Source of the DNA: Adhaeribacter aerolatus
Lineage (GTDB): Bacteria; Bacteroidota; Bacteroidia; Cytophagales; Hymenobacteraceae
Length of the DNA stretch: 64,000 bases
Assembly: GCF_007991635.1 (NCBI RefSeq)
Contig: NZ_BJYS01000003.1
Location: 62,001-126,000 of the forward strand
Reading direction: 5' to 3'
Part shown: positions 1-64,000 of the stretch, in pieces
Position numbering within the stretch: the first letter of the stretch is position 1
Layout of the letters: each line of letters begins with the position of its first letter
Notes under the pieces: model-generated
The model's input: the letters and a program-made list of their open reading frames with translations, nothing else
What the model was told of the DNA's origin: nothing
The model's database searches: none
Position numbers and translations under genes: made by a program

Positions 1-1
1 A

Positions 2-376
2 TTTAATTCCGAAGTACCCAGCACCGTAGAAGATCTGCAGAAATTACCCGGTGTAGGCCGTAAAACCGCAAACGTCATTGCCTCGGTTATTTACAACCAA
101 CCGGCCATGGCCGTAGATACGCACGTGTTCCGGGTTTCGAAACGGATTGGCCTGGCTACTAAAAATGCGCATACGCCCCGCGAAGTAGAAAACCAGTTGA
201 TGAAATATATTCCGACGGACCTGGTGCCGAAGGCGCACCACTGGCTTATTTTGCACGGCCGCTATATTTGCGTGGCCCGCCGCCCTAAATGCGAAGTATG
301 TCCGCTTACCTTCTTCTGCGAGTTTTACCAGAAATATTACCCCAATCTCCCCGACGATCCGGAGAATAAACTTTAA
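2..376 (+). CDS. nth: Endonuclease III, 3' part (5' end outside window)
   Basis: C-terminal part of endonuclease III, the DNA glycosylase/AP lyase that removes oxidised pyrimidines in base excision repair. The frame is open from base 2, so the N-terminal half is missing only because the window starts here. Visible are the helix-hairpin-helix LPGVGRKTA, whose Lys is the family's Schiff-base nucleophile, the VDTHVFR segment with the catalytic Asp, and a Cys-X6-Cys-X2-Cys-X5-Cys loop (CVARRPKCEVCPLTFFC) that holds the [4Fe-4S] cluster. The C-terminus is of normal length. The paralogous adenine glycosylase MutY is encoded at 9-10 kb. Confidence 0.95.
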   Translation, partial: FNSEVPSTVEDLQKLPGVGRKTANVIASVIYNQPAMAVDTHVFRVSKRIGLATKNAHTPREVENQLMKYIPTDLVPKAHHWLILHGRYICVARRPKCEVCPLTFFCEFYQKYYPNLPDDPENKL

Positions 377-744
377 TGTGCGAATGATTGAATACTGAAT
401 GAGGGAGTTTTGAATGCATGAATTTTTAATAGGTGAGATAATTCGGAAATTCTTATAAACATTTAATACCTCTTTCTGGCCATTCTTCTGGAGAAGCGCT
501 AAACGCTAAAAGCATAGTTTCCTCCACTATAGACGCTGGTAGGATAAGGAATTAACACAGTTTCCCAGAGGAACCTTTGGCAGGCAACTAATTTTTAAAT
601 TATTATAAATCCTACTTTCCTGATTTGGGTTACTCCCATGTGCCCCCTACCTTTGCAAACCTAACCGGCCATTTACTTATCAATTATTAAAGCTTTACGC
701 ATTCACTATTCAATCACTCTTTAAATATTCACTCCTTAGAACCT
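377..744. other. Intergenic region, no gene seen
   Basis: This 368-base gap separates nth from the asparagine-synthase-like gene on the same strand. I see no reading frame worth calling and no strong hairpin. The only recognisable signal is a TAnnTTTG promoter box near its right end, listed separately. Confidence 0.5.
648..655 (+). promoter_or_regulatory. Bacteroidota -7 promoter box (TACCTTTG)
   Basis: TACCTTTG matches the Bacteroidota primary sigma factor -7 consensus TAnnTTTG. A TTTG at 624-627, about 20 bases upstream, can serve as the -33 TTG. It would start a transcript near 662, giving a leader of about 80 bases for the asparagine-synthase-like gene. Confidence 0.5.
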
Positions 745-2616
745 GTGTGCGGGATTAATCTGATAATTGATAAAAAAGGTAAACTTTCGGAGGAAACTAT
801 CCGGCAGATGACCGCTGCCACAGCACACCGGGGGCCCGATGTTACCGGTTTGCGGGTTGATTCGTACGGTTCCGGCGTTATTTATTTCGGACACAACCGG
901 CTTAAAATTATTGATCCTTCGGATAATGCGAACCAACCTTTCTTTTCGGCTGATAACCGTTACGTGCTGCTCTATAATGGCGAGTTATACAACTACCGCG
1001 AGTTAAGAAAAGCGCTGCAACAGAAAGGCTGCACCTTCCGGACCAATTCTGATACCGAAGTAATTCTGCAAATTTTAATCCGGGAAGGTCAGCGGGGTTT
1101 AAGCCAGTTAAACGGCATGTTTAGCTTGGCCTTTTACGACCGGCAGGAACAGCACCTGTGGCTGGCCCGCGATCGCTTTGGCATTAAACCTTTATACTAT
1201 GCCGAAACCCCGGATTACTTTCTGGTATCTTCCGAGATTAAAGCCATCGTTCGCACCAATCTGGTTCCGAAAGAATTAGACGAGACCCAACTGGCGCATT
1301 ATTTGTATTATAAACATGCCGCTAAGCCCCAAACATTTTACCGGCACATTCATGAGCTAAAAGAAGGAACATCCTTATATTATGCCAAGGGTAAAAGTAA
1401 CCTGGTAGCCTTTAACACTTCCAAACACTCAACTGTAAAAGCCGATAACCCTGCCCAATTAGTGCATTATACCGAAAGGTTATTAATGGATAGCGTGGAA
1501 AAGCACTTAATAGCCGATGTACCGGTAGGTTTGTTATTGAGTGGCGGCATTGATTCTACCTTATTGCTAGCCTTGCTGCACAAGGCCGGGCACCGGCACT
1601 TCCCGGCATTTACCATAGCGCACCAAACCACTGCCGGCACTTTTGGCACCCAGGATACCCGTTTTGCCCAAAAAGCTGCCCAGCAGTACGAAGCCAATCA
1701 TACCATCTTTCAGATTGACGACTCGCTGTTAACCGGTACAGATGCCTTTGTGCAGGAACTGGACCAGCCCATTGCCGATGGCGCGGCTTTGTTAACGGGG
1801 TATCTGTCGGGCCAGGTAAAACCCCATATTAATGCAGTGCTTTCGGGTGCCGGAGCTGATGAATTATTTGGCGGGTATAACCGCCATTGGGCATTTTACA
1901 AATATTTACAAAACCAGGGTAAATCGGTGTTATTTAAGAATTTAGCCAAACCCTTGGTTCCGCTGTTGCCTACTGGTTTTAGCCATCCGTTCCGGAAAAA
2001 ATTCTTACTCTGGCACAAGTTGGCGCATAAACTTCAGGCAAGCCCGCGGCAAACTTTCCTTAATTTTACGGCCATGGATTACCGGTTGCAGCAGCTACTC
2101 CGCCAAACCGACCTAACTGCTCACACCAATGGGCAAACCCCACTCGAAAATACCGACTGGCTGCGCTGGTGCCTGCGTCACGACCAGCACCAGTACTTAA
2201 TTTCGGACGTACTTGCCCTTACCGACCAGGCCGCCATGCGGCACTCGCTGGAAGTAAGAACGCCTTATCTCGAAAATAACCTGCATCTGTTTTTGTCTGG
2301 TTTGTCCCCAGAAGTCTTATTCCGACACGGGCAAAAATGGGTATTAAAAGAATTGCTGGTGCAGCTACAAGGGAAAGAGTTTACCCAGCGGTCTAAAGAG
2401 GGTTTTGGCATGCCCCTAGGGCTTTGGTTAAGAAACCCGCAGAACAGCTACTTGCTAACCGAACTGCAGAACCCGGCTCATATTATTTTTAATTATATAG
2501 ATTTTACCGGCACTCAAACCTTAATTCAAAAACACTTACGGAGCCGTCATGATTTTAGCACCGAGCTTTGGGCCTTAATCGTACTGGCGAAATGGCTGGG
2601 ACATAATTTTGGCTAA
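745..2616 (+). CDS. asnB: Asparagine synthase (glutamine-hydrolysing) family protein
   Basis: Class II glutamine amidotransferase fused to an ATP-dependent synthetase (623 aa). It releases ammonia from glutamine and transfers it to an adenylated carboxylate, aspartate in true AsnB. The start is GTG followed directly by TGC, which places the nucleophilic Cys at position 2 after Met removal, as the family requires. The glutaminase domain covers about residues 2-215. The synthetase domain (about 240-610) has the PP-loop SGGIDST near residue 266 and SGAGADELFGGY near 370. The stop overlaps the next start (TAATG), so it is translationally coupled to a glycosyltransferase. AsnB homologues so linked often amidate sugars in surface polysaccharide clusters; here there are only two genes, so the true acceptor (aspartate or a sugar acid) is unsettled. 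Confidence 0.88.
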   Translation: MCGINLIIDKKGKLSEETIRQMTAATAHRGPDVTGLRVDSYGSGVIYFGHNRLKIIDPSDNANQPFFSADNRYVLLYNGELYNYRELRKALQQKGCTFRTNSDTEVILQILIREGQRGLSQLNGMFSLAFYDRQEQHLWLARDRFGIKPLYYAETPDYFLVSSEIKAIVRTNLVPKELDETQLAHYLYYKHAAKPQTFYRHIHELKEGTSLYYAKGKSNLVAFNTSKHSTVKADNPAQLVHYTERLLMDSVEKHLIADVPVGLLLSGGIDSTLLLALLHKAGHRHFPAFTIAHQTTAGTFGTQDTRFAQKAAQQYEANHTIFQIDDSLLTGTDAFVQELDQPIADGAALLTGYLSGQVKPHINAVLSGAGADELFGGYNRHWAFYKYLQNQGKSVLFKNLAKPLVPLLPTGFSHPFRKKFLLWHKLAHKLQASPRQTFLNFTAMDYRLQQLLRQTDLTAHTNGQTPLENTDWLRWCLRHDQHQYLISDVLALTDQAAMRHSLEVRTPYLENNLHLFLSGLSPEVLFRHGQKWVLKELLVQLQGKEFTQRSKEGFGMPLGLWLRNPQNSYLLTELQNPAHIIFNYIDFTGTQTLIQKHLRSRHDFSTELWALIVLAKWLGHNFG

Positions 2617-3803
2617 TGCATATTCTCTACATCCACCAATATTTCCGGAAGCCAGAACAAGGCGGCGCGTTGCGCTCGTATTATTTAGGCAAAGCCCTGG
2701 TAAATGCCGGCCACACGGTGGTGCTCCTTACCGCGCATAATGGACTTAAATATTACCAGGAAAATGTAGATGGCATAGAAGTACATTATCTGCCGGTGGC
2801 TTACGATAATCATTTTAATTTCATTAAGCGGATCTGGTCATTTCTGAGTTTTACCATCCGGAGCATCAAACTAGCTTTCCGTCTGAAAAATATTCAGCTG
2901 TGTTATGCTACTTCTACCCCGCTCACCATAGGGCTGGTAGCCTTAGCCTTAAAGAAATTTAAAAATATTCCTTTTTATTTTGAGGTACGTGATTTGTGGC
3001 CGGCGGCGCCTATCCAGTTAGGATATATCCGGAATATTTGGGCCCAACGCTGGTTATATGCCTTTGAGCATTATCTGTATCGGCAAGCCGAAAAAGTAAT
3101 TGGCTTATCGCCGGGGATAGTGGCGCGCATCGAGCCCTATAAACCTGCTTCAGCCATTTACCTCTTACCCAACATGGCCGATTGCGATTATTATAATCCG
3201 GGCAGCCCTACCCGGAACAGCTTTAACGACCTGTTTTACATTTGCTATATCGGTGCTTTGGGGCGGGCCAATCGCGTGGCCTTTTTATTGGAAATTGCCC
3301 ATGCTTGCCAGCAGCATGGTTTAAAACAGGTTAAATTTATAATTGTCGGAACCGGTGCCGAAGCAACCACTTTGCAGAATATAGCCGCCAATCTCAACCT
3401 GGAAAATATTACCTGGGCCGGCCCCCTGAACCGGGAACAAGTGCGGGAATATCTGGCGCTGGCGCATGCCACTTATACTTCCTTTGATACCCACCCCATA
3501 CTGGAAACCAACAGCCCGAATAAATTCTTCGACTCGCTCGCGGCGGGCAAGCTAACCATTGTAAATACCAAAGGCTGGCTGCAACAACTGGTAGAAACGC
3601 ATAAATGTGGCTTTTACGCCAATCCGGAAAAGCCCCGTGAGTTTGTAGAACAGCTTACATCTTATCTCGAACACCCGCCGTTACTTTTACAAGCCCAGCA
3701 AAATGCCCGTATGCTGGCCGAAGAGCAGTTCTCCCGCCAAAAAATAAGCCGAAAGTTTGTTCAGTTGTTTCCTCTGGAACCTCTAAACCCCATATTGGAA
3801 TAA
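2616..3803 (+). CDS. Glycosyltransferase family 4 (WbuB-like)
   Basis: Retaining GT-B fold glycosyltransferase (395 aa), expected to move a sugar from a nucleotide-sugar donor to a lipid-linked or polysaccharide acceptor at the cytoplasmic membrane. The N-terminal domain opens with a typical GT4 start, HILYIHQYFRKPEQGGALRS, with the Gly-rich loop near residue 17. The C-terminal domain holds the donor-binding stretch NSPNKFFDSLAAGK near residue 300, the place of the GT4 E-X7-E-type motif. The start codon shares one base with the stop of the asparagine-synthase-like gene, so the two are almost certainly cotranscribed and may act on the same glycan. Donor and acceptor cannot be named from sequence. 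Confidence 0.88.
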   Translation: MHILYIHQYFRKPEQGGALRSYYLGKALVNAGHTVVLLTAHNGLKYYQENVDGIEVHYLPVAYDNHFNFIKRIWSFLSFTIRSIKLAFRLKNIQLCYATSTPLTIGLVALALKKFKNIPFYFEVRDLWPAAPIQLGYIRNIWAQRWLYAFEHYLYRQAEKVIGLSPGIVARIEPYKPASAIYLLPNMADCDYYNPGSPTRNSFNDLFYICYIGALGRANRVAFLLEIAHACQQHGLKQVKFIIVGTGAEATTLQNIAANLNLENITWAGPLNREQVREYLALAHATYTSFDTHPILETNSPNKFFDSLAAGKLTIVNTKGWLQQLVETHKCGFYANPEKPREFVEQLTSYLEHPPLLLQAQQNARMLAEEQFSRQKISRKFVQLFPLEPLNPILE

Positions 3804-3853
3804 AGTAGCCTTACCACCAAGCTATCCAGCCTATTCAGAAGCGGCCAGAACAT

Positions 3854-4846
3854 TTAATTGCGCTTGGGTTTGTACTTCGATTGGGTGAATAATTTCTGCG
3901 CATCTGTTTCAGCCATAAGCTGCGGCAACGTTACCTGCGGGTTTTCGGCCATGTATTTCTTAACAATCTGCCAGCCCACCCAGGTAGCAATACGGCCCGG
4001 ACAGCGGGCGCTTATTTCGGGTACGCTGGGCCGCTCGCCGGTATATTTATTTACCTTAAAATGGCTGGTTTCGAACAATAAGCTTTTCTCGATAAAGTGT
4101 GCCCAGATTTTACCCTCGTTGTAATTAATATCGGCCATTTGCTGATCGGTATAGCCAATAATTAAGGAATCGGGCGTGCAGGGCATCATCTGCTTCGTAA
4201 AATAATAAGATTTACCGTAGTTCACCATTTCGGCCAGCATGGTATTCTTCTGGTCGGTTTTATTGTACTTCGATGAAATAAGCGTAACCAGTGCCGGCAC
4301 TATATTCTCCTTTTCGTAGCGCTGCAGAATATAATCGGGTTGTTGGGGTCGGTAACTGGCTTTTCGGCCCGCAAAATAATCCAGGCCAATTATTACCAGG
4401 CTATCCGATAAAAATATATCCGGGCCTAATAATCCGCTCACAAAGGTTTTTACCTGCGGCACTGCAAACTGCGGGTAATAATATTTCAGGTGCTTAAAAG
4501 CGTTAGTCAGATCTTGCTGCACATCGGCCATATCGCCAAAATGCTGCTCCGTTTCTTTCGCAAATTTCTGCAGGTTTGGCTCCCGGATAAGCTGTAATAA
4601 AGAGCCAACCAACTGCTCTTCGCCGGGGTATTCACCGCGCTGTAAATATTTATCGGCAAAAACCGGGTGCTTTTCTAAAAAAGCGGCCACTTCCTTTTCG
4701 TTTTTTAAACCATAAAAAGGCTGTTCTAAACGTTCTATCTGGACATTAACATCAATTTTGGCAACCTCCGGATTTATTTCACAATTTTGCTTACCACAAC
4801 TTAGAATGAATAGGAGAGTAAAAAGAAGTACTATTTGTTTACGCAT
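3854..4846 (-). CDS. gldB: Gliding motility lipoprotein GldB
   Basis: Lipoprotein of the Bacteroidota gliding/type IX secretion set (330 aa); in Flavobacterium johnsoniae, GldB is needed for gliding. The N-terminus MRKQIVLLFTLLFILSCG is a lipoprotein signal peptide with lipobox Leu-Ser-Cys at about 15-17, so the protein should be anchored to a membrane. The start of the mature part (CEINPEVAKIDVNVQIERLEQPFY) and the total length fit GldB. No enzymatic motif is evident. The gene stands alone, convergent with the glycosyltransferase and divergent from the next barrel protein, some 6 kb from gldD and gldE. Confidence 0.85.
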   Translation of the reverse strand: MRKQIVLLFTLLFILSCGKQNCEINPEVAKIDVNVQIERLEQPFYGLKNEKEVAAFLEKHPVFADKYLQRGEYPGEEQLVGSLLQLIREPNLQKFAKETEQHFGDMADVQQDLTNAFKHLKYYYPQFAVPQVKTFVSGLLGPDIFLSDSLVIIGLDYFAGRKASYRPQQPDYILQRYEKENIVPALVTLISSKYNKTDQKNTMLAEMVNYGKSYYFTKQMMPCTPDSLIIGYTDQQMADINYNEGKIWAHFIEKSLLFETSHFKVNKYTGERPSVPEISARCPGRIATWVGWQIVKKYMAENPQVTLPQLMAETDAQKLFTQSKYKPKRN

Positions 4847-4927
4847 GAAGTAAGTACATTTGAGTAAAATTATAAACGATTTTTAAAACCGTATAAATAT
4901 TAGCCCTGTAATTTAATTTCTTATTCT

Positions 4928-5593
4928 ATGAAAAAAATCTCTTTAGCTTTTTTACTTTTTTTAATTAGCGGTACGGCCTTCGCCCAATGGGAAATTGGTA
5001 TAAAATTAACGCCCTCTATTGGTACCAACCGGGTAATAGCGCCCAAAAATTTTGAGTTTAAAAGCCTGAATGCTAAAACCCACTTTGGCGGTGGTGTTAT
5101 TGCCGATTATTTTTTCCGGGAAAATTACGCAATCAGTACCGGACTTATTTATAATACCCGTGGTGCCGGCGTCTCTTACCTCGACCCCAACAGCTCCACT
5201 AACCAAAGAAAATCCGACGAATTTGCCATCCAATACCTGGAAATACCGGTTACCCTGAAATTATTCACGAACGAAATCGGTACCGATATGAAGCTCTACT
5301 TCCAAGCGGGCGGCTCGCTGGACCCGCGTATTACGGCTAAAGTAAACAATGAAAAACTGTCTAACAACGACGAAAAATATACCCGCCATTTTAATATTCT
5401 GGACATTAGTGTGCTGCTGGGCTCGGGTGTGGAACTACAGTTAGGCGAAAGCACCAAAGTGTTTGGGGGCCTATCTTATCATCGGGGCCTGATAGACGTT
5501 GATAATTTTTACGAAAATAAAGGCCAGTTTAACAACAATAAAATTTCTATCAAAAACAGCTATGTAGCCCTGGATATGGGCCTTAAGTTCTGA
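4928..5593 (+). CDS. Outer-membrane beta-barrel protein (PorT-like)
   Basis: Predicted small outer-membrane barrel of 221 aa. Residues 1-19 form a Sec signal peptide ending TAFAQ. The mature part has alternating amphipathic strands and glycine turns (GGGVIADYFFRENYAISTG, YLEIPVTLKLF), the pattern of the PorT/OMP_b-brl families of Bacteroidota, and ends in a strand that finishes with Phe (VALDMGLKF), as usual for barrels folded by BamA. Monocistronic: it is divergent from gldB and is followed by a strong bidirectional terminator. Specific function is unknown. Confidence 0.7.
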   Translation: MKKISLAFLLFLISGTAFAQWEIGIKLTPSIGTNRVIAPKNFEFKSLNAKTHFGGGVIADYFFRENYAISTGLIYNTRGAGVSYLDPNSSTNQRKSDEFAIQYLEIPVTLKLFTNEIGTDMKLYFQAGGSLDPRITAKVNNEKLSNNDEKYTRHFNILDISVLLGSGVELQLGESTKVFGGLSYHRGLIDVDNFYENKGQFNNNKISIKNSYVALDMGLKF

Positions 5594-5616
5594 TTTCAGC
5601 ACTTTACCGCAACTAA

Positions 5617-5646
5617 AAAGCCCGTAATAAAATTATTACGGGCTTT
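5617..5646. terminator. Bidirectional terminator between barrel gene and rng
   Basis: Perfect 14-base inverted repeat AAAGCCCGTAATAA / TTATTACGGGCTTT, the two centre bases unpaired, with A-rich left and T-rich right flanks. It lies between the convergent barrel gene and RNase G gene and can stop transcription from both sides. Confidence 0.8.
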
Positions 5647-5664
5647 CTGTTATTTACCGGTTAA

Positions 5665-7278
5665 TTATTGAGCAGTTTCTACCTCCACCAGCTTTTCGGG
5701 TATATTATTCGGTTCCATATTAGTGGCGTGCAGTTCAATCTCTTCGCCCCGCTCATCTAATACCCGGAAATCGGTAATCCCCAGCGATGTATCCTGCACA
5801 AATTTTATCCATTTGTAATACTTAAAATACATCTTTAATTGTTTCGATACCAAACCTTTGGTATAGTAAGAATATACAAAAGGATGTACGTACAAAGTTA
5901 TTTCTTTCTGATTCTGGACCGTTATTAAATCATCAATCGCGGACTCTATCTGGTCGGTTACCAGAATACTGGCGGTAATTTTACCGGTACCGCCGCACGA
6001 AGGACAAACTTCGCCGGTTACAATATTTTGTTCGGGCCGAACCCGCTGGCGGGTAATCTGCATTAACCCAAATTTCGAAATCGGAAGCACCGTGGATTTG
6101 GAACGGTCTTTCCTCATTTCTTCTTTTACCACATCGAAAACCTTTTGCCGGTTTTCTGCCGATTTCATATCAATAAAATCGGTTACAATAATGCCACCTA
6201 AATCCCGGAGCCGTAACTGCCTTACTACTTCGCGGGCGGCGGTCATGTTTACACTGAGTGCAGTGGCTTCCTGGTCGGTTTCTGAGTTAGATTTATTACC
6301 GCTGTTTACGTCTATTACGTGTAAGGCTTCGGTATGCTCTATTATCAGGTAACCGCCTCCGGGTATGCTCACTGTTTTACCAAAAAGCGATTTTAATTGC
6401 TTTTCGATGCCAAAGTGTTCGAAGGTCTTAACCTTGCCCGTATAATGCTTTAATATGCGAGCCTTATCTGGGGCAATCTTGTCAATATAAGTTTTGATTT
6501 CTTCGTACAGTTGCGGACTATCCACGACTATACTATCAAAACTTTCGTTCAAAATATCTCTCAGTATGGAGGACGAGCGTCCTAATTCGCCGATTACTTT
6601 ATCGCGTTCTTTTGCTGTTCTTAAAACCCTTGTCCCTTCGTCCCAGTTGGCAACCATGCTGCGCATGTCCTTATCAAGTTCTGCCACCTCTTTGCCTTCG
6701 GCTACGGTCCGGATAATAACCCCGAAATTTTCGGGCTTTATGGACATAATAAGCCTTTTAAGACGTTGCCGTTCTTCTTTGCTCACTATTTTCTTCGACA
6801 CGCTTACCGTGTTGGAGAAAGGAACGAGCACCAGGTAACGGCCCGCCAGCGACAGCTCACAGGATAAACGGGGGCCTTTCGTAGATATTGGTTCTTTTAC
6901 AATCTGAACCAAAACCTGCTGGCCTTTTTTAAGCACATCCCCAATTTTACCCGTTTTATCTATTTCGGGCTCAAACTTAAAACCGTTAAGTCTGGCCGGT
7001 ATATTTTTCTGGGTTTGGGTAGTTTTAACAAACTTATTAAGCGATTTTATATGTTCGCCTAAATCGTGATAATGTAAAAATGCGTCTTTCTGATAACCTA
7101 TATCAATAAAAGCTGCATTTAAGCCCGGCATTACTTTTTTAACGGTGCCCAGAAAAATATCGCCGACGGTGTAATTGGTATCGTTCCGTTCGTGGTGAAA
7201 TTCGACCAGGCGTTTGTCCTGTAAAAGGGCAATCCGTTCTCCATCTTGAGTAGAATTGATAATTAATTCGTTACTCAA
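5665..7278 (-). CDS. rng: Ribonuclease E/G family protein (RNase G)
   Basis: Single-strand endoribonuclease of the RNase E/G family (537 aa), acting in rRNA 5' maturation and mRNA decay. An S1 RNA-binding domain spans about residues 37-125. The catalytic core has VIDVNSGN and VTDFIDMKS, whose Asp residues bind Mg2+. CPSCGGTGK near residue 425 is the Zn-link motif used for dimer/tetramer assembly. There is no long disordered scaffold tail, so it is RNase G-like. Translation starts at TTG (7278-7276): MSNELIINST is the normal N-terminus of Bacteroidota RNase G and no in-frame ATG lies just upstream. It is downstream of the tiny bS22-like gene, separated by a hairpin. Confidence 0.92.
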   Translation of the reverse strand: MSNELIINSTQDGERIALLQDKRLVEFHHERNDTNYTVGDIFLGTVKKVMPGLNAAFIDIGYQKDAFLHYHDLGEHIKSLNKFVKTTQTQKNIPARLNGFKFEPEIDKTGKIGDVLKKGQQVLVQIVKEPISTKGPRLSCELSLAGRYLVLVPFSNTVSVSKKIVSKEERQRLKRLIMSIKPENFGVIIRTVAEGKEVAELDKDMRSMVANWDEGTRVLRTAKERDKVIGELGRSSSILRDILNESFDSIVVDSPQLYEEIKTYIDKIAPDKARILKHYTGKVKTFEHFGIEKQLKSLFGKTVSIPGGGYLIIEHTEALHVIDVNSGNKSNSETDQEATALSVNMTAAREVVRQLRLRDLGGIIVTDFIDMKSAENRQKVFDVVKEEMRKDRSKSTVLPISKFGLMQITRQRVRPEQNIVTGEVCPSCGGTGKITASILVTDQIESAIDDLITVQNQKEITLYVHPFVYSYYTKGLVSKQLKMYFKYYKWIKFVQDTSLGITDFRVLDERGEEIELHATNMEPNNIPEKLVEVETAQ

Positions 7279-7313
7279 TGTCGTAATGATTTATGTAAAA
7301 AAGAAAATACTAA

Positions 7314-7342
7314 AACCCACGATTGCCTAGGCAACGTGGGTT
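7314..7342 (-). terminator. Hairpin between bS22-like gene and rng
   Basis: Inverted repeat AACCCACG ... CGTGGGTT enclosing the palindrome TTGCCTAGGCAA, with one bulged base. On the minus strand it follows the tiny ribosomal-type gene and runs into TTTTAGTATTTTC, as a terminator would. Because rng starts only 35 bases further on, it may act as a partial terminator or a processing site that sets rng level. Confidence 0.6.
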
Positions 7343-7362
7343 ATAAAGAAAATAACCGCGGG

Positions 7363-7452
7363 TTACTTCTTCTTATGTCTGTTTTTTCTTAGACGTTTTT
7401 TTCTTTTGTGGGTAGAGATTTTATGTCTCTTTCTTTTTTTTCCGCAAGGCAT
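7363..7452 (-). CDS. AURKAIP1/COX24-domain mini-protein (bS22/mS38-like ribosomal protein)
   Basis: A 29-aa, extremely basic protein, MPCGKKRKRHKISTHKRKKR followed by LRKNRHKKK. I recognise it as the tiny AURKAIP1/COX24-domain protein of Bacteroidota, related to mitochondrial mS38 and mycobacterial bS22, which sit on the ribosome. About two thirds of the residues are Lys, Arg or His. The ATG start is at 7452 and the TAA stop at 7365-7363. It is easy to miss because of its size. It lies upstream of rng in the same direction with a hairpin between them; a ribosomal-type protein next to an rRNA-processing RNase is sensible. Identification rests on the near-invariant family sequence; ribosome association is inferred from the family. 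Confidence 0.85.
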   Translation of the reverse strand: MPCGKKRKRHKISTHKRKKRLRKNRHKKK

Positions 7453-7518
7453 AGTTTAAATATTTTTGTGTTTAAAATTTATTTTGTGGCGCTGCTTGGT
7501 TTAAAGCAAACGCCAATA

Positions 7519-8406
7519 TTATTTAAGTTTCTCCAACTCTGTATCAATAGAAGCCTGGAACTCCGGATTATTATCCAAGGTTTTGGCTTTTGTAAATACC
7601 TGCCGGGCTTCCTCCTTTTTACCAATTTCGGCCAAAGATACCGCCAGGTAAAAATTACCCTGAATATGCTTTGGATTTACCTCCACCAGGTGCTTGAATC
7701 GCTCAACGGCTTTATCGTACTGCCCGGACTGGATAGATAAAATACCCAGGTTAAACAAAGCTTTTTCATTGTTGGGGTTGGTGGTAATTACCTCTCTCAA
7801 CAACTGAATTCCTTGCATAGGCTGCTCGCCGGCGGCAATGTAGGTCATCGCCAGGTTGGTTTTAGCATCCAGGTTAGCCGGGTTGTTCTGCAATACTTTG
7901 TTGTATAATTCGCGGGCTTTTCCGCTTAACTCTTTGGTGCGTTCTTCGGTGGCAGCAAAGCTAAAAGCTTCAAAATACTGATCGGCTGCTTTCTGGTAAG
8001 TTTTTTCACCGGGCCGAATGGCTGCTACCTGCTCGTAATAATAACCGGCACTGTCAAATTTAGCAATGGCGGTATACTGCACGGCAATTTCTTCGGCCAG
8101 CTTAGCCCGGTTAGCGTTCTCTCCGGCGGTCCGGTAATCTACCAACAAAGCTTTTAATTTGCTTAATGCTTCCGGGCTGGCCTTCACGTGTGCAGCCGAA
8201 GCTTCCGAACCATCGCTGTTATGCAAATGGCCCTCATGTTCGTCGGCTGTTCCGCCGGCAGCTTTATCGCGGTTGGCCGTGGCGGTAGCACCCGACAAAG
8301 CGGCGCCTGTTTCTTTATTTATAATTATTTTGGGTAAAGAAAACAATACCACCAACAGAACCAGGGCGGCAACAACAACCAGTATTTGTGCTCGGATAGT
8401 TTTCAG
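7519..8406 (-). CDS. TPR-repeat protein with N-terminal membrane anchor (start uncertain)
   Basis: Tetratricopeptide-repeat protein of about 280-300 aa. From about residue 120 there are successive TPR units (for example AKTNLAMTYIAAGEQPMQGI, ALFNLGILSIQSGQYDKAVE, GNFYLAVSLAEIGKKEEARQ). The first usable NTG codon apart from CTG is TTG at 8355, but the frame is open upstream to a stop at 8430-8428, and the upstream codons encode KTIRAQILVVVAALVLLVVLF, a clear transmembrane segment that TTG would cut in two. I therefore extend to CTG at 8406; ATT at 8427 is the other option. A TAnnTTTG promoter box at 8447-8454 leaves room for either. A periplasmic, membrane-tethered scaffold is likely; partner unknown. 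Confidence 0.75.
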   Translation of the reverse strand: MKTIRAQILVVVAALVLLVVLFSLPKIIINKETGAALSGATATANRDKAAGGTADEHEGHLHNSDGSEASAAHVKASPEALSKLKALLVDYRTAGENANRAKLAEEIAVQYTAIAKFDSAGYYYEQVAAIRPGEKTYQKAADQYFEAFSFAATEERTKELSGKARELYNKVLQNNPANLDAKTNLAMTYIAAGEQPMQGIQLLREVITTNPNNEKALFNLGILSIQSGQYDKAVERFKHLVEVNPKHIQGNFYLAVSLAEIGKKEEARQVFTKAKTLDNNPEFQASIDTELEKLK

Positions 8407-8446
8407 AAGTTCTTGGAAATAATTAATTTACAATACTTTACAAATG

Positions 8447-8454
8447 CAAAGATA
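8447..8454 (-). promoter_or_regulatory. Promoter -7 box (TATCTTTG) for TPR gene
   Basis: On the minus strand TATCTTTG matches TAnnTTTG and sits between the HU stop codon and the TPR gene. Transcription would start near 8440, giving the TPR gene its own promoter and a very short leader. Confidence 0.5.
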
Positions 8455-8461
8455 GCAAAAA

Positions 8462-8767
8462 TTAAGATACCACTTCGGATTTAATTTTTTTGCTGTTTTT
8501 GATTTTCTGAACAAAAGATTTAGAGGGTTTGAAGCTCGGCACAAAATGCTCATCTATAATAATGGAGGTATTTTTAGAAATATTTCGGGCTACTTTCTTA
8601 GCGCGTTTTTTATTTATAAAACTACCGAAACCTCTCACATAAATATTATTCCCGTTAGACATAGAATCTTTAACTACTTTAAAAAAGGCCTCTACTGTTG
8701 CCTGAACGTCAGCTTTTTCGATTCCTGTTTTGTCCGCAATCTCTGATATTACTTCTGCTTTAGTCAC
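8462..8767 (-). CDS. hup: HU family DNA-binding protein
   Basis: Nucleoid protein of the HU/IHF family (101 aa), a dimer that bends DNA. The N-terminal helices (MTKAEVISEIADKTGIEKADVQATVEAFF) form the dimer body. GFGSFINKKRAKKVARN near residues 46-62 is the saddle plus the start of the DNA-binding arms; the arm tip lacks the usual RNP and reads NTSIIIDEHFVPSFKPSKSF. A Lys-rich tail (VQKIKNSKKIKSEVVS) extends beyond the common 90 aa. Start is GTG (8767). The gene precedes the TPR gene and is divergent from mutY, an arrangement common in Bacteroidota. A promoter box and large hairpin lie in the leader. Confidence 0.9.
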   Translation of the reverse strand: MTKAEVISEIADKTGIEKADVQATVEAFFKVVKDSMSNGNNIYVRGFGSFINKKRAKKVARNISKNTSIIIDEHFVPSFKPSKSFVQKIKNSKKIKSEVVS

Positions 8768-8809
8768 TTTACTGTATCAGTTAAATAGGTTGATATAAAA
8801 TTTTACTTT

Positions 8810-8852
8810 CCCGTTTAAAGCGTTAACAAATTGTTTATTAGCTTTAAACGGG
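8810..8852 (-). promoter_or_regulatory. Stem-loop at 5' end of HU transcript
   Basis: Perfect 12-base inverted repeat CCCGTTTAAAGC (8810-8821) / GCTTTAAACGGG (8841-8852) around a 19-base loop that itself contains AACAAATTGTT. It directly follows the minus-strand -7 box at 8855-8862, so it would form at the very start of the HU mRNA, or act at the DNA level as an operator. No T-run follows it towards HU, which argues against a simple terminator. Confidence 0.6.
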
Positions 8853-8854
8853 CA

Positions 8855-8862
8855 CAAATGTA
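8855..8862 (-). promoter_or_regulatory. Promoter -7 box (TACATTTG) for HU
   Basis: Minus-strand TACATTTG matches TAnnTTTG, about 90 bases upstream of the HU GTG start. The predicted start of transcription falls inside the adjacent inverted repeat. Confidence 0.55.
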
Positions 8863-8964
8863 ACCTCATTTCCGAAGAACTAAAAACTATTTAATTAAAA
8901 AAATATCCGGATGCCTGATTTATCTGTTTCCGGAATATAAATTTATACTTTTCAAATATACAGC

Positions 8965-10044
8965 ATGATTTCTCCCGAGCCGGCTCTTTTTGGCAATGCC
9001 CTTATTAACTGGTATAGACAACACAAACGCCCCTTGCCCTGGCGCGAAACCCGCGATCCTTATGCCATCTGGCTGTCGGAAGTGATCCTGCAGCAAACGC
9101 GTGTGAATCAGGGATTGCCTTACTACCAAACCTTTTTAAGCAATTATCCTACCATAAAAGATTTAGCTCAGGCCACTGAAGATGAAGTACTCCGCCATTG
9201 GCAGGGTCTAGGCTATTATTCGCGGGCCCGCAACATGCACCATACTGCCAAATATATTTCTTTTGAACTGGACGGAAAATTTCCCGGCACTTACGCTGAA
9301 CTATTAAAACTAAAAGGGATTGGGCCCTACACGGCCGCTGCCATTGCTTCGTTTGCTTTTAAAGAACCAGTAGCGGTACTCGATGGCAATGTTTTTCGGG
9401 TACTAGCCCGCGTATACGGTTTGGCCGATGATATCTCTTCGCCGGCTGGCAAAAAAGCTTTTCAGTTACTGGCTGATTCTTTGATTTACAGAGCCGAGCC
9501 GGATACCTACAACCAGGCTATTATGGAGTTCGGCGCTATACAGTGTACGCCGGTAATGCCCGACTGCCTTTTTTGCCCTTTACAGCAAACCTGTTTTGCT
9601 TTTTTAAATGGCTTGGTAGCCGCCTTGCCGCACAAATCTAAAGCCAAAGCAGGCCGCAAACGCTATTTCCATTATTTGGTGCTGCAATGGCAAGACAAAT
9701 ATTATTTACGCAAGCGCACCCAAACCGATATCTGGCAGGGGCTCTACGATTTTTATCTCCAGGAAACCGATTCGCCGGATTTGCCCGACGAAATCCTGCT
9801 GCAGGAATTAAAATTATTAGCGCCTGCGGAAACTAAACCGGTAATAAAAGGAGTTTCAGAGGTTTACAAGCACGTACTTACGCACCAAAAAATATACGCT
9901 AAGTTTTATCTTATCGGGCTGCACGCACGTTTAAGGGAGGAGGTTACAGAAAGCACAGGTTTGAGCCTTTTATCGGCATCCGAAATAGAGCAGTTACCCA
10001 AAGCTATTATGATTGACCGGTATTTGAAAGCTACTGTTTTTTAA
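8965..10044 (+). CDS. mutY: A/G-specific adenine glycosylase MutY
   Basis: Removes adenine mispaired with 8-oxoguanine (359 aa). The catalytic Glu lies in WLSEVILQQTRV near residue 37. The helix-hairpin-helix is LKGIGPYTAAAIASF near residue 112, followed by VLDGNVFRVLARV with the conserved Asp. The iron-sulfur loop is CTPVMPDCLFCPLQQTC (Cys-X6-Cys-X2-Cys-X5-Cys, near 193-209). Residues about 230-355 form the NUDIX-like domain that reads 8-oxoG. Length is normal. It heads the run mutY - ssb - gldE - gldD and is divergent from HU. Confidence 0.96.
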   Translation: MISPEPALFGNALINWYRQHKRPLPWRETRDPYAIWLSEVILQQTRVNQGLPYYQTFLSNYPTIKDLAQATEDEVLRHWQGLGYYSRARNMHHTAKYISFELDGKFPGTYAELLKLKGIGPYTAAAIASFAFKEPVAVLDGNVFRVLARVYGLADDISSPAGKKAFQLLADSLIYRAEPDTYNQAIMEFGAIQCTPVMPDCLFCPLQQTCFAFLNGLVAALPHKSKAKAGRKRYFHYLVLQWQDKYYLRKRTQTDIWQGLYDFYLQETDSPDLPDEILLQELKLLAPAETKPVIKGVSEVYKHVLTHQKIYAKFYLIGLHARLREEVTESTGLSLLSASEIEQLPKAIMIDRYLKATVF

Positions 10045-10099
10045 TTATATTTACCTTTAAATACTTTTAAGTAAACCTTAAAAAAAACCGCTAAAATAA

Positions 10100-10555
10100 A
10101 TGGCAAGCATCAACAGAGTAATACTGGTAGGTAACTTAGGGAAAGACCCCGAAATTCGTCATATCGAAGGCGGTGTAGCCGTAGCCCGTTTTCCGATTGC
10201 TACCTCCGAAACGTACAAAGATAAAACCGGCAACAAAGTAGAGCGTACGGAGTGGCATAATATTGTGGTCTGGCGTGGTCTGGCCGAAGTTGCTGAAAAA
10301 TACCTGAAAAAAGGGCAGTCGGTTTACATTGAGGGTAAAATCCGCACGAATAATTATCAGGATAAAGAAGGCATCCAGCGTTACAGCGTTGAAATTGTAG
10401 CCGATAACATGACGATGCTTAGTCGGGCTGAGGGCAGCAATGGCCAGGGCCAAAACAACGCGCAGGAAAGCAGCGCCGTTTACAACAGTGGCAACCCGGG
10501 CAAGCCCGAAATGAGCGCCAACTACGAAAACGAGCCGGATGACTTGCCGTTTTAA
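10100..10555 (+). CDS. ssb: Single-stranded DNA-binding protein
   Basis: SSB (151 aa), coats single-stranded DNA and recruits repair and replication enzymes. The OB-fold spans residues 1-105 with the usual opening ASINRVILVGNLGKDPEIR. A flexible Gly/Asn/Gln-rich tail follows, ending in the acidic tip EPDDLPF that binds partners such as RecG and PriA. It lies 55 bases after mutY and 26 before gldE, in line with a shared transcript. Confidence 0.97.
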   Translation: MASINRVILVGNLGKDPEIRHIEGGVAVARFPIATSETYKDKTGNKVERTEWHNIVVWRGLAEVAEKYLKKGQSVYIEGKIRTNNYQDKEGIQRYSVEIVADNMTMLSRAEGSNGQGQNNAQESSAVYNSGNPGKPEMSANYENEPDDLPF

Positions 10556-10581
10556 ACGATTGTTGTACTAAATTTTAAAAT

Positions 10582-11919
10582 TTGGAACCCACCGACGCCG
10601 GCGACCCTCCGAGTTATTTTACTTACCTGGTCTCCGCCTTTTTCTCGCCTTTAAGCCTGGATTTAGTTCTGGCTGCAACCGGCATAATCTTTTTGTTGCT
10701 GCTTTCTGCGCTGGTATCCGGCGCCGAAGCAGCATTTTTCTCTTTATCCGAAGCCGAGTTGGCTACCTGCCGGCAGCATCCGCGGCGATCTTATAAGCGT
10801 ATTCTGGATTTATTGCAGCACCCGCGGCGCCTACTTACTACCATGTTGGTAATAGATAATATTATTAATGTGGCATTGGTTATGATTATTATTAACCTGG
10901 CCATGCGGCTGAATGGAAGCTACCTGGGCTTTTCTACGGTTTTAACAATTGCCGTTGTACTTACCATTGCCATTTCTTTTTTTGGCGAGGTACTACCCAA
11001 AATCAGGGCTACGCAAAACCGCTTAACCACCGCCTGCCGCATGGCTGGGTTCCTGCACTGGGCCGACATGCTGCTAACCCCCATTTCGGGGTTATTGTTG
11101 GGCCTGAGTAACCTGATTGAGCAAAATACAAAGTCCAGGCCACCTTCGGAACGGTTAGATGAACTGCAAAACGCCATTGATGCCACCTTAACCACCGAAA
11201 ACCGCGAAGAAAAAGAAATATTAAAGGGTATTGTAAATTTTAGCACCACCACGGTAAAACAGGTAATGCACTCGCGGGTAGATGTTATTGCCTTCGACAG
11301 CAGCACATCTTACGCCGACTTACTCCCCCTGATAAACCAGTGGGGCTATTCGCGGGTACCCGTTTATACCGAAACCATCGATAAAATAGAGGGTATTCTG
11401 TACATTAAAGATTTACTGCAACACCTGGATGCAGGCCCGGATTTCGCCTGGCAAGCTTTACTGCGCCCGCCTTACTTTGTGCCCGAAAGCAAAAAAATAG
11501 ACGATCTGTTGCGGGAGTTTCAGGAAATGCACGTGCACATGGCTATAGTGGTAGATGAGTACGGCGGTACCGCCGGATTGCTTACCTTTGAAGATATTGT
11601 AGAAGAGATAGTGGGCGAAATAAAAGACGAATTTGACGAAGAAGAGGAAGTGGAATATGCGCAAATCGATGAAAATACGTTTATTTTTGAAGGTCAAACT
11701 TCGTTGAATGAATTCTGCAAAGTAACCGGCATTGAGCCGGAAGTGCTGGAATCTGTCCGGAAAAACAACGAATCTGTCGGCGGGCTCATGCTGGAATTAT
11801 TTTCTAAAATTCCGCAGGAAGGCGAAGAAATAGAGTTAGATGTATGTAAGTTTGTTATCCAATCGGCCGATAATAAAAGAGTAAAGCAGGTTAAAGTTTA
11901 TGTGGGGGTTACCAAGTAG
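10582..11919 (+). CDS. gldE: Gliding motility-associated protein GldE (CNNM/CBS/CorC membrane protein)
   Basis: Integral membrane protein (445 aa) of the hemolysin C/CorC/CNNM superfamily, called GldE when paired with gldD in Bacteroidota. The N-terminal CNNM/DUF21 domain has hydrophobic segments at about 24-46, 85-107 and 118-140, with the conserved SGAEAAFFSLSEAEL near 47. A pair of CBS domains covers about 210-330 (VDEYGGTAGLLTFEDIVEEIVGEI at its end), and the C-terminal CorC/HlyC domain 350-440. Start is TTG at 10582. In F. johnsoniae gldE can partly compensate for gldB defects. It runs into gldD with almost no gap. Confidence 0.88.
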   Translation: MEPTDAGDPPSYFTYLVSAFFSPLSLDLVLAATGIIFLLLLSALVSGAEAAFFSLSEAELATCRQHPRRSYKRILDLLQHPRRLLTTMLVIDNIINVALVMIIINLAMRLNGSYLGFSTVLTIAVVLTIAISFFGEVLPKIRATQNRLTTACRMAGFLHWADMLLTPISGLLLGLSNLIEQNTKSRPPSERLDELQNAIDATLTTENREEKEILKGIVNFSTTTVKQVMHSRVDVIAFDSSTSYADLLPLINQWGYSRVPVYTETIDKIEGILYIKDLLQHLDAGPDFAWQALLRPPYFVPESKKIDDLLREFQEMHVHMAIVVDEYGGTAGLLTFEDIVEEIVGEIKDEFDEEEEVEYAQIDENTFIFEGQTSLNEFCKVTGIEPEVLESVRKNNESVGGLMLELFSKIPQEGEEIELDVCKFVIQSADNKRVKQVKVYVGVTK

Positions 11920-11923
11920 CGTT

Positions 11924-12520
11924 TTGAAATTTAAGTTTATTAAAAATATCTCCTGGCCACTAGCCTGTTTAGCCATGCTGGTATCGGCTTGCGGCCGCGA
12001 AGATTATACTCCCAAACCCAAAGGCTATAACCGCATAGATTTACCCCCGGCCAAATACCAGCCCTTAACCCAAAAGCATCCTTATTGGTTTGAATATTCG
12101 GCTTACGCCAAAATATTGCGCGACTCTTCACGCACGGCTATGCCCCACTGGATTAACATTTACTACCCGCAGTTTCAGGCTAACGTGCAGCTCACTTACC
12201 GCCCGGTTAACCACGGCCGGCAAATGCTGAATAAACTGCTCGAAGATGCCCGCACGCTCACCATTAAACACCAGATAAAGGCCGAATCAATTGAGGGTGG
12301 TATTATTAAAACCAAGAATGGCATGAACGTAAATGTAGCCGAACTAACCGGCGAGGTGCCTACCCAGTTTCAGTTTTACGTAACCGACAGCACCAAACAT
12401 TTTTTCCGGGGCGCGCTTTACTTCCGGACCGCCACCGCCAACGATTCGCTTGCCCCGGTTATCAACTATATCAAAAAAGATATGGTGCACCTGCTCAATA
12501 CCCTTAAATGGACGGAATAG
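11924..12520 (+). CDS. gldD: Gliding motility lipoprotein GldD
   Basis: Lipoprotein of the gliding/type IX secretion set, with the family hallmark YTPKPKGYNRIDLP right after the lipidated Cys. The longest frame begins at ATG 11900, inside gldE. A TTG at 11924, five bases beyond the gldE stop, gives a normal lipoprotein signal, MKFKFIKNISWPLACLAMLV followed by SAC, and I prefer it (198 aa; 206 aa from the ATG). gldE and gldD are translationally coupled either way. GldD is required for gliding in F. johnsoniae and is kept in many non-gliding Bacteroidota, where it probably serves type IX secretion. Confidence 0.88.
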   Translation: MKFKFIKNISWPLACLAMLVSACGREDYTPKPKGYNRIDLPPAKYQPLTQKHPYWFEYSAYAKILRDSSRTAMPHWINIYYPQFQANVQLTYRPVNHGRQMLNKLLEDARTLTIKHQIKAESIEGGIIKTKNGMNVNVAELTGEVPTQFQFYVTDSTKHFFRGALYFRTATANDSLAPVINYIKKDMVHLLNTLKWTE

Positions 12521-12538
12521 TAATGAATTAAAGATTAT

Positions 12539-12692
12539 GAATTAAAAATTAGAAATTAATTATCGTGAAATAATTAGGCAGTTTTGGTTATCAGAAATGA
12601 TTAACGCTTAACAAGAAGACATATAAATTAATTATTCACAATTTTTAATTTTCTAGTTTAACTTCTAATTCAAAATTTCTAATTTTTAATTC
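12539..12692. repeat. Inverted-repeat element between gldD and recG
   Basis: A perfect 19-bp inverted repeat, GAATTAAAAATTAGAAATT (12539-12557) and its reverse complement (12674-12692), encloses 116 gene-free, AT-rich bases. It fills nearly the whole gldD-recG gap. The geometry is like a small non-autonomous element; a similar gene-free pair lies at 41.0 kb. Confidence 0.6.
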
Positions 12693-12699
12693 AAGTAAG

Positions 12700-14793
12700 G
12701 TGTCCGGGTTTTTTAATACAAAGATTGAGTTTCTGAAAGGTATCGGTCCTCAAAAAGCCTTATTGCTGCAGCAGGAACTTAATATTTTTACTTATGGTGA
12801 TTTAATCCAGCACTACCCTTTCCGGTATTTAGACCGTACCCAGTTCTACCAGATTGCCGAAGTCTACGAAGATTTACCCTACATTCAGGTCAAAGGCCGC
12901 ATCCGCTCGAAAGAATTATTGGGCGAAGGCCGCAAGCAGCGCTTATCGGTAGTTTTAGCCGATGCCTCCGGCGAAATAGAACTGGTTTGGTTTAAAGGGG
13001 TGAAGTGGATGAACACCAGCCTGAAAACCGGCGTCGAATATATTGTATTTGGCAAGCCTACGCTGTTTAATGGCCGCTTAAACATGGCTCATCCCGAAAT
13101 GGAAGAAGCCACCGACGTAAAGCAAGACCAAAGCTATTTACAACCCGTTTATTCTACCACCGAGAAACTAAAAAACCACCGCCTCGACAGCAAAGCCATT
13201 TCTAAAATAATGGCCGAATTGCTAAAAGCTGCCGCTCCCAATATTGCCGAAAGCCTTACCCCCGAACTTATCGATCAGTACAAAATGCTGCCGAAGCGGG
13301 AAGCGTTGCTGCAGATTCATTTCCCGGCTACTACCGATAAATTAAATGCGGCACGGTTCCGGCTGAAGTTTGAAGAGTTGTTTTACGTGCAGCTAAAGCT
13401 GCTCCGGCAAAAAACCGTGCGCAAAGCCGATTTGCGGGGACAAGTCTTTAAAAACGTACCGACCTTAACCGAATTTTACAACCACCACCTGGGTTTCGAT
13501 TTAACCAATGCGCAAAAGCGTGTTATAAAAGAAATATATAAAGATTTGTGCGCCGGCAAGCAAATGAACCGGCTGCTGCAAGGCGATGTAGGCAGCGGCA
13601 AAACCATTGTGGCTTTTTTAACCATGCTCATGGCCACCGATAACCAGGCGCAGGCTTGCCTCATGGCGCCCACCGAAATATTAGCCGACCAGCACTATAC
13701 CGGTTTAAAAGTGTACGCCGATAAACTGGGCATTAATCTAGGCAAACTAACCGGCTCTACCAAACAAAAAGAGCGCCGCCTTATTCACGAGCAACTGCAA
13801 TCCGGCGACATGAAAATGATTGTAGGTACGCACGCTTTGCTCGAAGATGTGGTACAATTTCAGAATCTGGGTTTATGTATTATTGATGAGCAACACCGGT
13901 TTGGCGTAGCCCAGCGCTCTAAATTGTGGCAAAAAAATCCGGCCATTATTCCGCACGTACTGGTCATGACCGCCACTCCTATTCCGCGCACCTTAGCTAT
14001 GACCTTATACGGCGACCTGGATGTATCGGTGATTGATGAATTACCGGCCGGCCGGAAGGAGATTGTAACGGTGCACCGTTACGATGCGCACCGGTTACGG
14101 GTATTTGGATTTATGCGGGAGCAGATAAAAGCCGGCCGTCAGGTATACGTCGTCTATCCGCTTATCGAAGAATCCGAAACCATGGATTATAAAGATTTGA
14201 TGGATGGTTACGAAAGCGTGAAGCGGGCTTTTCCGGAATACGGCATCAGCATTGTACACGGCAAAATGAAACCCCAGGACAAAGATTTTGAAATGCAACG
14301 GTTTGTCCGAAACGAAACCCAGCTAATGGTGGCCACCACCGTAATAGAAGTAGGGGTAAACGTGCCTAATGCTTCGGTAATGGTTATCGAAAGCGCCGAA
14401 CGGTTTGGCTTATCGCAGTTACACCAGTTGCGGGGCCGGGTGGGCCGGGGTGCCGAACAATCTTACTGCATTTTAATGACCAGCTACAAACTGAGCAAAG
14501 AAAGCAAAATCCGGCTAGAAACCATGGTACGCACCAACAACGGCTTTGAAATTGCCGATATCGACCTGAAACTCCGCGGGCCTGGTGATTTAATGGGCAC
14601 CCAGCAAAGCGGCGTTTTAGATTTGCTCATTGCCGATTTATCTAAAGATGCCAGAATATTGCAGGAGTCGCGGGCTGCAGCGCAACAGATAATTGAAGAA
14701 GATCCGCAACTGCAACTGCCGCAACACGAAAACCTGCGCCGGCACATCCAGTCATTAAGTAAAAATACCGTAAACTGGAGCCGGATTAGCTAA
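12700..14793 (+). CDS. recG: ATP-dependent DNA helicase RecG
   Basis: Branched-DNA translocase (697 aa) that remodels stalled forks and recombination intermediates. The N-terminal OB wedge domain is at about 60-155. The helicase core has Walker A GDVGSGKT near 295, DEQHRFG (DExH box) near 395, the TATPIPRTLAM motif III region, and RGRVGRG (motif VI) near 577. The C-terminus is standard. Start is GTG at 12700, giving MSGFFNTKIEFLKGIGPQKA, the usual family N-terminus. Upstream is a repeat element rather than a recognisable promoter. Confidence 0.96.
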   Translation: MSGFFNTKIEFLKGIGPQKALLLQQELNIFTYGDLIQHYPFRYLDRTQFYQIAEVYEDLPYIQVKGRIRSKELLGEGRKQRLSVVLADASGEIELVWFKGVKWMNTSLKTGVEYIVFGKPTLFNGRLNMAHPEMEEATDVKQDQSYLQPVYSTTEKLKNHRLDSKAISKIMAELLKAAAPNIAESLTPELIDQYKMLPKREALLQIHFPATTDKLNAARFRLKFEELFYVQLKLLRQKTVRKADLRGQVFKNVPTLTEFYNHHLGFDLTNAQKRVIKEIYKDLCAGKQMNRLLQGDVGSGKTIVAFLTMLMATDNQAQACLMAPTEILADQHYTGLKVYADKLGINLGKLTGSTKQKERRLIHEQLQSGDMKMIVGTHALLEDVVQFQNLGLCIIDEQHRFGVAQRSKLWQKNPAIIPHVLVMTATPIPRTLAMTLYGDLDVSVIDELPAGRKEIVTVHRYDAHRLRVFGFMREQIKAGRQVYVVYPLIEESETMDYKDLMDGYESVKRAFPEYGISIVHGKMKPQDKDFEMQRFVRNETQLMVATTVIEVGVNVPNASVMVIESAERFGLSQLHQLRGRVGRGAEQSYCILMTSYKLSKESKIRLETMVRTNNGFEIADIDLKLRGPGDLMGTQQSGVLDLLIADLSKDARILQESRAAAQQIIEEDPQLQLPQHENLRRHIQSLSKNTVNWSRIS

Positions 14794-14802
14794 AAACCGG
14801 TT

Positions 14803-15003
14803 TTAGTAGTTATTATACTTAAGCGATATTCTCTGAATATTATTCTCCTGAAGAGATTTTGGATTAAGGTTGGCATCGGTGTTATGAGAATATACGGGGC
14901 TATATAAACTTTTAGATGGCTTACTGATAACCTGATTTTGTTTTTCCATTTTGCTAATAACTATCAATACAACCAAAAGCAAAACTTTAAAAGCTAATTT
15001 CAT
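14803..15003 (-). CDS. Small putative secreted/membrane protein, unknown
   Basis: A 66-aa frame with an N-terminal hydrophobic segment (KLAFKVLLLVVLIVIS) led by Lys, resembling a signal peptide or anchor, followed by a polar Asn/Ser/Lys-rich tail with no recognisable motif. It is convergent with recG, whose stop lies 10 bases away. No family recognised and no clear promoter box found; it could be a chance frame in AT-rich DNA. Confidence 0.35.
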   Translation of the reverse strand: MKLAFKVLLLVVLIVISKMEKQNQVISKPSKSLYSPVYSHNTDANLNPKSLQENNIQRISLKYNNY

Positions 15004-15461
15004 AGTTTAAATTATTTACCGATATGCTATTGATGTAGATTAGTATTTTAACGACTTAGTTCTTTCGTAAGATGTTAAGTTTATGTAAAGGATTTTATTT
15101 GCCTTTATTCTATCATCCAGGAAAAATATCTAAGTAATTGGTGCCTACACTTTTAGTATTCGTTTTTCTTATGTTTTTTATTTAAATGAACTGTTTCTTA
15201 AACTGCTTACGCAGGGCTTACTTTTACTACTATTAAAAATAAATGTTACAAATATTTTAAGCCAAATAAATCAAAATTATTATTTTAATAAAAGCTTTCG
15301 GATTTATTTAACAAATTTACAATACAAGAATTTAAAATCCTATTATTAATAATAATTTTAATATTCTGATGGTTAAATTTTCGAAAATTTTAAATCGTCT
15401 TTTTACCGCTTTATCCTAAATAATATCTTTGCAGAAACTATTCTTTAAATTTGTAGTAGTT
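15004..15461. other. AT-rich intergenic region
   Basis: About 450 very AT-rich bases between two divergent genes. Apart from the promoter box near 15424 on the plus strand I see no gene, no long inverted repeat and no RNA structure I can support. Confidence 0.4.
15424..15431 (+). promoter_or_regulatory. Promoter -7 box (TATCTTTG)
   Basis: TATCTTTG matches TAnnTTTG about 30 bases before the ATG at 15462. It overlaps the TTG codon (15429) that opens the longest reading frame, so that TTG cannot be the true start if this box is used. Confidence 0.6.
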
Positions 15462-16946
15462 ATGACGCGTAGCTCAGGTAAAAGTTGGTTTAGCTTTATT
15501 CTATCAGTGGCACTCACAGTGGCACTCATTCTGGTTGTTTCCAGCTTTGCTCAAGCGCAATCCAGAACCCGGTCGGTTCCTTTCAGTTATCTGCCTGATC
15601 AAACAGAAGACCAGTATAACCAACGCATTAAGCAAAAAACGTTGCCGGTAGGTACGGCCGGTTTTATTATCTTATCTAAAAAAGCCGCCGGCATTTACGC
15701 AGTTGAATTTTATAGCAACGAATTAAAAAAAATTTGGGAAGCCGCCCTGCCCCTATCGGCTACCGAAGAAGTAGAAGCTTTTGCCCGGAATACGGAGAAT
15801 GCTTTGGTTCTTATTCACCGGAAAAACCAGGAAACCGCGACCCAGGGATTAATTGGTTATGCCATAGACTTAAAAACGGGTAAAAAATCAGAAATAAAAA
15901 AATTAGCCGAAGCCCCCCTAAAAAGCCGTCGGCTGGGAGCTGCCTTCTCCGAAGATGGTACGAAGCTCGTGACTTACAACTATCTGCAACAGCAAAGCGG
16001 GTTAAAAGCCATTCAGGCAACCATCTTTGATGGCAGTTTAAACAAGGTTCAGGAGCGCACCTACAGCTTCCAGGATTTAGCAGGTATCCAGTCGGCCAAT
16101 GTTAAAATTGATAATGCCGGCCACCAGTACGTGGCCCTAATCAACAATAATGCTACGCGGCTTTCGGTAAGGCGTTATAACCAGGCTGGTCCCGAAATAA
16201 AAGGCATGGATATTCAGGTGGGCGGCGTGTTTGAGGGAAAGAAAGTTTATGTGTTGGATACGTTCTTCGCATTGCAGCAGGACAGTAGTATGTTTGCCGC
16301 CGCTACCGTGGCCGACGAAAAAACCGGGGATTTCTATAGCCTGAAAGTAATAAAATTTGATTTTGGCTCCGGCGACATGAAATACGCCCCGGAATTCAGG
16401 TTTACCCCCCAATATATTGCCGATATAAACAAGCTGAATAAAACCGGGAGCCCGGCGGTAAAACGCCTGTCTGATATTTACCTCTCGGAAATTGTAGTAA
16501 GCCCGGATAAAAACGTGCTGGTAATGGCGGAAAAGAAATACAACGAAGGCCCGAAGCTGCCTTTTGCTGCCCGCGAAATACACTTATTCTCTTACGACGA
16601 ATTTCTGAACCCAACCTGGCACTCGATTCTGAATAAAAGTCAGATAGCGCCGGCATCCGAAGGTTTTACCGGTATTTCGTATAAGGCAAACTTGGCAGGC
16701 AATGAATTGCAACTTATTACCCTGGAAACCCTAAACGGTAAAACCGATTTATTTAGCCGCAAGATAAATATGAAGGATGGGACCACCGCTGCTCCGCAGC
16801 CACTGAAGCTGAATGTATCTACGAATCAGCCATTAGCTTACCTCAAAGATTTTACCGCCTGGTTAAACGAAAACACCCTGGTAGCCGTTTTTAAACCTTC
16901 CCGCAAATCCAAAGCACTCCAGTTAAGCAAAATAATAATTAAGTAA
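15462..16946 (+). CDS. Secreted protein of unknown function
   Basis: Exported protein of 494 aa. Start is ATG at 15462 (MTRSSGKSW): the longer frame from TTG 15429 begins inside the promoter box. A long signal peptide (hydrophobic FSFILSVALTVALILVVSSF) ends at QAQ near residue 33. The mature part is rich in short beta-strand-like stretches spaced by Gly/Asn/Asp turns (GFIILSKKAAGIYAVEF, LVTYNYLQQQSG, VLVMAEKKYNEG), suggestive of a beta-propeller or similar all-beta fold, but no repeat signature is firm. No catalytic motif or C-terminal sorting domain was recognised. Monocistronic, closed by a strong terminator. Confidence 0.75.
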   Translation: MTRSSGKSWFSFILSVALTVALILVVSSFAQAQSRTRSVPFSYLPDQTEDQYNQRIKQKTLPVGTAGFIILSKKAAGIYAVEFYSNELKKIWEAALPLSATEEVEAFARNTENALVLIHRKNQETATQGLIGYAIDLKTGKKSEIKKLAEAPLKSRRLGAAFSEDGTKLVTYNYLQQQSGLKAIQATIFDGSLNKVQERTYSFQDLAGIQSANVKIDNAGHQYVALINNNATRLSVRRYNQAGPEIKGMDIQVGGVFEGKKVYVLDTFFALQQDSSMFAAATVADEKTGDFYSLKVIKFDFGSGDMKYAPEFRFTPQYIADINKLNKTGSPAVKRLSDIYLSEIVVSPDKNVLVMAEKKYNEGPKLPFAAREIHLFSYDEFLNPTWHSILNKSQIAPASEGFTGISYKANLAGNELQLITLETLNGKTDLFSRKINMKDGTTAAPQPLKLNVSTNQPLAYLKDFTAWLNENTLVAVFKPSRKSKALQLSKIIIK

Positions 16947-16966
16947 ACAAATAGCCGTGCCTAAAA

Positions 16967-16999
16967 AGAAAGCCCGCTAGTAACTCTAACGGGCTTTCT
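16967..16999. terminator. Bidirectional terminator
   Basis: Inverted repeat AGAAAGCCCG / CGGGCTTTCT with a 13-base loop, preceded by an A-run and followed by T-rich sequence, between the convergent secreted-protein gene and the acyl-CoA dehydrogenase gene. Confidence 0.8.
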
Positions 17000-17031
17000 T
17001 AATTACCGGAAATTTACTCAAATCTTTAAAG

Positions 17032-18819
17032 CTAATACACGTATTGGTTAGCTTGAATTAAAGTGCCTGCAATGCGCCGGCGGGCCTCTTTGGTATTATA
17101 AAATTCCGCTTTGGTAAAACGTTTTAACCCGATAAATAAAAGTTTCTGTTCGTCCCCACCTTCGCCCATGGCACCGATTGCTTCTTTTCCGGCTAAATAA
17201 ATTTTATCGAGGGCCTCATACAGGGTAACACAAGCCATATCGGCCTGGCGGGCAGCTGCTTCCTCCCCTTTCTGACCAATCAGCTTTTCTACCCGCAGCA
17301 GCGTTGATTCTGCCACATAGGTTCTGATAATCATATCGGCAATATTCATTAATATTTCTTGCTCTTTCTCCAGGGTCATCATAAACTTTTGCACCGCGGT
17401 ACCGGCCACCAGCAGAATGGCTTTTTTCAGGTTACGGATTATTTTCTTTTCAGCGATAAATAAACCTTCTTCCTCTTCGCCGAAATCCGGAATACTTAAC
17501 AGTTCGTCTTGCACGGCTTTAGCGGGCCCCATTAAATCGAGTTCCCCTTTCAAAGCTTTCTTTAAAACCATATCTACAATCAGCATCCGGTTTATTTCGT
17601 TGGTACCCTCAAAAATCCGGTTGATGCGGGAGTCGCGGTAAGCGCGGTCCATGGGATAATCGGCGGAAAAGCCGTAGCCGCCGTAAATCTGCACGCCTTC
17701 GTCCACCACGTAATCCAGCACCTCGGAGCCTTCTACTTTCAGGATGGCGCATTCTGCGGCAAATTCTTTCGCGGCACCCAGCAAAGCCTCTGAGAAAGGT
17801 TTCCCCTCGGCTAACAGCTCCTGCTCTTTCTGATAAATATCGTTACCACAGCGGTACAAAGCCGATTCCATGGCAAATATCCGAACCGCCTGTTCGGCCA
17901 GTTTGTGCCGGATTGCGCCAAATTTAGAGATCGGTAATTTAAACTGCGCGCGTTCATTGGCATATTTTACCGAAAGATTGGCTACTTTTTTGGCGGCTCC
18001 CAGGGTAGCGGCACCGAGTTTAATCCGTCCGAGGTTTAATATATTGAAAGCGATGAGGTGGCCTTTGCCAATTTCGCCGAGCACATTTTTTTTGGGCACT
18101 TTGCAATCGGTAAAAAACACCTGGCGGGTAGAGGAGCCCTTAATTCCCATTTTGTGTTCTTCATTGCCCAGGCTTAATCCCGGCGCAGTTCGTTCCACAA
18201 TAAAACCGGTAAATTTGTCGCCGTCTACCTGCGCAAACACAATAAACACATCGGCAAAACCGGCATTGGTAATCCACATTTTCTGGCCGTTCAGGATGTA
18301 ATTTTCGCCGGAGGTATCCAGCACCGCTTTGGTTTTAGCCGCCAGCGCATCTGAGCCGGAACCCGGTTCGGTTAAGCAGTAAGCAGCTATCCATTCGCCG
18401 GCAGCAAGTTTGGGCAGATATTTATTTTTCTGCTCTTCGGTGCCGAAATACAGAATAGGCAGAATACCAATGCCCGTGTGGGCCGCAAAGGCCACCGGGA
18501 ACGAATGCCCGCCCCCCACGGATTCGGTAACCAGCAAAGACGTATTAAAATCACGATCGAATCCGCCGTAAGCCGCTGGCAAGGATACCGCAAACAATCC
18601 CAACTCGCCGGCTTGTTTCATCAGGCCTTCCATTAAGCCTTCTTCGTGGTTATCCAGCCGATCGAGCAGCGGGGTTACCTCGGCCGCGATAAACTGATGC
18701 CCGGTTTCCGACATCATGCGCTGCTCCTCATCGAACTCCTCCGGAATAAATATTTCGGCAGCTTCGGTTTCCTTGATGATAAACTCACCGCCTTTCAGGG
18801 TTTTATGTTCTACGTTCAT
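17032..18819 (-). CDS. Acyl-CoA dehydrogenase
   Basis: FAD-dependent enzyme (595 aa) for the first step of beta-oxidation, making trans-2-enoyl-CoA. Order: N-terminal helical domain (about 35-150), middle beta domain with CLTEPGSGSDALAAKT near 152 (FAD/substrate contacts), C-terminal helical domain with YGGYGFSADYPMDRAYRDSR and FEGTNEINRM near 385-410, which carries the usual catalytic Glu position. A further 170-residue helical extension makes it longer than the classic 380-aa enzymes, like very-long-chain enzymes. It is the last gene of the minus-strand fad run; the four-helix-bundle cassette separates it from the thiolase gene. Confidence 0.93.
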   Translation of the reverse strand: MNVEHKTLKGGEFIIKETEAAEIFIPEEFDEEQRMMSETGHQFIAAEVTPLLDRLDNHEEGLMEGLMKQAGELGLFAVSLPAAYGGFDRDFNTSLLVTESVGGGHSFPVAFAAHTGIGILPILYFGTEEQKNKYLPKLAAGEWIAAYCLTEPGSGSDALAAKTKAVLDTSGENYILNGQKMWITNAGFADVFIVFAQVDGDKFTGFIVERTAPGLSLGNEEHKMGIKGSSTRQVFFTDCKVPKKNVLGEIGKGHLIAFNILNLGRIKLGAATLGAAKKVANLSVKYANERAQFKLPISKFGAIRHKLAEQAVRIFAMESALYRCGNDIYQKEQELLAEGKPFSEALLGAAKEFAAECAILKVEGSEVLDYVVDEGVQIYGGYGFSADYPMDRAYRDSRINRIFEGTNEINRMLIVDMVLKKALKGELDLMGPAKAVQDELLSIPDFGEEEEGLFIAEKKIIRNLKKAILLVAGTAVQKFMMTLEKEQEILMNIADMIIRTYVAESTLLRVEKLIGQKGEEAAARQADMACVTLYEALDKIYLAGKEAIGAMGEGGDEQKLLFIGLKRFTKAEFYNTKEARRRIAGTLIQANQYVY

Positions 18820-18842
18820 TACTTTTGGATTATTAGAATTTC

Positions 18843-19279
18843 GATATTCGATTATTAGCTTTTTAAATGATTTCTAAGCTTGCAACTTCTTGGTTATTGT
18901 GCTACGAAAACTGCTTATCATTCTTTGGGTTTTATCAATTTGCTCTGCCAATGCCGAAAATTTATCATCTGCAATAAATCCAAAGGAATGCGCCAACAAG
19001 ACCTGCGTTTCCAGTTCGAAAGAGGAGCCTAAAGCAATATTTAAAAAATGCAGGAACTCTTTATTCGATTCTCGCCCTGCACCTTCTGCTATGTTTGAGG
19101 GAACCGATACTGCCGCACGGTTTAACTGAGAGGTTAACCCATATTTTTCTCCCATAGGGAAACTTGCTGTTGCAGTATAAATCATTTTGGTTAACTCCAT
19201 TGCTTCCTGCCAGATTCTCAGTTCCTTAAATTTATGCATGGTTTTAAAATCGAAAAGCGATGATCGAACATCGAATATC
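18843..19279. mobile_element. Putative cassette: four-helix-bundle gene bounded by inverted repeat
   Basis: GATATTCGAT (18843-18852) and its reverse complement ATCGAATATC (19270-19279) bound a unit holding only the S23-type gene. Both ends continue in TTCGAT-type words (AATTTCGATATTCGATTATT on the left; TCGAAAAGCGATGATCGAAC on the right). The right end runs into the stop codon of the thiolase gene. The unit fills the space between two beta-oxidation genes. Mobility is inferred, not shown. Confidence 0.5.
18874..19239 (-). CDS. Four-helix-bundle protein (S23 / 23S rRNA-intervening-sequence family)
   Basis: Small protein of 121 aa. The opening HKFKELRIWQEAMELTKMIY and the centre LTSQLNRAAVSVPSNIAEGA are the family signatures; the whole length matches the S23/Avd-like four-helix bundle, which forms a pentameric barrel in known members. 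Relatives are encoded inside intervening sequences of 23S rRNA genes and, as Avd, in diversity-generating retroelements, where they bind nucleic acid. Here it stands alone between thiolase and acyl-CoA dehydrogenase genes, flanked by short inverted repeats; no reverse transcriptase or rRNA gene is nearby. Its role in this place is unknown. Confidence 0.9.
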   Translation of the reverse strand: MHKFKELRIWQEAMELTKMIYTATASFPMGEKYGLTSQLNRAAVSVPSNIAEGAGRESNKEFLHFLNIALGSSFELETQVLLAHSFGFIADDKFSALAEQIDKTQRMISSFRSTITKKLQA

Positions 19280-20457
19280 TATTTTAACAACTCATAAATT
19301 CCCGCCACACCTTGTCCTCCTCCCACACAGGCCGTTACCAGGCCGTACTTTTGCTTACGTCGGCGGAGTTCGTGCCATTGCTGGATGCTGAGTTTGGCAC
19401 CGGAGCAGCCGAGCGGATGTCCAGTGGCTATTGCGCCGCCACTTACATTTAATTTTTCTTCCGGAACATCCAAGTGCCGAATCACCGCCAGGGTTTGGGC
19501 TGCAAATGCCTCATTTATTTCAAACAGATCGATGTCTTTCATTTGCAAACCTGCTTTGGCCAGCGCTTTGGGAACAGCAGCAATGGGTCCCATGCCCATA
19601 ATGCGGGGGTCTACCCCGCCGGTAGCGTAGGTAACCAGGCGGGCAATCGGCTCCAGGTTCAACTCCTTTACTAAACGTTCGCTCATGACCAGCACAAACG
19701 CAGCGCCATCGGAGGTTTGCGAGGCATTACCAGCGGTTACGGTGCCATTCAACGCAAAAACCGGCTTCAACTTGGCTAATTTATCCAGCGAGGTGTCGGC
19801 CCTGGGTCCTTCGTCGGTATCTACGGTATAGCTGCGGGTTTTCTTCTTACCGTTTTCGTCCACGTAAGTTTCTTCTACAGTTATGGGCACTATTTGCTCC
19901 TGAAACAAACCAGCTTGCATGGCTTTAATGGCTTTCTGATGGGAGTTATAGGCAAATTCGTCCTGATCTTCGCGCGTAACCTGGTAATCTTTGGCCACCG
20001 CTTCGGCGGTTAAACCCATACTCAGGAAATATTCCGGATGTTTTTGCGCCAGATTGTAGTTAGGCACCGTTTTATAGCCCACCGTTGGCACCAGCGACAT
20101 AGATTCGGTACCGCCGGCAATAATGCAATCGGACTGCCCCGCGGCAATTTTGCTACAGGCTATGGCAATGGTTTCGATGCCCGAGCCACAATACCGGTTC
20201 ACAGTCATGCCCGAAACACTAACCGGTAACGACAGGAGGGCAATCATGCGGCCCATTTGCAGACCTTGCTCCGCTTCCGGAACGGCATTACCCACAATCA
20301 GGTCGTCTACCCGCTCCGGGTCTAACTGCGGGACCGAGGCCAGTAAATGCTTGATTACTTCAGCCGCCAAATCGTCGGAGCGCATAAACCGGAAGCCGCC
20401 CCGGTTGGCTTTTGTTACAGCCGACCGGTAGCCGGCAACGATATAAGCATTTTGCAT
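19279..20457 (-). CDS. fadA: Acetyl-CoA acyltransferase (thiolase)
   Basis: Thiolase (392 aa), cleaving 3-ketoacyl-CoA with CoA to acetyl-CoA plus a shortened acyl-CoA. The nucleophilic Cys is in [13 protein letters not shown] near residue 89. The His and second Cys lie in [17 protein letters not shown] and [13 protein letters not shown] at the C-terminus. Length and motif order are standard for degradative FadA-type enzymes. It lies between the FadB-like gene and the acyl-CoA dehydrogenase gene; both neighbouring gaps carry an inserted small gene. Its stop codon overlaps the end of the repeat bounding the four-helix-bundle cassette. Confidence 0.95.
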
Positions 20458-20565
20458 ATTTTTAGATTCTTAGTTTAGATGTTAGGTTTTTGAAGTTAGA
20501 TACTCGATTTCTTACACTTGCACCAATTAGCAGTACATTTAATTCCCGGCTTGTAATCCCCACCC

Positions 20566-20988
20566 GTCATTCTGAAAGAATCTTCTGCTTAGATCGGAAT
20601 CTCAATAGCCCTACTTTTAAAATATTACCTGTACACTTTAATTAACCTTCGATTTTTAAAAACAGCAATTTAGGATTCGCGGATTTTATCAACTTCTCCT
20701 TTTCTTCTCTATTCATAAGCTTTACCTCTCCCTCTCTTTCAATCGCATGATTAGCAGTAGTATGTCTTTCATAATAAACTAGGTTATAACAGTAATATTT
20801 CCCGGCAAATGTCTCTGGCTTTCCTTTGTTCTCCCGATGCTCTTCTAATCGCCTTTCCAGATTATTCGTCATGCCAACGTAATAAGCGGTCTTCTTTGGG
20901 TTTGTGGTAATATATACGAAATAATTCTTGTTCCACATCTACATAGCTTTTGGTATTCAGGCTCATCAGAAGATTCTTTCAGAATGAC
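20566..20988. mobile_element. Putative mobile cassette: GIY-YIG gene with perfect 22-bp terminal inverted repeats
   Basis: The ends 20566-20587 and 20967-20988 are perfect 22-bp inverted repeats (left end begins GTCATTCTGAAAGAATC). Each end is itself partly palindromic (AGAATCTTCT / AGATTCTTTC type). The 423-bp unit contains one gene, the GIY-YIG nuclease on the minus strand. I found no target-site duplication. A degenerate version of the same ends lies at 31725-31827. Classification as mobile is an inference from the repeats, the single nuclease gene and its position inside an operon. Confidence 0.65.
20642..20938 (-). CDS. GIY-YIG nuclease family protein (UPF0213-like)
   Basis: Stand-alone GIY-YIG domain of 98 aa. 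The signature strands are YFVYITTN and YYVGMTNNLERRLEEHR, giving the two Tyr/Gly motifs and the catalytic Arg, and the metal-binding Glu lies in AIEREGEVK near 68; the catalytic set therefore looks complete. There is no DNA-binding C-terminal extension as in homing endonucleases. The gene sits in the fadA-fadB gap within a unit bounded by 22-bp inverted repeats. Small proteins of this type are common in Bacteroidota, often multi-copy, and their biological role is not established. Start is ATG at 20938. Confidence 0.88.
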   Translation of the reverse strand: MWNKNYFVYITTNPKKTAYYVGMTNNLERRLEEHRENKGKPETFAGKYYCYNLVYYERHTTANHAIEREGEVKLMNREEKEKLIKSANPKLLFLKIEG

Positions 20989-21160
20989 AGAGAAAGTAGA
21001 ATGAGTTATGCTGAAATTGTTCTTGAAGAGGAGTTAATGTGTTATAAAACCAACAATACGCTAACTTTATAATAGATTACAATTTTTAACCTAATCATTC
21101 AATGAAGTCGTCTCCTTATTGAATCTTAAATTCTCGACTTTCAACTCTTAACTCTCAAAC

Positions 21161-23563
21161 CTAATTCCTCAAAGGCTTGCCACCCGTTAAAATGCTTTTA
21201 ATGCGTTCCAAGGTTTTGCGTTCACCGGTTAAAGACAAAAACGCTTCCCGTTCCAGGTCGAGTAAATATTGCTCCGATACCGACGCGGGAGCCGACAAAT
21301 CGCCTCCGCACATTACATAGGCCAATTTATTCGCAATTTTCCGGTCGTGCTCCGAGATGTAATTACCGTCGAACATGGCGTAAACTCCTGTAATAAACAT
21401 GCCCAACGCACCCCGGCCTAATACCTTAATATCTCGGCGCGGAATGGGTTGGGTGTAACCGGCTTCCGCTAAATCAATGGCTGCCTGTTTGGCTTCAGAT
21501 ATTAAGCGATTGTTGTTAAGGGTAATCTCGTCGCCGCGACGCAGAAATTTATAATCGAAGGCTTCGTGCGCCGAAGTTGATACTTTTGCCATGGCAATGG
21601 TGGTAAAGGTATTGCGCAAGCTGTTGTATTCGGGATCGCCTTCTTCGAAGCTATCAGCGGTGCGGAGTACCATTTCTTTAGTACCGCCGCCGGCTGGTAT
21701 TAAACCAACGCCAAACTCCACCAAACCCATATAGGTTTCGGCGGCCGCCTGCACCTTATCGGCGTGTAAGCAAAGTTCGCAGCCGCCACCCAGGGTTAAG
21801 CCATGTGGCGCCGCTACCACCGGAACAGCACTGTACCGCATCCGCATCATGGTGTTCTGGAACTGCCGGATCATCAGGTTTATTTCGTCGTAATCCTGGT
21901 CCAGGGCATACATGTACAACAAAGCCAGGTTAGCGCCCGCCGAAAAATTAGGTGCATCGTTGCCGATTACCAACCCTCTGAAATCTTTCTCGGCCATTTC
22001 CACGGCTTTATTCAGGCCTTGCGCTACTTCGCCGCCCATGGTATTCATTTTGGTATGAAACTCCAGGTTCAGAATGCCATCACCCATATCGAACAATGTA
22101 GCCCCGGCATTTTTCCAGACCACACTGCTTTCGCGGTAATTATCCAGAATAATAAAGCTTTCGGTGCCCGGTATTCCTTTGTAGGTCTTAGTAGGAATAT
22201 CGTAATACAACTTCTGGCCCTTTTCTACTTTGTAGAACGAATTATTGCCACTTTCCAGCATTTCATACACCCAGGCGGCCGGTTTCTGGTCTTCGGCCTC
22301 CATAACACGTACAGTATCGGTTACGCCCAAAGTATCCCATAATTCGAACGGCCCCATATCCCAGCCAAATCCCGCCCGCAGGGCATCGTCAATGCGGTAT
22401 AATTCGTCGGCTATTTCGGGAATGCGGTTGGATACGTAGCGGAATAAACCGTGGGCGGTAGCCCGGAAAAACTCACCGGCTTTATCGGTAGCTTTATAAA
22501 AGGCCTGCAGCCGGGGCTTCAGGCCTTCGATAGGCTTAAGCTGTTCCATGCTCGCAAACCGAACTTTCTGCTTGGGTTGGTATTCTAAAGTTTGCAGGTT
22601 CAGGGTTAATATTTCGGTTTCGCCCTGCGCATTTTTGGTTTTCTGGTAAAAGCCCTGTTTAGACTTGTCGCCGAGCCAGCCTTTATCGAGCATTTGCTGC
22701 ACGTAAGGCGGTAATTGAAATAATTCGCGGGCTTCGTCATGGGTGCCGGTTTGGTAAAGACCTTGCGCTACTTTAGCCAGCGTATCCAGACCCACTACAT
22801 CCAGCGTCCGGAAGGTGGCCGATTTGGGCCGGCCTATAACCGGCCCGGTAATGCGGTCTACTTCGTCGATGTTGAGGCCCAAACGCTGCATCTGGTTAAA
22901 AGCATCCATAATGCCAAATATTCCGACGCGGTTGGCAATAAACGCGGGCGTATCTTTGGCAAGCACGGTGGTTTTTCCCAGGTATAAATCGCCGTAATGC
23001 AACAGAAAATTTGTTACTTCTTGGTCGGTGTCCGGGGTCGGGATTATTTCTAATAACTTCAGGTAACGGGGCGGATTAAAAAAGTGCGTACCACAGAAAT
23101 GCTTCCGGAAATCGTCGGAGCGGCCGGCGGCCATCAGGTGAATGGGAATACCCGAGGTGTTAGAGGTAATCAGGGTGCCGGGCTTGCGGAACTGTTCTAC
23201 CTGCCCGAACAAAGATTGTTTTATTTTTAAGTTCTCTACTACCACCTCAATAATCCAGTCGCAGGAGGCAATATCTTTTAAATTATCGGTAAAGTTGCCG
23301 GTGGTAATTAAGCTGGCAGCAGACTTTTGGTACAGTGGCGCCGGATTAGAGCCAATTGCCGCCTGCAACGAGCTGTTTACAATCCGGTTTTTTACGGCCG
23401 GACTATCCAGGGTCAAACCACGGGCTGCTTCTTCGGGCGCTAGTTCCTGGGGAGCCATATCGAGCAGCAACACCGGCACCCCAATATTGGCAAAGTGGCA
23501 GGCAATGCGGGAGCCCATTACGCCAGAACCCAGTACGGCAACTTTTTTAATATTTCTTTTCAT
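21161..23563 (-). CDS. fadB: 3-hydroxyacyl-CoA dehydrogenase / enoyl-CoA hydratase fusion
   Basis: Bifunctional beta-oxidation enzyme (800 aa): hydration of enoyl-CoA and NAD-dependent oxidation of the 3-hydroxyacyl-CoA. The dehydrogenase comes first, with the Rossmann loop VAVLGSGVMGSRIACHFA at residues 8-25 and HFFNPPRYLKLLEIIP near 160. The crotonase-type hydratase is C-terminal, with GNDAPNFSAGANLAL and GGGCELCLHADKVQAAAETYMGL (contact points marked by Gly and Glu). This order is the reverse of E. coli FadB and matches the FadN-type proteins of Bacillus and Bacteroidota. It follows the MarR gene and precedes the GIY-YIG cassette and fadA. Confidence 0.93.
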   Translation of the reverse strand: MKRNIKKVAVLGSGVMGSRIACHFANIGVPVLLLDMAPQELAPEEAARGLTLDSPAVKNRIVNSSLQAAIGSNPAPLYQKSAASLITTGNFTDNLKDIASCDWIIEVVVENLKIKQSLFGQVEQFRKPGTLITSNTSGIPIHLMAAGRSDDFRKHFCGTHFFNPPRYLKLLEIIPTPDTDQEVTNFLLHYGDLYLGKTTVLAKDTPAFIANRVGIFGIMDAFNQMQRLGLNIDEVDRITGPVIGRPKSATFRTLDVVGLDTLAKVAQGLYQTGTHDEARELFQLPPYVQQMLDKGWLGDKSKQGFYQKTKNAQGETEILTLNLQTLEYQPKQKVRFASMEQLKPIEGLKPRLQAFYKATDKAGEFFRATAHGLFRYVSNRIPEIADELYRIDDALRAGFGWDMGPFELWDTLGVTDTVRVMEAEDQKPAAWVYEMLESGNNSFYKVEKGQKLYYDIPTKTYKGIPGTESFIILDNYRESSVVWKNAGATLFDMGDGILNLEFHTKMNTMGGEVAQGLNKAVEMAEKDFRGLVIGNDAPNFSAGANLALLYMYALDQDYDEINLMIRQFQNTMMRMRYSAVPVVAAPHGLTLGGGCELCLHADKVQAAAETYMGLVEFGVGLIPAGGGTKEMVLRTADSFEEGDPEYNSLRNTFTTIAMAKVSTSAHEAFDYKFLRRGDEITLNNNRLISEAKQAAIDLAEAGYTQPIPRRDIKVLGRGALGMFITGVYAMFDGNYISEHDRKIANKLAYVMCGGDLSAPASVSEQYLLDLEREAFLSLTGERKTLERIKSILTGGKPLRN

Positions 23564-23660
23564 AGGCTGGAGTGAGTATCAGGTCTGCAGGCACACAACA
23601 TATTGTTCGCCTTTCAGTTATGCTGTATCCTTTGTATTTATTCTTCGATAGAATTTCTTT

Positions 23661-24143
23661 TTATCTTTCGATTTTTGCTTCTTCCCGCAGGCTTTTTTGA
23701 TTCGCAGAATCATAGATTTCTTTGTTATCAATCATGCGGTTTATCCGGGAAATTACTTTAAAGAAGGTAGTCAGTTCTTTGGCCGGTATCTTTTCCTGCA
23801 CCTTTTTATTAAAATGCCGCACGGTTTGCCGGGAGATTTCTCTTTTTTCGAGGCCTTTATCGGTTAGCATAATGCGCACCGATCGCTTATCCTGTGAATC
23901 TGCTTTTTTACAAATCAGCCCTTTTTCTTCCATGCTTTTCAGGATGCGGGTCAGGCTACGGGCCTCGAGGCCCAACAGGGGCGCAATTTTGGTGGCGGGG
24001 GTTCCTTCCTGCGGATTAATATTGAGTAATACAAACCCAATGGAAGTAGTGATATCAAACTGAGCCGCTTCGGTGTTATACATCCGCGAAATAGCGTGCC
24101 AGCAGACCTTAACATTATAATCTACCGTTTCTTCAGGTTTCAT
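23661..24143 (-). CDS. MarR family transcriptional regulator
   Basis: Winged-helix regulator of 160 aa. The recognition helix region is TPATKIAPLLGLEARSLTRILKSMEEKGLI (about 58-87) and the wing is SQDKRSVRIMLTDKGLEK; flanking helices make the dimer. It is the first gene of the minus-strand fatty-acid degradation run, 97 bases before the FadB-like gene, so it most likely controls this operon, with an acyl-CoA or fatty acid as the probable signal. A pair of related palindromic sites sits 50-100 bases upstream of its start. Ligand and direction of control are inference. Confidence 0.88.
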   Translation of the reverse strand: MKPEETVDYNVKVCWHAISRMYNTEAAQFDITTSIGFVLLNINPQEGTPATKIAPLLGLEARSLTRILKSMEEKGLICKKADSQDKRSVRIMLTDKGLEKREISRQTVRHFNKKVQEKIPAKELTTFFKVISRINRMIDNKEIYDSANQKSLREEAKIER

Positions 24144-24638
24144 AATTAAGCACGTTTGCTTTTTTAAGGTTTACTAAATATAATAAAAATTGTTATGCTT
24201 GCATACTAGTTGTTCTATATTTTTTATTCTGCATGTAAGCATAAAGTTTATTTTACAACTAACCGGATGATGTTGATTAATAGTAACAACAGAAAAGATA
24301 ATAGTCCAGCAAAATAAATATAAGCGAAGGCCCTGCAGAAAAGCAACTACCATAAAAACCTGGTAAGCTTCTTTCAGGATAAGGATGTTAAATTGAGTAA
24401 TTTCTCAGCAGTACGAAACGTTTGCGCGAAGCCACCAGCGTGTCTGTCCCAATGGTCATTACAAATAAACTAGTTTAGAGCTTCGTTTGGTAGCGAATGT
24501 ACAGCAATGCTCACAGCAAGTCAGCAACAAAAGGATGAACTTTAAAAACGAAGTGCTTAGTACAATAAATAAAACTGCTAACCCGATGATGGGCAGCAAC
24601 ACAGACACTTCTACTATTTTTTACAGACTCAGCCGCTA
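24144..24638. other. Intergenic region upstream of MarR operon
   Basis: About 495 bases between the MarR gene and the acyl-CoA synthetase gene, both on the minus strand. The MarR-proximal 110 bases hold the candidate operator pair. In the rest, including the 170 bases downstream of the synthetase stop, I see no gene, hairpin terminator or repeat that I can support. Confidence 0.45.
24193..24244. promoter_or_regulatory. Candidate MarR operator pair
   Basis: TTATGCTTGCATAC (24193-24206) and GCATGTAAGCATAA (24231-24244) are inverted copies of one another with two differences, and each has near-palindromic ATGC..GCAT/ATG..CAT arms. Their spacing (centres 38 bases apart) and position upstream of the MarR gene suit a dimer-bound operator. 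No matching TAnnTTTG box was found nearby. Confidence 0.45.
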
Positions 24639-26396
24639 TTATTTATAAAGGCCTTCTATTAAATCACGGTAGTTGTTGTAAATAATTTTGCGTTTCAGTT
24701 TAAGCGAAGGCGTTAATTCGCCGCTTTCCACGGTCCAGCCGTTCGGCACAAGTTTAAACTTTTTAATTTGTTCCCACTGGGCAAACTGCTCGTTAAATTT
24801 AGCTATTTCTTTTTTGTATTTGTTCAGTACCTCCGGATGTTCAATCATTTCGGTATTGGTGGTGTATTCGATGTTATGGAGCTTGCACCAATCCTGTAAG
24901 CCGGTAAACGAAGGTACGATTAACGCCGACGGAAATTTTTGTCCTTCGCCTACTACCATCGCCTGCTCAATTACCAGCGATTCTTTCAGCTTATTTTCTA
25001 TCATTTGGGGAGCAATATATTTACCGCCCGAGGTCTTAAACATTTCTTTTTTGCGGTCGGTAATCTTCAGGTACTTGCCGTGCACAAACTCCCCGATATC
25101 GCCGGTATGAAAATATCCTTCGGGGTCAATTACTTCGGCTGTCAGGTCGGGGCGATTGTAATAACCTTTCATCACGTGCGGACCCCGGGTTAATATTTCG
25201 CCGTCCGGCGCAATCTTTACTTCCACATCATCTACCAGCGGGCCCACAGTACCAATTACGTTCTCGTCGGGGTTGTGCCGGTTTACCGCAATTACCGGCG
25301 AAGTTTCAGTCAGGCCGTATCCTTCCATCACCCGGATTTGCGCCGCCCAGAATACCCGGGCCAGCCGCGGCTGTAAGGCGGCTCCACCCGATACAATGGC
25401 TATTACATTCCCGCCCAGCGCTTCGCGCCATTTATTAAATATTAATTTATTTGCAAGTGCCAGTTGGGCATTGTACCAGGGCGTGCGGTTTTGATTATCG
25501 TATTGCAGACCCAGATTAAGGGCCCAGAAAAATAATCCCCGTTTTACGCCAGTCAAATCCATGCCTTTGCTCACAATTTTGTCGTAAACTTTTTCCAGCA
25601 GGCGCGGTACCGTCGAAAAAACGTGTGGCTTTACCTCTTTTAAATTATCTGCAATGGTTTCCATGCCCTCGGCGAAGTAAATAGAAACCCCTACCGAAAT
25701 ATACAAGGCCGTCAGCATCCGCTCGTAAATATGGCAAAGCGGCAAGAAACTTAAAGCCCGGTGGGTGTTATCTACGGGTACGTAAGGCTGGCACGACCGC
25801 ACATTACTGATTAAATTATGATGGGTCAGCATTACGCCTTTGGGGTTACCCGTAGTACCCGAGGTATAAATAATGGTAAATAAATCTTCCGGATCGATAG
25901 CCGCTTTTATTGGCTCCAGCTGGGAGATATCCTTTAAATCAGACTGATCTAGCAATTCACGCCAGTGGCGGGCGCCGGGTACTTCATCAAACGTATAAAC
26001 CTCCTGAATGCCTTCTATATCGGCAGTGGCGGCCATTACTTTATTATACAAAGCACTGCCCGATACAAATATCATTTTCACTTCCGCTTCCCGGAAAATA
26101 TAGCGGTAATCTTCTACGGTAATGGTGGGGTACATGGGCACACTTACAGCCCCTACCTGCTGAATGCCCTGATCCGCGATGAGCCATTCGGGCCGGTTCA
26201 TGGCCACAATCGCAATTTTATCGTTTTTCTTGATGCCGGCTTTCAGCAATCCCAGACTCAAAAGATTTACGGTATTAATGACCTCCTGCGTACTTTGCTT
26301 TTCCCACCGCCCCTCAATTTTGGCCACCATACAATCGTCTTGCGGAAAATGCTGTAGCTGGTACGGCAGTACATCAAATACTCTTTTTATTTCCAT
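24639..26396 (-). CDS. fadD: Long-chain acyl-CoA synthetase (AMP-forming)
   Basis: Activates fatty acids with ATP and CoA (585 aa), feeding the beta-oxidation enzymes encoded downstream. The AMP-binding P-loop is IIYTSGTTGNPKG near residue 173, followed by the YGLTETSPV motif near 352 and the C-terminal DRKKEMFKTSGGKYIAPQ near 453, whose following region carries the catalytic Lys hinge. No signal peptide or membrane segment, so it is a peripheral cytoplasmic enzyme. It is transcribed towards the MarR-fad run but separated by about 500 bases, so it is probably a separate unit of the same regulon. Confidence 0.92.
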   Translation of the reverse strand: MEIKRVFDVLPYQLQHFPQDDCMVAKIEGRWEKQSTQEVINTVNLLSLGLLKAGIKKNDKIAIVAMNRPEWLIADQGIQQVGAVSVPMYPTITVEDYRYIFREAEVKMIFVSGSALYNKVMAATADIEGIQEVYTFDEVPGARHWRELLDQSDLKDISQLEPIKAAIDPEDLFTIIYTSGTTGNPKGVMLTHHNLISNVRSCQPYVPVDNTHRALSFLPLCHIYERMLTALYISVGVSIYFAEGMETIADNLKEVKPHVFSTVPRLLEKVYDKIVSKGMDLTGVKRGLFFWALNLGLQYDNQNRTPWYNAQLALANKLIFNKWREALGGNVIAIVSGGAALQPRLARVFWAAQIRVMEGYGLTETSPVIAVNRHNPDENVIGTVGPLVDDVEVKIAPDGEILTRGPHVMKGYYNRPDLTAEVIDPEGYFHTGDIGEFVHGKYLKITDRKKEMFKTSGGKYIAPQMIENKLKESLVIEQAMVVGEGQKFPSALIVPSFTGLQDWCKLHNIEYTTNTEMIEHPEVLNKYKKEIAKFNEQFAQWEQIKKFKLVPNGWTVESGELTPSLKLKRKIIYNNYRDLIEGLYK

Positions 26397-26538
26397 GTCA
26401 ATCGGCAGATCAGTTTTTTACCGTCTTAAATAAAAGACTTTTTTTCCAAAAATTTATGTATCCTACGCATAACATTTACCTCGGCTCTAAGAAATTGGCA
26501 AATTTGTTTCTGCTTCTGCGCGCTTTCTTAAATTTTGT

Positions 26539-26546
26539 TAATTTTG
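26539..26546 (+). promoter_or_regulatory. Promoter -7 box (TAATTTTG)
   Basis: TAATTTTG matches TAnnTTTG only 22 bases before the ATG of the arginase-like gene, so the leader would be about 15 bases. A TTG in AAATTGGCAAATTTG upstream could provide the -33 element. Confidence 0.45.
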
Positions 26547-26568
26547 ACTTTACGCCCGGTGCTCGTTT

Positions 26569-27720
26569 ATGAACTTATCTATCTTTTTTGAACCCCTGCG
26601 GGATTTTGCCGATACCTATATTGCCGATCCTAAATCAGTAGGAAATGCCGTTAGTTTGTTTAGCCATAAATTTCCGGATTGGCGCACTGCCGATATTGCC
26701 TTGATTGGGGTAAACGAATACCGGGGCAGCGCTCAGGAAACAAGCGCCGAGCACCCGGCTAACGAAGTCCGGCGGAAATTGTATAACCTGAAAAAAGGAA
26801 CCGGCGCTTACAAAATTGCTGACTTAGGCAACCTGCTGCCGGGCATTACCCTCGAAGACACCTATCTCCGGTTAAAAGAAATCCTGGAAAACCTGATAGC
26901 TCACCAAACTTTACCTATTGTTATTGGGGGTAGCCACGATCTGGATTTCGGGCAATTTCTGGCCTACGAAAACCTGGAAAGAGCCGTAAACCTGGTAACC
27001 GTGGATAGCTGCATTGATATGCAGGAAAGTGCTGCCGAACCGCACCAAAACAAACGGCACCTGCACCGCATTTTAATGCACGAGCCCAATTACCTATTCA
27101 GCCTGAGCCAGGTGGCCTATCAATCTTATTTAATAGAACCGGAGGTAATTGCCACCCTGGAAAAACTACATTTTGAAACCGTACGCATCGGCGAAATTCA
27201 TCATAACCTACAGTTGGCAGAGCCCGTTATCCGGCAGGCCGATTTAATCAGTTTTGATATATCGGCTATTAACGCGCAGGCCGCGCCCAACAATACCGGC
27301 GGCAACCCGTTTGGCTTAACCGGCGAAGAAGCCTGTCAGCTTTGCTGGTACGCCGGCCTGAACGACAGCTTAAGTTCTTTTGGTTTGTACGAGTACCACC
27401 CCGAGAACGACTCCCACGGCTTAACTGCTATGACCATTGCCGTTATGATCTGGTATTTTGTAGAAGGCTATTATCACCGCAAAAACGAAACCGACTTTAC
27501 GAGCAAAAAATTTGTGCGTTACGCCATTGCTTTCCACGACAACCCGAATAAAATGATTTTTTATAAAAGCAAGGTTTCGGATAAGTGGTGGATGGAAGTG
27601 GAAGGGCTGAGCGGCGAAAAGAATATTAAAATTGTACCTTGCAGCTACGACGATTACCTGTCCGCTTCCAAAGGTGAAGTACCCAACCGCTGGATTTTAA
27701 CGCAGGGCCGTATGGCTTAG
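26569..27720 (+). CDS. Arginase/agmatinase-fold protein with incomplete metal site
   Basis: Ureohydrolase-fold protein of 383 aa, of the group often labelled formimidoylglutamase in Bacteroidota. Motifs in family order: VIGGSHDLDFGQ near 118 (canonical GGDHS), LVTVDSCIDMQ near 143 (canonical DAHxD) and LISFDISAINAQAAPN near 226 (canonical SxDxDxxDP). The His of DAHxD is Cys, the second Asp of the third motif is Ser, and the following DP is missing, so the two-metal centre of active arginases is not complete. It may be a non-catalytic or altered-activity member. Monocistronic, convergent with the next lipoprotein gene with only four bases between. Confidence 0.8.
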   Translation: MNLSIFFEPLRDFADTYIADPKSVGNAVSLFSHKFPDWRTADIALIGVNEYRGSAQETSAEHPANEVRRKLYNLKKGTGAYKIADLGNLLPGITLEDTYLRLKEILENLIAHQTLPIVIGGSHDLDFGQFLAYENLERAVNLVTVDSCIDMQESAAEPHQNKRHLHRILMHEPNYLFSLSQVAYQSYLIEPEVIATLEKLHFETVRIGEIHHNLQLAEPVIRQADLISFDISAINAQAAPNNTGGNPFGLTGEEACQLCWYAGLNDSLSSFGLYEYHPENDSHGLTAMTIAVMIWYFVEGYYHRKNETDFTSKKFVRYAIAFHDNPNKMIFYKSKVSDKWWMEVEGLSGEKNIKIVPCSYDDYLSASKGEVPNRWILTQGRMA

Positions 27721-27724
27721 CTAT

Positions 27725-28195
27725 TTAATTGGCCCCGCTAATTTTCTTCCGGACAAAGTAACTTTCAGAGCAATCATTACATGATTCAACAATTCGGGTA
27801 TGGAGCGTGTCGGCACTTATAAGGTATAGCGGTCGTCGGGAATTATCTTTTTGCAGATAATAAACAAAAACAGAATCCTTGCCACCGGCAGCGCTCTTCT
27901 CTTTTTTAATGTAAAAAGCAGATTCTTCTATAACCTGACCATCCCGAAACTTTTTATAAATATTATCGGGTCCAAATAATATCTTTTCGGTGTAGCCAGT
28001 CTGTGCCGGGGTTTCAGTAGGTCCCCAGCCATGCTGGGTTTTAATCCACTGCCATTCGCCCAGAAACTGGTGACGTACTTTTTCCGTCGCGCCGGTTTCC
28101 ATACCTGGCTCCACGCAGGTAACCAAATCGCAATTGCTTAGTAAAAATATTAGATTTAAAAAAATAAGATAGCAGCCGTATATTTTTGTTTTCAT
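27725..28195 (-). CDS. Lipocalin-like lipoprotein, unknown
   Basis: Predicted lipoprotein of 156 aa. The signal peptide MKTKIYGCYLIFLNLIFLLS is followed by a lipobox ending at Cys22 (LSNC). The mature part has FLGEWQWIKTQHGWGP and FGPDNIYKKFRDGQVIEESA, the GxW and strand pattern of small lipocalin-like proteins of Bacteroidota, and a late Cys pair (ESCNDCSES). Ligand unknown. It is divergent from the cytochrome b5-like gene across a region with a strong palindrome. Confidence 0.65.
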   Translation of the reverse strand: MKTKIYGCYLIFLNLIFLLSNCDLVTCVEPGMETGATEKVRHQFLGEWQWIKTQHGWGPTETPAQTGYTEKILFGPDNIYKKFRDGQVIEESAFYIKKEKSAAGGKDSVFVYYLQKDNSRRPLYLISADTLHTRIVESCNDCSESYFVRKKISGAN

Positions 28196-28224
28196 AGGTG
28201 GGTTAAGTTTACTTACATGACCCT

Positions 28225-28232
28225 TACTTTTG
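28225..28232 (+). promoter_or_regulatory. Promoter -7 box (TACTTTTG)
   Basis: TACTTTTG matches TAnnTTTG, 81 bases before the cytochrome b5-like gene. The predicted transcription start falls in the palindrome that begins two bases later. Confidence 0.5.
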
Positions 28233-28233
28233 T

Positions 28234-28255
28234 TTTTGGTTGCATGCGACCAAAA
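28234..28255. promoter_or_regulatory. 22-bp palindrome at predicted transcription start (candidate operator)
   Basis: Near-perfect palindrome: TTTTGGT and ACCAAAA arms around the self-complementary centre GCATGC, with a single mismatched pair. It starts two bases after the -7 box, so a bound dimer would block transcription; as RNA it would form a hairpin at the 5' end. No regulator is encoded next to it. Confidence 0.5.
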
Positions 28256-28312
28256 GGATTAATTTAAAATCAGCATTATTTTAACCAAATAAATATTCCC
28301 AGATTTTACCGG

Positions 28313-28555
28313 ATGCAGGATAAAGTACTACCAGAATACACTAAAAACCAGTTGGCCTTGCGCAATGGCCAGGATCGTGACGAAATCTGGATTGCCTACA
28401 AAGGCCAGATTTACGATGTAAAAAAGTCCCGCCTCTGGAGCCGGGGTAACCATTATGAACACTGGGCCGGCCAGGACTTGACCGATGAGTTAAAAGATGC
28501 CCCGCACGACGAGTATGTTTTTGATAAATTTGAAGTGATTGGCTTATTAAAATAG
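28313..28555 (+). CDS. Cytochrome b5-like heme/steroid-binding domain protein
   Basis: Single-domain protein of 80 aa with the cytochrome b5 core: LPEYTKNQLALRNGQDRDEIWIAYKGQIYDV, then NHYEHWAGQDLTDELKDAPHDEYVFDKFEVIGLL. The HPGG axial-ligand loop of classical cytochrome b5 is replaced by GNHYEHWAG, and the second candidate ligand is the His of APHDE. No signal or membrane segment, so it is probably cytoplasmic. Stand-alone members of this type are poorly characterised and heme binding is not certain. It is transcribed alone from a promoter with an overlapping palindrome. Confidence 0.78.
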   Translation: MQDKVLPEYTKNQLALRNGQDRDEIWIAYKGQIYDVKKSRLWSRGNHYEHWAGQDLTDELKDAPHDEYVFDKFEVIGLLK

Positions 28556-28649
28556 CCTATTATTATTTTTACCGCGATAACAATTTTTATTCTTACAGAC
28601 AATTTAAACCAGGCCTTTGGTATTTTGCCGGAGCCTTTAAACCTAAAAG

Positions 28650-29483
28650 ATGATTTTAATTGCCGATAGCGGCTCTACCAAAACAGATTGGCGCCTGCTT
28701 TTGCCCGACGGAGAAATTGCCCAGGCTACTACTGTCGGTTTTAACCCCAACTACCAATCCGCCGAAAATATTAGAACTGAACTGCAGGAGAGCTTACTGC
28801 CCCAATTAGGCAACAACCAGCCCACACAAATATATTTTTATGGCGCCGGTTGCAGCACCGAAGCCAAATGTAGCCTGGTAGCCGATGCAATTTTAAATGT
28901 ATTTCCCGGCAGCCACGTGCAGGTAATGAGCGATGTGGTGGCTGCCGCCCGGGGCACTTGCGGTCATCAAGCTGGCATTGCTTGTATATTGGGTACGGGA
29001 TCCAACTCCTGCTTGTACAACGGCGAAATAATTACAGCGCAAATGCCGTGCTTGGGTTTTACGTTGGGCAACGAAGGCAGCGGCAGTTATTTAGGTAAAA
29101 AATTATTGCACTTGTACCTGAACCACGAATTACCCGCAGATTTACAGGAAGCTTTTGGCAAGCAATATCCGGCCACGCAAGCCGAAATATTGCACCGAAT
29201 TTACAACGAGCCATTTCCGAACCGCTACGTAGCTTCATTTGCGCTATTCTTACAGGGTCGGCAGCGCCACCCGTTTGTGGCCGAGTTGCTGCACCAAAAC
29301 TTTCTCGATTTCTTTCGGCTAACCGTTTGCAAATACCCCGATTACCAGATGTTGCCCACCCATTTTGTAGGCTCCATTGCTTTTTATTTTGCCGATATTT
29401 TGCGCAAAACAGCCAAAAGTCAGCACATTCAGGTTGGCCGCATTCTGCAAAGCCCCATTGCCGGCTTAGCCCTTTACCATTAA
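28650..29483 (+). CDS. BadF/BadG/BcrA-type kinase (N-acetylglucosamine/muramic acid kinase-like)
   Basis: Sugar kinase of the ASKHA fold (277 aa). Phosphate-1 loop ADSGSTKTDWRLL at 5-17, phosphate-2 region GTGSNSCLYNG near 114, and LGNEGSGSYLGKKLLH near 136 are the usual BadF/GlcNAc kinase motifs. Related proteins phosphorylate GlcNAc, glucosamine or MurNAc. The following gene encodes the MurNAc-6-phosphate etherase MurQ, so MurNAc or GlcNAc recovered from cell-wall turnover is the likely substrate. The two are about 185 bases apart and murQ seems to have its own promoter. Confidence 0.85.
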   Translation: MILIADSGSTKTDWRLLLPDGEIAQATTVGFNPNYQSAENIRTELQESLLPQLGNNQPTQIYFYGAGCSTEAKCSLVADAILNVFPGSHVQVMSDVVAAARGTCGHQAGIACILGTGSNSCLYNGEIITAQMPCLGFTLGNEGSGSYLGKKLLHLYLNHELPADLQEAFGKQYPATQAEILHRIYNEPFPNRYVASFALFLQGRQRHPFVAELLHQNFLDFFRLTVCKYPDYQMLPTHFVGSIAFYFADILRKTAKSQHIQVGRILQSPIAGLALYH

Positions 29484-29560
29484 GAAAAAGCCGCGATTAT
29501 TTAACTGCTGCTAAATATTACAGAGCGGTTTAAGGCGTCTGTACTCCAAAATATTCTTTC

Positions 29561-29568
29561 TAATTTTG
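29561..29568 (+). promoter_or_regulatory. Promoter -7 box (TAATTTTG) for murQ
   Basis: TAATTTTG matches TAnnTTTG, about 100 bases before the murQ ATG. The repeat array at 29583-29645 would then lie in the murQ leader. Confidence 0.45.
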
Positions 29569-29582
29569 TCCTGATACCAGCC

Positions 29583-29645
29583 AGATATTAGATATTTGAT
29601 ACTTAACACCTGATACTTGTTTCTTAATACCTGATACCTGATAAC
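29583..29645. repeat. Degenerate short direct-repeat array in murQ leader
   Basis: Imperfect repeats of GATAC-type words: AGATATTAGATATTTGATAC, ACCTGATACTTG, TACCTGATACCTGATAAC. Unit length varies (about 8-17 bases), so it is not a CRISPR. It resembles the low-complexity word repeats seen at the edges of the other elements here, but no inverted partner was found. Confidence 0.5.
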
Positions 29646-29668
29646 AACAGCTAAAATCCATTCAACCT

Positions 29669-30475
29669 ATGAGTACCACCGAGACCCGTTCGCATTTCGA
29701 TAACCTGGAGCACATGACCGTACATGAGTTGCTGGTAAATATTAACCAGGAAGATAAAACCGTGCCATTGGCTGTCGAAAAAGCCATTCCGCAAATAGAA
29801 GCGTTGGTGCAGGCCGTAGTAGAACGGTTGCAGAATGGCGGCCGGTTGTTTTACATTGGGGCTGGTACCAGCGGGCGATTGGGTATTGTAGATGCTTCGG
29901 AATGTCCGCCTACTTACGGCGTTCCCCACGGCCTGGTAGTGGGTATTATTGCCGGCGGCGATACCGCTATCCGGAAAGCCGTTGAATTTGCAGAAGACGA
30001 TCCCGAACAAGCTTGGAAAGATTTAGAACAACACCAGATAAATAGAAAAGATATTGTGGTGGGAATTGCTGCTTCGGGCCGGACACCTTACGTTATAGGC
30101 GGCCTGGATAAATGCCGGGCGGCGAGCATTGCTACCGGCTGTGTGGTGTGCAATGCCGGCTCTAAAGTGGCCCAAGTGGCTGACTATCCGGTTGAGGTAA
30201 TTACCGGTCCTGAGTTTGTGACGGGCAGCACCCGCATGAAAGCCGGTACGGGCCAGAAGTTAGCCCTGAACATGCTTACCACGGCTACCATGATTCAGCT
30301 GGGCCACGTGAAAGGGAATAAAATGGTAGATATGCAACTCTCTAACCATAAGCTGGTGCACCGGGCTATCCGGATGGTAATGGAAGAAATACCGGTGAGC
30401 GAAGCCGAAGCCGAAAAATTATTGCAGCAATACGGCAGTGTCCGGGCGGCGGTTGATAATTATACTGCCAGTTAA
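29669..30475 (+). CDS. murQ: N-acetylmuramic acid 6-phosphate etherase
   Basis: Cleaves the lactyl ether of MurNAc-6-phosphate to GlcNAc-6-phosphate and D-lactate (268 aa), in peptidoglycan recycling. SIS-domain signature FYIGAGTSGRLGIVDASECPPTYG near 63-86, with the catalytic Glu in ASECPPTYG, and the second acidic cluster AEDDPEQAWKD near 110. The C-terminal TGSTRMKAGTGQKLALNML is standard. Length is slightly shorter than the usual 295-300 aa, mainly at the C-terminus. It follows the amino-sugar kinase gene. No MurP-type phosphotransferase is present, so phosphorylation would rely on that kinase. Confidence 0.95.
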   Translation: MSTTETRSHFDNLEHMTVHELLVNINQEDKTVPLAVEKAIPQIEALVQAVVERLQNGGRLFYIGAGTSGRLGIVDASECPPTYGVPHGLVVGIIAGGDTAIRKAVEFAEDDPEQAWKDLEQHQINRKDIVVGIAASGRTPYVIGGLDKCRAASIATGCVVCNAGSKVAQVADYPVEVITGPEFVTGSTRMKAGTGQKLALNMLTTATMIQLGHVKGNKMVDMQLSNHKLVHRAIRMVMEEIPVSEAEAEKLLQQYGSVRAAVDNYTAS

Positions 30476-30651
30476 GCAAAGGCTCTGTTCACCCACCGAT
30501 TGCGGCCTGTTAAATTTTACGGTGTTTCAGCTAATGGTAGGCAGAAATAAAAATAGAATATTCAGGTATTTACGGAAACCTGGTACAACCTCTTTTTTGT
30601 ATGTAAGTATGAAGAACATTCTTTTTAAAATAACCAAATGTTGGACTTTAT

Positions 30652-31218
30652 ATGCATACCATAGAGCCCTTTTATAACTGGATAGATCAATACAGCGCGA
30701 CAGAGGATCCGCGGTCGCCGCTCTATGGAGCCGAAAATAATTTAATGGAATATACCCATAATATTTATGGCTACTATATCCATCCGCAATGGGACGATAT
30801 TGAATCCGAAACGCTGTTTCTGAAAATATTATTCGTGGATTACGACCTGGGTTTTGGCGTAATTCAATTTATTGGCGAGTGGAACGATACGCTCCACAAC
30901 GACATCATGCACCTGAAACGCAACATCATCGACCCGATGGTACAGGAAGGCATTACCCATTTTATTTTAATCGGCGAAAACGTTTTTAATTTCCACGGTT
31001 CCGACGATTCTTACTACGAAGAGTGGTTTGAGGACGTAGAAGACGGCTGGATTGCGGCCATTTGTTTTCAGGACTTTGTTCTGGACGAAATGAAACAATA
31101 CAACCTGGATTATTATATAAATTTTGGCGGCACTCTCGAACAGATTAACTGGCGGACCCTGGAACCCCGCCTGCTTTTTAACCGGGTAGGCAACCTCATT
31201 CAAAAACGCTTAGGTTAG
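30652..31218 (+). CDS. Conserved hypothetical protein
   Basis: Acidic soluble protein of 188 aa with many aromatic residues (EPFYNWIDQYSATEDPRSPL; YYEEWFEDVEDGWIAAICFQ). No signal peptide, membrane segment or known catalytic motif. The regular alternation of strands (ESETLFLKILFVDYD, HFILIGENVFNF, DYYINFGG) suggests a compact alpha/beta domain. I recall similar uncharacterised proteins in Cytophagales but cannot name a family. It ends at a strong shared terminator and faces the small lipoprotein gene. Confidence 0.75.
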   Translation: MHTIEPFYNWIDQYSATEDPRSPLYGAENNLMEYTHNIYGYYIHPQWDDIESETLFLKILFVDYDLGFGVIQFIGEWNDTLHNDIMHLKRNIIDPMVQEGITHFILIGENVFNFHGSDDSYYEEWFEDVEDGWIAAICFQDFVLDEMKQYNLDYYINFGGTLEQINWRTLEPRLLFNRVGNLIQKRLG

Positions 31219-31236
31219 TACTGCCCAAAATTCATA

Positions 31237-31294
31237 TTCCTTAAAAAGAAAACCGCCTGCAGAGAAATCAACAGGCGGTTTTCTTTTTAAGGAA
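31237..31294. terminator. Very strong bidirectional terminator
   Basis: Perfect 23-base stem (31237-31259 with 31272-31294) around a 12-base loop. The stem core AAAACCGCCTG / CAGGCGGTTTT is flanked by A5 on one side and T5 on the other, so it ends transcription from both the hypothetical gene and the small lipoprotein gene. Confidence 0.85.
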
Positions 31295-31302
31295 CATTAT
31301 TT

Positions 31303-31500
31303 CTAACGGGGGTCATTTTTGTCGTTGCCATCTTCAACTTCATCCGCTTCGTCTTCCATGTCTGGCTTATCTTCATCCTCGTTTGCATCATCCACGGCTT
31401 CGGTTCTTTCTTCGGTATTATTTTGGCTGGCAGAATCGCAGGAAGCAAAAGCAAAACTAAATAAACCGGTGGCCAGTAACATTAAAAATATCTTTTTCAT
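31303..31500 (-). CDS. Small acidic lipoprotein, paralogue A
   Basis: 65-aa lipoprotein. Signal peptide MKKIFLMLLATGLFSFAFA followed by SCDSAS, with the lipidated Cys at 21. The mature part is almost entirely acidic and polar (TEERTEAVDDANEDEDKPDM...), without predicted fold. It is a clear paralogue of the 65-aa protein encoded at 32019-32216, sharing the MKK..LMLLATGLFSFA signal and the EERxEAxxDAxxD pattern. A bidirectional hairpin lies in its leader. Confidence 0.8.
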   Translation of the reverse strand: MKKIFLMLLATGLFSFAFASCDSASQNNTEERTEAVDDANEDEDKPDMEDEADEVEDGNDKNDPR

Positions 31501-31541
31501 AGCAGGTAAATTCTTATTAAAATCAGAATAAAAAACAGTTT

Positions 31542-31562
31542 AACCGTTAATAATCAACGGTT
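31542..31562. terminator. Bidirectional hairpin in leader of lipoprotein A
   Basis: AACCGTT / AACGGTT with a 7-base loop, an A-rich left flank and TTTTTTATTTTTT on the right. On the minus strand it lies 42 bases upstream of the lipoprotein ATG and is followed by ACTGTTTTTTATT, so it could act as an attenuator or block read-through. Confidence 0.55.
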
Positions 31563-31684
31563 TTTTATTTTTTAAGTTTAAACCTCAAGCTGCTTTTGTT
31601 AATTATACCCGACCCTGCGAATTGCTGGTGTACATAAGCCATGTAAGTTTTAGCAAACGTTTAAACTAAATGAATTATTGATAC

Positions 31685-31893
31685 GGCTTTAGGAGCTATG
31701 CTTAGGACACAAAGAAAATGTCCTGTCCTGCTGAAAGCATCTATTGTTTAGAAAGTAAAGTAGGCAAACAAAGATATTACTAATTTACCTGTAACGCTTT
31801 TTACCCAATAGTTCCTTGCAGGATGACAGCAATGAAGTGTTATCCGTCTGTAGAACACCTTTGCTTTGCTATGTCCTAATCGTAGGGCTTTAG
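31685..31893. mobile_element. Gene-free nested inverted-repeat element (relic related to GIY-YIG cassette ends)
   Basis: From outside in: an 8-bp direct repeat GGCTTTAG (31685-31692, 31886-31893); an imperfect 14-bp inverted repeat, 12 of 14 matching (31696-31709 CTATGCTTAGGACA; 31872-31885); and an inner 22-bp inverted repeat (31725-31746; 31806-31827) with 17 of 22 matching. The inner right end matches the 22-bp end of the GIY-YIG cassette at 16 of 22 positions. No reading frame inside. Possibly a MITE-like derivative; the direct repeat could be a target duplication or chance. Confidence 0.55.
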
Positions 31894-31961
31894 CAGAGAC
31901 GTTAAAAAGATAGCACGTATTGTCTGGTTTTCAGGCAACGAAAACAAAACCGTTAAAAAAG

Positions 31962-31993
31962 AAAATGCCAATCAGAGAACTGATCGGCATTTT
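31962..31993 (-). terminator. Terminator of lipoprotein B
   Basis: AAAATGCCAATCAG / CTGATCGGCATTTT with loop AGAA; on the minus strand the only imperfection is a G-T wobble, and a T-run (TTTTC, TTTTTTAACGG) follows. It lies 26 bases downstream of the second lipoprotein gene. Confidence 0.75.
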
Positions 31994-32018
31994 TGGGTGG
32001 TTCTGGATATTAATACTA

Positions 32019-32216
32019 CTATTGGGGATCAACCGCATCAATGCTATCCTCTGCTTCTTCTGCGGCTTCCTCAGCGGCTGGCATATCTGCATCATCGGCG
32101 GCATCTTCCGCAGCTTCTGCCCTTTCTTCGGCTTTGTTTTCCCGACTGGAATCGCAAGAAGTGGTTGCAAAGCTAAACAAACCAGTAGCCAGCAACATTA
32201 AAAGTAGTTTTTTCAT
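32019..32216 (-). CDS. Small acidic lipoprotein, paralogue B
   Basis: 65-aa lipoprotein, paralogue of the one at 31303-31500. Signal MKKLLLMLLATGLFSFATTS with lipidated Cys21, then a mature tail rich in Ala, Glu and Asp (ERAEAAEDAADDADMPAAEE...). The repeated EEAAEEAED pattern could form a single acidic helix. Function unknown; its own terminator follows. The two paralogues probably arose by tandem duplication and are now separated by the nested repeat element. Confidence 0.8.
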   Translation of the reverse strand: MKKLLLMLLATGLFSFATTSCDSSRENKAEERAEAAEDAADDADMPAAEEAAEEAEDSIDAVDPQ

Positions 32217-32351
32217 AGTTTTAGTTTTAGGTTCATAAATTTTTATTAAAAGCGCATAGGCTTATAATAATATTTAGATTAAACGATGTATTTTTTTTTT
32301 GGTTGAAGCTAAGCCAATATATTTTAAAGCTAACCTAGAGTTTAAATAAAA

Positions 32352-32378
32352 AAGAGGCTGACCCAAGGTCAGCCTCTT
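32352..32378 (-). terminator. Terminator downstream of third small lipoprotein
   Basis: Perfect 12-base stem AAGAGGCTGACC / GGTCAGCCTCTT with loop CAA. On the minus strand it lies 26 bases after the stop of the 73-aa lipoprotein gene and is followed by TTTTTTATTTAAA. Confidence 0.85.
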
Positions 32379-32403
32379 CAGTAAATAAAACAACACTTAA
32401 CCT

Positions 32404-32625
32404 TTACAACGCACTACTATCTCCCGGCAGCGAATCCCTTAAAATAATCACCCTGGTCGAATCAGTAGGGGCGGCGAGCGTTTCAGCCCGGTCGGCCGCC
32501 GTTGCCTCTTCGGTTGCCCCATCCGTTCCTGACATATAAGTACCATTATCTTTTTTGGGAGAATTACAAGCGTTACTTAAAAGAAAGCTGCCTACCAACA
32601 GGCTGGTTAATATTAGTGTTTTCAT
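32404..32625 (-). CDS. Small lipoprotein, unknown
   Basis: 73-aa predicted lipoprotein. Signal peptide MKTLILTSLLVGSFLLSNAC with the lipidated Cys at 20, then a polar, acidic tail (SPKKDNGTYMSGTDGATEEA, APTDSTRVIILRDSLPGDSS). Not closely related in its mature part to the two paralogues downstream, but similar in size, location and charge. Between der and those genes; own terminator. Confidence 0.7.
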   Translation of the reverse strand: MKTLILTSLLVGSFLLSNACNSPKKDNGTYMSGTDGATEEATAADRAETLAAPTDSTRVIILRDSLPGDSSAL

Positions 32626-32683
32626 GGATTTTAATTTTATCAGGGGCGAATCAAAATTTTAGTAATCTGTTTTGGCCGGACAA

Positions 32684-33997
32684 CTACTTTTTCCGGTAAA
32701 TCACATTAATGGGCACGCCTTCAAAACCAAAGTGCTTCCGAATTTTATTTTCTAAAAACCGGGTATAACTCTCGCGGATGTACTGGGGCGAGTTACAGAA
32801 AAAAGCAAACGTAGGGTTATGCGTAGGCAATTGGGTAACGTATTTAATTTTTACGAACTTACCTTTTATGGCCGGCGGCGGATAAGCCTCAATTTCTTTT
32901 AAAATAACATCGTTCAGCTTAGAAGTAGGTATTTTCTGGGTTTTGTTCTGGTATACCTGCACGGCTGTTTCGATGGCTTTATGCACCCGCTGCTTGGTTA
33001 ATACCGATGTAAAAATAATAGGCATATAGGTCATAGGAGCCAGCTTTTCCCGGATCTGCTCTTCTATTTCTTTCATGGTATTGGTGGCCTTGTTTTCGAT
33101 TAGGTCCCATTTATTTACCAGTATTACAATGCCTTTCCGGTTTTTATCGGCCAGACCAATAATATTTACGTCCTGGGCTTCCAGTCCGCGCGTGGCATCT
33201 ATCATTACAATACAAATGTCCGATTCTTCTAAAGCCCGGATAGAACGCAGCACGGAGTAAAACTCTATATCTTCGTGTACTTTGGTTTTGCGGCGCAAAC
33301 CAGCTGTATCGATAATGATAAATTCATTGCCAAACGCATTGTACCGCGAGTGAATAGAATCGCGGGTAGTTCCGGCCACATCGGTTACAATGTTCCGTTC
33401 TTCGCCCAACAATAAATTTACAAACGACGACTTACCTACGTTCGGGCGGCCCAGCACCGCAATTTTCGGAACACCTTCGTCGGGGTTTTCCGGATCTTCG
33501 GTCTGGAAATGCTTAACTACTTCGTCGAGTAAATCGCCGGTACCAGAGCCATTAGCCGATGAAATGGGGAATATATTATCGCCGAGGCCCAAAGCGTAAA
33601 ACTCGCCGGCCAGGTGCGCCCGTAAATTAGTATCGGCTTTGTTAGCTACAATAAAAACGGGTTTATCGGTACGGCGCAAAACATCCGCAAACTCTTCATC
33701 TAGTCCGGTCAGGCCGGCATCCACATCTACCATAAATAATATTACGGTAGCCTCTTTTATGGCCAGTTCTACTTGTTTCCGGATTTCACCTTCAAATATA
33801 TCGTCGGAGCCGTGCACATAACCGCCAGTATCAATTACGGTATAAAATTTACCACACCACTCGCCATAACCATAATGACGGTCGCGGGTTACACCGCTCA
33901 CGTTGTCCATGATAGCTTTCCGTTCACCTACCAGGCGGTTAAAAAGAGTTGACTTACCGACGTTGGGCCGGCCGACAATAGCTACAATATTTGCCAT
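32684..33997 (-). CDS. der: Ribosome biogenesis GTPase Der
   Basis: Double-GTPase needed for 50S subunit assembly (437 aa). The first G domain has GRPNVGKSTLFNRL (residue 8), DTGGY and NKAD; the second has GRPNVGKSSFVNLLLG (near 181), DTAGLRRK and NKWD. The C-terminal KH-like domain spans about 350-437, ending NVIYRKK. Standard length. Adjacent to era, as in many Bacteroidota; both act on ribosome maturation. Confidence 0.97.
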   Translation of the reverse strand: MANIVAIVGRPNVGKSTLFNRLVGERKAIMDNVSGVTRDRHYGYGEWCGKFYTVIDTGGYVHGSDDIFEGEIRKQVELAIKEATVILFMVDVDAGLTGLDEEFADVLRRTDKPVFIVANKADTNLRAHLAGEFYALGLGDNIFPISSANGSGTGDLLDEVVKHFQTEDPENPDEGVPKIAVLGRPNVGKSSFVNLLLGEERNIVTDVAGTTRDSIHSRYNAFGNEFIIIDTAGLRRKTKVHEDIEFYSVLRSIRALEESDICIVMIDATRGLEAQDVNIIGLADKNRKGIVILVNKWDLIENKATNTMKEIEEQIREKLAPMTYMPIIFTSVLTKQRVHKAIETAVQVYQNKTQKIPTSKLNDVILKEIEAYPPPAIKGKFVKIKYVTQLPTHNPTFAFFCNSPQYIRESYTRFLENKIRKHFGFEGVPINVIYRKK

Positions 33998-34252
33998 TAA
34001 CTTTAATTTGTTTTTTCAGCCCGGTTTAGTTGCGTCCGGGTATCCGAAAAAGATTTAGAAATTTATTTAAATTTTGCCTCAGCTTTTCAACCTCCGGCTA
34101 CCTTATTTTTCTCTTTCGTAAGAGAAGAACTAAATATTTAATCTGGAACGCTAATTTAAACCCTTACGTCCGCCGGGTATTATCTTTAATATTTATTTAC
34201 AACCACCAGCGAAAGCATCACTGATGGCAGGAATGTAATATTTAATTACAAC

Positions 34253-35146
34253 CTACTCGCTGCTGTTGTAACCAAACCGGTTTAGGGCTTTAGGACTGGT
34301 GCGCCAGTTTTCGTTAACTCGTACGTACAGTTCCAGGTGTACCTTTTTACCAAAGAATGTTTCCATGTCTTTGCGGGCCAGCGTTCCTACTTTTTTCAGC
34401 ATTTCGCCCTGGTGCCCGATAATAATGCCTTTCTGGCTTTTACGCTCCACGTTAATATCAGCCCGCATCCGAATAATGGTATCTTCTTCTTTAAACTCTT
34501 CTACCACTACTTCGCAGCTATAAGGCACTTCTTTTTTGTAGAGCAGGAATATTTTTTCGCGAATCATCTCGGCCGCAAAGAAACGTTCGGGCTTATCGGT
34601 TAGTTCATCTTTGTCGTAATAAGGCGGGTGCTCGGGCAAATACTGCAGAATCAGTTCAAATATTTTGTCGGTGCCTTTTCTTTCTAAAGCCGATATAGGC
34701 AATATTTCTTTGGCCGGCAATTTATCTTTCCAATATTCTATTTTCAGCAGCACATCGTCCTGGCTGGCCTGGTCTATTTTATTAATGAGCAGCAAAATAG
34801 GAACATTGGTTTTCTGCAACCGCTGCACTATTTCTTCTTCGTCGTGCTTTTCGTAAATATCGGTTACAAACAAAATAACATCGGCATCTTCTAAACTCAT
34901 GTGCACAAACCGCATCATAGATTGGTGCAGCTCGTACTTAGGCTGAATGATGCCGGGCGTATCGGAATAAACAATCTGGAAATCGTCGCCGTTTAAAATA
35001 CCCATTATGCGGTGGCGGGTGGTTTGGGCTTTGGAGGTGATGATTGAAAGCCGCTCGCCTACCATTACGTTCATGAGCGTAGATTTACCTACATTCGGTT
35101 TCCCGATGATGCTGACAAAGCCGGCTTTGTGTGGTTTTTCGCTCAT
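34253..35146 (-). CDS. era: GTPase Era
   Basis: Ras-like GTPase that binds the 3' end of 16S rRNA during 30S maturation (297 aa). G1 GKPNVGKSTLMNVM at 15-28, G3 DTPGI near 62, G4 NKID near 121, and the C-terminal KH domain with the GxxG-type loop IIGHQGEMLKKVG near 238. Standard length. Transcribed from its own promoter box, upstream of der with a 255-base gap that shows no clear signals. Confidence 0.97.
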   Translation of the reverse strand: MSEKPHKAGFVSIIGKPNVGKSTLMNVMVGERLSIITSKAQTTRHRIMGILNGDDFQIVYSDTPGIIQPKYELHQSMMRFVHMSLEDADVILFVTDIYEKHDEEEIVQRLQKTNVPILLLINKIDQASQDDVLLKIEYWKDKLPAKEILPISALERKGTDKIFELILQYLPEHPPYYDKDELTDKPERFFAAEMIREKIFLLYKKEVPYSCEVVVEEFKEEDTIIRMRADINVERKSQKGIIIGHQGEMLKKVGTLARKDMETFFGKKVHLELYVRVNENWRTSPKALNRFGYNSSE

Positions 35147-35207
35147 AGCTAGGGCTGCTTTGTTATTAATTACTTAAAATTCAGCGTCTCCGTTTTGAAT
35201 CAGGGGG

Positions 35208-35215
35208 CAAAAGTA
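35208..35215 (-). promoter_or_regulatory. Promoter -7 box (TACTTTTG) for era
   Basis: Minus-strand TACTTTTG matches TAnnTTTG about 62 bases upstream of the era ATG. Confidence 0.5.
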
Positions 35216-35323
35216 CAATAATTAAACGGGATTTCCGGCAGCTATTTTATTTATTAAGAACAACCGCAACGCCGGCAACCGGCACCGGCAAAAAGAGAAA
35301 TTAAAATAAAGGCAAACTACATT

Positions 35324-36184
35324 TTAGTTTTCCTTTCTTTTTAATTTAACCGGGGTAAGTTTATACCCTTCTTTTCTTAACAACTGAATTAAACCAATTT
35401 CGTACTTCAGGTGCCCGGCACCTACGGCAATAAAGCACGAACCACTTTTAATCTGCTCTTCAATTTTTGGCAACCAAAGTTGATTTCGTTCCGACATTCG
35501 TTTGTCCAGTGAAACTTCCTTTAATTTTAAGTCAGCTTTCAAGGTTAAAATATAGGACGCGATTTCCGTCTCTAAATATTTACCTGTTAAACCTATATCC
35601 TGAATAAGATTTACCATAGCCACGGCCATCCCCCTCGGAGTTGTTAATTCCGAAAGATGCAGATAAGCTAAATTTAGATCATCGAGCGGAAAGATCTCTT
35701 TTTTCAAATCCTCGCTCATAAATTTCATTATCCAATAATCAAAAGTCATATTTTCTGCTGCCTTTGGATTATCTTTCATGGTCATAACCACGTAGAGCAT
35801 TGCCAATAAATCAGCATTATGATTGTGTGGTTTTATGCTGCCATACATGGTTTTGGAAAAGAAATCATCTACTATTTCGTATTCTTCCCTGGTAAATATT
35901 TCATCTAAAGGCGGATTCATCTTCTTTTCCAGCGTTGAATCTAGTTTTATGGGGGATGACGGGGTAGTTTCAAACAAACCTTTATCTGTATTTTTAATAA
36001 TTTTCAGGATTTTGGGAAATTGCTGGAGTTCCTGATACGGTGCCACATGATTGGTACCAAATAAATAGGAATGCTTCTTTAAACCCTTCCCCGATATTTT
36101 CCAGAGTACTGACTGCTCCTGCTGCGCCCAAACGGTGATTGGAAAAAGAAATAAAAAAACCAGTAAGAACTTTAGCGATTTCAT
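35324..36184 (-). CDS. TraB/GumN family protein
   Basis: Exported protein of 286 aa. Residues 1-20 are a Sec signal (FLLVFLFLFPITVWAQQ). The mature part begins VLWKISGKGLKKHSYLFGTNH, the TraB/GumN entry motif with its conserved Gly-Thr-x-His, and ends with CFIAVGAGHLKYEIGLIQLL, the second conserved Gly-x-x-His-Leu motif. The fold is related to the Tiki/EreA-like metalloprotease-like superfamily, but activity in bacterial members is not well defined. Periplasmic or cell-surface location expected. It follows era on the same strand order but is separate. Confidence 0.85.
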   Translation of the reverse strand: MKSLKFLLVFLFLFPITVWAQQEQSVLWKISGKGLKKHSYLFGTNHVAPYQELQQFPKILKIIKNTDKGLFETTPSSPIKLDSTLEKKMNPPLDEIFTREEYEIVDDFFSKTMYGSIKPHNHNADLLAMLYVVMTMKDNPKAAENMTFDYWIMKFMSEDLKKEIFPLDDLNLAYLHLSELTTPRGMAVAMVNLIQDIGLTGKYLETEIASYILTLKADLKLKEVSLDKRMSERNQLWLPKIEEQIKSGSCFIAVGAGHLKYEIGLIQLLRKEGYKLTPVKLKRKEN

Positions 36185-36371
36185 GGCGACAGCAGGATGA
36201 GATTAAAGGATAATGATAGCATTAAATTCATGAAATTAAATATTTATAATATTTGTGGAATAATAGTAAACTCAGGACCAACTAAATATTACTTTCTGAA
36301 CAAAATATTCCTACTAAAAGAACATCTGTTAAGGCACGCTGTTTAAGAGGAGATTATTAGCAGAACCTGCG

Positions 36372-36379
36372 TATCTTTG
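36372..36379 (+). promoter_or_regulatory. Promoter -7 box (TATCTTTG) for hemH
   Basis: TATCTTTG matches TAnnTTTG about 100 bases before the ferrochelatase ATG, in an otherwise gene-free 297-base divergent region. Confidence 0.5.
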
Positions 36380-36481
36380 CGGGCGCATTTTACAGAATAT
36401 TTTAAGTTAGCAGAAACTACCATTTACGGCTAGTGGCCAATGGCACCTTACTGCGCTTAGCTTAATACATATAATTTATTT

Positions 36482-37507
36482 ATGGCAGCTTCTTACGGAA
36501 AAATTGGCGTTTTATTAATAAACCTAGGTACACCCGATACACCCGAAACGCCGGATGTGCGTAAATATTTGCGTGAATTTTTAATGGATAAACGGGTAAT
36601 TGACATTCCGGCCCTGCAACGTTATTTTTTGATAAACGGGATTATTGCTCCTTTCCGGGCGCCTAAATCGGCAAAAGTTTACAAACAATTATGGGATGAG
36701 CGCGGCTCGCCGCTCTTGTATTACGGCCACGATTTACGCGATTTGTTACAAAAAGAATTAGGCGACGGATATTATGTGGCATTGGGGATGCGCTACCAGA
36801 GCCCCAGCATTAAAAGCGCTTTGGAAGAACTCCGGGAACAGCAGGTAGAACGTATTATTGTGCTGCCGCTTTATCCGCAATACGCCTCGGCCTCTACGGG
36901 CACTTCGCACGACATGGTTATGGAAATTGTGAAAGACTGGTGGATTGTACCCAGTATTAATTTTATCAGCACGTTCTGCGACGACCCGTTATTTATTAAG
37001 GCTTTTGCCGAAATTGGCCGCAAACATTTAGAAGCCAGAAAGTACGACCACGTGGTTTTTAGTTACCATGGCTTGCCGGAACGACATATTTTAAAGGGCA
37101 GTACCCGCAATTATTGCAAATTAGGTACTTGCTGCAACACATATCATAAATTAAACCGCTATTGTTACCGAGCCCAGTGTTTTGAAACCTCGCGGTTGCT
37201 GGCTAAAGAATTAGGTTTAGCTGAAGACCAATATACCGTGGCATTTCAATCGCGTTTAGGAAAAGACCCGTGGCTGAAACCTTATACCGACGAAATATTA
37301 AAAGATTTACCCGCGAAAGGCATTAAAAATGTGCTGGCCTACAGCCCGGCTTTTGTGGCCGATTGCCTCGAAACCACCATTGAAGTAGGCCAGGAATTTA
37401 AAGAATTGTTTGAACAGGCCGGCGGCGAACATTGGCAGCTGGTAGAAAGCCTGAACACGCATCCATTGTGGGTAGAGGCCGTTAAACAAATGGTACTCCG
37501 GAATTAA
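36482..37507 (+). CDS. hemH: Ferrochelatase
   Basis: Inserts Fe2+ into protoporphyrin IX, the last step of heme synthesis by the protoporphyrin route (341 aa). Signature VVFSYHGLPERHI near residue 193 contains the metal-site His. The following Cys-rich loop (YCKLGTCCNTYHKLNRYCYR, then AQCFETSRLL) is common in Bacteroidota enzymes. The conserved acidic site lies in SPAFVADCLETTIEV near 285. No membrane anchor. Monocistronic, ending at a perfect hairpin. Confidence 0.95.
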   Translation: MAASYGKIGVLLINLGTPDTPETPDVRKYLREFLMDKRVIDIPALQRYFLINGIIAPFRAPKSAKVYKQLWDERGSPLLYYGHDLRDLLQKELGDGYYVALGMRYQSPSIKSALEELREQQVERIIVLPLYPQYASASTGTSHDMVMEIVKDWWIVPSINFISTFCDDPLFIKAFAEIGRKHLEARKYDHVVFSYHGLPERHILKGSTRNYCKLGTCCNTYHKLNRYCYRAQCFETSRLLAKELGLAEDQYTVAFQSRLGKDPWLKPYTDEILKDLPAKGIKNVLAYSPAFVADCLETTIEVGQEFKELFEQAGGEHWQLVESLNTHPLWVEAVKQMVLRN

Positions 37508-37521
37508 ACAGATATACAATT

Positions 37522-37542
37522 GCGGCGGGTAAAACCCGCCGC
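37522..37542. terminator. Bidirectional terminator after hemH
   Basis: Perfect 9-base GC-rich stem GCGGCGGGT / ACCCGCCGC with loop AAA, followed by TGTTATTTT on the plus strand; it separates two convergent genes. Confidence 0.8.
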
Positions 37543-37560
37543 TGTTATTTTACAAAATGG

Positions 37561-38028
37561 CTAATTATTAAAAATATATAACAAATGGTCACCACCATCT
37601 TCGAAACCAAACATAAAAGGATATTTGGCATATAAACCGGGAGCGAAAGTTTTTTGGTTGTTTATTCGACGCCAGCGCAAATTAATTCCGCCAAAGTAAT
37701 TAGCCCAAGTATTGGTTTGGAACCCTAGGCGGATAACATCGTCTTTCCTCTTTTCGAATACCGGCCCGAAAGATAATCCGGCTAAACCAATGCCCACCTG
37801 CCCTTCAAAATAAAAACGCTTGGCTCCTTTCTGAAACTCCATGCCCACATCTAAACCAGCCGGAAATTTTTCTAAATTCCAATAAGCGGCTTCCAGGCCA
37901 AAACTCAGACGGTTGGTTTTTTCCCCAATATTCAGGTGGAGTATGGGCCCAATGCTCAAGGCACCCTGCTGGGCCCGGATCACTAATGGCAGGGATACCA
38001 GTAGTAGTACCAGAAATAATGTTTTCAA
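37561..38028 (-). CDS. Secreted protein, unknown (possible small barrel)
   Basis: 155-aa exported protein. Signal peptide MKTLFLVLLLVSLPLVIRAQ. The mature part has alternating strands (ILHLNIGEKTNRLSFGLEAA, GLDVGMEFQKGAKRFYFEGQ, GGINLRWRRINNQKTFAPGL) that could form a small outer-membrane barrel. No family recognised and no terminal Phe. Alone between hemH and the LOG gene. Confidence 0.6.
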   Translation of the reverse strand: MKTLFLVLLLVSLPLVIRAQQGALSIGPILHLNIGEKTNRLSFGLEAAYWNLEKFPAGLDVGMEFQKGAKRFYFEGQVGIGLAGLSFGPVFEKRKDDVIRLGFQTNTWANYFGGINLRWRRINNQKTFAPGLYAKYPFMFGFEDGGDHLLYIFNN

Positions 38029-38123
38029 CTTTAAATCAGGAAACGTTAAATATTAAGATTCGCTAATTTAAGAAGTGAAATTAGATTCTTTGGCAGAAGC
38101 AAAAATATTTAAAGTTAAGGTAT

Positions 38124-38705
38124 TCAGGCTTTTTTCAGATCGGTCCATTTATCGGTAATCAGGGGCTCGTATTGCCGGATTTTTTCTAATATTTTTGCGC
38201 CATCTTCTTCTATAATCAGGCTGTCGCGGCGTTCCTGGCGCAGAAAGCCCTCGGTAACGCAGGTATCAAACATCTGTATTAACGGATTAAAATAACCATT
38301 TACATTCAGGAAAGCACAGGGTTTTACCAGAATGCCCAGTTGGTTCCAGGTAATAATTTCACAAATCTCATCAAAGGTCCCTAAGCCGCCTGGCATGGCT
38401 ACAAACCCGTCCGACAAACTGGCCATTAAAGCTTTTCGTTCGTGCATGGTTTCTACTACGTGCAGTTGGGTCAGGTTGTCGTGGGCTACCTCGCGGGCTA
38501 CCAGGCTTTGCGGTATTACGCCAATGGCAGAACCACCGGCGGCCAGCACACTATCGGCAATAATCCCCATCAGGCCCACTTTACCGCCACCAAAAACCAA
38601 GGTTATTGATTCCCGGGCCAGCAGTTCGCCAAAAGCTTTTGCCGCCGCCGCATAAACCGGACTATTACCATTATTGGCCCCACAGAATACCGCAATACTT
38701 TTCAT
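38124..38705 (-). CDS. LOG family protein (TIGR00730, nucleotide 5'-monophosphate phosphoribohydrolase-like)
   Basis: Lysine-decarboxylase-like Rossmann protein of about 193 aa. The longest frame starts at TTG 38738, but MKSIAVFCGANNGNSP (ATG at 38705) is the usual family N-terminus and I use it. Signature FGGGKVGLMGIIADSVLAAG near 43 and MPGGLGTFDEICEIITWNQL near 103 (PGGxGT..E) bind the phosphoribosyl group. Plant and bacterial relatives release cytokinin-type bases from nucleoside monophosphates; some bacterial ones act on AMP. Real substrate unknown. Confidence 0.88.
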   Translation of the reverse strand: MKSIAVFCGANNGNSPVYAAAAKAFGELLARESITLVFGGGKVGLMGIIADSVLAAGGSAIGVIPQSLVAREVAHDNLTQLHVVETMHERKALMASLSDGFVAMPGGLGTFDEICEIITWNQLGILVKPCAFLNVNGYFNPLIQMFDTCVTEGFLRQERRDSLIIEEDGAKILEKIRQYEPLITDKWTDLKKA

Positions 38706-38830
38706 GCTCAGAATATTATTTTGTACGTGACTTTGCAATAGACCTTATAAGCAGATTAAGCATTAGGGTTACGCCAAACCATTAAACGCCGATTTTCCGG
38801 TTTTAAACAGCCACCTGGTGCTGCCCGAAA

Positions 38831-39787
38831 TCAAAAAGCCGCCCGGCGCAGCCGATCGTTTACCGCCCGGCCCAATCCTTCTTCCGGCACAAATTCCGCT
38901 AAAATAACTTCCACCGGCTGGGCATCGAGGTACCGGAGGCCGGAAAACAAGTTACGGGCTGCTTCAAATACATTGCCGGTGGCAGAAAGTTGTACCTGAT
39001 GGGCCTGCGGAACTCTTGCATAAGTTTCGGAAAAAGAAAGAATGCCTATTTTTTCCGGATCGAACGCAGGTAGCAACTGCTTAATATTACCTACCAGTAC
39101 TTTTTTACGCGGGGCATAATGGCTGCTGAGCATACCCGGTGCCTGGGGGTTAGAACTGGAGGTTTTTACCCGTTGGATTGATTTGCCCAACACCTTTTCT
39201 ATTTCTTCCAAAGCCAATCCGCCCAAGCGTAATATTTCAGGTTCGCCGGCGGCAAAGCTAATGATGGTTGATTCGATGCCTACCTGGCAAGCACCACCAT
39301 CCAAAATATAAGGTATTCTATCGCCTAACTGCTGATTTACGTGCTGGGCCGTGGTTGGGCTTACGTACCCAAACGGGTTGGCACTGGGGGCCGCTAGCGG
39401 AAATGGTAATTCTTTTAATAAACGTAGCGTAAGTGGGTGGTTGGGAATGCGCACCCCCACCGAATCGTGGCCGGAGGTTACCAGCAGCGGCACCTGCGGG
39501 GCCCGGGGCAATATTAGGGTAAGCGGACCGGGTAGAAATGCTTCGGCCAAGCGATAAGCCATATCCGGAATATTTGTGGCTACCTGCGTAAAGTTTTGAA
39601 TACTGTGGGTATGAACAATCAGCGGATCGAAAGAAGGCCGGTTCTTAGCCGCAAATATCTTTAAAACAGCCCCTTCGTTAAAAGCATTGGCGGCCAGGCC
39701 ATAAACGGTTTCGGTAGGAATAGCCACCAATTCCTGCTGCTTTAGTAAAGTTGCTGCCTTTAATATATCGGTACCTAATTCTGCCAT
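38831..39787 (-). CDS. tsaC: L-threonylcarbamoyladenylate synthase (Sua5/TsaC type)
   Basis: Makes threonylcarbamoyl-AMP from threonine, bicarbonate and ATP for the t6A37 modification of tRNAs (318 aa). The YrdC domain (about 8-200) has IPTETVYGLAANAFNEGA near 22 and KNRPSFDPLIVH near 48 (KRP-type nucleotide contact), with APSANPFGYVSPTTA further on. A C-terminal Sua5 domain (about 210-318) makes it the long Sua5 form rather than the short TsaC. The promoter box at 39805-39812 leaves a leader of only about ten bases. Confidence 0.93.
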   Translation of the reverse strand: MAELGTDILKAATLLKQQELVAIPTETVYGLAANAFNEGAVLKIFAAKNRPSFDPLIVHTHSIQNFTQVATNIPDMAYRLAEAFLPGPLTLILPRAPQVPLLVTSGHDSVGVRIPNHPLTLRLLKELPFPLAAPSANPFGYVSPTTAQHVNQQLGDRIPYILDGGACQVGIESTIISFAAGEPEILRLGGLALEEIEKVLGKSIQRVKTSSSNPQAPGMLSSHYAPRKKVLVGNIKQLLPAFDPEKIGILSFSETYARVPQAHQVQLSATGNVFEAARNLFSGLRYLDAQPVEVILAEFVPEEGLGRAVNDRLRRAAF

Positions 39788-39804
39788 AAATTTAAATATT
39801 GCCG

Positions 39805-39812
39805 CAAAGCTA
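39805..39812 (-). promoter_or_regulatory. Promoter -7 box (TAGCTTTG) for tsaC
   Basis: Minus-strand TAGCTTTG matches TAnnTTTG 18 bases before the ATG, predicting an almost leaderless mRNA. Confidence 0.5.
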
Positions 39813-39830
39813 AATAAATTATAAAAGAAA

Positions 39831-39857
39831 AAGCCTGTCCGGAAAAAGAACAGGCTT
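39831..39857 (-). terminator. Terminator after cysteine desulfurase gene
   Basis: Inverted repeat AAGCCTGT / ACAGGCTT with an 11-base loop, followed on the minus strand by TTTTTCTTTTATAA. It lies 20 bases downstream of the desulfurase stop and just upstream of the tsaC promoter. Confidence 0.75.
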
Positions 39858-39877
39858 GCTTATACGGCAACTGGTAA

Positions 39878-41020
39878 TCAACCTGTTACCTTTTTATACA
39901 TTTTTGCGAGTTTTTCTACTACGTAGTCAATTTCTTCGGGGGTGTTGTACTTGCTCATCGAAAACCGGATGGCTCCCCGGTTTGGATCAGTATTAATGGC
40001 CTGCAATACGTGAGAGCCAATATTGGAGCCGCTGGTGCAGGCACTGCCTCCCGAAACCGAAATTTTATTTATATCGAGGTTAAAAAGCAGCATTTCGTTG
40101 ATAGACGAAGCCGGCAAACTTACATTTAAAACGGTATATAAACTTTTATCAGCTTCGGCCGAATAGCCGTTAAACTGCAAGTCGGGCACGTTCTGCAGCA
40201 GTTGAGAAATTAACCTATCCTTCAAGCCCTGGATATATTTTTGCTGTTCGTTCATATCGCGGTAAGCAATTTCCAGGGCTTTGGCCAACCCGATAATGCC
40301 GTAAACATTTTCTGTTCCGCCCCGCATATTCCGCTCCTGCGCACCGCCATGGATGAGCGGCGGCACTTTTACGGCGGCATTGGTATAAATAAACCCCACC
40401 CCTTTCGGTCCGTGAAACTTATGCGCGGAACCCACTAAAAAATGTACGGGTAGTTTCTGCAAATCGTGCCGGTAATGCCCCATGGTTTGCACCGTATCGG
40501 AATGAAATATTGCCCCGTAGCGCTTACAAATTTCCCCAATAACCTGAATATCATTAATATTTCCGATTTCGTTGTTGCCGTGCATAATGGAAACCAGGGT
40601 CAGCGGCCGTTCGGCTAATAACTGTTCCAGGTGCTCCAGGTCTAATCCGCCTTTATCATCGTGGTTTACAAAACTTAATTCCAGTTCGCCGTTTTTTTGC
40701 AAAGCCTCTAAAGAGTGCAGCACCGCGTGGTGCTCCAGGGGCGAGCTAATGGCGTGCTTAATACCCAGACTACGCACCGTACTGAAAATGGCAGCATTAT
40801 CGGCCTCGGTACCACCCGAGGTAAAAAATATTTCGGCGGGTGATGTATTTAATATATTAGCAATGGTTTTCCGGGCTTTTTCAATAGCTGCGCGTACCTG
40901 CCGGCCGTGGGTATGAATAGACGACGGATTCCCGAAATGCTCCAGCATATAAGGCGCCATTGCTTCAAACACCTCCTTATCTAAAGGTGTGGTGGCCGCA
41001 TTATCGAGATAAACCTGCAT
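39878..41020 (-). CDS. Cysteine desulfurase (IscS/NifS family)
   Basis: PLP enzyme (380 aa) that takes sulfur from cysteine for iron-sulfur clusters and tRNA thiolation. N-terminus VYLDNAATTPLDKEVFEAM is typical. The PLP Lys is in GSAHKFHGPKGVGF near residue 200. The persulfide Cys is in SGGSACTSGSNIGSHVL near 325, a longer flexible-loop type (class I, IscS-like). No iscU or other Fe-S assembly gene adjoins; the next gene upstream is glmM across a repeat-bearing gap. Confidence 0.93.
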   Translation of the reverse strand: MQVYLDNAATTPLDKEVFEAMAPYMLEHFGNPSSIHTHGRQVRAAIEKARKTIANILNTSPAEIFFTSGGTEADNAAIFSTVRSLGIKHAISSPLEHHAVLHSLEALQKNGELELSFVNHDDKGGLDLEHLEQLLAERPLTLVSIMHGNNEIGNINDIQVIGEICKRYGAIFHSDTVQTMGHYRHDLQKLPVHFLVGSAHKFHGPKGVGFIYTNAAVKVPPLIHGGAQERNMRGGTENVYGIIGLAKALEIAYRDMNEQQKYIQGLKDRLISQLLQNVPDLQFNGYSAEADKSLYTVLNVSLPASSINEMLLFNLDINKISVSGGSACTSGSNIGSHVLQAINTDPNRGAIRFSMSKYNTPEEIDYVVEKLAKMYKKVTG

Positions 41021-41043
41021 ATATTAGTTAAAAGTTGAGAGTT

Positions 41044-41172
41044 AATCGTTAAAAGTTAATCTGGTTAGAATAATTACTATAATGAGAACAACGTCCAGAC
41101 ATAAGCCGGTTTTTAAACAGGCTTTCTATAATCCTCCATATCTCACCTTTATCCATTTAACTTTTAACGATT
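41044..41172. repeat. Inverted-repeat element between desulfurase gene and glmM
   Basis: A perfect 16-bp inverted repeat, AATCGTTAAAAGTTAA (41044-41059) and TTAACTTTTAACGATT (41157-41172), encloses 97 gene-free bases. Inside is a hairpin AAGCC-G-GTTT-TT-AAAC-A-GGCTT (41103-41124). The left end continues outward in GTTGAGAGTTAA-type words. It fills almost the whole gap and mirrors the gldD-recG element in size and layout. Confidence 0.6.
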
Positions 41173-41180
41173 CTCCAGAT

Positions 41181-42566
41181 TTAATTATTAATAATCTCTT
41201 TTATATCAGTGATTATTTTATTGGCCAAATGGTCGGCGGTTACAATGGCATCCGATTCGGCATATATCCGGATGATGGGCTCTGTGTTTGATTTCCGAAG
41301 GTGTACCCATTCTTTTTCAAATTCAATCTTTACCCCATCGATGGTATTAATGGGCTGTTTGGCATATTTCTGCTGCACTTTCACCAGCACCTCATCCACA
41401 TTAATATTGGGCGTTAACTCTATTTTATTTTTAGAGATGTGGTAATTGGGGTATGTATTTCTTAAGCGGCTGGTGCTTAACCCGGATTTTGCCAGGTAGG
41501 TTAAGAATAAAGCAATCCCCACCAACGCATCACGGCCGTAGTGCAGTTCAGGGTAAATTACACCACCGTTTCCTTCGCCGCCAATAACCGCATTTTCCTC
41601 TTTCATCTTGGTAACTACGTTTACCTCTCCTACCGCGGCCGCTGCATACTGGCCACCGGCTTTCTCGGTTACATCGCGTAATGCCCGGGTAGATGATAAG
41701 TTAGAAACTGTATTACCTTTGGTATGTTGCAACACGTAATCGGCAACGGCCACCAGGGTATATTCTTCGCCAAACATGCTACCATCCTCGCAAATCAGCG
41801 CCAGGCGGTCCACATCCGGATCTACCACAATACCCAAATCGAACCGGCCTTTTTCTATTAAATTAGAAATTTCGTGCAGGTTTTCGGGCAGCGGCTCGGG
41901 GTTATGCGGAAAATTACCGTCGGGCTCGCAGTATAGTTTTTCAATTTGGGTAACTCCCAGGGCCTCTAACAGCATTGGCACCGCAATACCCCCCGTAGAG
42001 TTTACCGCATCAATTGCTATTTTAAAATCGCGGGCTTTTATAGCTTCCAAATCTACCAGGGGTAAATCCAGAATAGCCTTAATATGCGCTTCCAGCGCAT
42101 TGTCGTTTTGGGTATACGTACCTAACTTGTTTACCGGAGCAAAATCAAAAGCCTCTTGTTCGGCTAATTGCAGCAACAGTTTACCTTCGGCATCCGAAAT
42201 AAATTCGCCTTTGTTGTTTAACAATTTTAAGGCATTCCACTGTTTGGGATTATGGCTGGCCGTTAATATAATGCCGCCCGCTGCCTTTTCGGCCGGTACC
42301 GCCATTTCTACAGTTGGCGTGGTAGATAAGCCCACATCAATTACATTAATACCCAAGCCCTGCAAGGTAGCACAAACCAGTTTGTTAACCATGTCGCCGG
42401 AGATTCGGGCATCACGCCCAACCACTACGGTGTTTCCCTGCGCTGCCTGCAATATCCAGGTTCCGTAAGCGGCCGTAAACTTTACAACATCCAGCGGCGT
42501 TAATGCTTCGCCAGCTTTTCCGCCAATGGTACCCCTAATACCTGATATAGATTTTATTAAAGCCAC
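41181..42566 (-). CDS. glmM: Phosphoglucosamine mutase
   Basis: Interconverts glucosamine-6-phosphate and glucosamine-1-phosphate on the way to UDP-GlcNAc (461 aa). The longest frame begins at ATG 42614, but that codon lies upstream of the -7 box at 42586-42593; GTG at 42566 gives MALIKSISGIRGTIGGKAGE, the usual family start, and is preferred. The active phosphoserine is in GIILTASHNPKQWNALK near residue 99, Mg2+ is bound by DPDVDRLALI near 240, and GEGNGGVIYPELHYGRDAL near 325 binds sugar. Bacteroidota phosphohexomutases of this type can also act as phosphomannomutases. Confidence 0.9.
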   Translation of the reverse strand: MALIKSISGIRGTIGGKAGEALTPLDVVKFTAAYGTWILQAAQGNTVVVGRDARISGDMVNKLVCATLQGLGINVIDVGLSTTPTVEMAVPAEKAAGGIILTASHNPKQWNALKLLNNKGEFISDAEGKLLLQLAEQEAFDFAPVNKLGTYTQNDNALEAHIKAILDLPLVDLEAIKARDFKIAIDAVNSTGGIAVPMLLEALGVTQIEKLYCEPDGNFPHNPEPLPENLHEISNLIEKGRFDLGIVVDPDVDRLALICEDGSMFGEEYTLVAVADYVLQHTKGNTVSNLSSTRALRDVTEKAGGQYAAAAVGEVNVVTKMKEENAVIGGEGNGGVIYPELHYGRDALVGIALFLTYLAKSGLSTSRLRNTYPNYHISKNKIELTPNINVDEVLVKVQQKYAKQPINTIDGVKIEFEKEWVHLRKSNTEPIIRIYAESDAIVTADHLANKIITDIKEIINN

Positions 42567-42585
42567 TTTTGTTTTAATTTTTGTA

Positions 42586-42593
42586 CAAAAGTA
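42586..42593 (-). promoter_or_regulatory. Promoter -7 box (TACTTTTG) for glmM
   Basis: Minus-strand TACTTTTG matches TAnnTTTG 20 bases before the GTG at 42566. It excludes the upstream ATG at 42614 as start if this promoter is used. Confidence 0.5.
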
Positions 42594-42821
42594 GTTAATA
42601 GAATATAATATCACGCGAAAAATTCACTTGGCCCGGTTATAATTAACATGCGCTCCCCACCGCCCCAGCCGGTCAAAATTAAATTCGGATTTTTTTAGAA
42701 AAGATTTATGGAATTTCGAAAGCGCTGCATCTTATTAGTATAAATTGCACCAATGCGGCTATTTAAAACGTTAGCTAACCCTAAAAACGAAGCAATACCG
42801 CAGTAATGTAATTTATAAACA

Positions 42822-43634
42822 ATGGAACACACTGAAGAAGGAAAAGAATCAGTAAGAGCAAAACAGTTGCAGGCCTTTAACCGGCTTTTGGATATTATGG
42901 ACGACCTGCGGGAGAAATGCCCCTGGGACCGGAAACAAACCATTGCCAGCCTGCGGCATTTAACCATTGAAGAGACCTACGAGCTTTCGGATGCTATTAT
43001 ACGCAACGATATGCAGGACCTGAAAAAAGAATTAGGCGATGTAATGTTGCACCTGGTGTTTTACGCCAAAATAGCTTCCGAAACGAACACGTTTAATTTG
43101 GCGGAGGTGCTTGATACCTTATGTGACAAACTGGTATTCCGGCACCCGCACATTTACGGCGAAACCACCGCAAATACAGAAGAGGAGGTAAAACAAAATT
43201 GGGAGAAACTTAAAATTAAAGAAGGTAATAAATCGGTATTAGGGGGCGTTCCGGTTTCGTTACCCGCATTGGTAAAAGCCATGCGTATTCAGGAAAAAGC
43301 CCGCGGTGCAGGTTTCGACTGGGACGCAAAAGAGCAGGTCTGGCAAAAAGTGCAGGAAGAACTCCGGGAGTTTGAGCATGAGTTTAACCGTCCCGATTCA
43401 TCTCAGGTAGATTTAGAGAAAGCTACCGGTGAATTTGGAGATTTGCTGTTTTCGCTCATAAACTTTGCCCGCTTTATCCGGATTAACCCCGAAGAAGCGC
43501 TGGAGAAAACGAATTTAAAGTTTATTAAACGTTTTCAGTACATGGAAGAAGAATCGGCGAAGGAAGGAAAAAATTTAGCTACGATGTCGTTGGCCGAAAT
43601 GGATGTTTATTGGGAAAGAGCCAAGCAACATTAA
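42822..43634 (+). CDS. mazG: Nucleoside triphosphate pyrophosphohydrolase MazG
   Basis: Hydrolyses NTPs and dNTPs to monophosphates and pyrophosphate, cleaning the nucleotide pool (270 aa). Two tandem MazG helical domains: the first at about 25-125 with CPWDRKQTIASLRHLTIEETYEL and the acidic ELGDVMLHLVF, the second at about 150-255 with EFGDLLFSLINFARF (ExxD metal ligands). Length and layout match full-length MazG. Alone between glmM and the exb cluster. Confidence 0.95.
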   Translation: MEHTEEGKESVRAKQLQAFNRLLDIMDDLREKCPWDRKQTIASLRHLTIEETYELSDAIIRNDMQDLKKELGDVMLHLVFYAKIASETNTFNLAEVLDTLCDKLVFRHPHIYGETTANTEEEVKQNWEKLKIKEGNKSVLGGVPVSLPALVKAMRIQEKARGAGFDWDAKEQVWQKVQEELREFEHEFNRPDSSQVDLEKATGEFGDLLFSLINFARFIRINPEEALEKTNLKFIKRFQYMEEESAKEGKNLATMSLAEMDVYWERAKQH

Positions 43635-44138
43635 CGCACACCAGCCGTTAATGTCTGTAAAGTGTTACAAATCTGATGAATACCTTAGATTTAGCAGCTA
43701 CAACATAGTAAAATACTTTAATAAATACTTGTTTTATTCCAAATTATTAAATAATATATTTGGCTTACTTACAAAATTTATAAATATTTTCCACCATCCT
43801 AGATTATTTACTAATATAAATTAGCTTTTATTAGTACAATAGTAAAATTCTTCTATATTTGTTAAATTATGAATGAAAACGTGAAAAGCGGTGTTTTGTG
43901 GGATATTTGATTTTAATTAGGTTTGTAAAGAGAAGGCAAAGCAAATAATGTAAAAAAAGCATATTTATCCGGTTGACCGCTTTGAAATTTCAATCCGTTT
44001 TACATATTTGCATAAACATTGGTTATTTAATAGTTAAAAAGATAATTAGTAAAAACACATTTTAACAACTTTATAGCAGGATAATTAAAATTTTAAAAAC
44101 CCAAACACAAACAACTAAACTTTAAATTTACAACAACA
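43635..44138. other. AT-rich upstream region of exbB cluster
   Basis: About 500 AT-rich bases without a gene. Two TATATTTG sequences (43755-43762 and 43854-43861) match the promoter box, and CATATTTG at 44003-44010 is one base off and nearest to exbB. In DNA this AT-rich chance matches are likely, so the exact promoter is open. No terminator after mazG was seen. Confidence 0.4.
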
Positions 44139-45032
44139 ATGGAAAGAAAGAATGTAGTAAGTACCAATGCTCCAAAACCAGCAGTTAATACCGCAACTGA
44201 TAAATCTGATGGTAAAGCGGGTTCTGTTTTTGCCAGTATTGTTATTCCAGTAGCAATTGTGGTTTCGTTTTTAATTTACATGTTTATTTTAGGTAACCCT
44301 GCTAACTTCGAAGGTGGCAATCCGGAAAATCACCCGCTGCCAGGTAACTATTTAGGTGTAGTATACAAAGGTGGTATTATCGTACCTATGTTAATTTCGC
44401 TTAACCTAATGGTTTTAGTATTTGCTATTGAGCGTTTCTTAACTATCAGCAAAGCCAAAGGCACCAAAGGCATCGAGCAGTTTGTTCGGACTATCCGTCA
44501 GAAATTAAACCAAAAAGACATTAATGGTGCTATTGCGGCCTGCGATGTACAAAAAGGTTCGGTAGCTAACGTGGTTAAGGCTGGTTTAGGCAAATACAAA
44601 GAAATGGAACTGGACCGCGAATTACCAAAAGATCAAAAAATTCTGGCTATTCAGAAAGAAATTGAGGAATCTACCGCGCTGGAATTACCAATGTTAGAAA
44701 AGAACCTGGTTATTATTTCAACCATTGCTTCTATCTCTACGCTGGTTGGTTTGATCGGTACAGTACTTGGTATGATTAAAGCGTTCGCGGCTCTTGCAAC
44801 TGCCGGTTCTCCGGATGCAGTAGCACTCGCCAACGGTATCTCTGAAGCCTTGATTAACACAGCTCTTGGTATTATTGGTTCTACCCTGGCTATTATTGCT
44901 TACAACTACTTTACCAGCAAAATTGATGCCCTTACTTACAGCATCGACGAAGCCGGTTTCAGTATCATTCAAACGTTTGCTGCCGAGCACGATAGTGTTG
45001 GTAATGCCACACACCGTCCGGCTAACGTATAA
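44139..45032 (+). CDS. exbB: MotA/TolQ/ExbB proton channel family protein
   Basis: Inner-membrane proton channel subunit (297 aa) that with ExbD energises TonB. Hydrophobic segments at about 31-53 (FASIVIPVAIVVSFLIYMFI), 85-106, 188-210 and 228-252. The conserved ExbB core IISTIASISTLVGLIGTVLGMIKAF and ALINTALGIIGSTLAIIAYN is intact. An N-terminal extension and extra first segment are usual in Bacteroidota. First gene of exbB - exbD - exbD - tonB. Confidence 0.93.
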   Translation: MERKNVVSTNAPKPAVNTATDKSDGKAGSVFASIVIPVAIVVSFLIYMFILGNPANFEGGNPENHPLPGNYLGVVYKGGIIVPMLISLNLMVLVFAIERFLTISKAKGTKGIEQFVRTIRQKLNQKDINGAIAACDVQKGSVANVVKAGLGKYKEMELDRELPKDQKILAIQKEIEESTALELPMLEKNLVIISTIASISTLVGLIGTVLGMIKAFAALATAGSPDAVALANGISEALINTALGIIGSTLAIIAYNYFTSKIDALTYSIDEAGFSIIQTFAAEHDSVGNATHRPANV

Positions 45033-45058
45033 TTTAAAAATTCTTAAAAGAAAAGTAA

Positions 45059-45661
45059 ATGCCAAAAGTAAAACCGCACAGAGCCAAGCCCTCGCTGGAT
45101 ATGACACCCATGGTGGACTTGGCCTTCCTGCTGGTAACTTTCTTCATGCTGATTTCAAAATTTGCGCCTGAAGAAGTTGTTGTGGTAGATACGCCTTCTT
45201 CTACATCTGATATTAAACTGCCGGAATCTGATATTCTTACCATTACGGTAGATAAAAACGGCCGCATTTTTTACGGAGTAGAAGGGCAGCATACCAAGCG
45301 GGAATTAATTGATAAAATGTCAGCGAAATACAACATTGCTTTCACGGAAGCGGAAAAGGCAAAATTCTCGAATACCGCAAGTTTCGGGGTGCCTATAGCC
45401 AACCTGAAGCAAGTATTAAACGCATCTGAAAGCCAGATTAAAAATATTAATCAACCTGGCATACCGGCTGACTCTCTTAACAACGAATTGGGTGATTGGA
45501 TTTACCAAACCCGTTTGTCTAATCCGAAAGTTAGGATAGCCATTAAAGGAGATAGCGACGCTGATGTGCCTACTATTAAAAAAGTAATTAAAACGTTGCA
45601 GGACAAAAAGGTAAACCGGTTTAACCTGATTACCGATATGGAAGCAAAACCTAGAATTTAA
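45059..45661 (+). CDS. exbD: ExbD/TolR family protein 1
   Basis: Single-span proton-motive-force subunit (200 aa). SLDMTPMVDLAFLLVTFFML at 13-32 contains the membrane segment and its essential Asp (MVDLAF). The long periplasmic part (about 40-200) ends with VRIAIKGDSDADVPTIKKVI and RFNLITDMEAKP, the ExbD fold, with an insertion of about 60 residues compared with E. coli ExbD. Lies 26 bases after exbB and 11 before the second exbD. Confidence 0.93.
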   Translation: MPKVKPHRAKPSLDMTPMVDLAFLLVTFFMLISKFAPEEVVVVDTPSSTSDIKLPESDILTITVDKNGRIFYGVEGQHTKRELIDKMSAKYNIAFTEAEKAKFSNTASFGVPIANLKQVLNASESQIKNINQPGIPADSLNNELGDWIYQTRLSNPKVRIAIKGDSDADVPTIKKVIKTLQDKKVNRFNLITDMEAKPRI

Positions 45662-45672
45662 ACCGCAAGAAA

Positions 45673-46203
45673 ATGGCAGAAATACAAGAAAAAGGCGGCG
45701 GTGGCGGTAAAGGCGGGAAGAAAAGGGCAAAGAAGCAGTCAACCAAAATCGATATGACACCAATGGTGGATTTGGGTTTCCTTCTCCTGACCTTCTTCAT
45801 TCTTACCACAACGTTCGCTAAGCCACAGACGATGGAAATCAGTATGCCGGTAAAGCCTAAAAACCAGGATGAGCAATCGGAACTAAAAGCTTCCAATGCG
45901 CTTACCTTATTATTGGCTGAGAACGATAAGATATACTGGTACGCTGGTTTGCCGGACGCCCCGGCCGAACCGGGGGTACAAACAACAACTTATGCGGCAA
46001 ATGGTATCCGAAAGATATTACTTGATCGTAAAAGTAATCCAGACTTAGTAGTTTTGATTAAACCCATGGAAAAAGCGCGCTACAAGAACTTAGTAGACTT
46101 GCTTGACGAAATGAACATAACTGAATCTAATAAGTATGCGATTGTGGATGTGGACCCGCGGGATGAAAAGTTAGTGGAACAAGCAAAAGCTGAAGGAAAA
46201 TAG
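45673..46203 (+). CDS. exbD: ExbD/TolR family protein 2
   Basis: Second ExbD (176 aa). After a Gly/Lys-rich N-terminus (GGGGGKGGKKRAKKQS), KIDMTPMVDLGFLLLTFFIL carries the membrane span and essential Asp. Periplasmic domain about 55-176. It differs clearly from the first copy, and paired exbD genes are normal in Bacteroidota, suggesting a mixed ExbD complex. Ends four bases before tonB. Confidence 0.93.
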   Translation: MAEIQEKGGGGGKGGKKRAKKQSTKIDMTPMVDLGFLLLTFFILTTTFAKPQTMEISMPVKPKNQDEQSELKASNALTLLLAENDKIYWYAGLPDAPAEPGVQTTTYAANGIRKILLDRKSNPDLVVLIKPMEKARYKNLVDLLDEMNITESNKYAIVDVDPRDEKLVEQAKAEGK

Positions 46204-46206
46204 GAA

Positions 46207-47019
46207 ATGGAAACTAAACTTGATTATTCAACCGCGTCGCTGAATGACATTGTCTTCGAGACGCGGAACAAGGCTTACGGTGCTTATTTTCTTCGCAAGA
46301 TTTACAACAAGCACGTAACCATTGCAACATTTATCGCTATTGCTATTTTTATTCTTTTTATTAGTGCTCCGCTTATTGCCAACCTGTTGGGTGGCGATGA
46401 AGAAGAAGTAGTTTTACAAGAAGAAAGAGTAGTTGAGCTGACCGAGCCACCGGCCCTGGAAAATAAACCACCGCCACCGCCGCCACCTGATTTGCCGCCA
46501 CCGCCACCACCAGTGGTATCAACGGTAAAATTTACCCCTCCCGTTATTAAAAAAGACGAAGAGGTACGGAAGGAAGAAAAAATTCCGGATCAGAAGGAAC
46601 TGGAAGATGTGGTTATCTCTACGGCAACAGTAGAAGGAAACACCAAGGAAGAGGTTTTAACTGTGGTTGAAGCGCCTAGCGAAGTAGGCGAAGTAGTAGA
46701 AGACAAAATCTTTACCTTTGTGGAGCAGCAACCATCTTTCCCGGGTGGTGAAAGCGAACTGAACAAGTTCATCAAAAAGAACCTGAAATACCCGCCAGCC
46801 GCTTTACGGAATGGCCTGGAAGGCTTGGTGGTAGTACAGTTTGTGGTAAACCGTGAAGGCGAGATTTCTGACGTAGCTGTAGTTAAAAAACTAGGCGGCG
46901 GAACTGATGAAGAAGCTATGCGCGTTGTGAAAATGATGCCCAAGTTTGCCCCAGCCAAGCAGAACGGTAGACCTGTTAGCTTCCGGTACACTTTACCAGT
47001 TCGTTTTGGTTTACAATAA
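46207..47019 (+). CDS. tonB: TonB family energy transducer
   Basis: TonB (270 aa), linking the ExbBD motor to outer-membrane receptors. Membrane span at about 36-58 (VTIATFIAIAIFILFISAPL). A Pro-rich periplasmic linker (KPPPPPPPDLPPPPPPVVST) spans about 88-110, followed by an acidic/Lys segment. The C-terminal TonB domain (about 178-270) has FPGGESELNKFIKKNLKYPP, GLEGLVVVQFVVNREGEISD and the end LPVRFGLQ. Last gene before a strong terminator. Confidence 0.95.
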   Translation: METKLDYSTASLNDIVFETRNKAYGAYFLRKIYNKHVTIATFIAIAIFILFISAPLIANLLGGDEEEVVLQEERVVELTEPPALENKPPPPPPPDLPPPPPPVVSTVKFTPPVIKKDEEVRKEEKIPDQKELEDVVISTATVEGNTKEEVLTVVEAPSEVGEVVEDKIFTFVEQQPSFPGGESELNKFIKKNLKYPPAALRNGLEGLVVVQFVVNREGEISDVAVVKKLGGGTDEEAMRVVKMMPKFAPAKQNGRPVSFRYTLPVRFGLQ

Positions 47020-47039
47020 AAAATTAATTTAAAAATAAA

Positions 47040-47073
47040 AAAAACCGAAGTAACTAAAACTTCGGTTTTTTTT
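47040..47073 (+). terminator. Terminator after tonB
   Basis: AAAAACCGAAGT / ACTTCGGTTTTT with a 7-base loop, followed by a run of T. Rho-independent terminator of the exb-tonB genes. Confidence 0.88.
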
Positions 47074-47152
47074 ATTGCCGCCTTATAAATTTCCAGGTCA
47101 TTTTCTGATTTCAGCCAGCAAATTTTGTTTTTGAAATTGTTGTGCAATATCT

Positions 47153-47232
47153 GTCATTCTGGAATTCTAAGGATTCCGGCAGAAACCAGTTCATTAATTG
47201 CTAACAAGTTTTCTTACCAAAACAGGTAAGAA
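47153..47232. repeat. Palindromic repeat fragments
   Basis: GTCATTCTGGAATTCTAAGG at 47153 shares its first nine bases with the ends of the GIY-YIG cassette and contains GGAAT..ATTCC arms. Further on, TTCTTACC (47211-47218) and GGTAAGAA (47225-47232) form a perfect hairpin. No opposite end was found, so this may be a decayed half element in the tonB-downstream gap. Confidence 0.4.
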
Positions 47233-47344
47233 CCCCATGTATAGTAGCAGTTATAAAATCAACCTTTAAACTGGTAATAATATTTCCGTTGGTTCTTTAT
47301 GGAATTTAAACCTTTTTCAATCATTAAAAATAAAGAAGAGAAAA

Positions 47345-47596
47345 ATGAGGGAACAATTTGAAAAAACACCGGAAACCACTGCCCAAAAGGTACTGAAATA
47401 CTTTTCACTCCTCATGACGCTGGCTTACCCAATTTTGGGATTGTATTTGCTGTTATCTTCGCCGGAACAAATAGCCCTGGATCCTAAAGCAAAAATTGGG
47501 GTAGGTGTAATGCTTATGTTGTATGGTATCTATCGTTTTTACCGTACCTACCAGCGCTATTTTAAAGCAAACAGAACCACAGAACAAAACGATTAG
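47345..47596 (+). CDS. Small membrane protein, unknown
   Basis: 83-aa protein with two hydrophobic segments, about 19-39 (YFSLLMTLAYPILGLYLLLS) and 50-67 (IGVGVMLMLYGIYRFYRTY), and basic ends; probably an inner-membrane hairpin with both ends in the cytoplasm. It lies between tonB and the PstS-like gene on the same strand, but after the tonB terminator. I recognise similar proteins in this position in Bacteroidota without knowing a function. Confidence 0.7.
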   Translation: MREQFEKTPETTAQKVLKYFSLLMTLAYPILGLYLLLSSPEQIALDPKAKIGVGVMLMLYGIYRFYRTYQRYFKANRTTEQND

Positions 47597-47767
47597 CATC
47601 TGCTATCATGGAAAGCTAGTAGTAAGTAAAAATTATGATAGGCTAAATTCAATAAATATCGTATATAATATTTATTTGGGTTTAAATGAGAAAAGATAAA
47701 GTAAATAAAAGCTGTTTGTTTGATTAGGTTTATCTGTTTTACACTTACAATTTTAGGTAATAAGAAA

Positions 47768-48709
47768 ATGAAAAACTGCTTTAATTTACTCCTTTGGGCG
47801 ATTTTTGTTTGTGCTGCCATGGGTGCGTGTAATAGATCGGGTGAAATATCCGATACTCCTACCTCCGGTACCATGAAAATAAGCGTAGATGAATCTTTTG
47901 CGCCCATTATAGATTCGCATGTTTATACTTTTCAGAAACTGTATAAGTATGCTAAGGTAAATGCTGCTTATAAGCCTGAAGGCGAAGTAATGAAAGACTT
48001 ACTGCAGGATAGTGCCCGCTTAGTAATTGTAGCCCGGCAACTTACCCCTACGGAAATGCAGGTTTTTGAAAAAATAAAAATTACCCCACGGGTAACCAAA
48101 GTAGCCATAGATGGGGTAGCTCTAATTGTACATCCCGAAAATACCGATACCCTTTTGGCTATTCCCCAGCTAAAAGATATATTTACCGGTAAAACTACGT
48201 CTTGGAAAAAAATTAACGCAAAGTCGGCGCTAGACGATATTACAATAGTTTTTGACAATAGCAATTCCAGCACTGCCCGCTACGTTATTGATTCAATCAA
48301 TCAAAAACAGCCATTGCCGGCAAAAGCTTTTGCCGCTAAATCTAACCCGGAACTGGTAGACTACGTAGCCAACAATCGGAATGCTATTGGTGTAATTGGT
48401 GTAAACTGGATAAGTGATTTTGATGATTCGACGGCGATTGGCTTTTTAAAGAAGATAAAAGTAGTAGCAGTGGGTCGTAATATAAATCCAGCTGCGCCGG
48501 ACACTTACTATCAGCCATTTCAAGGCTATCTGGCCGAAGGAACTTATCCGCTCCGCCGCAACTTGTATATTATAAGCCGGGAAGCACGGGCAGGTCTTGG
48601 CACAGGTTTTGCATCTTTTGTAGCAGGCGATAAAGGTCAGCGCATATTTTTAAAGTCGGGACTAGTACCGGCAACGATGCCTATCAGGCTGGTGAATATT
48701 AGAGAATAA
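47768..48709 (+). CDS. PstS-like substrate-binding lipoprotein
   Basis: Periplasmic-binding-protein-like lipoprotein. The longest frame starts at 47720; ATG 47768 gives a proper lipoprotein signal (MKNCFNLLLWAIFVCAAMGAC) and I use it (313 aa). The mature part follows the PstS-like pattern: ISVDESFAPIIDSHVYTFQK, IAVDGVALIVHPENTD-type segment, LKDIFTGKTTSWKKINA and NSSTARYVID. No PstABC transporter genes are near, and the neighbours are the TonB cluster and a TPR protein, so phosphate import is not certain; it may bind an anion or act as a sensor. Confidence 0.82.
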   Translation: MKNCFNLLLWAIFVCAAMGACNRSGEISDTPTSGTMKISVDESFAPIIDSHVYTFQKLYKYAKVNAAYKPEGEVMKDLLQDSARLVIVARQLTPTEMQVFEKIKITPRVTKVAIDGVALIVHPENTDTLLAIPQLKDIFTGKTTSWKKINAKSALDDITIVFDNSNSSTARYVIDSINQKQPLPAKAFAAKSNPELVDYVANNRNAIGVIGVNWISDFDDSTAIGFLKKIKVVAVGRNINPAAPDTYYQPFQGYLAEGTYPLRRNLYIISREARAGLGTGFASFVAGDKGQRIFLKSGLVPATMPIRLVNIRE

Positions 48710-48752
48710 CAAACAATAACTTTAAATTTATAACAACTTAAAAGTAAAACCA

Positions 48753-50360
48753 ATGATTAAGAACTGGAAATATGTCCTTGTGATTGGCGCCTCTTTCGTG
48801 GCTACGACTGCATTTTCGCAATCGGTGAAAGACGGGCAACGCGCAACTGATTTAGAGCGCTACAAAGAAGCGACAAGGACCCTGCAGACCTTAAGTAAAT
48901 CGAACAACGAAGAAGCAGCACTTTATTTGGCTGATGCTTACTTAAGAGCCGGCAAAGCAGATTCTGCCGCTATTTATTTAAACCAGGCCGCCGGCATGAA
49001 TGCAAAATCGGCTATAGGTATGGTTGCTGCCGGTAAAGCAGCTTTACTCAAAGGTAACGCAAGCGAAGCTGAAAGTAAATTTGAGGATGCGATTAAAGCT
49101 TCCAGGAAAAAAGACCCGCAAATTTACAAGCTGATTGGCCAGGCCTACGCCGATGCCAATGTGAAAGATGCTACCAAGGCGATTGAATATTTAAATCGAG
49201 CCAATGAGCTAGCCAAAAACAAAGATCCGGAAGTATTTATTATTATGGGTGATGTGCAGCAACTGCAGCCAAACGGCGGTGGCCCGGCTATGACAGCTTA
49301 CGACCGGGCTTTGCAAATCGATAGCAAAAATGCAAAAGCACATTTCAAGCGAGGTCAACTTTACGTACGTTCCCGTAACTTCAACGAAGCGCAAACGGCT
49401 TTGCAAGCAGCCATAGCGGCCGATGCCAATTATGCACCTGCTTATCGCGAATTAGCCGAAATGTATTATTTCGCCGGTAAATATGACCAGGCTTTGGAGA
49501 ATATGAAGAAATATATTTCCATGGCAGAGAATACGCCGGATACCCGCGCTAAATATGCTTCCTTCCTTTTCTTAACCAAAGACTATGCTGGTACCATTCG
49601 GGAAGCCCAGGAAGTGTTAAAGCGGGATCCGAAAAACGCAGTAATGAACCGGGTTATGGCTTACTCGCTGTACGAAACTGAAAAAAATGCGGAGGCTTTA
49701 ACTACCATGGAAAACTACTTTAAAGTAGCCGATCCAACCAAAGTGCTAGCCTCGGATTATGCCTACTACGGCCGGATGTTGGCAGAAGGGGGCAAAGCGG
49801 CTGAAGCCCAGACAAATTTCGACAAAGCTTTGGCCATGGATGCAACCAACATAGAGCTAATGGATGACATTGCTTCGTTCTACCTGAAACAAAAAGATTA
49901 TGCCAAAGCCATTGATTTGTACAGAAAGATTATTGCTTCGAATCCTAAAAACCTAAACGTTTATAACGTAAGGTTAGCTGATGCGCTCTTTGCCAATAAC
50001 AACCTGGACGAAGCCGACCAACTATACGGCGCTGTATTAAAGGCAAATCCTACTTATGCGCACGGTATTTTCAGAAGAGCTCAGATTGCCGATGAAAAAG
50101 ACACAGATAAATCCGGCGATGCAAAACCACTTTTTGAAGAGTTTATAAAAGTTGTGAACCAAGATCCGTCTAAAATTGAGTCTTATAAAGGTTATTTAAT
50201 TCCGGCCAATTATTTATTAGGCTTCTATGCTTATAAAGCAAAGGATTATCCTACTGCCCGTAAGTACTGGCAAGAAGTTAAAAAACTAGACCCAAGTAAT
50301 AAAGAGGCGACTACTGGTTTAGCTAACCTGGATGCTTTAAGTAAAGGCGCCAGAAGATAA
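48753..50360 (+). CDS. Exported TPR-repeat protein
   Basis: 535-aa protein with signal peptide MIKNWKYVLVIGASFVATTA ending FSQ. The rest is a long series of tetratricopeptide repeats (NNEEAALYLADAYLRAGKAD, NAKAHFKRGQLYVRSRNFNE, YAPAYRELAEMYYFAGKYDQ, NVYNVRLADALFANNNLDEA, YLLGFYAYKAKDYPTARKYW), a periplasmic protein-interaction superhelix. 43 bases after the PstS-like gene and probably cotranscribed. The conserved link to exbB/exbD/tonB in Bacteroidota suggests a role in the same envelope machinery; partner unknown. Confidence 0.88.
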   Translation: MIKNWKYVLVIGASFVATTAFSQSVKDGQRATDLERYKEATRTLQTLSKSNNEEAALYLADAYLRAGKADSAAIYLNQAAGMNAKSAIGMVAAGKAALLKGNASEAESKFEDAIKASRKKDPQIYKLIGQAYADANVKDATKAIEYLNRANELAKNKDPEVFIIMGDVQQLQPNGGGPAMTAYDRALQIDSKNAKAHFKRGQLYVRSRNFNEAQTALQAAIAADANYAPAYRELAEMYYFAGKYDQALENMKKYISMAENTPDTRAKYASFLFLTKDYAGTIREAQEVLKRDPKNAVMNRVMAYSLYETEKNAEALTTMENYFKVADPTKVLASDYAYYGRMLAEGGKAAEAQTNFDKALAMDATNIELMDDIASFYLKQKDYAKAIDLYRKIIASNPKNLNVYNVRLADALFANNNLDEADQLYGAVLKANPTYAHGIFRRAQIADEKDTDKSGDAKPLFEEFIKVVNQDPSKIESYKGYLIPANYLLGFYAYKAKDYPTARKYWQEVKKLDPSNKEATTGLANLDALSKGARR

Positions 50361-50383
50361 CCTGATTCGTATCTTAAAAATAG

Positions 50384-50411
50384 AAGGGCTGCTTTTTTGA
50401 AAGCAGCCCTT
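50384..50411 (+). terminator. Terminator after TPR gene
   Basis: Stem AAGGGCTGCTTT / AAAGCAGCCCTT followed by TTTTTATTCTT, 23 bases after the stop. Downstream up to 50604 nothing else is recognisable. Confidence 0.88.
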
Positions 50412-50604
50412 TTTTATTCTTCTTATCTCCTGCACATAGCCATCCATTAGGAATATAGCTTTTTAAAAGATGATTATTTAGAATAGACCTGGCTACTATC
50501 TAATTAAATACAAGAAGCGGGGGGCAATAAATTTCTAAGCCAGCGCTATGCAAAGCCCAACGGGTTTACCTAATCTGGCACATGATACACCAAGCAAGGG
50601 GATA

Positions 50605-51633
50605 TTACTCGGCATAAACCTCCCATTTTTGCAGCACTTGTACAAAGTCTTCGGGCAGTTCCGAATCGAACTGCATAAACTGGTGGGTAACCGGATGCCG
50701 GAAACCTAATGATTTGGCATGAAGCGCCTGCCGGGGCATTATCTTTAAAGCATTTTGTACAAAGGCTTTAAAGGAGGCGGTGTGTTTACCGTAACTGCTT
50801 TGGTTAAGACCGTAAGTAGCATCGCCGAATAACGGATGGCCGATAAACTTCATGTGGGCTCTAATCTGGTGTGTACGGCCAGTTTCGAGGTTACATTGGA
50901 TAAGCGACACATATCCGAAAGATTTTAAAACTTTGTAATGCGTAACCGCGTGTTTACCCTGTTCGCCGTTCGGATAAACAGCCATTACTTTCCGGTCTTT
51001 AATACTCCGGCCAATGTGCCCGGTTATGGTACCCTGCGCTTCTTTCGGTACCCCCCAGACCAACGCATAATAGGTACGCTCTATACTGTGGTCGAAAAAC
51101 TGCCGTGCCAGGTAAGCCATTGCTAAATCGGTTTTGGCTATTACCAATAAACCCGAGGTATCTTTATCGATGCGGTGAACCAAGCCAGGCCGACCTTCGC
51201 CGTTACGGGACGTAGGTAAATTCTGTAAATAATAAGTTAGCGCATTTACCAAAGTACCGGTCCAGTTGCTATAAGCCGGGTGCACCACCATGTTAGCGGG
51301 TTTATTTACCAGCAGCAACTCATCGTCTTCGTAAATAATATTTAAAGGAATATTTTCGGGTACAATATCCGTGTCGCGGGGCGGGTCTGGGAGCGTTATG
51401 GTAATTATGTCCTGCGGCTTTACCTTATAGCTGACCTTAACCGGGGCATTATTTACCTGCACCGACTCGGCTTTGATAGCACTCTGGAGTTTGTTACGGG
51501 TAACATTAGGCAACCGATCCATCAGGAATTTATCAATTCGCAATAAGGCCTGGCCTTTATCTACCACAATCCGGTGGTGCTCGTAAAGCTCATCCGAATC
51601 AGCCGTAGTAATATCAATATTTTCTGTATCCAT
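50605..51633 (-). CDS. rluD: RluD-type 23S rRNA pseudouridine synthase
   Basis: RluA-family pseudouridine synthase (342 aa). N-terminal S4 RNA-binding domain at about 28-95 (LRIDKFLMDRLPNVTRNKLQ). Catalytic domain with GLVHRIDKDTSGLLVIAKT near 160, which holds the catalytic Asp, and the conserved GRTHQIRAHMKFIGHPLFGD near 250. S4 plus this length fits RluD, which modifies helix 69; specificity is inferred. Confidence 0.92.
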   Translation of the reverse strand: MDTENIDITTADSDELYEHHRIVVDKGQALLRIDKFLMDRLPNVTRNKLQSAIKAESVQVNNAPVKVSYKVKPQDIITITLPDPPRDTDIVPENIPLNIIYEDDELLLVNKPANMVVHPAYSNWTGTLVNALTYYLQNLPTSRNGEGRPGLVHRIDKDTSGLLVIAKTDLAMAYLARQFFDHSIERTYYALVWGVPKEAQGTITGHIGRSIKDRKVMAVYPNGEQGKHAVTHYKVLKSFGYVSLIQCNLETGRTHQIRAHMKFIGHPLFGDATYGLNQSSYGKHTASFKAFVQNALKIMPRQALHAKSLGFRHPVTHQFMQFDSELPEDFVQVLQKWEVYAE

Positions 51634-51700
51634 AGAAAGCAGCCTGTATTATCAGCGGTTAATTACCCTAATGGGTAAAACCCGAAATAAAAAAGAAACA

Positions 51701-51708
51701 CAAAACTA
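51701..51708 (-). promoter_or_regulatory. Promoter -7 box (TAGTTTTG) for rluD
   Basis: Minus-strand TAGTTTTG matches TAnnTTTG 68 bases upstream of the rluD ATG, just past the terminator of the ompH genes. Confidence 0.45.
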
Positions 51709-51720
51709 CGTAAAAAACAA

Positions 51721-51747
51721 AAGCCGATGTGGTTCACACATCGGCTT
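51721..51747 (-). terminator. Terminator of bamA-ompH run
   Basis: Perfect 11-base stem AAGCCGATGTG / CACATCGGCTT with a 5-base loop; on the minus strand it is followed by TTGTTTTTTACG. It closes the long envelope gene run. Confidence 0.88.
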
Positions 51748-51767
51748 CTGGTTAAACTAAAAACTTA

Positions 51768-52427
51768 TTATTTTTTCTTTTTAGTGTTGGTAGCTGGTTT
51801 GGTAGCAGCCGGCGTAGTAGTAGCCTTTGGCGTAGTGTTGTTAGCGGCCGGAGAGGTGGTAGTATTACCAGCAGTACCTTTTGCCGGCGGCGTTACGCCC
51901 ATTTTCTTTAACACCAGGTCAGAGATATTACCATCTTCCGGCGCGTGTAATAAAATAGCGTTGGTTCCGTAACCAGCATCGGAGTTAAACACATAGGTAT
52001 AACCATTTTCTTTTGCTACTTCGTCGATAGCTGACTGCATTTTTTTGTAAGCCGGCTCCAGCAAAGACTGTTGCTTTTTCTGTAAAGAAACTTCGGCATT
52101 CTTCTGAAACTCCTCAATAGAGGTTCTCAAACCCATTAATTCTTTTTCTTTATCGGCCCGCACAACTTCCGTCATGGTAGAGGCGCCTTTTTGGTAAGCT
52201 TCGCCTTTGGTTTCAAATTCTTTATACTTAGCCTGTAGCTGAGACTCTAATTGGGTGCTATATGCTTTCAGATCTGATTCTATCCGTTTGGCTTCCGGCA
52301 TTAAGGCCAGGATATACTCTACGTTCGTATATCCGATTTTGAGAGAGGCAGGGGCTTGTGCGCGCGAGGAAAAAACACCCACAGTCATTAAAAATGCTAC
52401 TGCCACTAAAACTTTAAATTTGTTCAT
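51768..52427 (-). CDS. ompH: OmpH/Skp family periplasmic chaperone, copy 2
   Basis: Skp-like chaperone (219 aa) that holds unfolded outer-membrane proteins. Signal peptide about 1-24 (VAVAFLMTVGVFSSRAQA). The mature part opens with LKIGYTNVEYILALMPEAKR and continues as long charged coiled coil (about 50-140), then DEVAKENGYTYVFNSDAGYG. A low-complexity tail of Thr, Pro, Ala and Lys (NTTTSPAANNTTPKATTTPA) after about 180 is unusual and may be disordered. Follows another ompH by 22 bases. Confidence 0.92.
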   Translation of the reverse strand: MNKFKVLVAVAFLMTVGVFSSRAQAPASLKIGYTNVEYILALMPEAKRIESDLKAYSTQLESQLQAKYKEFETKGEAYQKGASTMTEVVRADKEKELMGLRTSIEEFQKNAEVSLQKKQQSLLEPAYKKMQSAIDEVAKENGYTYVFNSDAGYGTNAILLHAPEDGNISDLVLKKMGVTPPAKGTAGNTTTSPAANNTTPKATTTPAATKPATNTKKKK

Positions 52428-52449
52428 TGCTTAAATAATTACGTTTGTG

Positions 52450-53145
52450 TTACTTTTTTTTACTTTGGGTTTTATTAGGTTGTGCTTTATTTGTTGTTGG
52501 CTTCCGGTTAGTGCCAGTTCCGGCAGGTTGTGTCGCCTTTTCTTCTGTTATATCGTCCGGCTGCACGCCAGCCCCGGGCGTATCATTGGCGTTCACAGTT
52601 GGCCGGTTAGTACCCGGCGTATTTTTCTCCGGCGATGAGAGGCCTAATGCCTCTAAAACATATTCGGTGTAATCATGCACCGGGTTGGTATACAACATTA
52701 CCAAAGACCCCGATTTATCGAAAACAATTTGTAATTGCCGCTGCTTGGCAACTTTCTCGATGGCATCGTAAACCTCGTCCTGCACCGGTTTAATCAACTC
52801 CTGCCGCCGCCGGAACAACTGGCCTTCAAAACCAAATATTCTTTTTTGATACTCTTTTACTTCCTGTTCCTGCGACTCGATTTCGGCCTGACGTTTTTTC
52901 TTCATTTCTTCTGTCAGAAGTACTTCTTCGGCCTGGTAGCTTTTATGCAGTTTATCTATTTCTTTATACCGGTTTTCAATATCCCGCTGCCAGTTTTCAG
53001 CAATCTTGTCTATCTCTTTCTGTGCAGCTACATAAGCAGGCATCTTACTCAAAATAAATTCTGAGTCTACGTAGCCGAACTTTTGCCCGTAAGCCACTTG
53101 CCCCAGCGAAACCAAGCTCAAAACTAAAAATACTATCTTTTTCAT
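52450..53145 (-). CDS. ompH: OmpH/Skp family periplasmic chaperone, copy 1
   Basis: Skp-like chaperone of 231 aa. ATG at 53145 (MKKIVFLVLSLVSLGQVAYG) is preferred over TTG at 53154. Signal peptide about 1-20, then QKFGYVDSEFILSKMPAYVA, a long coiled coil (KEIDKIAENWQRDIENRYKE onward to about 140) and VAKQRQLQIVFDKSGSLVML. The C-terminal tail (about 175-231) is rich in Pro, Thr, Asn and Lys, like that of its neighbour though not the same sequence. Downstream of bamA, the partner machine. Confidence 0.92.
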   Translation of the reverse strand: MKKIVFLVLSLVSLGQVAYGQKFGYVDSEFILSKMPAYVAAQKEIDKIAENWQRDIENRYKEIDKLHKSYQAEEVLLTEEMKKKRQAEIESQEQEVKEYQKRIFGFEGQLFRRRQELIKPVQDEVYDAIEKVAKQRQLQIVFDKSGSLVMLYTNPVHDYTEYVLEALGLSSPEKNTPGTNRPTVNANDTPGAGVQPDDITEEKATQPAGTGTNRKPTTNKAQPNKTQSKKK

Positions 53146-53299
53146 TTTATTCAAAATGGCATCTGCTTTAAAGCAAGTTTTAAGCTAAATCAGTTCCTTT
53201 TTCACTTAGTAGTTTTAAATCTTGCAATAATTAATCCAGTTTTAAATTTGCCCGGTTTAATTAAATAACAAAAAAGAAAGAAAAACAATTTAGTTTCTA

Positions 53300-55816
53300 T
53301 TACCTGATTTGCTGGCCAATCATAAAGTGGAATTGTCCTTTCTTCTCACTACCTGGGTACTGATCAAAAGGTATACCATAATCAAAGCCCAGCAAACCAA
53401 AGGCCGACATAAATATCCGGGCTCCTACCCCAGCCGACCGGTATAATTTAAAAGGATTATAATTGCGGTAAGAGGCAAAGTTATTACCAGCTTCGGCAAA
53501 GCCCAGCACAAATACCGTAGCGGCCGGGTTAGGCGATACCAGGAAGCGCGCTTCGGCCACGTACTTGGTAAAAGCAATACCGCCATTATTCTGCCCGGTC
53601 TTCGGATCAACCGGCGATACCGACTGGTCTTCGTAACCACGCAAACCCACAAACTCGGTACCCACAATAAAATTACCTACCCCCATACCAGAGCCACCTA
53701 ACTTAAAGCGCTCAAAAGGCCCAACATCGCGTTTGTCGCTAAAGGTATTCAGGAAGCCAAAGTGCGCACGGGTATTCAGTACAAACTTACCACCGGCCGT
53801 TAATGGCGTAAACCAGGAGGCATCAAACATCCATTTATGGAACTCAATCCATTTGTTTTTATCGAAATTATCGGATAAGCGCGAGTAAGGAGGCGTTACG
53901 TTCAGGCTTAAGCTAATAGAAGAACCGCGCCGCGGGAAAGTTAACTGGTCTAAGCTGCTGCGCGATAAAGTATTAATAAAGGAAATACTGTTGGCCGATG
54001 CTTGGGTAGCATTCGGGTCAGAATTACCAAAATTATAATAGTTAATAAAATCGCCGCTGGTAATGTATTGGTTATAACTAAGCGAGTGCGATAAAGAGAA
54101 ATTTTGATCGGGTTTGCGCAAACGACGACCCAAACTAATATTAGCTCCGTTAATAATAATTGCTCCTTGTTCGCGGTTATCGCCGGTAATGCTTCTGGAG
54201 ATGGTTTTATTAATACCTACGCTAAAAGAGTTACGGCGACGTCCGCCCAACCAAGGCTCGGTAAAGGACAAAGAGTAAGACTGGTAACGCAAACCGTTGG
54301 CCTGAATGTTAAGCGCCAGCCGCTGGCCATCGCCACTCGGAATAGGCCGCCAGTTCCTGAAATCGGTAGCTTTACGGGCCGAGAAATTATTCAGCACCAA
54401 ACCTACCGTACCAACCAGGCCATAAGGGCCACCCCAGCCACCCGATAGCGTAATTTGGTCGTTAGGTTTTTCTACTACGGTATATTTAATATCAACGGTA
54501 CCTTCGGCTTCGTTCGGAATAGGGTTCATGCCAATTTGTTCCGGGTCGAAATAACCCAAACCGGCAATTTCCCGCTGGGAGTTAATCAGGTTAGTCCGGC
54601 TAAATTTTTGTCCGGGCACCGTATAAAGTTCGCGCAATACCACGTGGTCGCTGGTTTTGGAATTACCCGCAATGGTTACGTCCTTAATTCTGGCTTGTGC
54701 ACCTTCGTAAATACGCATTTCAATATCAATAGAGTCGCCTTCTACGGCCACTTCTACCGGGTTAACCTGAAAAAACAGGTAACCATCGTCCATGTATAAC
54801 GATGAAACATCCATGCCGCCGGCCGGATCGTATTGCAGACGTTTTTCTAAGCGCTCTTTGCTGTACGCATCGCCACGCTCTATGCCCAACACGCTGGACA
54901 ACTGCTTATCGTCGTACACATAATTCCCCCGCCAGGTAATATTCCGGAAATAATATTTCTGACCTTCGTTAATGCGCAAGGCAATGCCTAAGCGGTCTTC
55001 CGAAATATTATACACCGAATCCGAAATAATTTCGGCATCGCGGTACCCTTGCGAGTTATAATAATCTATAATAGCTTTTTTATCTTCTTCGAACTTAGCA
55101 GGCTGAAACTTAGAAGCGGTGAGTACTTTGTAGAACTTCTTTTCTTTGGTGTTCTTCATTTTGCTCCGCAGCTTTTTATCCGGAATAGCATCGTTGCCGA
55201 TAAAGGTGATATCTTCTATCTTAACTTTATCGCCCCGGTCTACATTTATGTTTAACACCACACTGTTCGCCAGCACCGAATCGGGCCGGGGTACAATATT
55301 TACCTTTACATTCCGGAAACCTTTTTCGAGGTAATATTTCTGTACGGCATTTTTGGTCGTGTTCATTAAGGCATCGGTAACTACCCGGCCCCGGATTAAG
55401 CTTATTTTCTTAGTTAGTTCGTCTTCCTGGCCTTTCTTTATGCCATTAAAAACAAACCGCGACAATCGTGGCCTCTCAGTCAGGAAAAAATCGAGGTATA
55501 TTTTGTCGCCCTCTATTTTGGTAACAAAAACCTCCACATCGCCAATAATGCCCTGATCCCATAGCTTATTAAGGGCTTTACCCAGGTCTTCGCCGGGCAC
55601 CGTAACCGGATCGCCAACTTTAAGGCCCGTAATGGAAATAAGCGTATTCGGATCGAGAAATTTAGCCCCGCTCACCGTAATACCCCCAATCTGGTACCGT
55701 TTAGGATTGGCGTAATCCAACGGAGTAGCATTGCCGGAAGGATTTAAATTTACTTGTGCTCCTGCTGTAAGCACCGTTGCCGTTAAAAATAACAGCAACA
55801 TAACCTTTTTAATCAT
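53300..55816 (-). CDS. bamA: Outer membrane protein assembly factor BamA
   Basis: Core of the machine that folds outer-membrane proteins (838 aa). Signal peptide about 1-20 (VMLLLFLTATVLTAGAQ). POTRA domains cover about 40-410 (for example QIGGITVSGAKFLDPNTLIS at the first, RIKDVTIAGNSKTSDHVVLR at the last). The 16-stranded barrel begins near QITLSGGWGGPYGLVGTVGL and contains VGRGF/VRGF-type element as FVGLRGYEDQ near 725. The last residues, FHFMIGQQIR, do not end in Phe, a common deviation in Bacteroidota. Between uppS and two ompH genes. Confidence 0.95.
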   Translation of the reverse strand: MIKKVMLLLFLTATVLTAGAQVNLNPSGNATPLDYANPKRYQIGGITVSGAKFLDPNTLISITGLKVGDPVTVPGEDLGKALNKLWDQGIIGDVEVFVTKIEGDKIYLDFFLTERPRLSRFVFNGIKKGQEDELTKKISLIRGRVVTDALMNTTKNAVQKYYLEKGFRNVKVNIVPRPDSVLANSVVLNINVDRGDKVKIEDITFIGNDAIPDKKLRSKMKNTKEKKFYKVLTASKFQPAKFEEDKKAIIDYYNSQGYRDAEIISDSVYNISEDRLGIALRINEGQKYYFRNITWRGNYVYDDKQLSSVLGIERGDAYSKERLEKRLQYDPAGGMDVSSLYMDDGYLFFQVNPVEVAVEGDSIDIEMRIYEGAQARIKDVTIAGNSKTSDHVVLRELYTVPGQKFSRTNLINSQREIAGLGYFDPEQIGMNPIPNEAEGTVDIKYTVVEKPNDQITLSGGWGGPYGLVGTVGLVLNNFSARKATDFRNWRPIPSGDGQRLALNIQANGLRYQSYSLSFTEPWLGGRRRNSFSVGINKTISRSITGDNREQGAIIINGANISLGRRLRKPDQNFSLSHSLSYNQYITSGDFINYYNFGNSDPNATQASANSISFINTLSRSSLDQLTFPRRGSSISLSLNVTPPYSRLSDNFDKNKWIEFHKWMFDASWFTPLTAGGKFVLNTRAHFGFLNTFSDKRDVGPFERFKLGGSGMGVGNFIVGTEFVGLRGYEDQSVSPVDPKTGQNNGGIAFTKYVAEARFLVSPNPAATVFVLGFAEAGNNFASYRNYNPFKLYRSAGVGARIFMSAFGLLGFDYGIPFDQYPGSEKKGQFHFMIGQQIR

Positions 55817-55822
55817 TTAACG

Positions 55823-56566
55823 TTATTTCGTAAGTTGTTCGCTTATTTTACCAAATCTTCTTTCCCTTCGCTGGAACGAGAGCAATGCCTCATATAAATG
55901 CTGCTTCCGAAAATCAGGCCATAATAAGTCTGTAATGTATAATTCTGAATAAGCCAGTTGCCACAACAAAAAGTTGCTAATTCGCTGCTCACCACTCGTG
56001 CGGATTAATAATTCCGGATCGGGCATGTTACGCGTAGATAAATAATTGCTTACTGTTTCTTCCCGAATATCGGTTACCGTTAATTTACCAGCTTCCAAAT
56101 CCTGGCCGATGGCTTTTATGGCTTGGGTAATATCCCAGCGGCCACTGTAACTAAGCGCCAGCACCAAGGTCATGCGGGTATTTGATTCGGTCAGGGTTAT
56201 GGCTTCCATTAATTCTTTCCGGCAGGCATCCGGTAAAGAATCCATGTCGCCAATTGCTTTTAATCTGATATTATTTTTAGTTAAAGTAGCAGTTTCTTTC
56301 CGGATAGTTGTTACCAACAACTGCATGAGGGCATTTACCTCCAGCTTCGGCCGCGACCAGTTTTCCGTCGAAAAAGCATATAAAGTTAAATAACCAATGC
56401 CCAGTTCCGCTGCTGCCTCTACCGTTTCGCGTACGGCTGTTATTGCATTCTGATGACCAAAAATCCGAAGCCCACCTTTTTTCTTTGCCCACCTACCGTT
56501 ACCGTCCATAATAACGGCAACATGCTTCGGCAAATTGTTTAAATCAATTTTTTCCTGAAGGTTCAT
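55823..56566 (-). CDS. uppS: Isoprenyl transferase (undecaprenyl diphosphate synthase)
   Basis: cis-Prenyltransferase making the C55 lipid carrier for peptidoglycan and glycans (about 247 aa from ATG 56566; the longer frame from TTG 56587 adds seven residues and is less likely). LPKHVAVIMDGNGRWAKKKG holds the catalytic Asp and substrate loop; LYAFSTENWSRP near 75 and RTSGEQRISNFLLWQLAYSE near 195 are family signatures. Its stop lies six bases before the bamA start. Confidence 0.95.
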   Translation of the reverse strand: MNLQEKIDLNNLPKHVAVIMDGNGRWAKKKGGLRIFGHQNAITAVRETVEAAAELGIGYLTLYAFSTENWSRPKLEVNALMQLLVTTIRKETATLTKNNIRLKAIGDMDSLPDACRKELMEAITLTESNTRMTLVLALSYSGRWDITQAIKAIGQDLEAGKLTVTDIREETVSNYLSTRNMPDPELLIRTSGEQRISNFLLWQLAYSELYITDLLWPDFRKQHLYEALLSFQRRERRFGKISEQLTK

Positions 56567-56723
56567 CCAAACAAAATTTCGTTGCAAGTTATAAAAACCT
56601 GCCCAATTTTCAGAACACCCAAAGTCTTTTGTTAGTTTTAATAAGCGGATTTATAATTAATTAGCCTTAAAGAAGCTATGCAAGGCGCGCTAAAAAGCCC
56701 TGCGTAAGGATTAAAACAGGTGT

Positions 56724-57494
56724 TTACTGCAGTAATCTTTTGTTACCCTTGTAAGGCTCAGGGCAAATAAGTTTATAAAATGTATAAGAAATGCTTACCC
56801 CGCTGTAGTAGTACCAGTCTTTATCATAAGGATTGGTAAAAGGCAGTTCCTCGGGCGGATTCGATTCATGATCTTTCTTTTTCAGGTAATCTACCTTATC
56901 ACCGCCTTTCAGCAGGGTTTTCCTGGCCCCCACTTCCAACCCCAGATTCCAATGCCGCGATAAGGCATATTTAAAACCTACCCCCAACGGAATAGCTAGT
57001 ACAAAACCGTTTTCGAAAGGTTTAATGGTGTTATTATGCAAAACTACTTTGTTGTTATAATTGGTAACCGCCGCGTTCAGGAAAAAATAAGGGGTCCAGC
57101 GGATGCGCCGTTTCTGATCATAATAATTTAAAAAATTATAATCTATTCCGGCCGATAATTCAATCAGGTTGGTTCGCATGTCGGCCAAGCGGTATTGGTT
57201 AAGAGGCCTATCTACGTTTTCGTCCTTGGCGCGCATCAGGCCCAGCAGCAATCCGCCCCGCAGCACCAATGCCTGCGATACATCTCTTTTATAAAAAATA
57301 TTAAAAGCCGGCCGGTTGTTCGCAAAACGGTAGTTGGGCGATACCTCACCTTTGTAAGTGGTTGCACCTACCCCTATCCCTAATTCACTGGTCCGGTAAG
57401 ATTGTGACTGCGCCTTGGCACTTGGAGCAAAAAAAACACTCCCTACTTGAATGCTACAAATAAGGAGTGTAAATAAGAAACGAGTTTGAATCAT
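56724..57494 (-). CDS. PorG-like outer-membrane protein (DUF6089), copy 2
   Basis: 256-aa exported barrel. Signal peptide ends SAKAQ near residue 29, then SQSYRTSELGIGVGATTYKG, the usual start of DUF6089/PorG proteins, and strands such as NLIELSAGIDYNFLNYYD and VSISYTFYKLICP. PorG is an outer-membrane component of the type IX secretion system in Porphyromonas gingivalis, and homologues sit between nadK and uppS in many Bacteroidota, as here. A second, longer relative precedes it. Which copy is the functional PorG is unknown. Confidence 0.78.
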   Translation of the reverse strand: MIQTRFLFTLLICSIQVGSVFFAPSAKAQSQSYRTSELGIGVGATTYKGEVSPNYRFANNRPAFNIFYKRDVSQALVLRGGLLLGLMRAKDENVDRPLNQYRLADMRTNLIELSAGIDYNFLNYYDQKRRIRWTPYFFLNAAVTNYNNKVVLHNNTIKPFENGFVLAIPLGVGFKYALSRHWNLGLEVGARKTLLKGGDKVDYLKKKDHESNPPEELPFTNPYDKDWYYYSGVSISYTFYKLICPEPYKGNKRLLQ

Positions 57495-57537
57495 GCTTTA
57501 ATTTAAATATACCATAAGCTAGCCTAAGCTAAACTTA

Positions 57538-58506
57538 TTACCTGAATTTAGGCCCTCTGGTCCGTACAGGCATTATATAAGTCAGGTGCAATCCGGTAAT
57601 AATATACCAATCGTCGTCGGTAACATCACCCCGCTGTTCGCCCTTTACGCCATAACCTGGCAAATGCGAATACGGCGTACCGCTTGGGTCGGCCATAGCG
57701 CCTGGAAATCCAGACTGTCCGCTTCTATCCGATAAAATGGCCGCTGCTTTGCCTTTTTCGCCACCCATCGATAATAAATCGGCTTTAGAAGCATACTGGC
57801 CGCTCACATCATCTAAATAATCGGTGAAGGTTTTACGCCAGCCAATCTCAAAACTTAAATCCCACAACCGGTCTAGCTTATAACGAAAACCAATGCCCGC
57901 TGGTATAGCAATCTGTATTTTCTTATAAGGCGATGCATAACCATTACCGCCAACTTGCTGGCCTTCCGTTCCCAAAGGCTGCAACTCATAATAACCTTCG
58001 GCTAAATCCTGACCACCATCGTGGTAGGCTTTGGGGTTATGATGGAATAAGGCTACTCCCACAAAAGCATAAGGCGTAAAGTCCGGACGGCGGGTATAAG
58101 CGCCCCGGTTTTCGTACAGGTCAAAAATCATGGTACCGCTTAACTCCTTAATATCGTTCCGGAAATTTAAGTTACGCTTGTACCGCGGAATATTTTCTTC
58201 TTCATTCTGCGAGGCACTTTTCCGGTCGTCGCCGGTTATACGCCCCCAAAACATGTTCCCACGCACCGAGAACCGGGGATACATGCGATAGGTATACTCA
58301 ATACCGATATTGGGCCGGGTTGATTTAACACGCAAACTGGTGAAATCTGCTTCCGGAACAATATCCCCGAAATAGTTCATGGCGTTAAGATTAACCCCAA
58401 TACTGGCGTATCTTCTTCTTTTTGTAAAGCGCTGGGCTTCGGCGTCGGTAGGCACCAGCGATAACAATATTACGCCAAGAATAAATAATGCGACAAAATT
58501 CTTCAT
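57538..58506 (-). CDS. PorG-like outer-membrane protein (DUF6089), copy 1
   Basis: 322-aa exported barrel, relative of the next gene. Signal peptide about 1-24 (FVALFILGVILLSLVPTDAE). RRRYASIGVNLNAMNYFGDI, KELSGTMIFDLYENRG and IAIPAGIGFRYKLDRLWDLS are the shared strand motifs. It carries an extra segment of about 60 residues rich in Gly, Ser and Asp near 235-295 (a probable surface loop) before the last strands (WYIITGLHLTYIMPV). Lies between nadK and the shorter copy; the pair looks like a diverged tandem duplication. Confidence 0.75.
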   Translation of the reverse strand: MKNFVALFILGVILLSLVPTDAEAQRFTKRRRYASIGVNLNAMNYFGDIVPEADFTSLRVKSTRPNIGIEYTYRMYPRFSVRGNMFWGRITGDDRKSASQNEEENIPRYKRNLNFRNDIKELSGTMIFDLYENRGAYTRRPDFTPYAFVGVALFHHNPKAYHDGGQDLAEGYYELQPLGTEGQQVGGNGYASPYKKIQIAIPAGIGFRYKLDRLWDLSFEIGWRKTFTDYLDDVSGQYASKADLLSMGGEKGKAAAILSDRSGQSGFPGAMADPSGTPYSHLPGYGVKGEQRGDVTDDDWYIITGLHLTYIMPVRTRGPKFR

Positions 58507-58623
58507 ACTGAACCAGTTAATTTCTTTACTAAACTCTTTTATGCTGATGAGGTTTACCCGTAGGGCGCTAAATTAACAACAAAATGCTATATAAAAAAAG
58601 TAATACAGCTTACCTGCATATAT

Positions 58624-59505
58624 TTATTCGGCATTGCGCTTATCGAGTCCCCAATTTAGTTTACTACGTAAGGTATTTAAAAAGTTTACCTGCGCTATCT
58701 TTACTAATCGGGCATTAAAATTTTCCCGCCTCACGGCAATCTGCACCCTGGTATCTACCGATTGGGAGCGCGAATCGAGTGAAGCCAGAAAATTATGGCT
58801 CCGGGCTTCTACTTCAAACGAGATGACACTTTTGTCGGATACGACCAGGGGTCTAACGTTTAAATTATGAGGACATACGGGCGAAATCACAAAATTGTTG
58901 GTTTGGGGGTGCAGCAACGGGCCGCCGCAACTAAGTGAGTAACCGGTAGAACCGGTAGGCGTGGCTACAATTAAGCCATCGGCCCAGTAAGAGTTAAGGT
59001 AATCGCCATCCAGGTACGTGTGCACCACAATCATGGTCGTAGAATCAGATTTCTGAATGGAGAATTCGTTTAGTCCGAAATTAATACCATTAAAAACTTC
59101 CTGATCGGTATCGGCCCGGATCAAAGATCGGTCTTCCAGGCTGTAATGCCCTTTGTATAAGGCTTCGATGGCCGTGGGAATTTGGTCGTACGGAACCGTA
59201 GCCAGAAAGCCTAAACGGCCGGTATTAATGCCCAGAATAGGAATTTGGAGGGCCCCAACGTAAGTAATGGCATCCAGCAGGGTGCCGTCGCCGCCAATAC
59301 TAAGCATAAAACTAACGCCGTGAAGCGCGTCGCCCCGCCGGAACGACTGCAGGTTGTCCGGCAATTGAATATGCTCCTGCAAAATAACTTTAAATTCTTC
59401 GCCTACTAATATTTCGGTCTCGTGACGGACCAGTTCATCAAACATACCTTGTATGTAAGGCACTAATTTTTCGGCAAAGGGTTTTCCAATAATTGCTATT
59501 TTCAT
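58624..59505 (-). CDS. nadK: NAD kinase
   Basis: Phosphorylates NAD to NADP (293 aa). FMLSIGGDGTLLDAITYV near 68 contains the GGDGT motif with the catalytic Asp. NEFSIQKSDSTTMIVVHTYL near 147, TPTGSTGYSLSCGGPLLHPQ near 181 and VISPVCPHNLNVRPLV near 207 complete the family pattern. Cytoplasmic. In the usual Bacteroidota order CBS protein - nadK - porG-like - uppS - bamA. Confidence 0.96.
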   Translation of the reverse strand: MKIAIIGKPFAEKLVPYIQGMFDELVRHETEILVGEEFKVILQEHIQLPDNLQSFRRGDALHGVSFMLSIGGDGTLLDAITYVGALQIPILGINTGRLGFLATVPYDQIPTAIEALYKGHYSLEDRSLIRADTDQEVFNGINFGLNEFSIQKSDSTTMIVVHTYLDGDYLNSYWADGLIVATPTGSTGYSLSCGGPLLHPQTNNFVISPVCPHNLNVRPLVVSDKSVISFEVEARSHNFLASLDSRSQSVDTRVQIAVRRENFNARLVKIAQVNFLNTLRSKLNWGLDKRNAE

Positions 59506-59617
59506 GTCTGCAGGTAATCCGCGCGGCCAGCCAAGTTCATTTTAATTTAATTTAGGTTGCCGGTATCGGGTGGCTGGCCCGGCTTACTTGGTTTAAGAAA
59601 TTAAAAATTGCCGGAAT

Positions 59618-60283
59618 TTAAATATTTAAATATTTCATCAGCAAATCCAGCCGGTCCTGATCGTCTTTTATTTCGGCTGCATCCTGGAACTGGGCTACTA
59701 TCCGGTAATCGAAACGTTCGAAGGTAGCAATAATACGGTTCAGGTCGGTGCGGTTAATGCGGAGGGTAACTTTTATTTTATAGTCATCCATTTCGTCCGG
59801 CGACACATAAGCACTTAATATTTTAGCGTTGTTTTCTTCTACGTGCCGGCTAATCTCCGCTAAAGAATAATCGCGCTCGTTCATGCTCAGTATCAATATG
59901 CCGCCCTGCCCCTGCAAAGCCGACATTTGCCCGAAAGCCGCAATGGTATCGTTAACGGTTATTACCCCAAAAAACTCCTGGTGTTCATCCAGCACCGGCA
60001 CTACCTGTATTTTGTTCCGGATGGCTACCTCCATTACGCTATAAAAATGCTGGTAATGCATCACAAAAGCTTCTTTATAACCAAGTTCTAAAGTATCCAG
60101 GGTTACGCCATAGAGGTTTTTCTCGATAATATCGTCCTCGGTGATCATGCCCATGTACTGCCGGTTTTTTACAATCGGCAACTGATTTACCCGGAACTCT
60201 TCCATCCACCGCACCGCCTTTTCCACGGAATCGGAAATTTTAAGAGGGGGAATCATTTGGTTGATGAGCTCTTCGGCAATCAT
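59618..60283 (-). CDS. CBS-domain protein with C-terminal ACT-like domain
   Basis: Cytoplasmic 221-aa protein. Two CBS units: residues about 1-60 (PPLKISDSVEKAVRWMEEFR, QLPIVKNRQYMGMITEDDII) and 70-125 (VVPVLDEHQEFFGVITVNDT). An ACT-like regulatory fold follows at about 130-200 (GGILILSMNERDYSLAEISR). The architecture suggests adenosine-nucleotide or amino-acid sensing, but the target is unknown. Upstream of nadK, a conserved pairing. Confidence 0.88.
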   Translation of the reverse strand: MIAEELINQMIPPLKISDSVEKAVRWMEEFRVNQLPIVKNRQYMGMITEDDIIEKNLYGVTLDTLELGYKEAFVMHYQHFYSVMEVAIRNKIQVVPVLDEHQEFFGVITVNDTIAAFGQMSALQGQGGILILSMNERDYSLAEISRHVEENNAKILSAYVSPDEMDDYKIKVTLRINRTDLNRIIATFERFDYRIVAQFQDAAEIKDDQDRLDLLMKYLNI

Positions 60284-60400
60284 GTTTTGGTTTGTTATAT
60301 ACCAGTTTTAACCGGGCAACTGCATTATTATTGCTTTTATTAACCTAATAAATCGCTGTACTAATAAATAAACTATCTTAAAATATAATATCTCTATTGT

Positions 60401-61186
60401 TTAAAGCCAATGGGTTTGCTCCAGTTGCTTCACTTCTTTCTGCAAAAATTTTCTTAATATTTTATTAAAGGTATCGGGCTGTTCCATCATGGGCGCATGC
60501 CCGCATTCGTCAATAAAATGCAACTCCGAATTTTTAATTAACCGGTTAAACTCGTGCGCCACGTGCGGCGGGGTAATGGTATCGTTTAAGCCCCAGATAA
60601 GTAAAGTTGGCACCTGGATGCGGGTAATATCTTTGGCCATGTTGTGACGCTGGGCCGATTTGGCAATGGTTACAATCCGCATACATTTAGAGTTGCTGTT
60701 GGTTATACTAAAAACCTCATCGATGAGTTCTTTCGTAGCCGTTTCGGGCTTAAAAAAAGTATACTCAACGCGCTCTTTCAGGTACTCGTAATTGCCGCGT
60801 TTCGGAAAAGATCCGCCCATCGAATCTTCGAACAAGCCGGAACTACCGGTAAGCACCAGGCGCTTTACCTGGTTCGGAAAATCGAGGGTATACACCAATG
60901 CCACGTGCCCTCCCAGCGAGTTTCCCAGCAAGGTAAGATCCTGCAGGCCCATAAACCGTACAAATCCTTCTACAAAATTAACCAGGCCCGGCACACTAGC
61001 CTTGTGCAGCGGCATTTCGTAAATAGGCATTAATGGTATAACTACCCGATACTCTTTAGAAAAGGCTTCTACTACCCCACCCCAGTTGCTCAGCGCGCCA
61101 AACAACCCGTGCAGCAGCAACAACACTTCGCCTTGTCCTTCATCTATAAACTGATATTCTCCTTCTTCTTTAATTTGTATATCCAT
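60401..61186 (-). CDS. Alpha/beta hydrolase
   Basis: Alpha/beta-fold hydrolase of 261 aa without signal peptide. Oxyanion segment LLLLHGLFGALSNWGG near 24, nucleophile elbow LLGNSLGGHVALVY near 88 (Ser), acid LLIWGLNDTITPPHVA near 197 (Asp) and His in DECGHAPMMEQPDTF near 228: the catalytic triad is complete. Substrate unknown; it may be a housekeeping esterase. Confidence 0.88.
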   Translation of the reverse strand: MDIQIKEEGEYQFIDEGQGEVLLLLHGLFGALSNWGGVVEAFSKEYRVVIPLMPIYEMPLHKASVPGLVNFVEGFVRFMGLQDLTLLGNSLGGHVALVYTLDFPNQVKRLVLTGSSGLFEDSMGGSFPKRGNYEYLKERVEYTFFKPETATKELIDEVFSITNSNSKCMRIVTIAKSAQRHNMAKDITRIQVPTLLIWGLNDTITPPHVAHEFNRLIKNSELHFIDECGHAPMMEQPDTFNKILRKFLQKEVKQLEQTHWL

Positions 61187-61232
61187 GCCTGAAGGCTAAA
61201 TTTAATTAAAAATAAGGTGTGGCCTTTTAAGC

Positions 61233-61799
61233 TCACTTTATACCCGCCAACCGGGCCCAGTTGCGCAAGATGTCTAATCCGTAGGTAGTTAAAATAGCTT
61301 CCGGATGAAACTGCAAGGCATACAACGGTAATGATACGTGCCGGAACGCCATCAGTTCCTGATCGGCGGTATATGCCAGCGGAACCAGCACCGGACTTTC
61401 GTTATTTATTACCAGTGAATGATACCTTACAACTGGCATTTTATCCGGAAGGTTGTCAAATATAGCGTCTTTCCGGCATATTATCTCGGATATTTTACCG
61501 TGCATGGGCCGTATACCTTTCTGCAGCGTAGCCCCAAAGTATTCGCCCAAAGCCTGGTGTCCGAGGCAGATTCCCAACATGGGTTTGGTCTGGTGATACT
61601 TATGAATCACGGCTAGCATATTACCCGCATGCTGGGGTACGCCCGGCCCCGGCGACAGCACAATGGCCTGAAAATCCAGTTTTTCGAAAGCTGCCAGGGG
61701 CACATCGTTCCGGACCACCTGCGCTTGTATGCCTAACTGCCCGAAATAATCGAGCAGATTATAGGTATACGAATCAAAATTATCCAGCAGCAATATCAC
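61233..61799 (-). CDS. pabA: Glutamine amidotransferase, aminodeoxychorismate/anthranilate synthase component II
   Basis: Class I amidotransferase subunit that delivers ammonia to chorismate (about 188 aa). The longest frame starts at TTG 61832; GTG 61799 gives MILLLDNFDSYTYNLLDYFG, the usual family start, and is preferred. LSPGPGVPQHAGNM near 52, nucleophile MLGICLGHQALGEYFG (Cys near 81) and LYALQFHPEAILTTYG (His, Glu near 170) are all present. No trpE or pabB adjoins, so whether it serves folate (PabA) or tryptophan (TrpG) cannot be told; many bacteria use one subunit for both. Confidence 0.88.
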   Translation of the reverse strand: MILLLDNFDSYTYNLLDYFGQLGIQAQVVRNDVPLAAFEKLDFQAIVLSPGPGVPQHAGNMLAVIHKYHQTKPMLGICLGHQALGEYFGATLQKGIRPMHGKISEIICRKDAIFDNLPDKMPVVRYHSLVINNESPVLVPLAYTADQELMAFRHVSLPLYALQFHPEAILTTYGLDILRNWARLAGIK

Positions 61800-61865
61800 C
61801 TTACTATACCCAACACGTTTATTCTGGCCCAAAGGCTGCCTGGCGCTGTAAAATATTTCAGTGGC

Positions 61866-62384
61866 TTAAAACAAACCTTTCAGCGTAGCCAGCATACCCT
61901 TTATAAAAGGCATCAGAAAACTCATAATATCCAGGGCATAGGGCGTAGCCTTCAGCACCACCGGATAAATGACCGATTCGCTGGCCATTTTGTCTGAAAC
62001 CGATATACCGGCCAGGCGCGATACATTCAGCAGCAAACTTAAAGCCAGACAAAATTTAAGGCCACCCAGCACCCCACCCAGTATATTATCAAAAACGCCA
62101 AAAGGTGTAAAATCCAGCGCGGTTTTAAGCACAGTACCCAATAATCTTACGCCCAAAATAACGCCAACGAATACCAATAAAAACGATACAAACGGCAACA
62201 GCCCGTAGGCATTGCCTATATATTGCTGTACTATTGGAATAACAGTGGTTAATAATTTTAAACCCAGAATAAACCCGAGCACCAGCGCAATAACGGCCAG
62301 CAATTCCTGCAACAATCCTTTCCGGAAGCCCTGAAAAACCCCAAAGGCCAAAGGTATCAGCAGAAAAATATCGAACGTTGACAA
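61866..62384 (-). CDS. CvpA family membrane protein
   Basis: Inner-membrane protein of 172 aa with four hydrophobic segments, about 5-25, 30-52, 62-88 and 98-122 (FDIFLLIPLAFGVFQGFRKG at the start, PFGVFDNILGGVLGGLKFCL before the last). This is the CvpA (colicin V production) family, whose general role is unclear and may concern envelope homeostasis. The start is TTG four bases after the yqeY stop, so it is coupled to that gene. Confidence 0.88.
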   Translation of the reverse strand: MSTFDIFLLIPLAFGVFQGFRKGLLQELLAVIALVLGFILGLKLLTTVIPIVQQYIGNAYGLLPFVSFLLVFVGVILGVRLLGTVLKTALDFTPFGVFDNILGGVLGGLKFCLALSLLLNVSRLAGISVSDKMASESVIYPVVLKATPYALDIMSFLMPFIKGMLATLKGLF

Positions 62385-62388
62385 GGTA

Positions 62389-62850
62389 CTAGGCGTTGGT
62401 GTTGTTTAATAACCGACTTACTACCGACGAAATAGCTTTGCCATCGGCTTGTCCGCTCAGTTCGCGGGCGGCTACTCCCATTACTTTACCCAAATCTGAT
62501 GGACCCTGGGCACCTACCCGCTGAATAATTTCTACCAGTTTCTCTACCAAATCGGCTTCAGAAAGCTGCTGCGGCAAATATTCTTCAATGATGGCCAGTT
62601 CAGCCAGTTCGGTTTCTGCCAGATCGCTCCGGAACTGATTTGAATAAACCTCTGCCGACTCCCGGCGCTGTTTAGCCGCTTTGTTTAATAATTTTAGTTC
62701 CGTTTCGGGTGTCAAAGCCTGGGGAGCGCCTTTTTCGGTTTCGGCTAATAATATCAAAGACTTAATACTGCGCAAAGCGGTCAGACGGGTTTTATCTTTC
62801 GCCAGCATAGCTTGCTTTATATCCGCTTCTATTCTTTCTTTTAAACTCAT
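62389..62850 (-). CDS. GatB/YqeY domain protein
   Basis: 153-aa cytoplasmic helical protein with the YqeY/GatB tail domain: SLKERIEADIKQAMLAKDKT, LTALRSIKSLILLAETEKGA, AIIEEYLPQQLSEADLVEKL, GPSDLGKVMGVAARELSGQA. The domain in GatB contacts tRNA; the stand-alone protein's job is not established. First gene of the minus-strand envelope run and divergent from pdxJ. Confidence 0.92.
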   Translation of the reverse strand: MSLKERIEADIKQAMLAKDKTRLTALRSIKSLILLAETEKGAPQALTPETELKLLNKAAKQRRESAEVYSNQFRSDLAETELAELAIIEEYLPQQLSEADLVEKLVEIIQRVGAQGPSDLGKVMGVAARELSGQADGKAISSVVSRLLNNTNA

Positions 62851-62941
62851 AGTTTTATATTTAACAGTTATACAGATAAAATACCCTAAACTGGTTTAGA
62901 GAATAACCACAAAGCAAATAAATATTCTTAACAAAAGGTAT

Positions 62942-62949
62942 TAATTTTG
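62942..62949 (+). promoter_or_regulatory. Possible promoter -7 box (TAATTTTG) for pdxJ
   Basis: TAATTTTG matches TAnnTTTG about 125 bases upstream of pdxJ in AT-rich DNA; the long leader and composition make this a weak call. Confidence 0.3.
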
Positions 62950-63074
62950 ATTTATTAGTACACCGTTAAATATTAAATGCCAAGCCTTAAAATCAGTTAT
63001 GCCGGAAAATATTTCTTTTATTTAATTAATTTTTAATAATTAAGAATTAATTACCAATAAACTAACCACTAACT

Positions 63075-63788
63075 ATGACCAAGCTAAGTGTAAATATAAA
63101 TAAAATTGCCACGTTGCGGAATGCCCGCGGGGGTAACCGCCCCGATGTGGTGCAGGCCGCCCTGGATTGCGAGCGTTTTGGGGCGCAAGGCATAACAGTG
63201 CACCCCCGCCCCGACGAGCGCCACATCCGGTATCAGGACGTGCTGGACCTGAAACCGGTAGTTACCACCGAATTTAACATTGAAGGCAACCCGACACCAG
63301 ACTTTCTGGAGCTGGTGAAAAAAGTTAAACCCGAGCAGGTTACACTGGTGCCCGATGCGCCCGATGCCATTACCTCCAACGCCGGTTGGGACACTATTAA
63401 GCACCAGGCTTACTTAAAAGAAATTATCTCCGACTTAAAAGCCATTGGTACCCGCGTTTCGATATTTGTAGATCCGGTGGTAGAAATGGTGGAAGGCGCC
63501 GCCCAAACCGGTACCGACCGCATTGAATTATACACCGAAGCTTACGCTAAAAACTTCCTGCAAGATCCTGCCAAAGCCATAGCCCCCTACGCCGCAGCCG
63601 CTCAAAGGGCAGTTGCTTTAGGCTTAGGTATTAACGCCGGTCACGATTTAGATCTGGATAATCTTAAATATTTAAAGCAGAATATTCCGGGTTTACTCGA
63701 AGTATCTATTGGTCATGCGCTCATCTGCGATGCTTTGTATTTGGGCCTCGAAAATACGGTTCAGCTTTATTTAAGACAGTTGCAGTAG
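63075..63788 (+). CDS. pdxJ: Pyridoxine 5'-phosphate synthase
   Basis: Last step of DXP-dependent vitamin B6 synthesis, condensing 1-deoxyxylulose-5-phosphate with 3-amino-2-oxopropyl phosphate (237 aa). TIM barrel with N-terminal [20 protein letters not shown], active-site [14 protein letters not shown] near 47 (His, Arg), [19 protein letters not shown] near 99 and [13 protein letters not shown] near 185 (catalytic His). Length is standard. Followed at once by the mnmH gene. Confidence 0.96.
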
Positions 63789-63791
63789 CCT

Positions 63792-64000
63792 TTGATAAAC
63801 AAGCTCACCACCGAACAATTTTTAGAAAAAACCGCTTCGCTGCCGGTGCTGGATGTGCGTGCGCCGCTGGAATTTACAGCCGGCCATATTCCGGGGGCAC
63901 TTAGCTTTCCGTTGTTTACCGATGCAGAACGCAAGCAGGTAGGCACTGCTTACAAACAAATAAGCCGCGATAAAGCTATCTTAATCGGGCTGGATTATTT
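63792..64000 (+). CDS. mnmH: tRNA 2-selenouridine/geranyl-2-thiouridine synthase, 5' part (truncated by window end)
   Basis: First 69 codons only; the rest lies outside. Start is TTG at 63792, three bases after the pdxJ stop. The protein begins MINKLTTEQFLEKTASLPVL and continues with DVRAPLEFTAGHIPGALSFP and LFTDAERKQVGTAYKQISRD, the rhodanese opening of MnmH/SelU, whose catalytic Cys would follow beyond the window. The enzyme replaces sulfur by selenium, via a geranyl intermediate, at U34 of certain tRNAs. Confidence 0.88.
   Translation, partial: MINKLTTEQFLEKTASLPVLDVRAPLEFTAGHIPGALSFPLFTDAERKQVGTAYKQISRDKAILIGLDY

Follow-up and report, generated by a model that had tools for sequence, protein, structure and literature searches.

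The window, that is, the whole 64-kb stretch of DNA analysed here, contains a 423-bp unit in which a small GIY-YIG nuclease gene lies between inverted repeats, and the question raised by this locus is what the nuclease has to do with the repeats that frame it. Exact 22-bp inverted ends enclosing one complete GIY-YIG gene in the fadA-fadB gap had been reported in the preliminary description, and this arrangement was confirmed. The features referred to below are as follows.

20566..20587, + strand: left end, a CGTC/TGTC-type repeat arm GTCATTCTGAAAGAATCTTCTG (word comparison, mismatch and shuffle search)
20967..20988, - strand: right end, the exact reverse complement of the left end (word comparison, mismatch and shuffle search)
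20642..20938, - strand: gene for a 98-aa Slx1-like (UPF0213-like) GIY-YIG nuclease (Pfam PF01541, nearest structure 1zg2)
20566..20988, no strand: the 423-bp cassette in the fadA-fadB gap, a gap that is also filled in congeners
19279..20457, - strand: flanking gene from the ORF list, fadA-like (thiolase) as named in the preliminary description
21161..23563, - strand: fadB-like flanking gene of 800 aa from the ORF list, the synteny anchor
31725..31827, no strand: degenerate head-to-head pair without a gene, of the cassette's repeat class, with arms at 31725-31746 (+) and 31806-31827 (-)
47153..47186, + strand: lone degenerate arm GTCATTCTGGAATTCTAAGGATTCCGGC... (mismatch search)

With up to 3 mismatches, the 22-bp end word occurred in the window only at the two cassette sites and in 0 of 100 dinucleotide shuffles, and the inverted repeat reached 27 nt at 93% when mismatches were allowed. 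The left end is preceded by C and the right end by T, giving a terminal CGTC/TGTC tag outside a stem that begins with a paired AT (ATTCT/AGAAT). Each arm folds into a 5-bp stem with a 3-nt loop, a structure no more stable than that of shuffled sequences (63 of 200 folded equally well), and runs on as CTTCTG, i.e. without a CCA tail. Gene-free derivatives had been proposed at 31.7 kb and at 47.15 kb: the former (31725-31827) proved to be a real degenerate pair whose arms have 5 and 6 mismatches, and the latter (47153) is a single arm for which no partner was found within the following 150 bases. Rfam gave no match in window positions 20400-21200 at E values up to 1, and PADLOC gave only weak matches. 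Elsewhere in the window, a 121-aa ORF (18874-19239, - strand) that presumably resembles four-helix-bundle/S23 proteins adjoins fadA, and the perfect inverted repeat at 47034-47076 (18 bp, 7 nt between the arms, T-run) is probably a terminator.

The 98-aa protein matched the Pfam GIY-YIG profile with E=5e-13 (residues 5-79, profile positions 1-75 of 78), and Tyr9, Tyr20, Arg30 and Glu69 were invariant in an alignment of 58 sequences. The best fold match of its AlphaFold2 model (pLDDT 93.5) was the UPF0213 protein 1zg2 (E 1e-4), which was the sole match below 0.001 and also the closest solved structure by sequence. Slx1 came next in the ranking (E 5e-3 and weaker), and the homing enzyme I-TevI ranked 44. 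The protein is a bare domain with the catalytic Tyr, Arg and Glu and no extra domain, as in the Slx1-like/UPF0213 proteins; no NUMOD or DNA-binding extension was found, and 98 aa leave no room for one. The TIGR01453 homing-endonuclease profile matched at 24 bits, below its cut-off of 56 bits. Between the own genome (G000) and its congener G006, dN/dS of the gene in the fadB-fadA gap was 0.07 (the only unsaturated pair among ten), and the gene at this position is under strong purifying selection.

When the own genome, a draft of 6.68 Mb, was searched for the 22-bp end word with up to 3 mismatches, 16 sites were found (control, 0), and the degenerate pattern GTCATTCNGNANGAANCTWNT with one mismatch gave 113 sites (reversed control, 0). 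Among the 100 sites listed, 27 pairs of head-to-head neighbours lay at exactly 34 bp and constituted gene-free 55-bp palindromes; all three of the units that were folded gave near-perfect hairpins of -22 to -24 kcal/mol, compared with shuffle means of about -3 to -4. The ends are thus not unique, and the earlier view of them as a multi-copy family with gene-free copies was borne out. No target-site duplication was detected by a scripted check of 30 loci (L022-L051) at any of 18 gene-free 55-bp units, about 11 of which were preceded by a CYCA-type arm as judged by eye. In the same loci a pyrimidine-rich arm, often CCCACCT or CTCACCTTT, stands before GTCATTC and is sometimes mirrored on the opposite side, so the real unit may exceed 55 bp.

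Three small GIY-YIG genes above the Pfam cut-off and two large frames were identified in G000. Like the window cassette, the C20 gene, the frame of which is apparently broken, is bounded by inverted ends. At the C4 gene the left end is good and the right end degenerate, and a gene-free unit lies alongside. Six repeats of about 228 bp were also observed in this genome (C4:140874, C8:41339, C17:139026, C18:78742, C50:52474 and C54:23487; L013, L015-L017, L020 and L021). They hold a head-to-head GTCATTC pair and extend past it, and their identity to L013 or L021 was about 89% for L017 and about 97-100% for the others. A broken Y1 transposase gene (L257) adjoins the C50 copy, and these longer repeats may be moved by something else.

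Searching the eight genomes of the genus set with the window protein (E 0.001) led to 17 places, among which were 13 small GIY-YIG genes, including the broken genes L067 (with stops) and L064. The inverted match between the two flanks was above all 20 shuffles at 13 of 13 small GIY-YIG genes, the match at the C4 gene (L061) going through the neighbouring gene-free unit. Such a match was present at 0 of 6 other loci: the two separate halves of a broken gene close to the end of a contig, a pair of decayed fragments, and two loci with GIY-YIG in a large frame. Paralogues within G005 carry three different end types (GTCATCCTGGAAGGA, GTCATCCCGAGCCTGTCGAGGGATCT and GTCATTCAGGAGGAA). At E 0.001 the window protein matched nothing in G004 or G007, yet these genomes contained 41 and 49 end-like sites, respectively.

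The preliminary description had regarded the cassette as a possible mobile element and had suggested comparing orthologous fadA-fadB gaps. Full-length fadB was present in seven of the eight genus genomes, and in five of these seven a GIY-YIG gene was located directly after fadB, in the fadB-fadA gap. This occupancy covers much of what the preliminary description itself had named as speaking against its claim, and recent mobility of the window cassette was rejected; as to vacant sites, the gap in G007 retains one relic end similar to the right end of G002, and that in G004 is short and contains neither gene nor ends. When the five gap proteins were placed in a tree together with eight other GIY-YIG proteins, they formed one side of a branch with support of 89/91, which falls below the program's star and so stops short of proof, and the grouping of G005 with G000 and G006, as in fadB, was not rejected (AU p 0.21). 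The left and right ends differed at 0-2 of 22 positions within a species and at 4-8 of 22 positions between the G000/G003 type, G002 and G005 (G006 was omitted because its right end is interrupted). Since the ends are matched within species and diverged between species, the two ends change together, which argues against a simple recent transposition of the window copy and for constraint or conversion acting on the pair, much as for RAYT genes. Vertical inheritance would most simply account for the history of the window cassette.

To the genus loci were added 80 named loci (the best 80 of 561 matches) and 29 loci from a phylum sample. An inverted match scoring at least 14 between a locus's own flanks was found at 58 of these 109 named and sample loci, compared with 27 of 545 mispaired flanks and 0 of 109 shuffled ones. 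A set of 136 loci was then drawn from the 109, 11 genus and 17 plasmid-collection loci, with the duplicate L058 dropped beforehand, the duplicate L057 dropped for this count and the fragments L062 and L065-L068 and the relic L281 also left out. Inward-facing GTCAT words occurred on both sides within 300 bp at 103 of the 136 small GIY-YIG loci (named 66/80, sample 19/29, genus 9/10, plasmid-collection 9/17) and were lacking as a flanking pair at the other 33; a control word gave 4 of 136, and shuffled flanks gave a mean of 8.9 and a maximum of 19 in 200 rounds. The set consists mostly of Bacteroidota and also includes Rhizobiaceae, Azospirillum, Neisseria, Aeromonas and a cyanobacterium. When closing stems within 350 bp were required, both sides qualified at 50 of 137 loci and at least one side at 92 of 137. 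Outward-facing ends on both sides were likewise frequent (58/137), so some of the pairing reflects local REP clusters.

Framing of this kind was rare around ordinary ORFs. Of 654 ORFs from five syntenic regions in the genus, GIY-YIG genes included, 12 were framed; three of the 12 had a matching stem code, and two of these three were GIY-YIG genes. In the REP-rich genome G009, a strict REP test covering 1.2 of 3.9 Mb found 1 of 1063 ORFs to be framed, an ORF of 1972 aa that was judged to be framed by chance. Large-frame GIY-YIG genes were framed in 0 of 7 cases with the whole frame inside the locus, while 14 others extend past the edge of the locus, so that no more than one side is visible.

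The arms also matched each other in sequence. The three nucleotides following GTCAT were equal in 57 of 103 nearest left/right pairs (permuted mean 16.0, maximum 28), and 134 of 230 arms closed their own 5-bp stem, compared with a mean of 29.5 and a maximum of 46 for shuffled stem codes. As the arms close their own stem across 13 codes, the variation is compensatory. The closing AT was followed by CT in 103 of the 134 arms and by CC in 17. Nearest protein neighbours had a stem code in common in 19 of 45 cases (permuted mean 11.4; 19 was reached in 44 of 2000 permutations), which is only modestly above chance.

Protein searches of the plasmid collection yielded 8 and 48 records, from which 18 stretches spread over clades were taken, 16 of them proteobacterial. 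A CGTC-type palindrome lay within 300 bp at 10 of the 16 proteobacterial loci and at none of L272, L275, L276, L277, L279 and L280; the Salinivibrio locus L279, whose protein is a more distant relative (26% identical), had no such palindromes in its 3.2 kb. Among the 15 proteobacterial loci in the stem-test set, seven had inward palindromes with closing stems on both sides. In Rhizobiaceae, a distance of exactly 22 bp separates the palindrome from the start of the gene or match that follows it at five loci, of which one is a relic fragment. Stems of 8-9 bp with loops of 4-5 nt were found in the Rhizobiaceae, Azospirillum, Aeromonas and Neisseria arms, and in Neisseria gonorrhoeae (L283, NZ_CP119140) a GIY-YIG frame is accompanied by 16 CGTC-type palindromes in a 3.3-kb stretch, palindromes of a type that PMC3733652 identifies with dRS3.

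In Azospirillum lipoferum 4B, plasmid AZO_p3 (L273) carries, between sufB and sufC, a GIY-YIG gene that is flanked on either side by a REP pair. The four relatives compared, the nearest of which is 95% identical in the aligned flanks, have sufB and sufC adjacent, with neither the GIY-YIG gene nor REPs. Presence and absence of the gene is clear in Azospirillum, and from these other species we infer that the suf cassette probably arose by insertion rather than being lost elsewhere. Base-exact empty-site junctions were not obtained in the genus, Azospirillum, Shinella or Sinorhizobium comparisons because the intergenic gaps are too diverged. A length difference in Sinorhizobium medicae turned out to be an unrelated deletion upstream of a GIY-YIG relic. 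No REP dimer was found in a 50-kb pSymB stretch. The record labelled plasmid pSymB at L215 (CP090106.1) looks like a chromosome, since its length is 3.7 Mb and gltA and lpxB are among its genes.

At the genome level, the same 296 Bacteroidota genomes were searched for the gene and for palindromes, using a palindrome pattern that does not pick up the short-loop palindromes found in the window's own genus. The 185 genomes with the gene had a median of 5 palindromes (75 genomes with at least 10) and the 111 without it a median of 0 (11 with at least 10), a difference with a Mann-Whitney p of 6e-13. The association was weaker when stratified by family, 104 of 5000 permutations reaching the observed value (p about 0.02). 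As for the 11 exceptions, Pfam revealed a small GIY-YIG gene in G024, without such palindromes nearby, and no convincing small GIY-YIG gene was found in the other ten with Pfam or a 58-row profile.

In G009, a genome of the same class in one 3.9-Mb contig, the CGTC-type palindromes number 223 and are very uniform, and there is no Y1 transposase match. A search for a diverged GIY-YIG partner (Pfam and the 58-row profile, E up to 10) matched an 88-aa GIY-like ORF and two longer frames, of 460 and 609 aa, none of which was seen framed by REPs: no GTCAT pair was present beside the 88-aa and 460-aa genes, and the 609-aa frame was covered on one side only. G009 is the strongest evidence that REPs can sometimes do without a GIY-YIG gene or that they persist after its loss; this genome may either have lost its partner or use another enzyme.

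Di Nocera, De Gregorio and Rocco (2013, PMC3733652) defined CGTC-tagged REPs in five phyla, mostly as head-to-head dimers and including Neisseria dRS3 and Rickettsia RPE-4/6 repeats. Their survey states that these REPs 'apparently lack a dedicated transposase', reports no transposase gene flanked by CGTC REPs, mentions REPs in 'excinuclease ABC complex proteins' and treats RAYTs as the presumed movers of GTAG REPs. The term GIY-YIG is absent from its text, and a term search of the RepRanger 2025 text (PMC12306157) gave zero occurrences of GIY-YIG, nuclease and transposase. According to Dunin-Horkawicz 2006 (PMC1564403), the bare prokaryotic GIY-YIG domain groups with Slx1 and has a predicted role in repair, and a restriction-like one too, and GIY-YIG domains are common in homing enzymes. 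Among the titles listed in a literature search that covered subscription papers and preprints thinly, none linking GIY-YIG genes to CGTC REPs was found.

The association between GIY-YIG genes and GTC-tagged REPs is well supported, and we hold it with much more confidence than any explanation of it. Since the ends are multi-copy with gene-free copies and nuclease genes in other genomes are systematically framed by related ends, the comparison with REP-associated transposases made in the preliminary description was apt. We give a probability of roughly 0.55 to the reading in which CGTC-type REPs have the Slx1-like GIY-YIG nuclease as their enzyme partner, in a counterpart of the RAYT/REPIN system built on an unrelated nuclease, and we infer that the nuclease would mobilise the repeats. 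The cassette would then be the gene-bearing member of a REP/REPIN-like family with many short, gene-free, head-to-head copies that have related ends. A head-to-head palindrome may become single-stranded, on the lagging strand or as a cruciform, whereupon the nuclease would recognise the GTC-tagged hairpin and cut at its base, and this cut would start copying or re-insertion of short units. The gene itself would stay put and act in trans on a whole population of repeats, the role ascribed to RAYTs with respect to GTAG REPs. That Slx1-like GIY-YIG nucleases in general are the missing dedicated enzymes of CGTC REPs, moving short hairpin units in trans through cuts at GTC-tagged hairpins and having evolved independently of RAYT/REPIN, stands in our view at even odds.

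The main rival predicts the same anatomy. In this version the gene for a GIY-YIG homing endonuclease would have invaded a head-to-head REP dimer at its loop, the gene-free dimers would be its empty targets, and the REPs would spread by other means. The cassette indeed looks like a REP dimer opened by a gene, intact gene-free dimers exist in G000, GIY-YIG domains are frequent in homing enzymes (PMC1564403), and homing-endonuclease profiles match weakly. However, the protein is a bare domain without NUMOD or a DNA-binding extension, its fold and sequence point to UPF0213/Slx1 with I-TevI far down the ranking, and homing leaves unexplained both the spread of REPs and the matched ends across species; we regard it as unlikely. 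A slightly smaller chance is given to a domesticated host nuclease, a processor of cruciforms or hairpins that guards the chromosome or regulates itself, with the REPs as control elements or terminators that other enzymes mobilise. The strong purifying selection (the single dN/dS estimate of 0.07, from one unsaturated pair of ten), the long residence at the fadA-fadB locus, the fixed 22-bp distance from REP to gene at five loci, the predicted UPF0213/Slx1-like fold and the REP-rich genomes without the gene are all consistent with such a role, but it does not readily account for the occurrence in a single genome of several paralogues whose ends are matched yet differ from gene to gene, or for the lineage-specific suf-operon cassette of Azospirillum lipoferum with its own REP pairs.

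It is improbable that RAYT (Y1/HUH) transposases move these repeats and that the GIY-YIG genes are bystanders. RAYTs are the presumed movers of GTAG REPs (PMC3733652), Y1 genes occurred in 13 of 17 genomes searched, and a broken one lies beside one 228-bp repeat in G000, but the REP-rich genomes G009, G250, G284 and G204 have no Y1 match and the 2013 survey (PMC3733652) records no transposase gene flanked by CGTC REPs. Moreover, the intact Y1 gene L245 (G000 C26:51305-51643), the one Y1 locus examined for ends, is adjoined by CCCTGAAAGGGCG-type repeats and has no GTCAT within 400 bp. A RAYT is thus disfavoured as the mover in G000, since its intact Y1 gene has other repeats, and this genome possibly hosts two REP systems. 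Coincidence, with REPs gathering in intergenic gaps and small dispensable genes collecting them, would fit the clustering of REPs and the outward pairs common near GIY-YIG genes (58/137), but ordinary ORFs were rarely framed (12/654, and 1/1063 in the stricter test of G009) and the matched stem codes were far above permutation, so we find it the hardest of all to credit.

The conserved, REP-framed nuclease is a concrete candidate for the mover of CGTC REPs, a place left open in the 2013 survey (PMC3733652). The association also suggests a function for a large GIY-YIG family otherwise predicted to act in repair. If the enzyme-partner reading is true, two unrelated nuclease folds would have become partners of tagged hairpin repeats independently, and a GIY-YIG nuclease would by itself be the basis of a transposition chemistry.

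In MITEs and their parent IS elements, one unit carries the gene, and shorter units that lack it have related inverted ends. Units with and without a gene have ends in common here too, but the cassette encodes neither a DDE nor a HUH transposase, and none of 18 units examined showed a target-site duplication. With the Slx1-like/UPF0213 proteins (PDB 1zg2, 1ywl), which are the nearest sequences of solved structure, the nuclease has the bare catalytic domain and the fold in common; it differs in its flanking repeats, none being mentioned for that family in the available portion of PMC1564403. With the CGTC REPs, as described in PMC3733652, the repeats have in common the CGTC/TGTC tag, a stem starting with AT, a mostly head-to-head dimeric arrangement and dispersal in multiple copies, and several palindromes of the proteobacterial loci fit the 8-9 bp stem and 4-5 nt loop. 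No associated transposase is reported for the published family, and the window arms, with a 5-bp stem and a 3-nt loop instead of 8-9 bp and 4-5 nt and without the unpaired CCA tail, are a relative rather than a strict member because of the short stem and the missing tail. The window repeats fall in or beside the CGTC-tagged REPs and are not new in themselves. Compared with RAYT/REPIN (TnpA-REP; PMC6006769), the enzyme here is of the GIY-YIG type, unrelated to the HUH-tyrosine (Y1) enzymes, and the tag is GTC rather than GTAG; the likeness is that of a long-lived nuclease gene framed by inverted tagged hairpins, with many gene-free paired copies.
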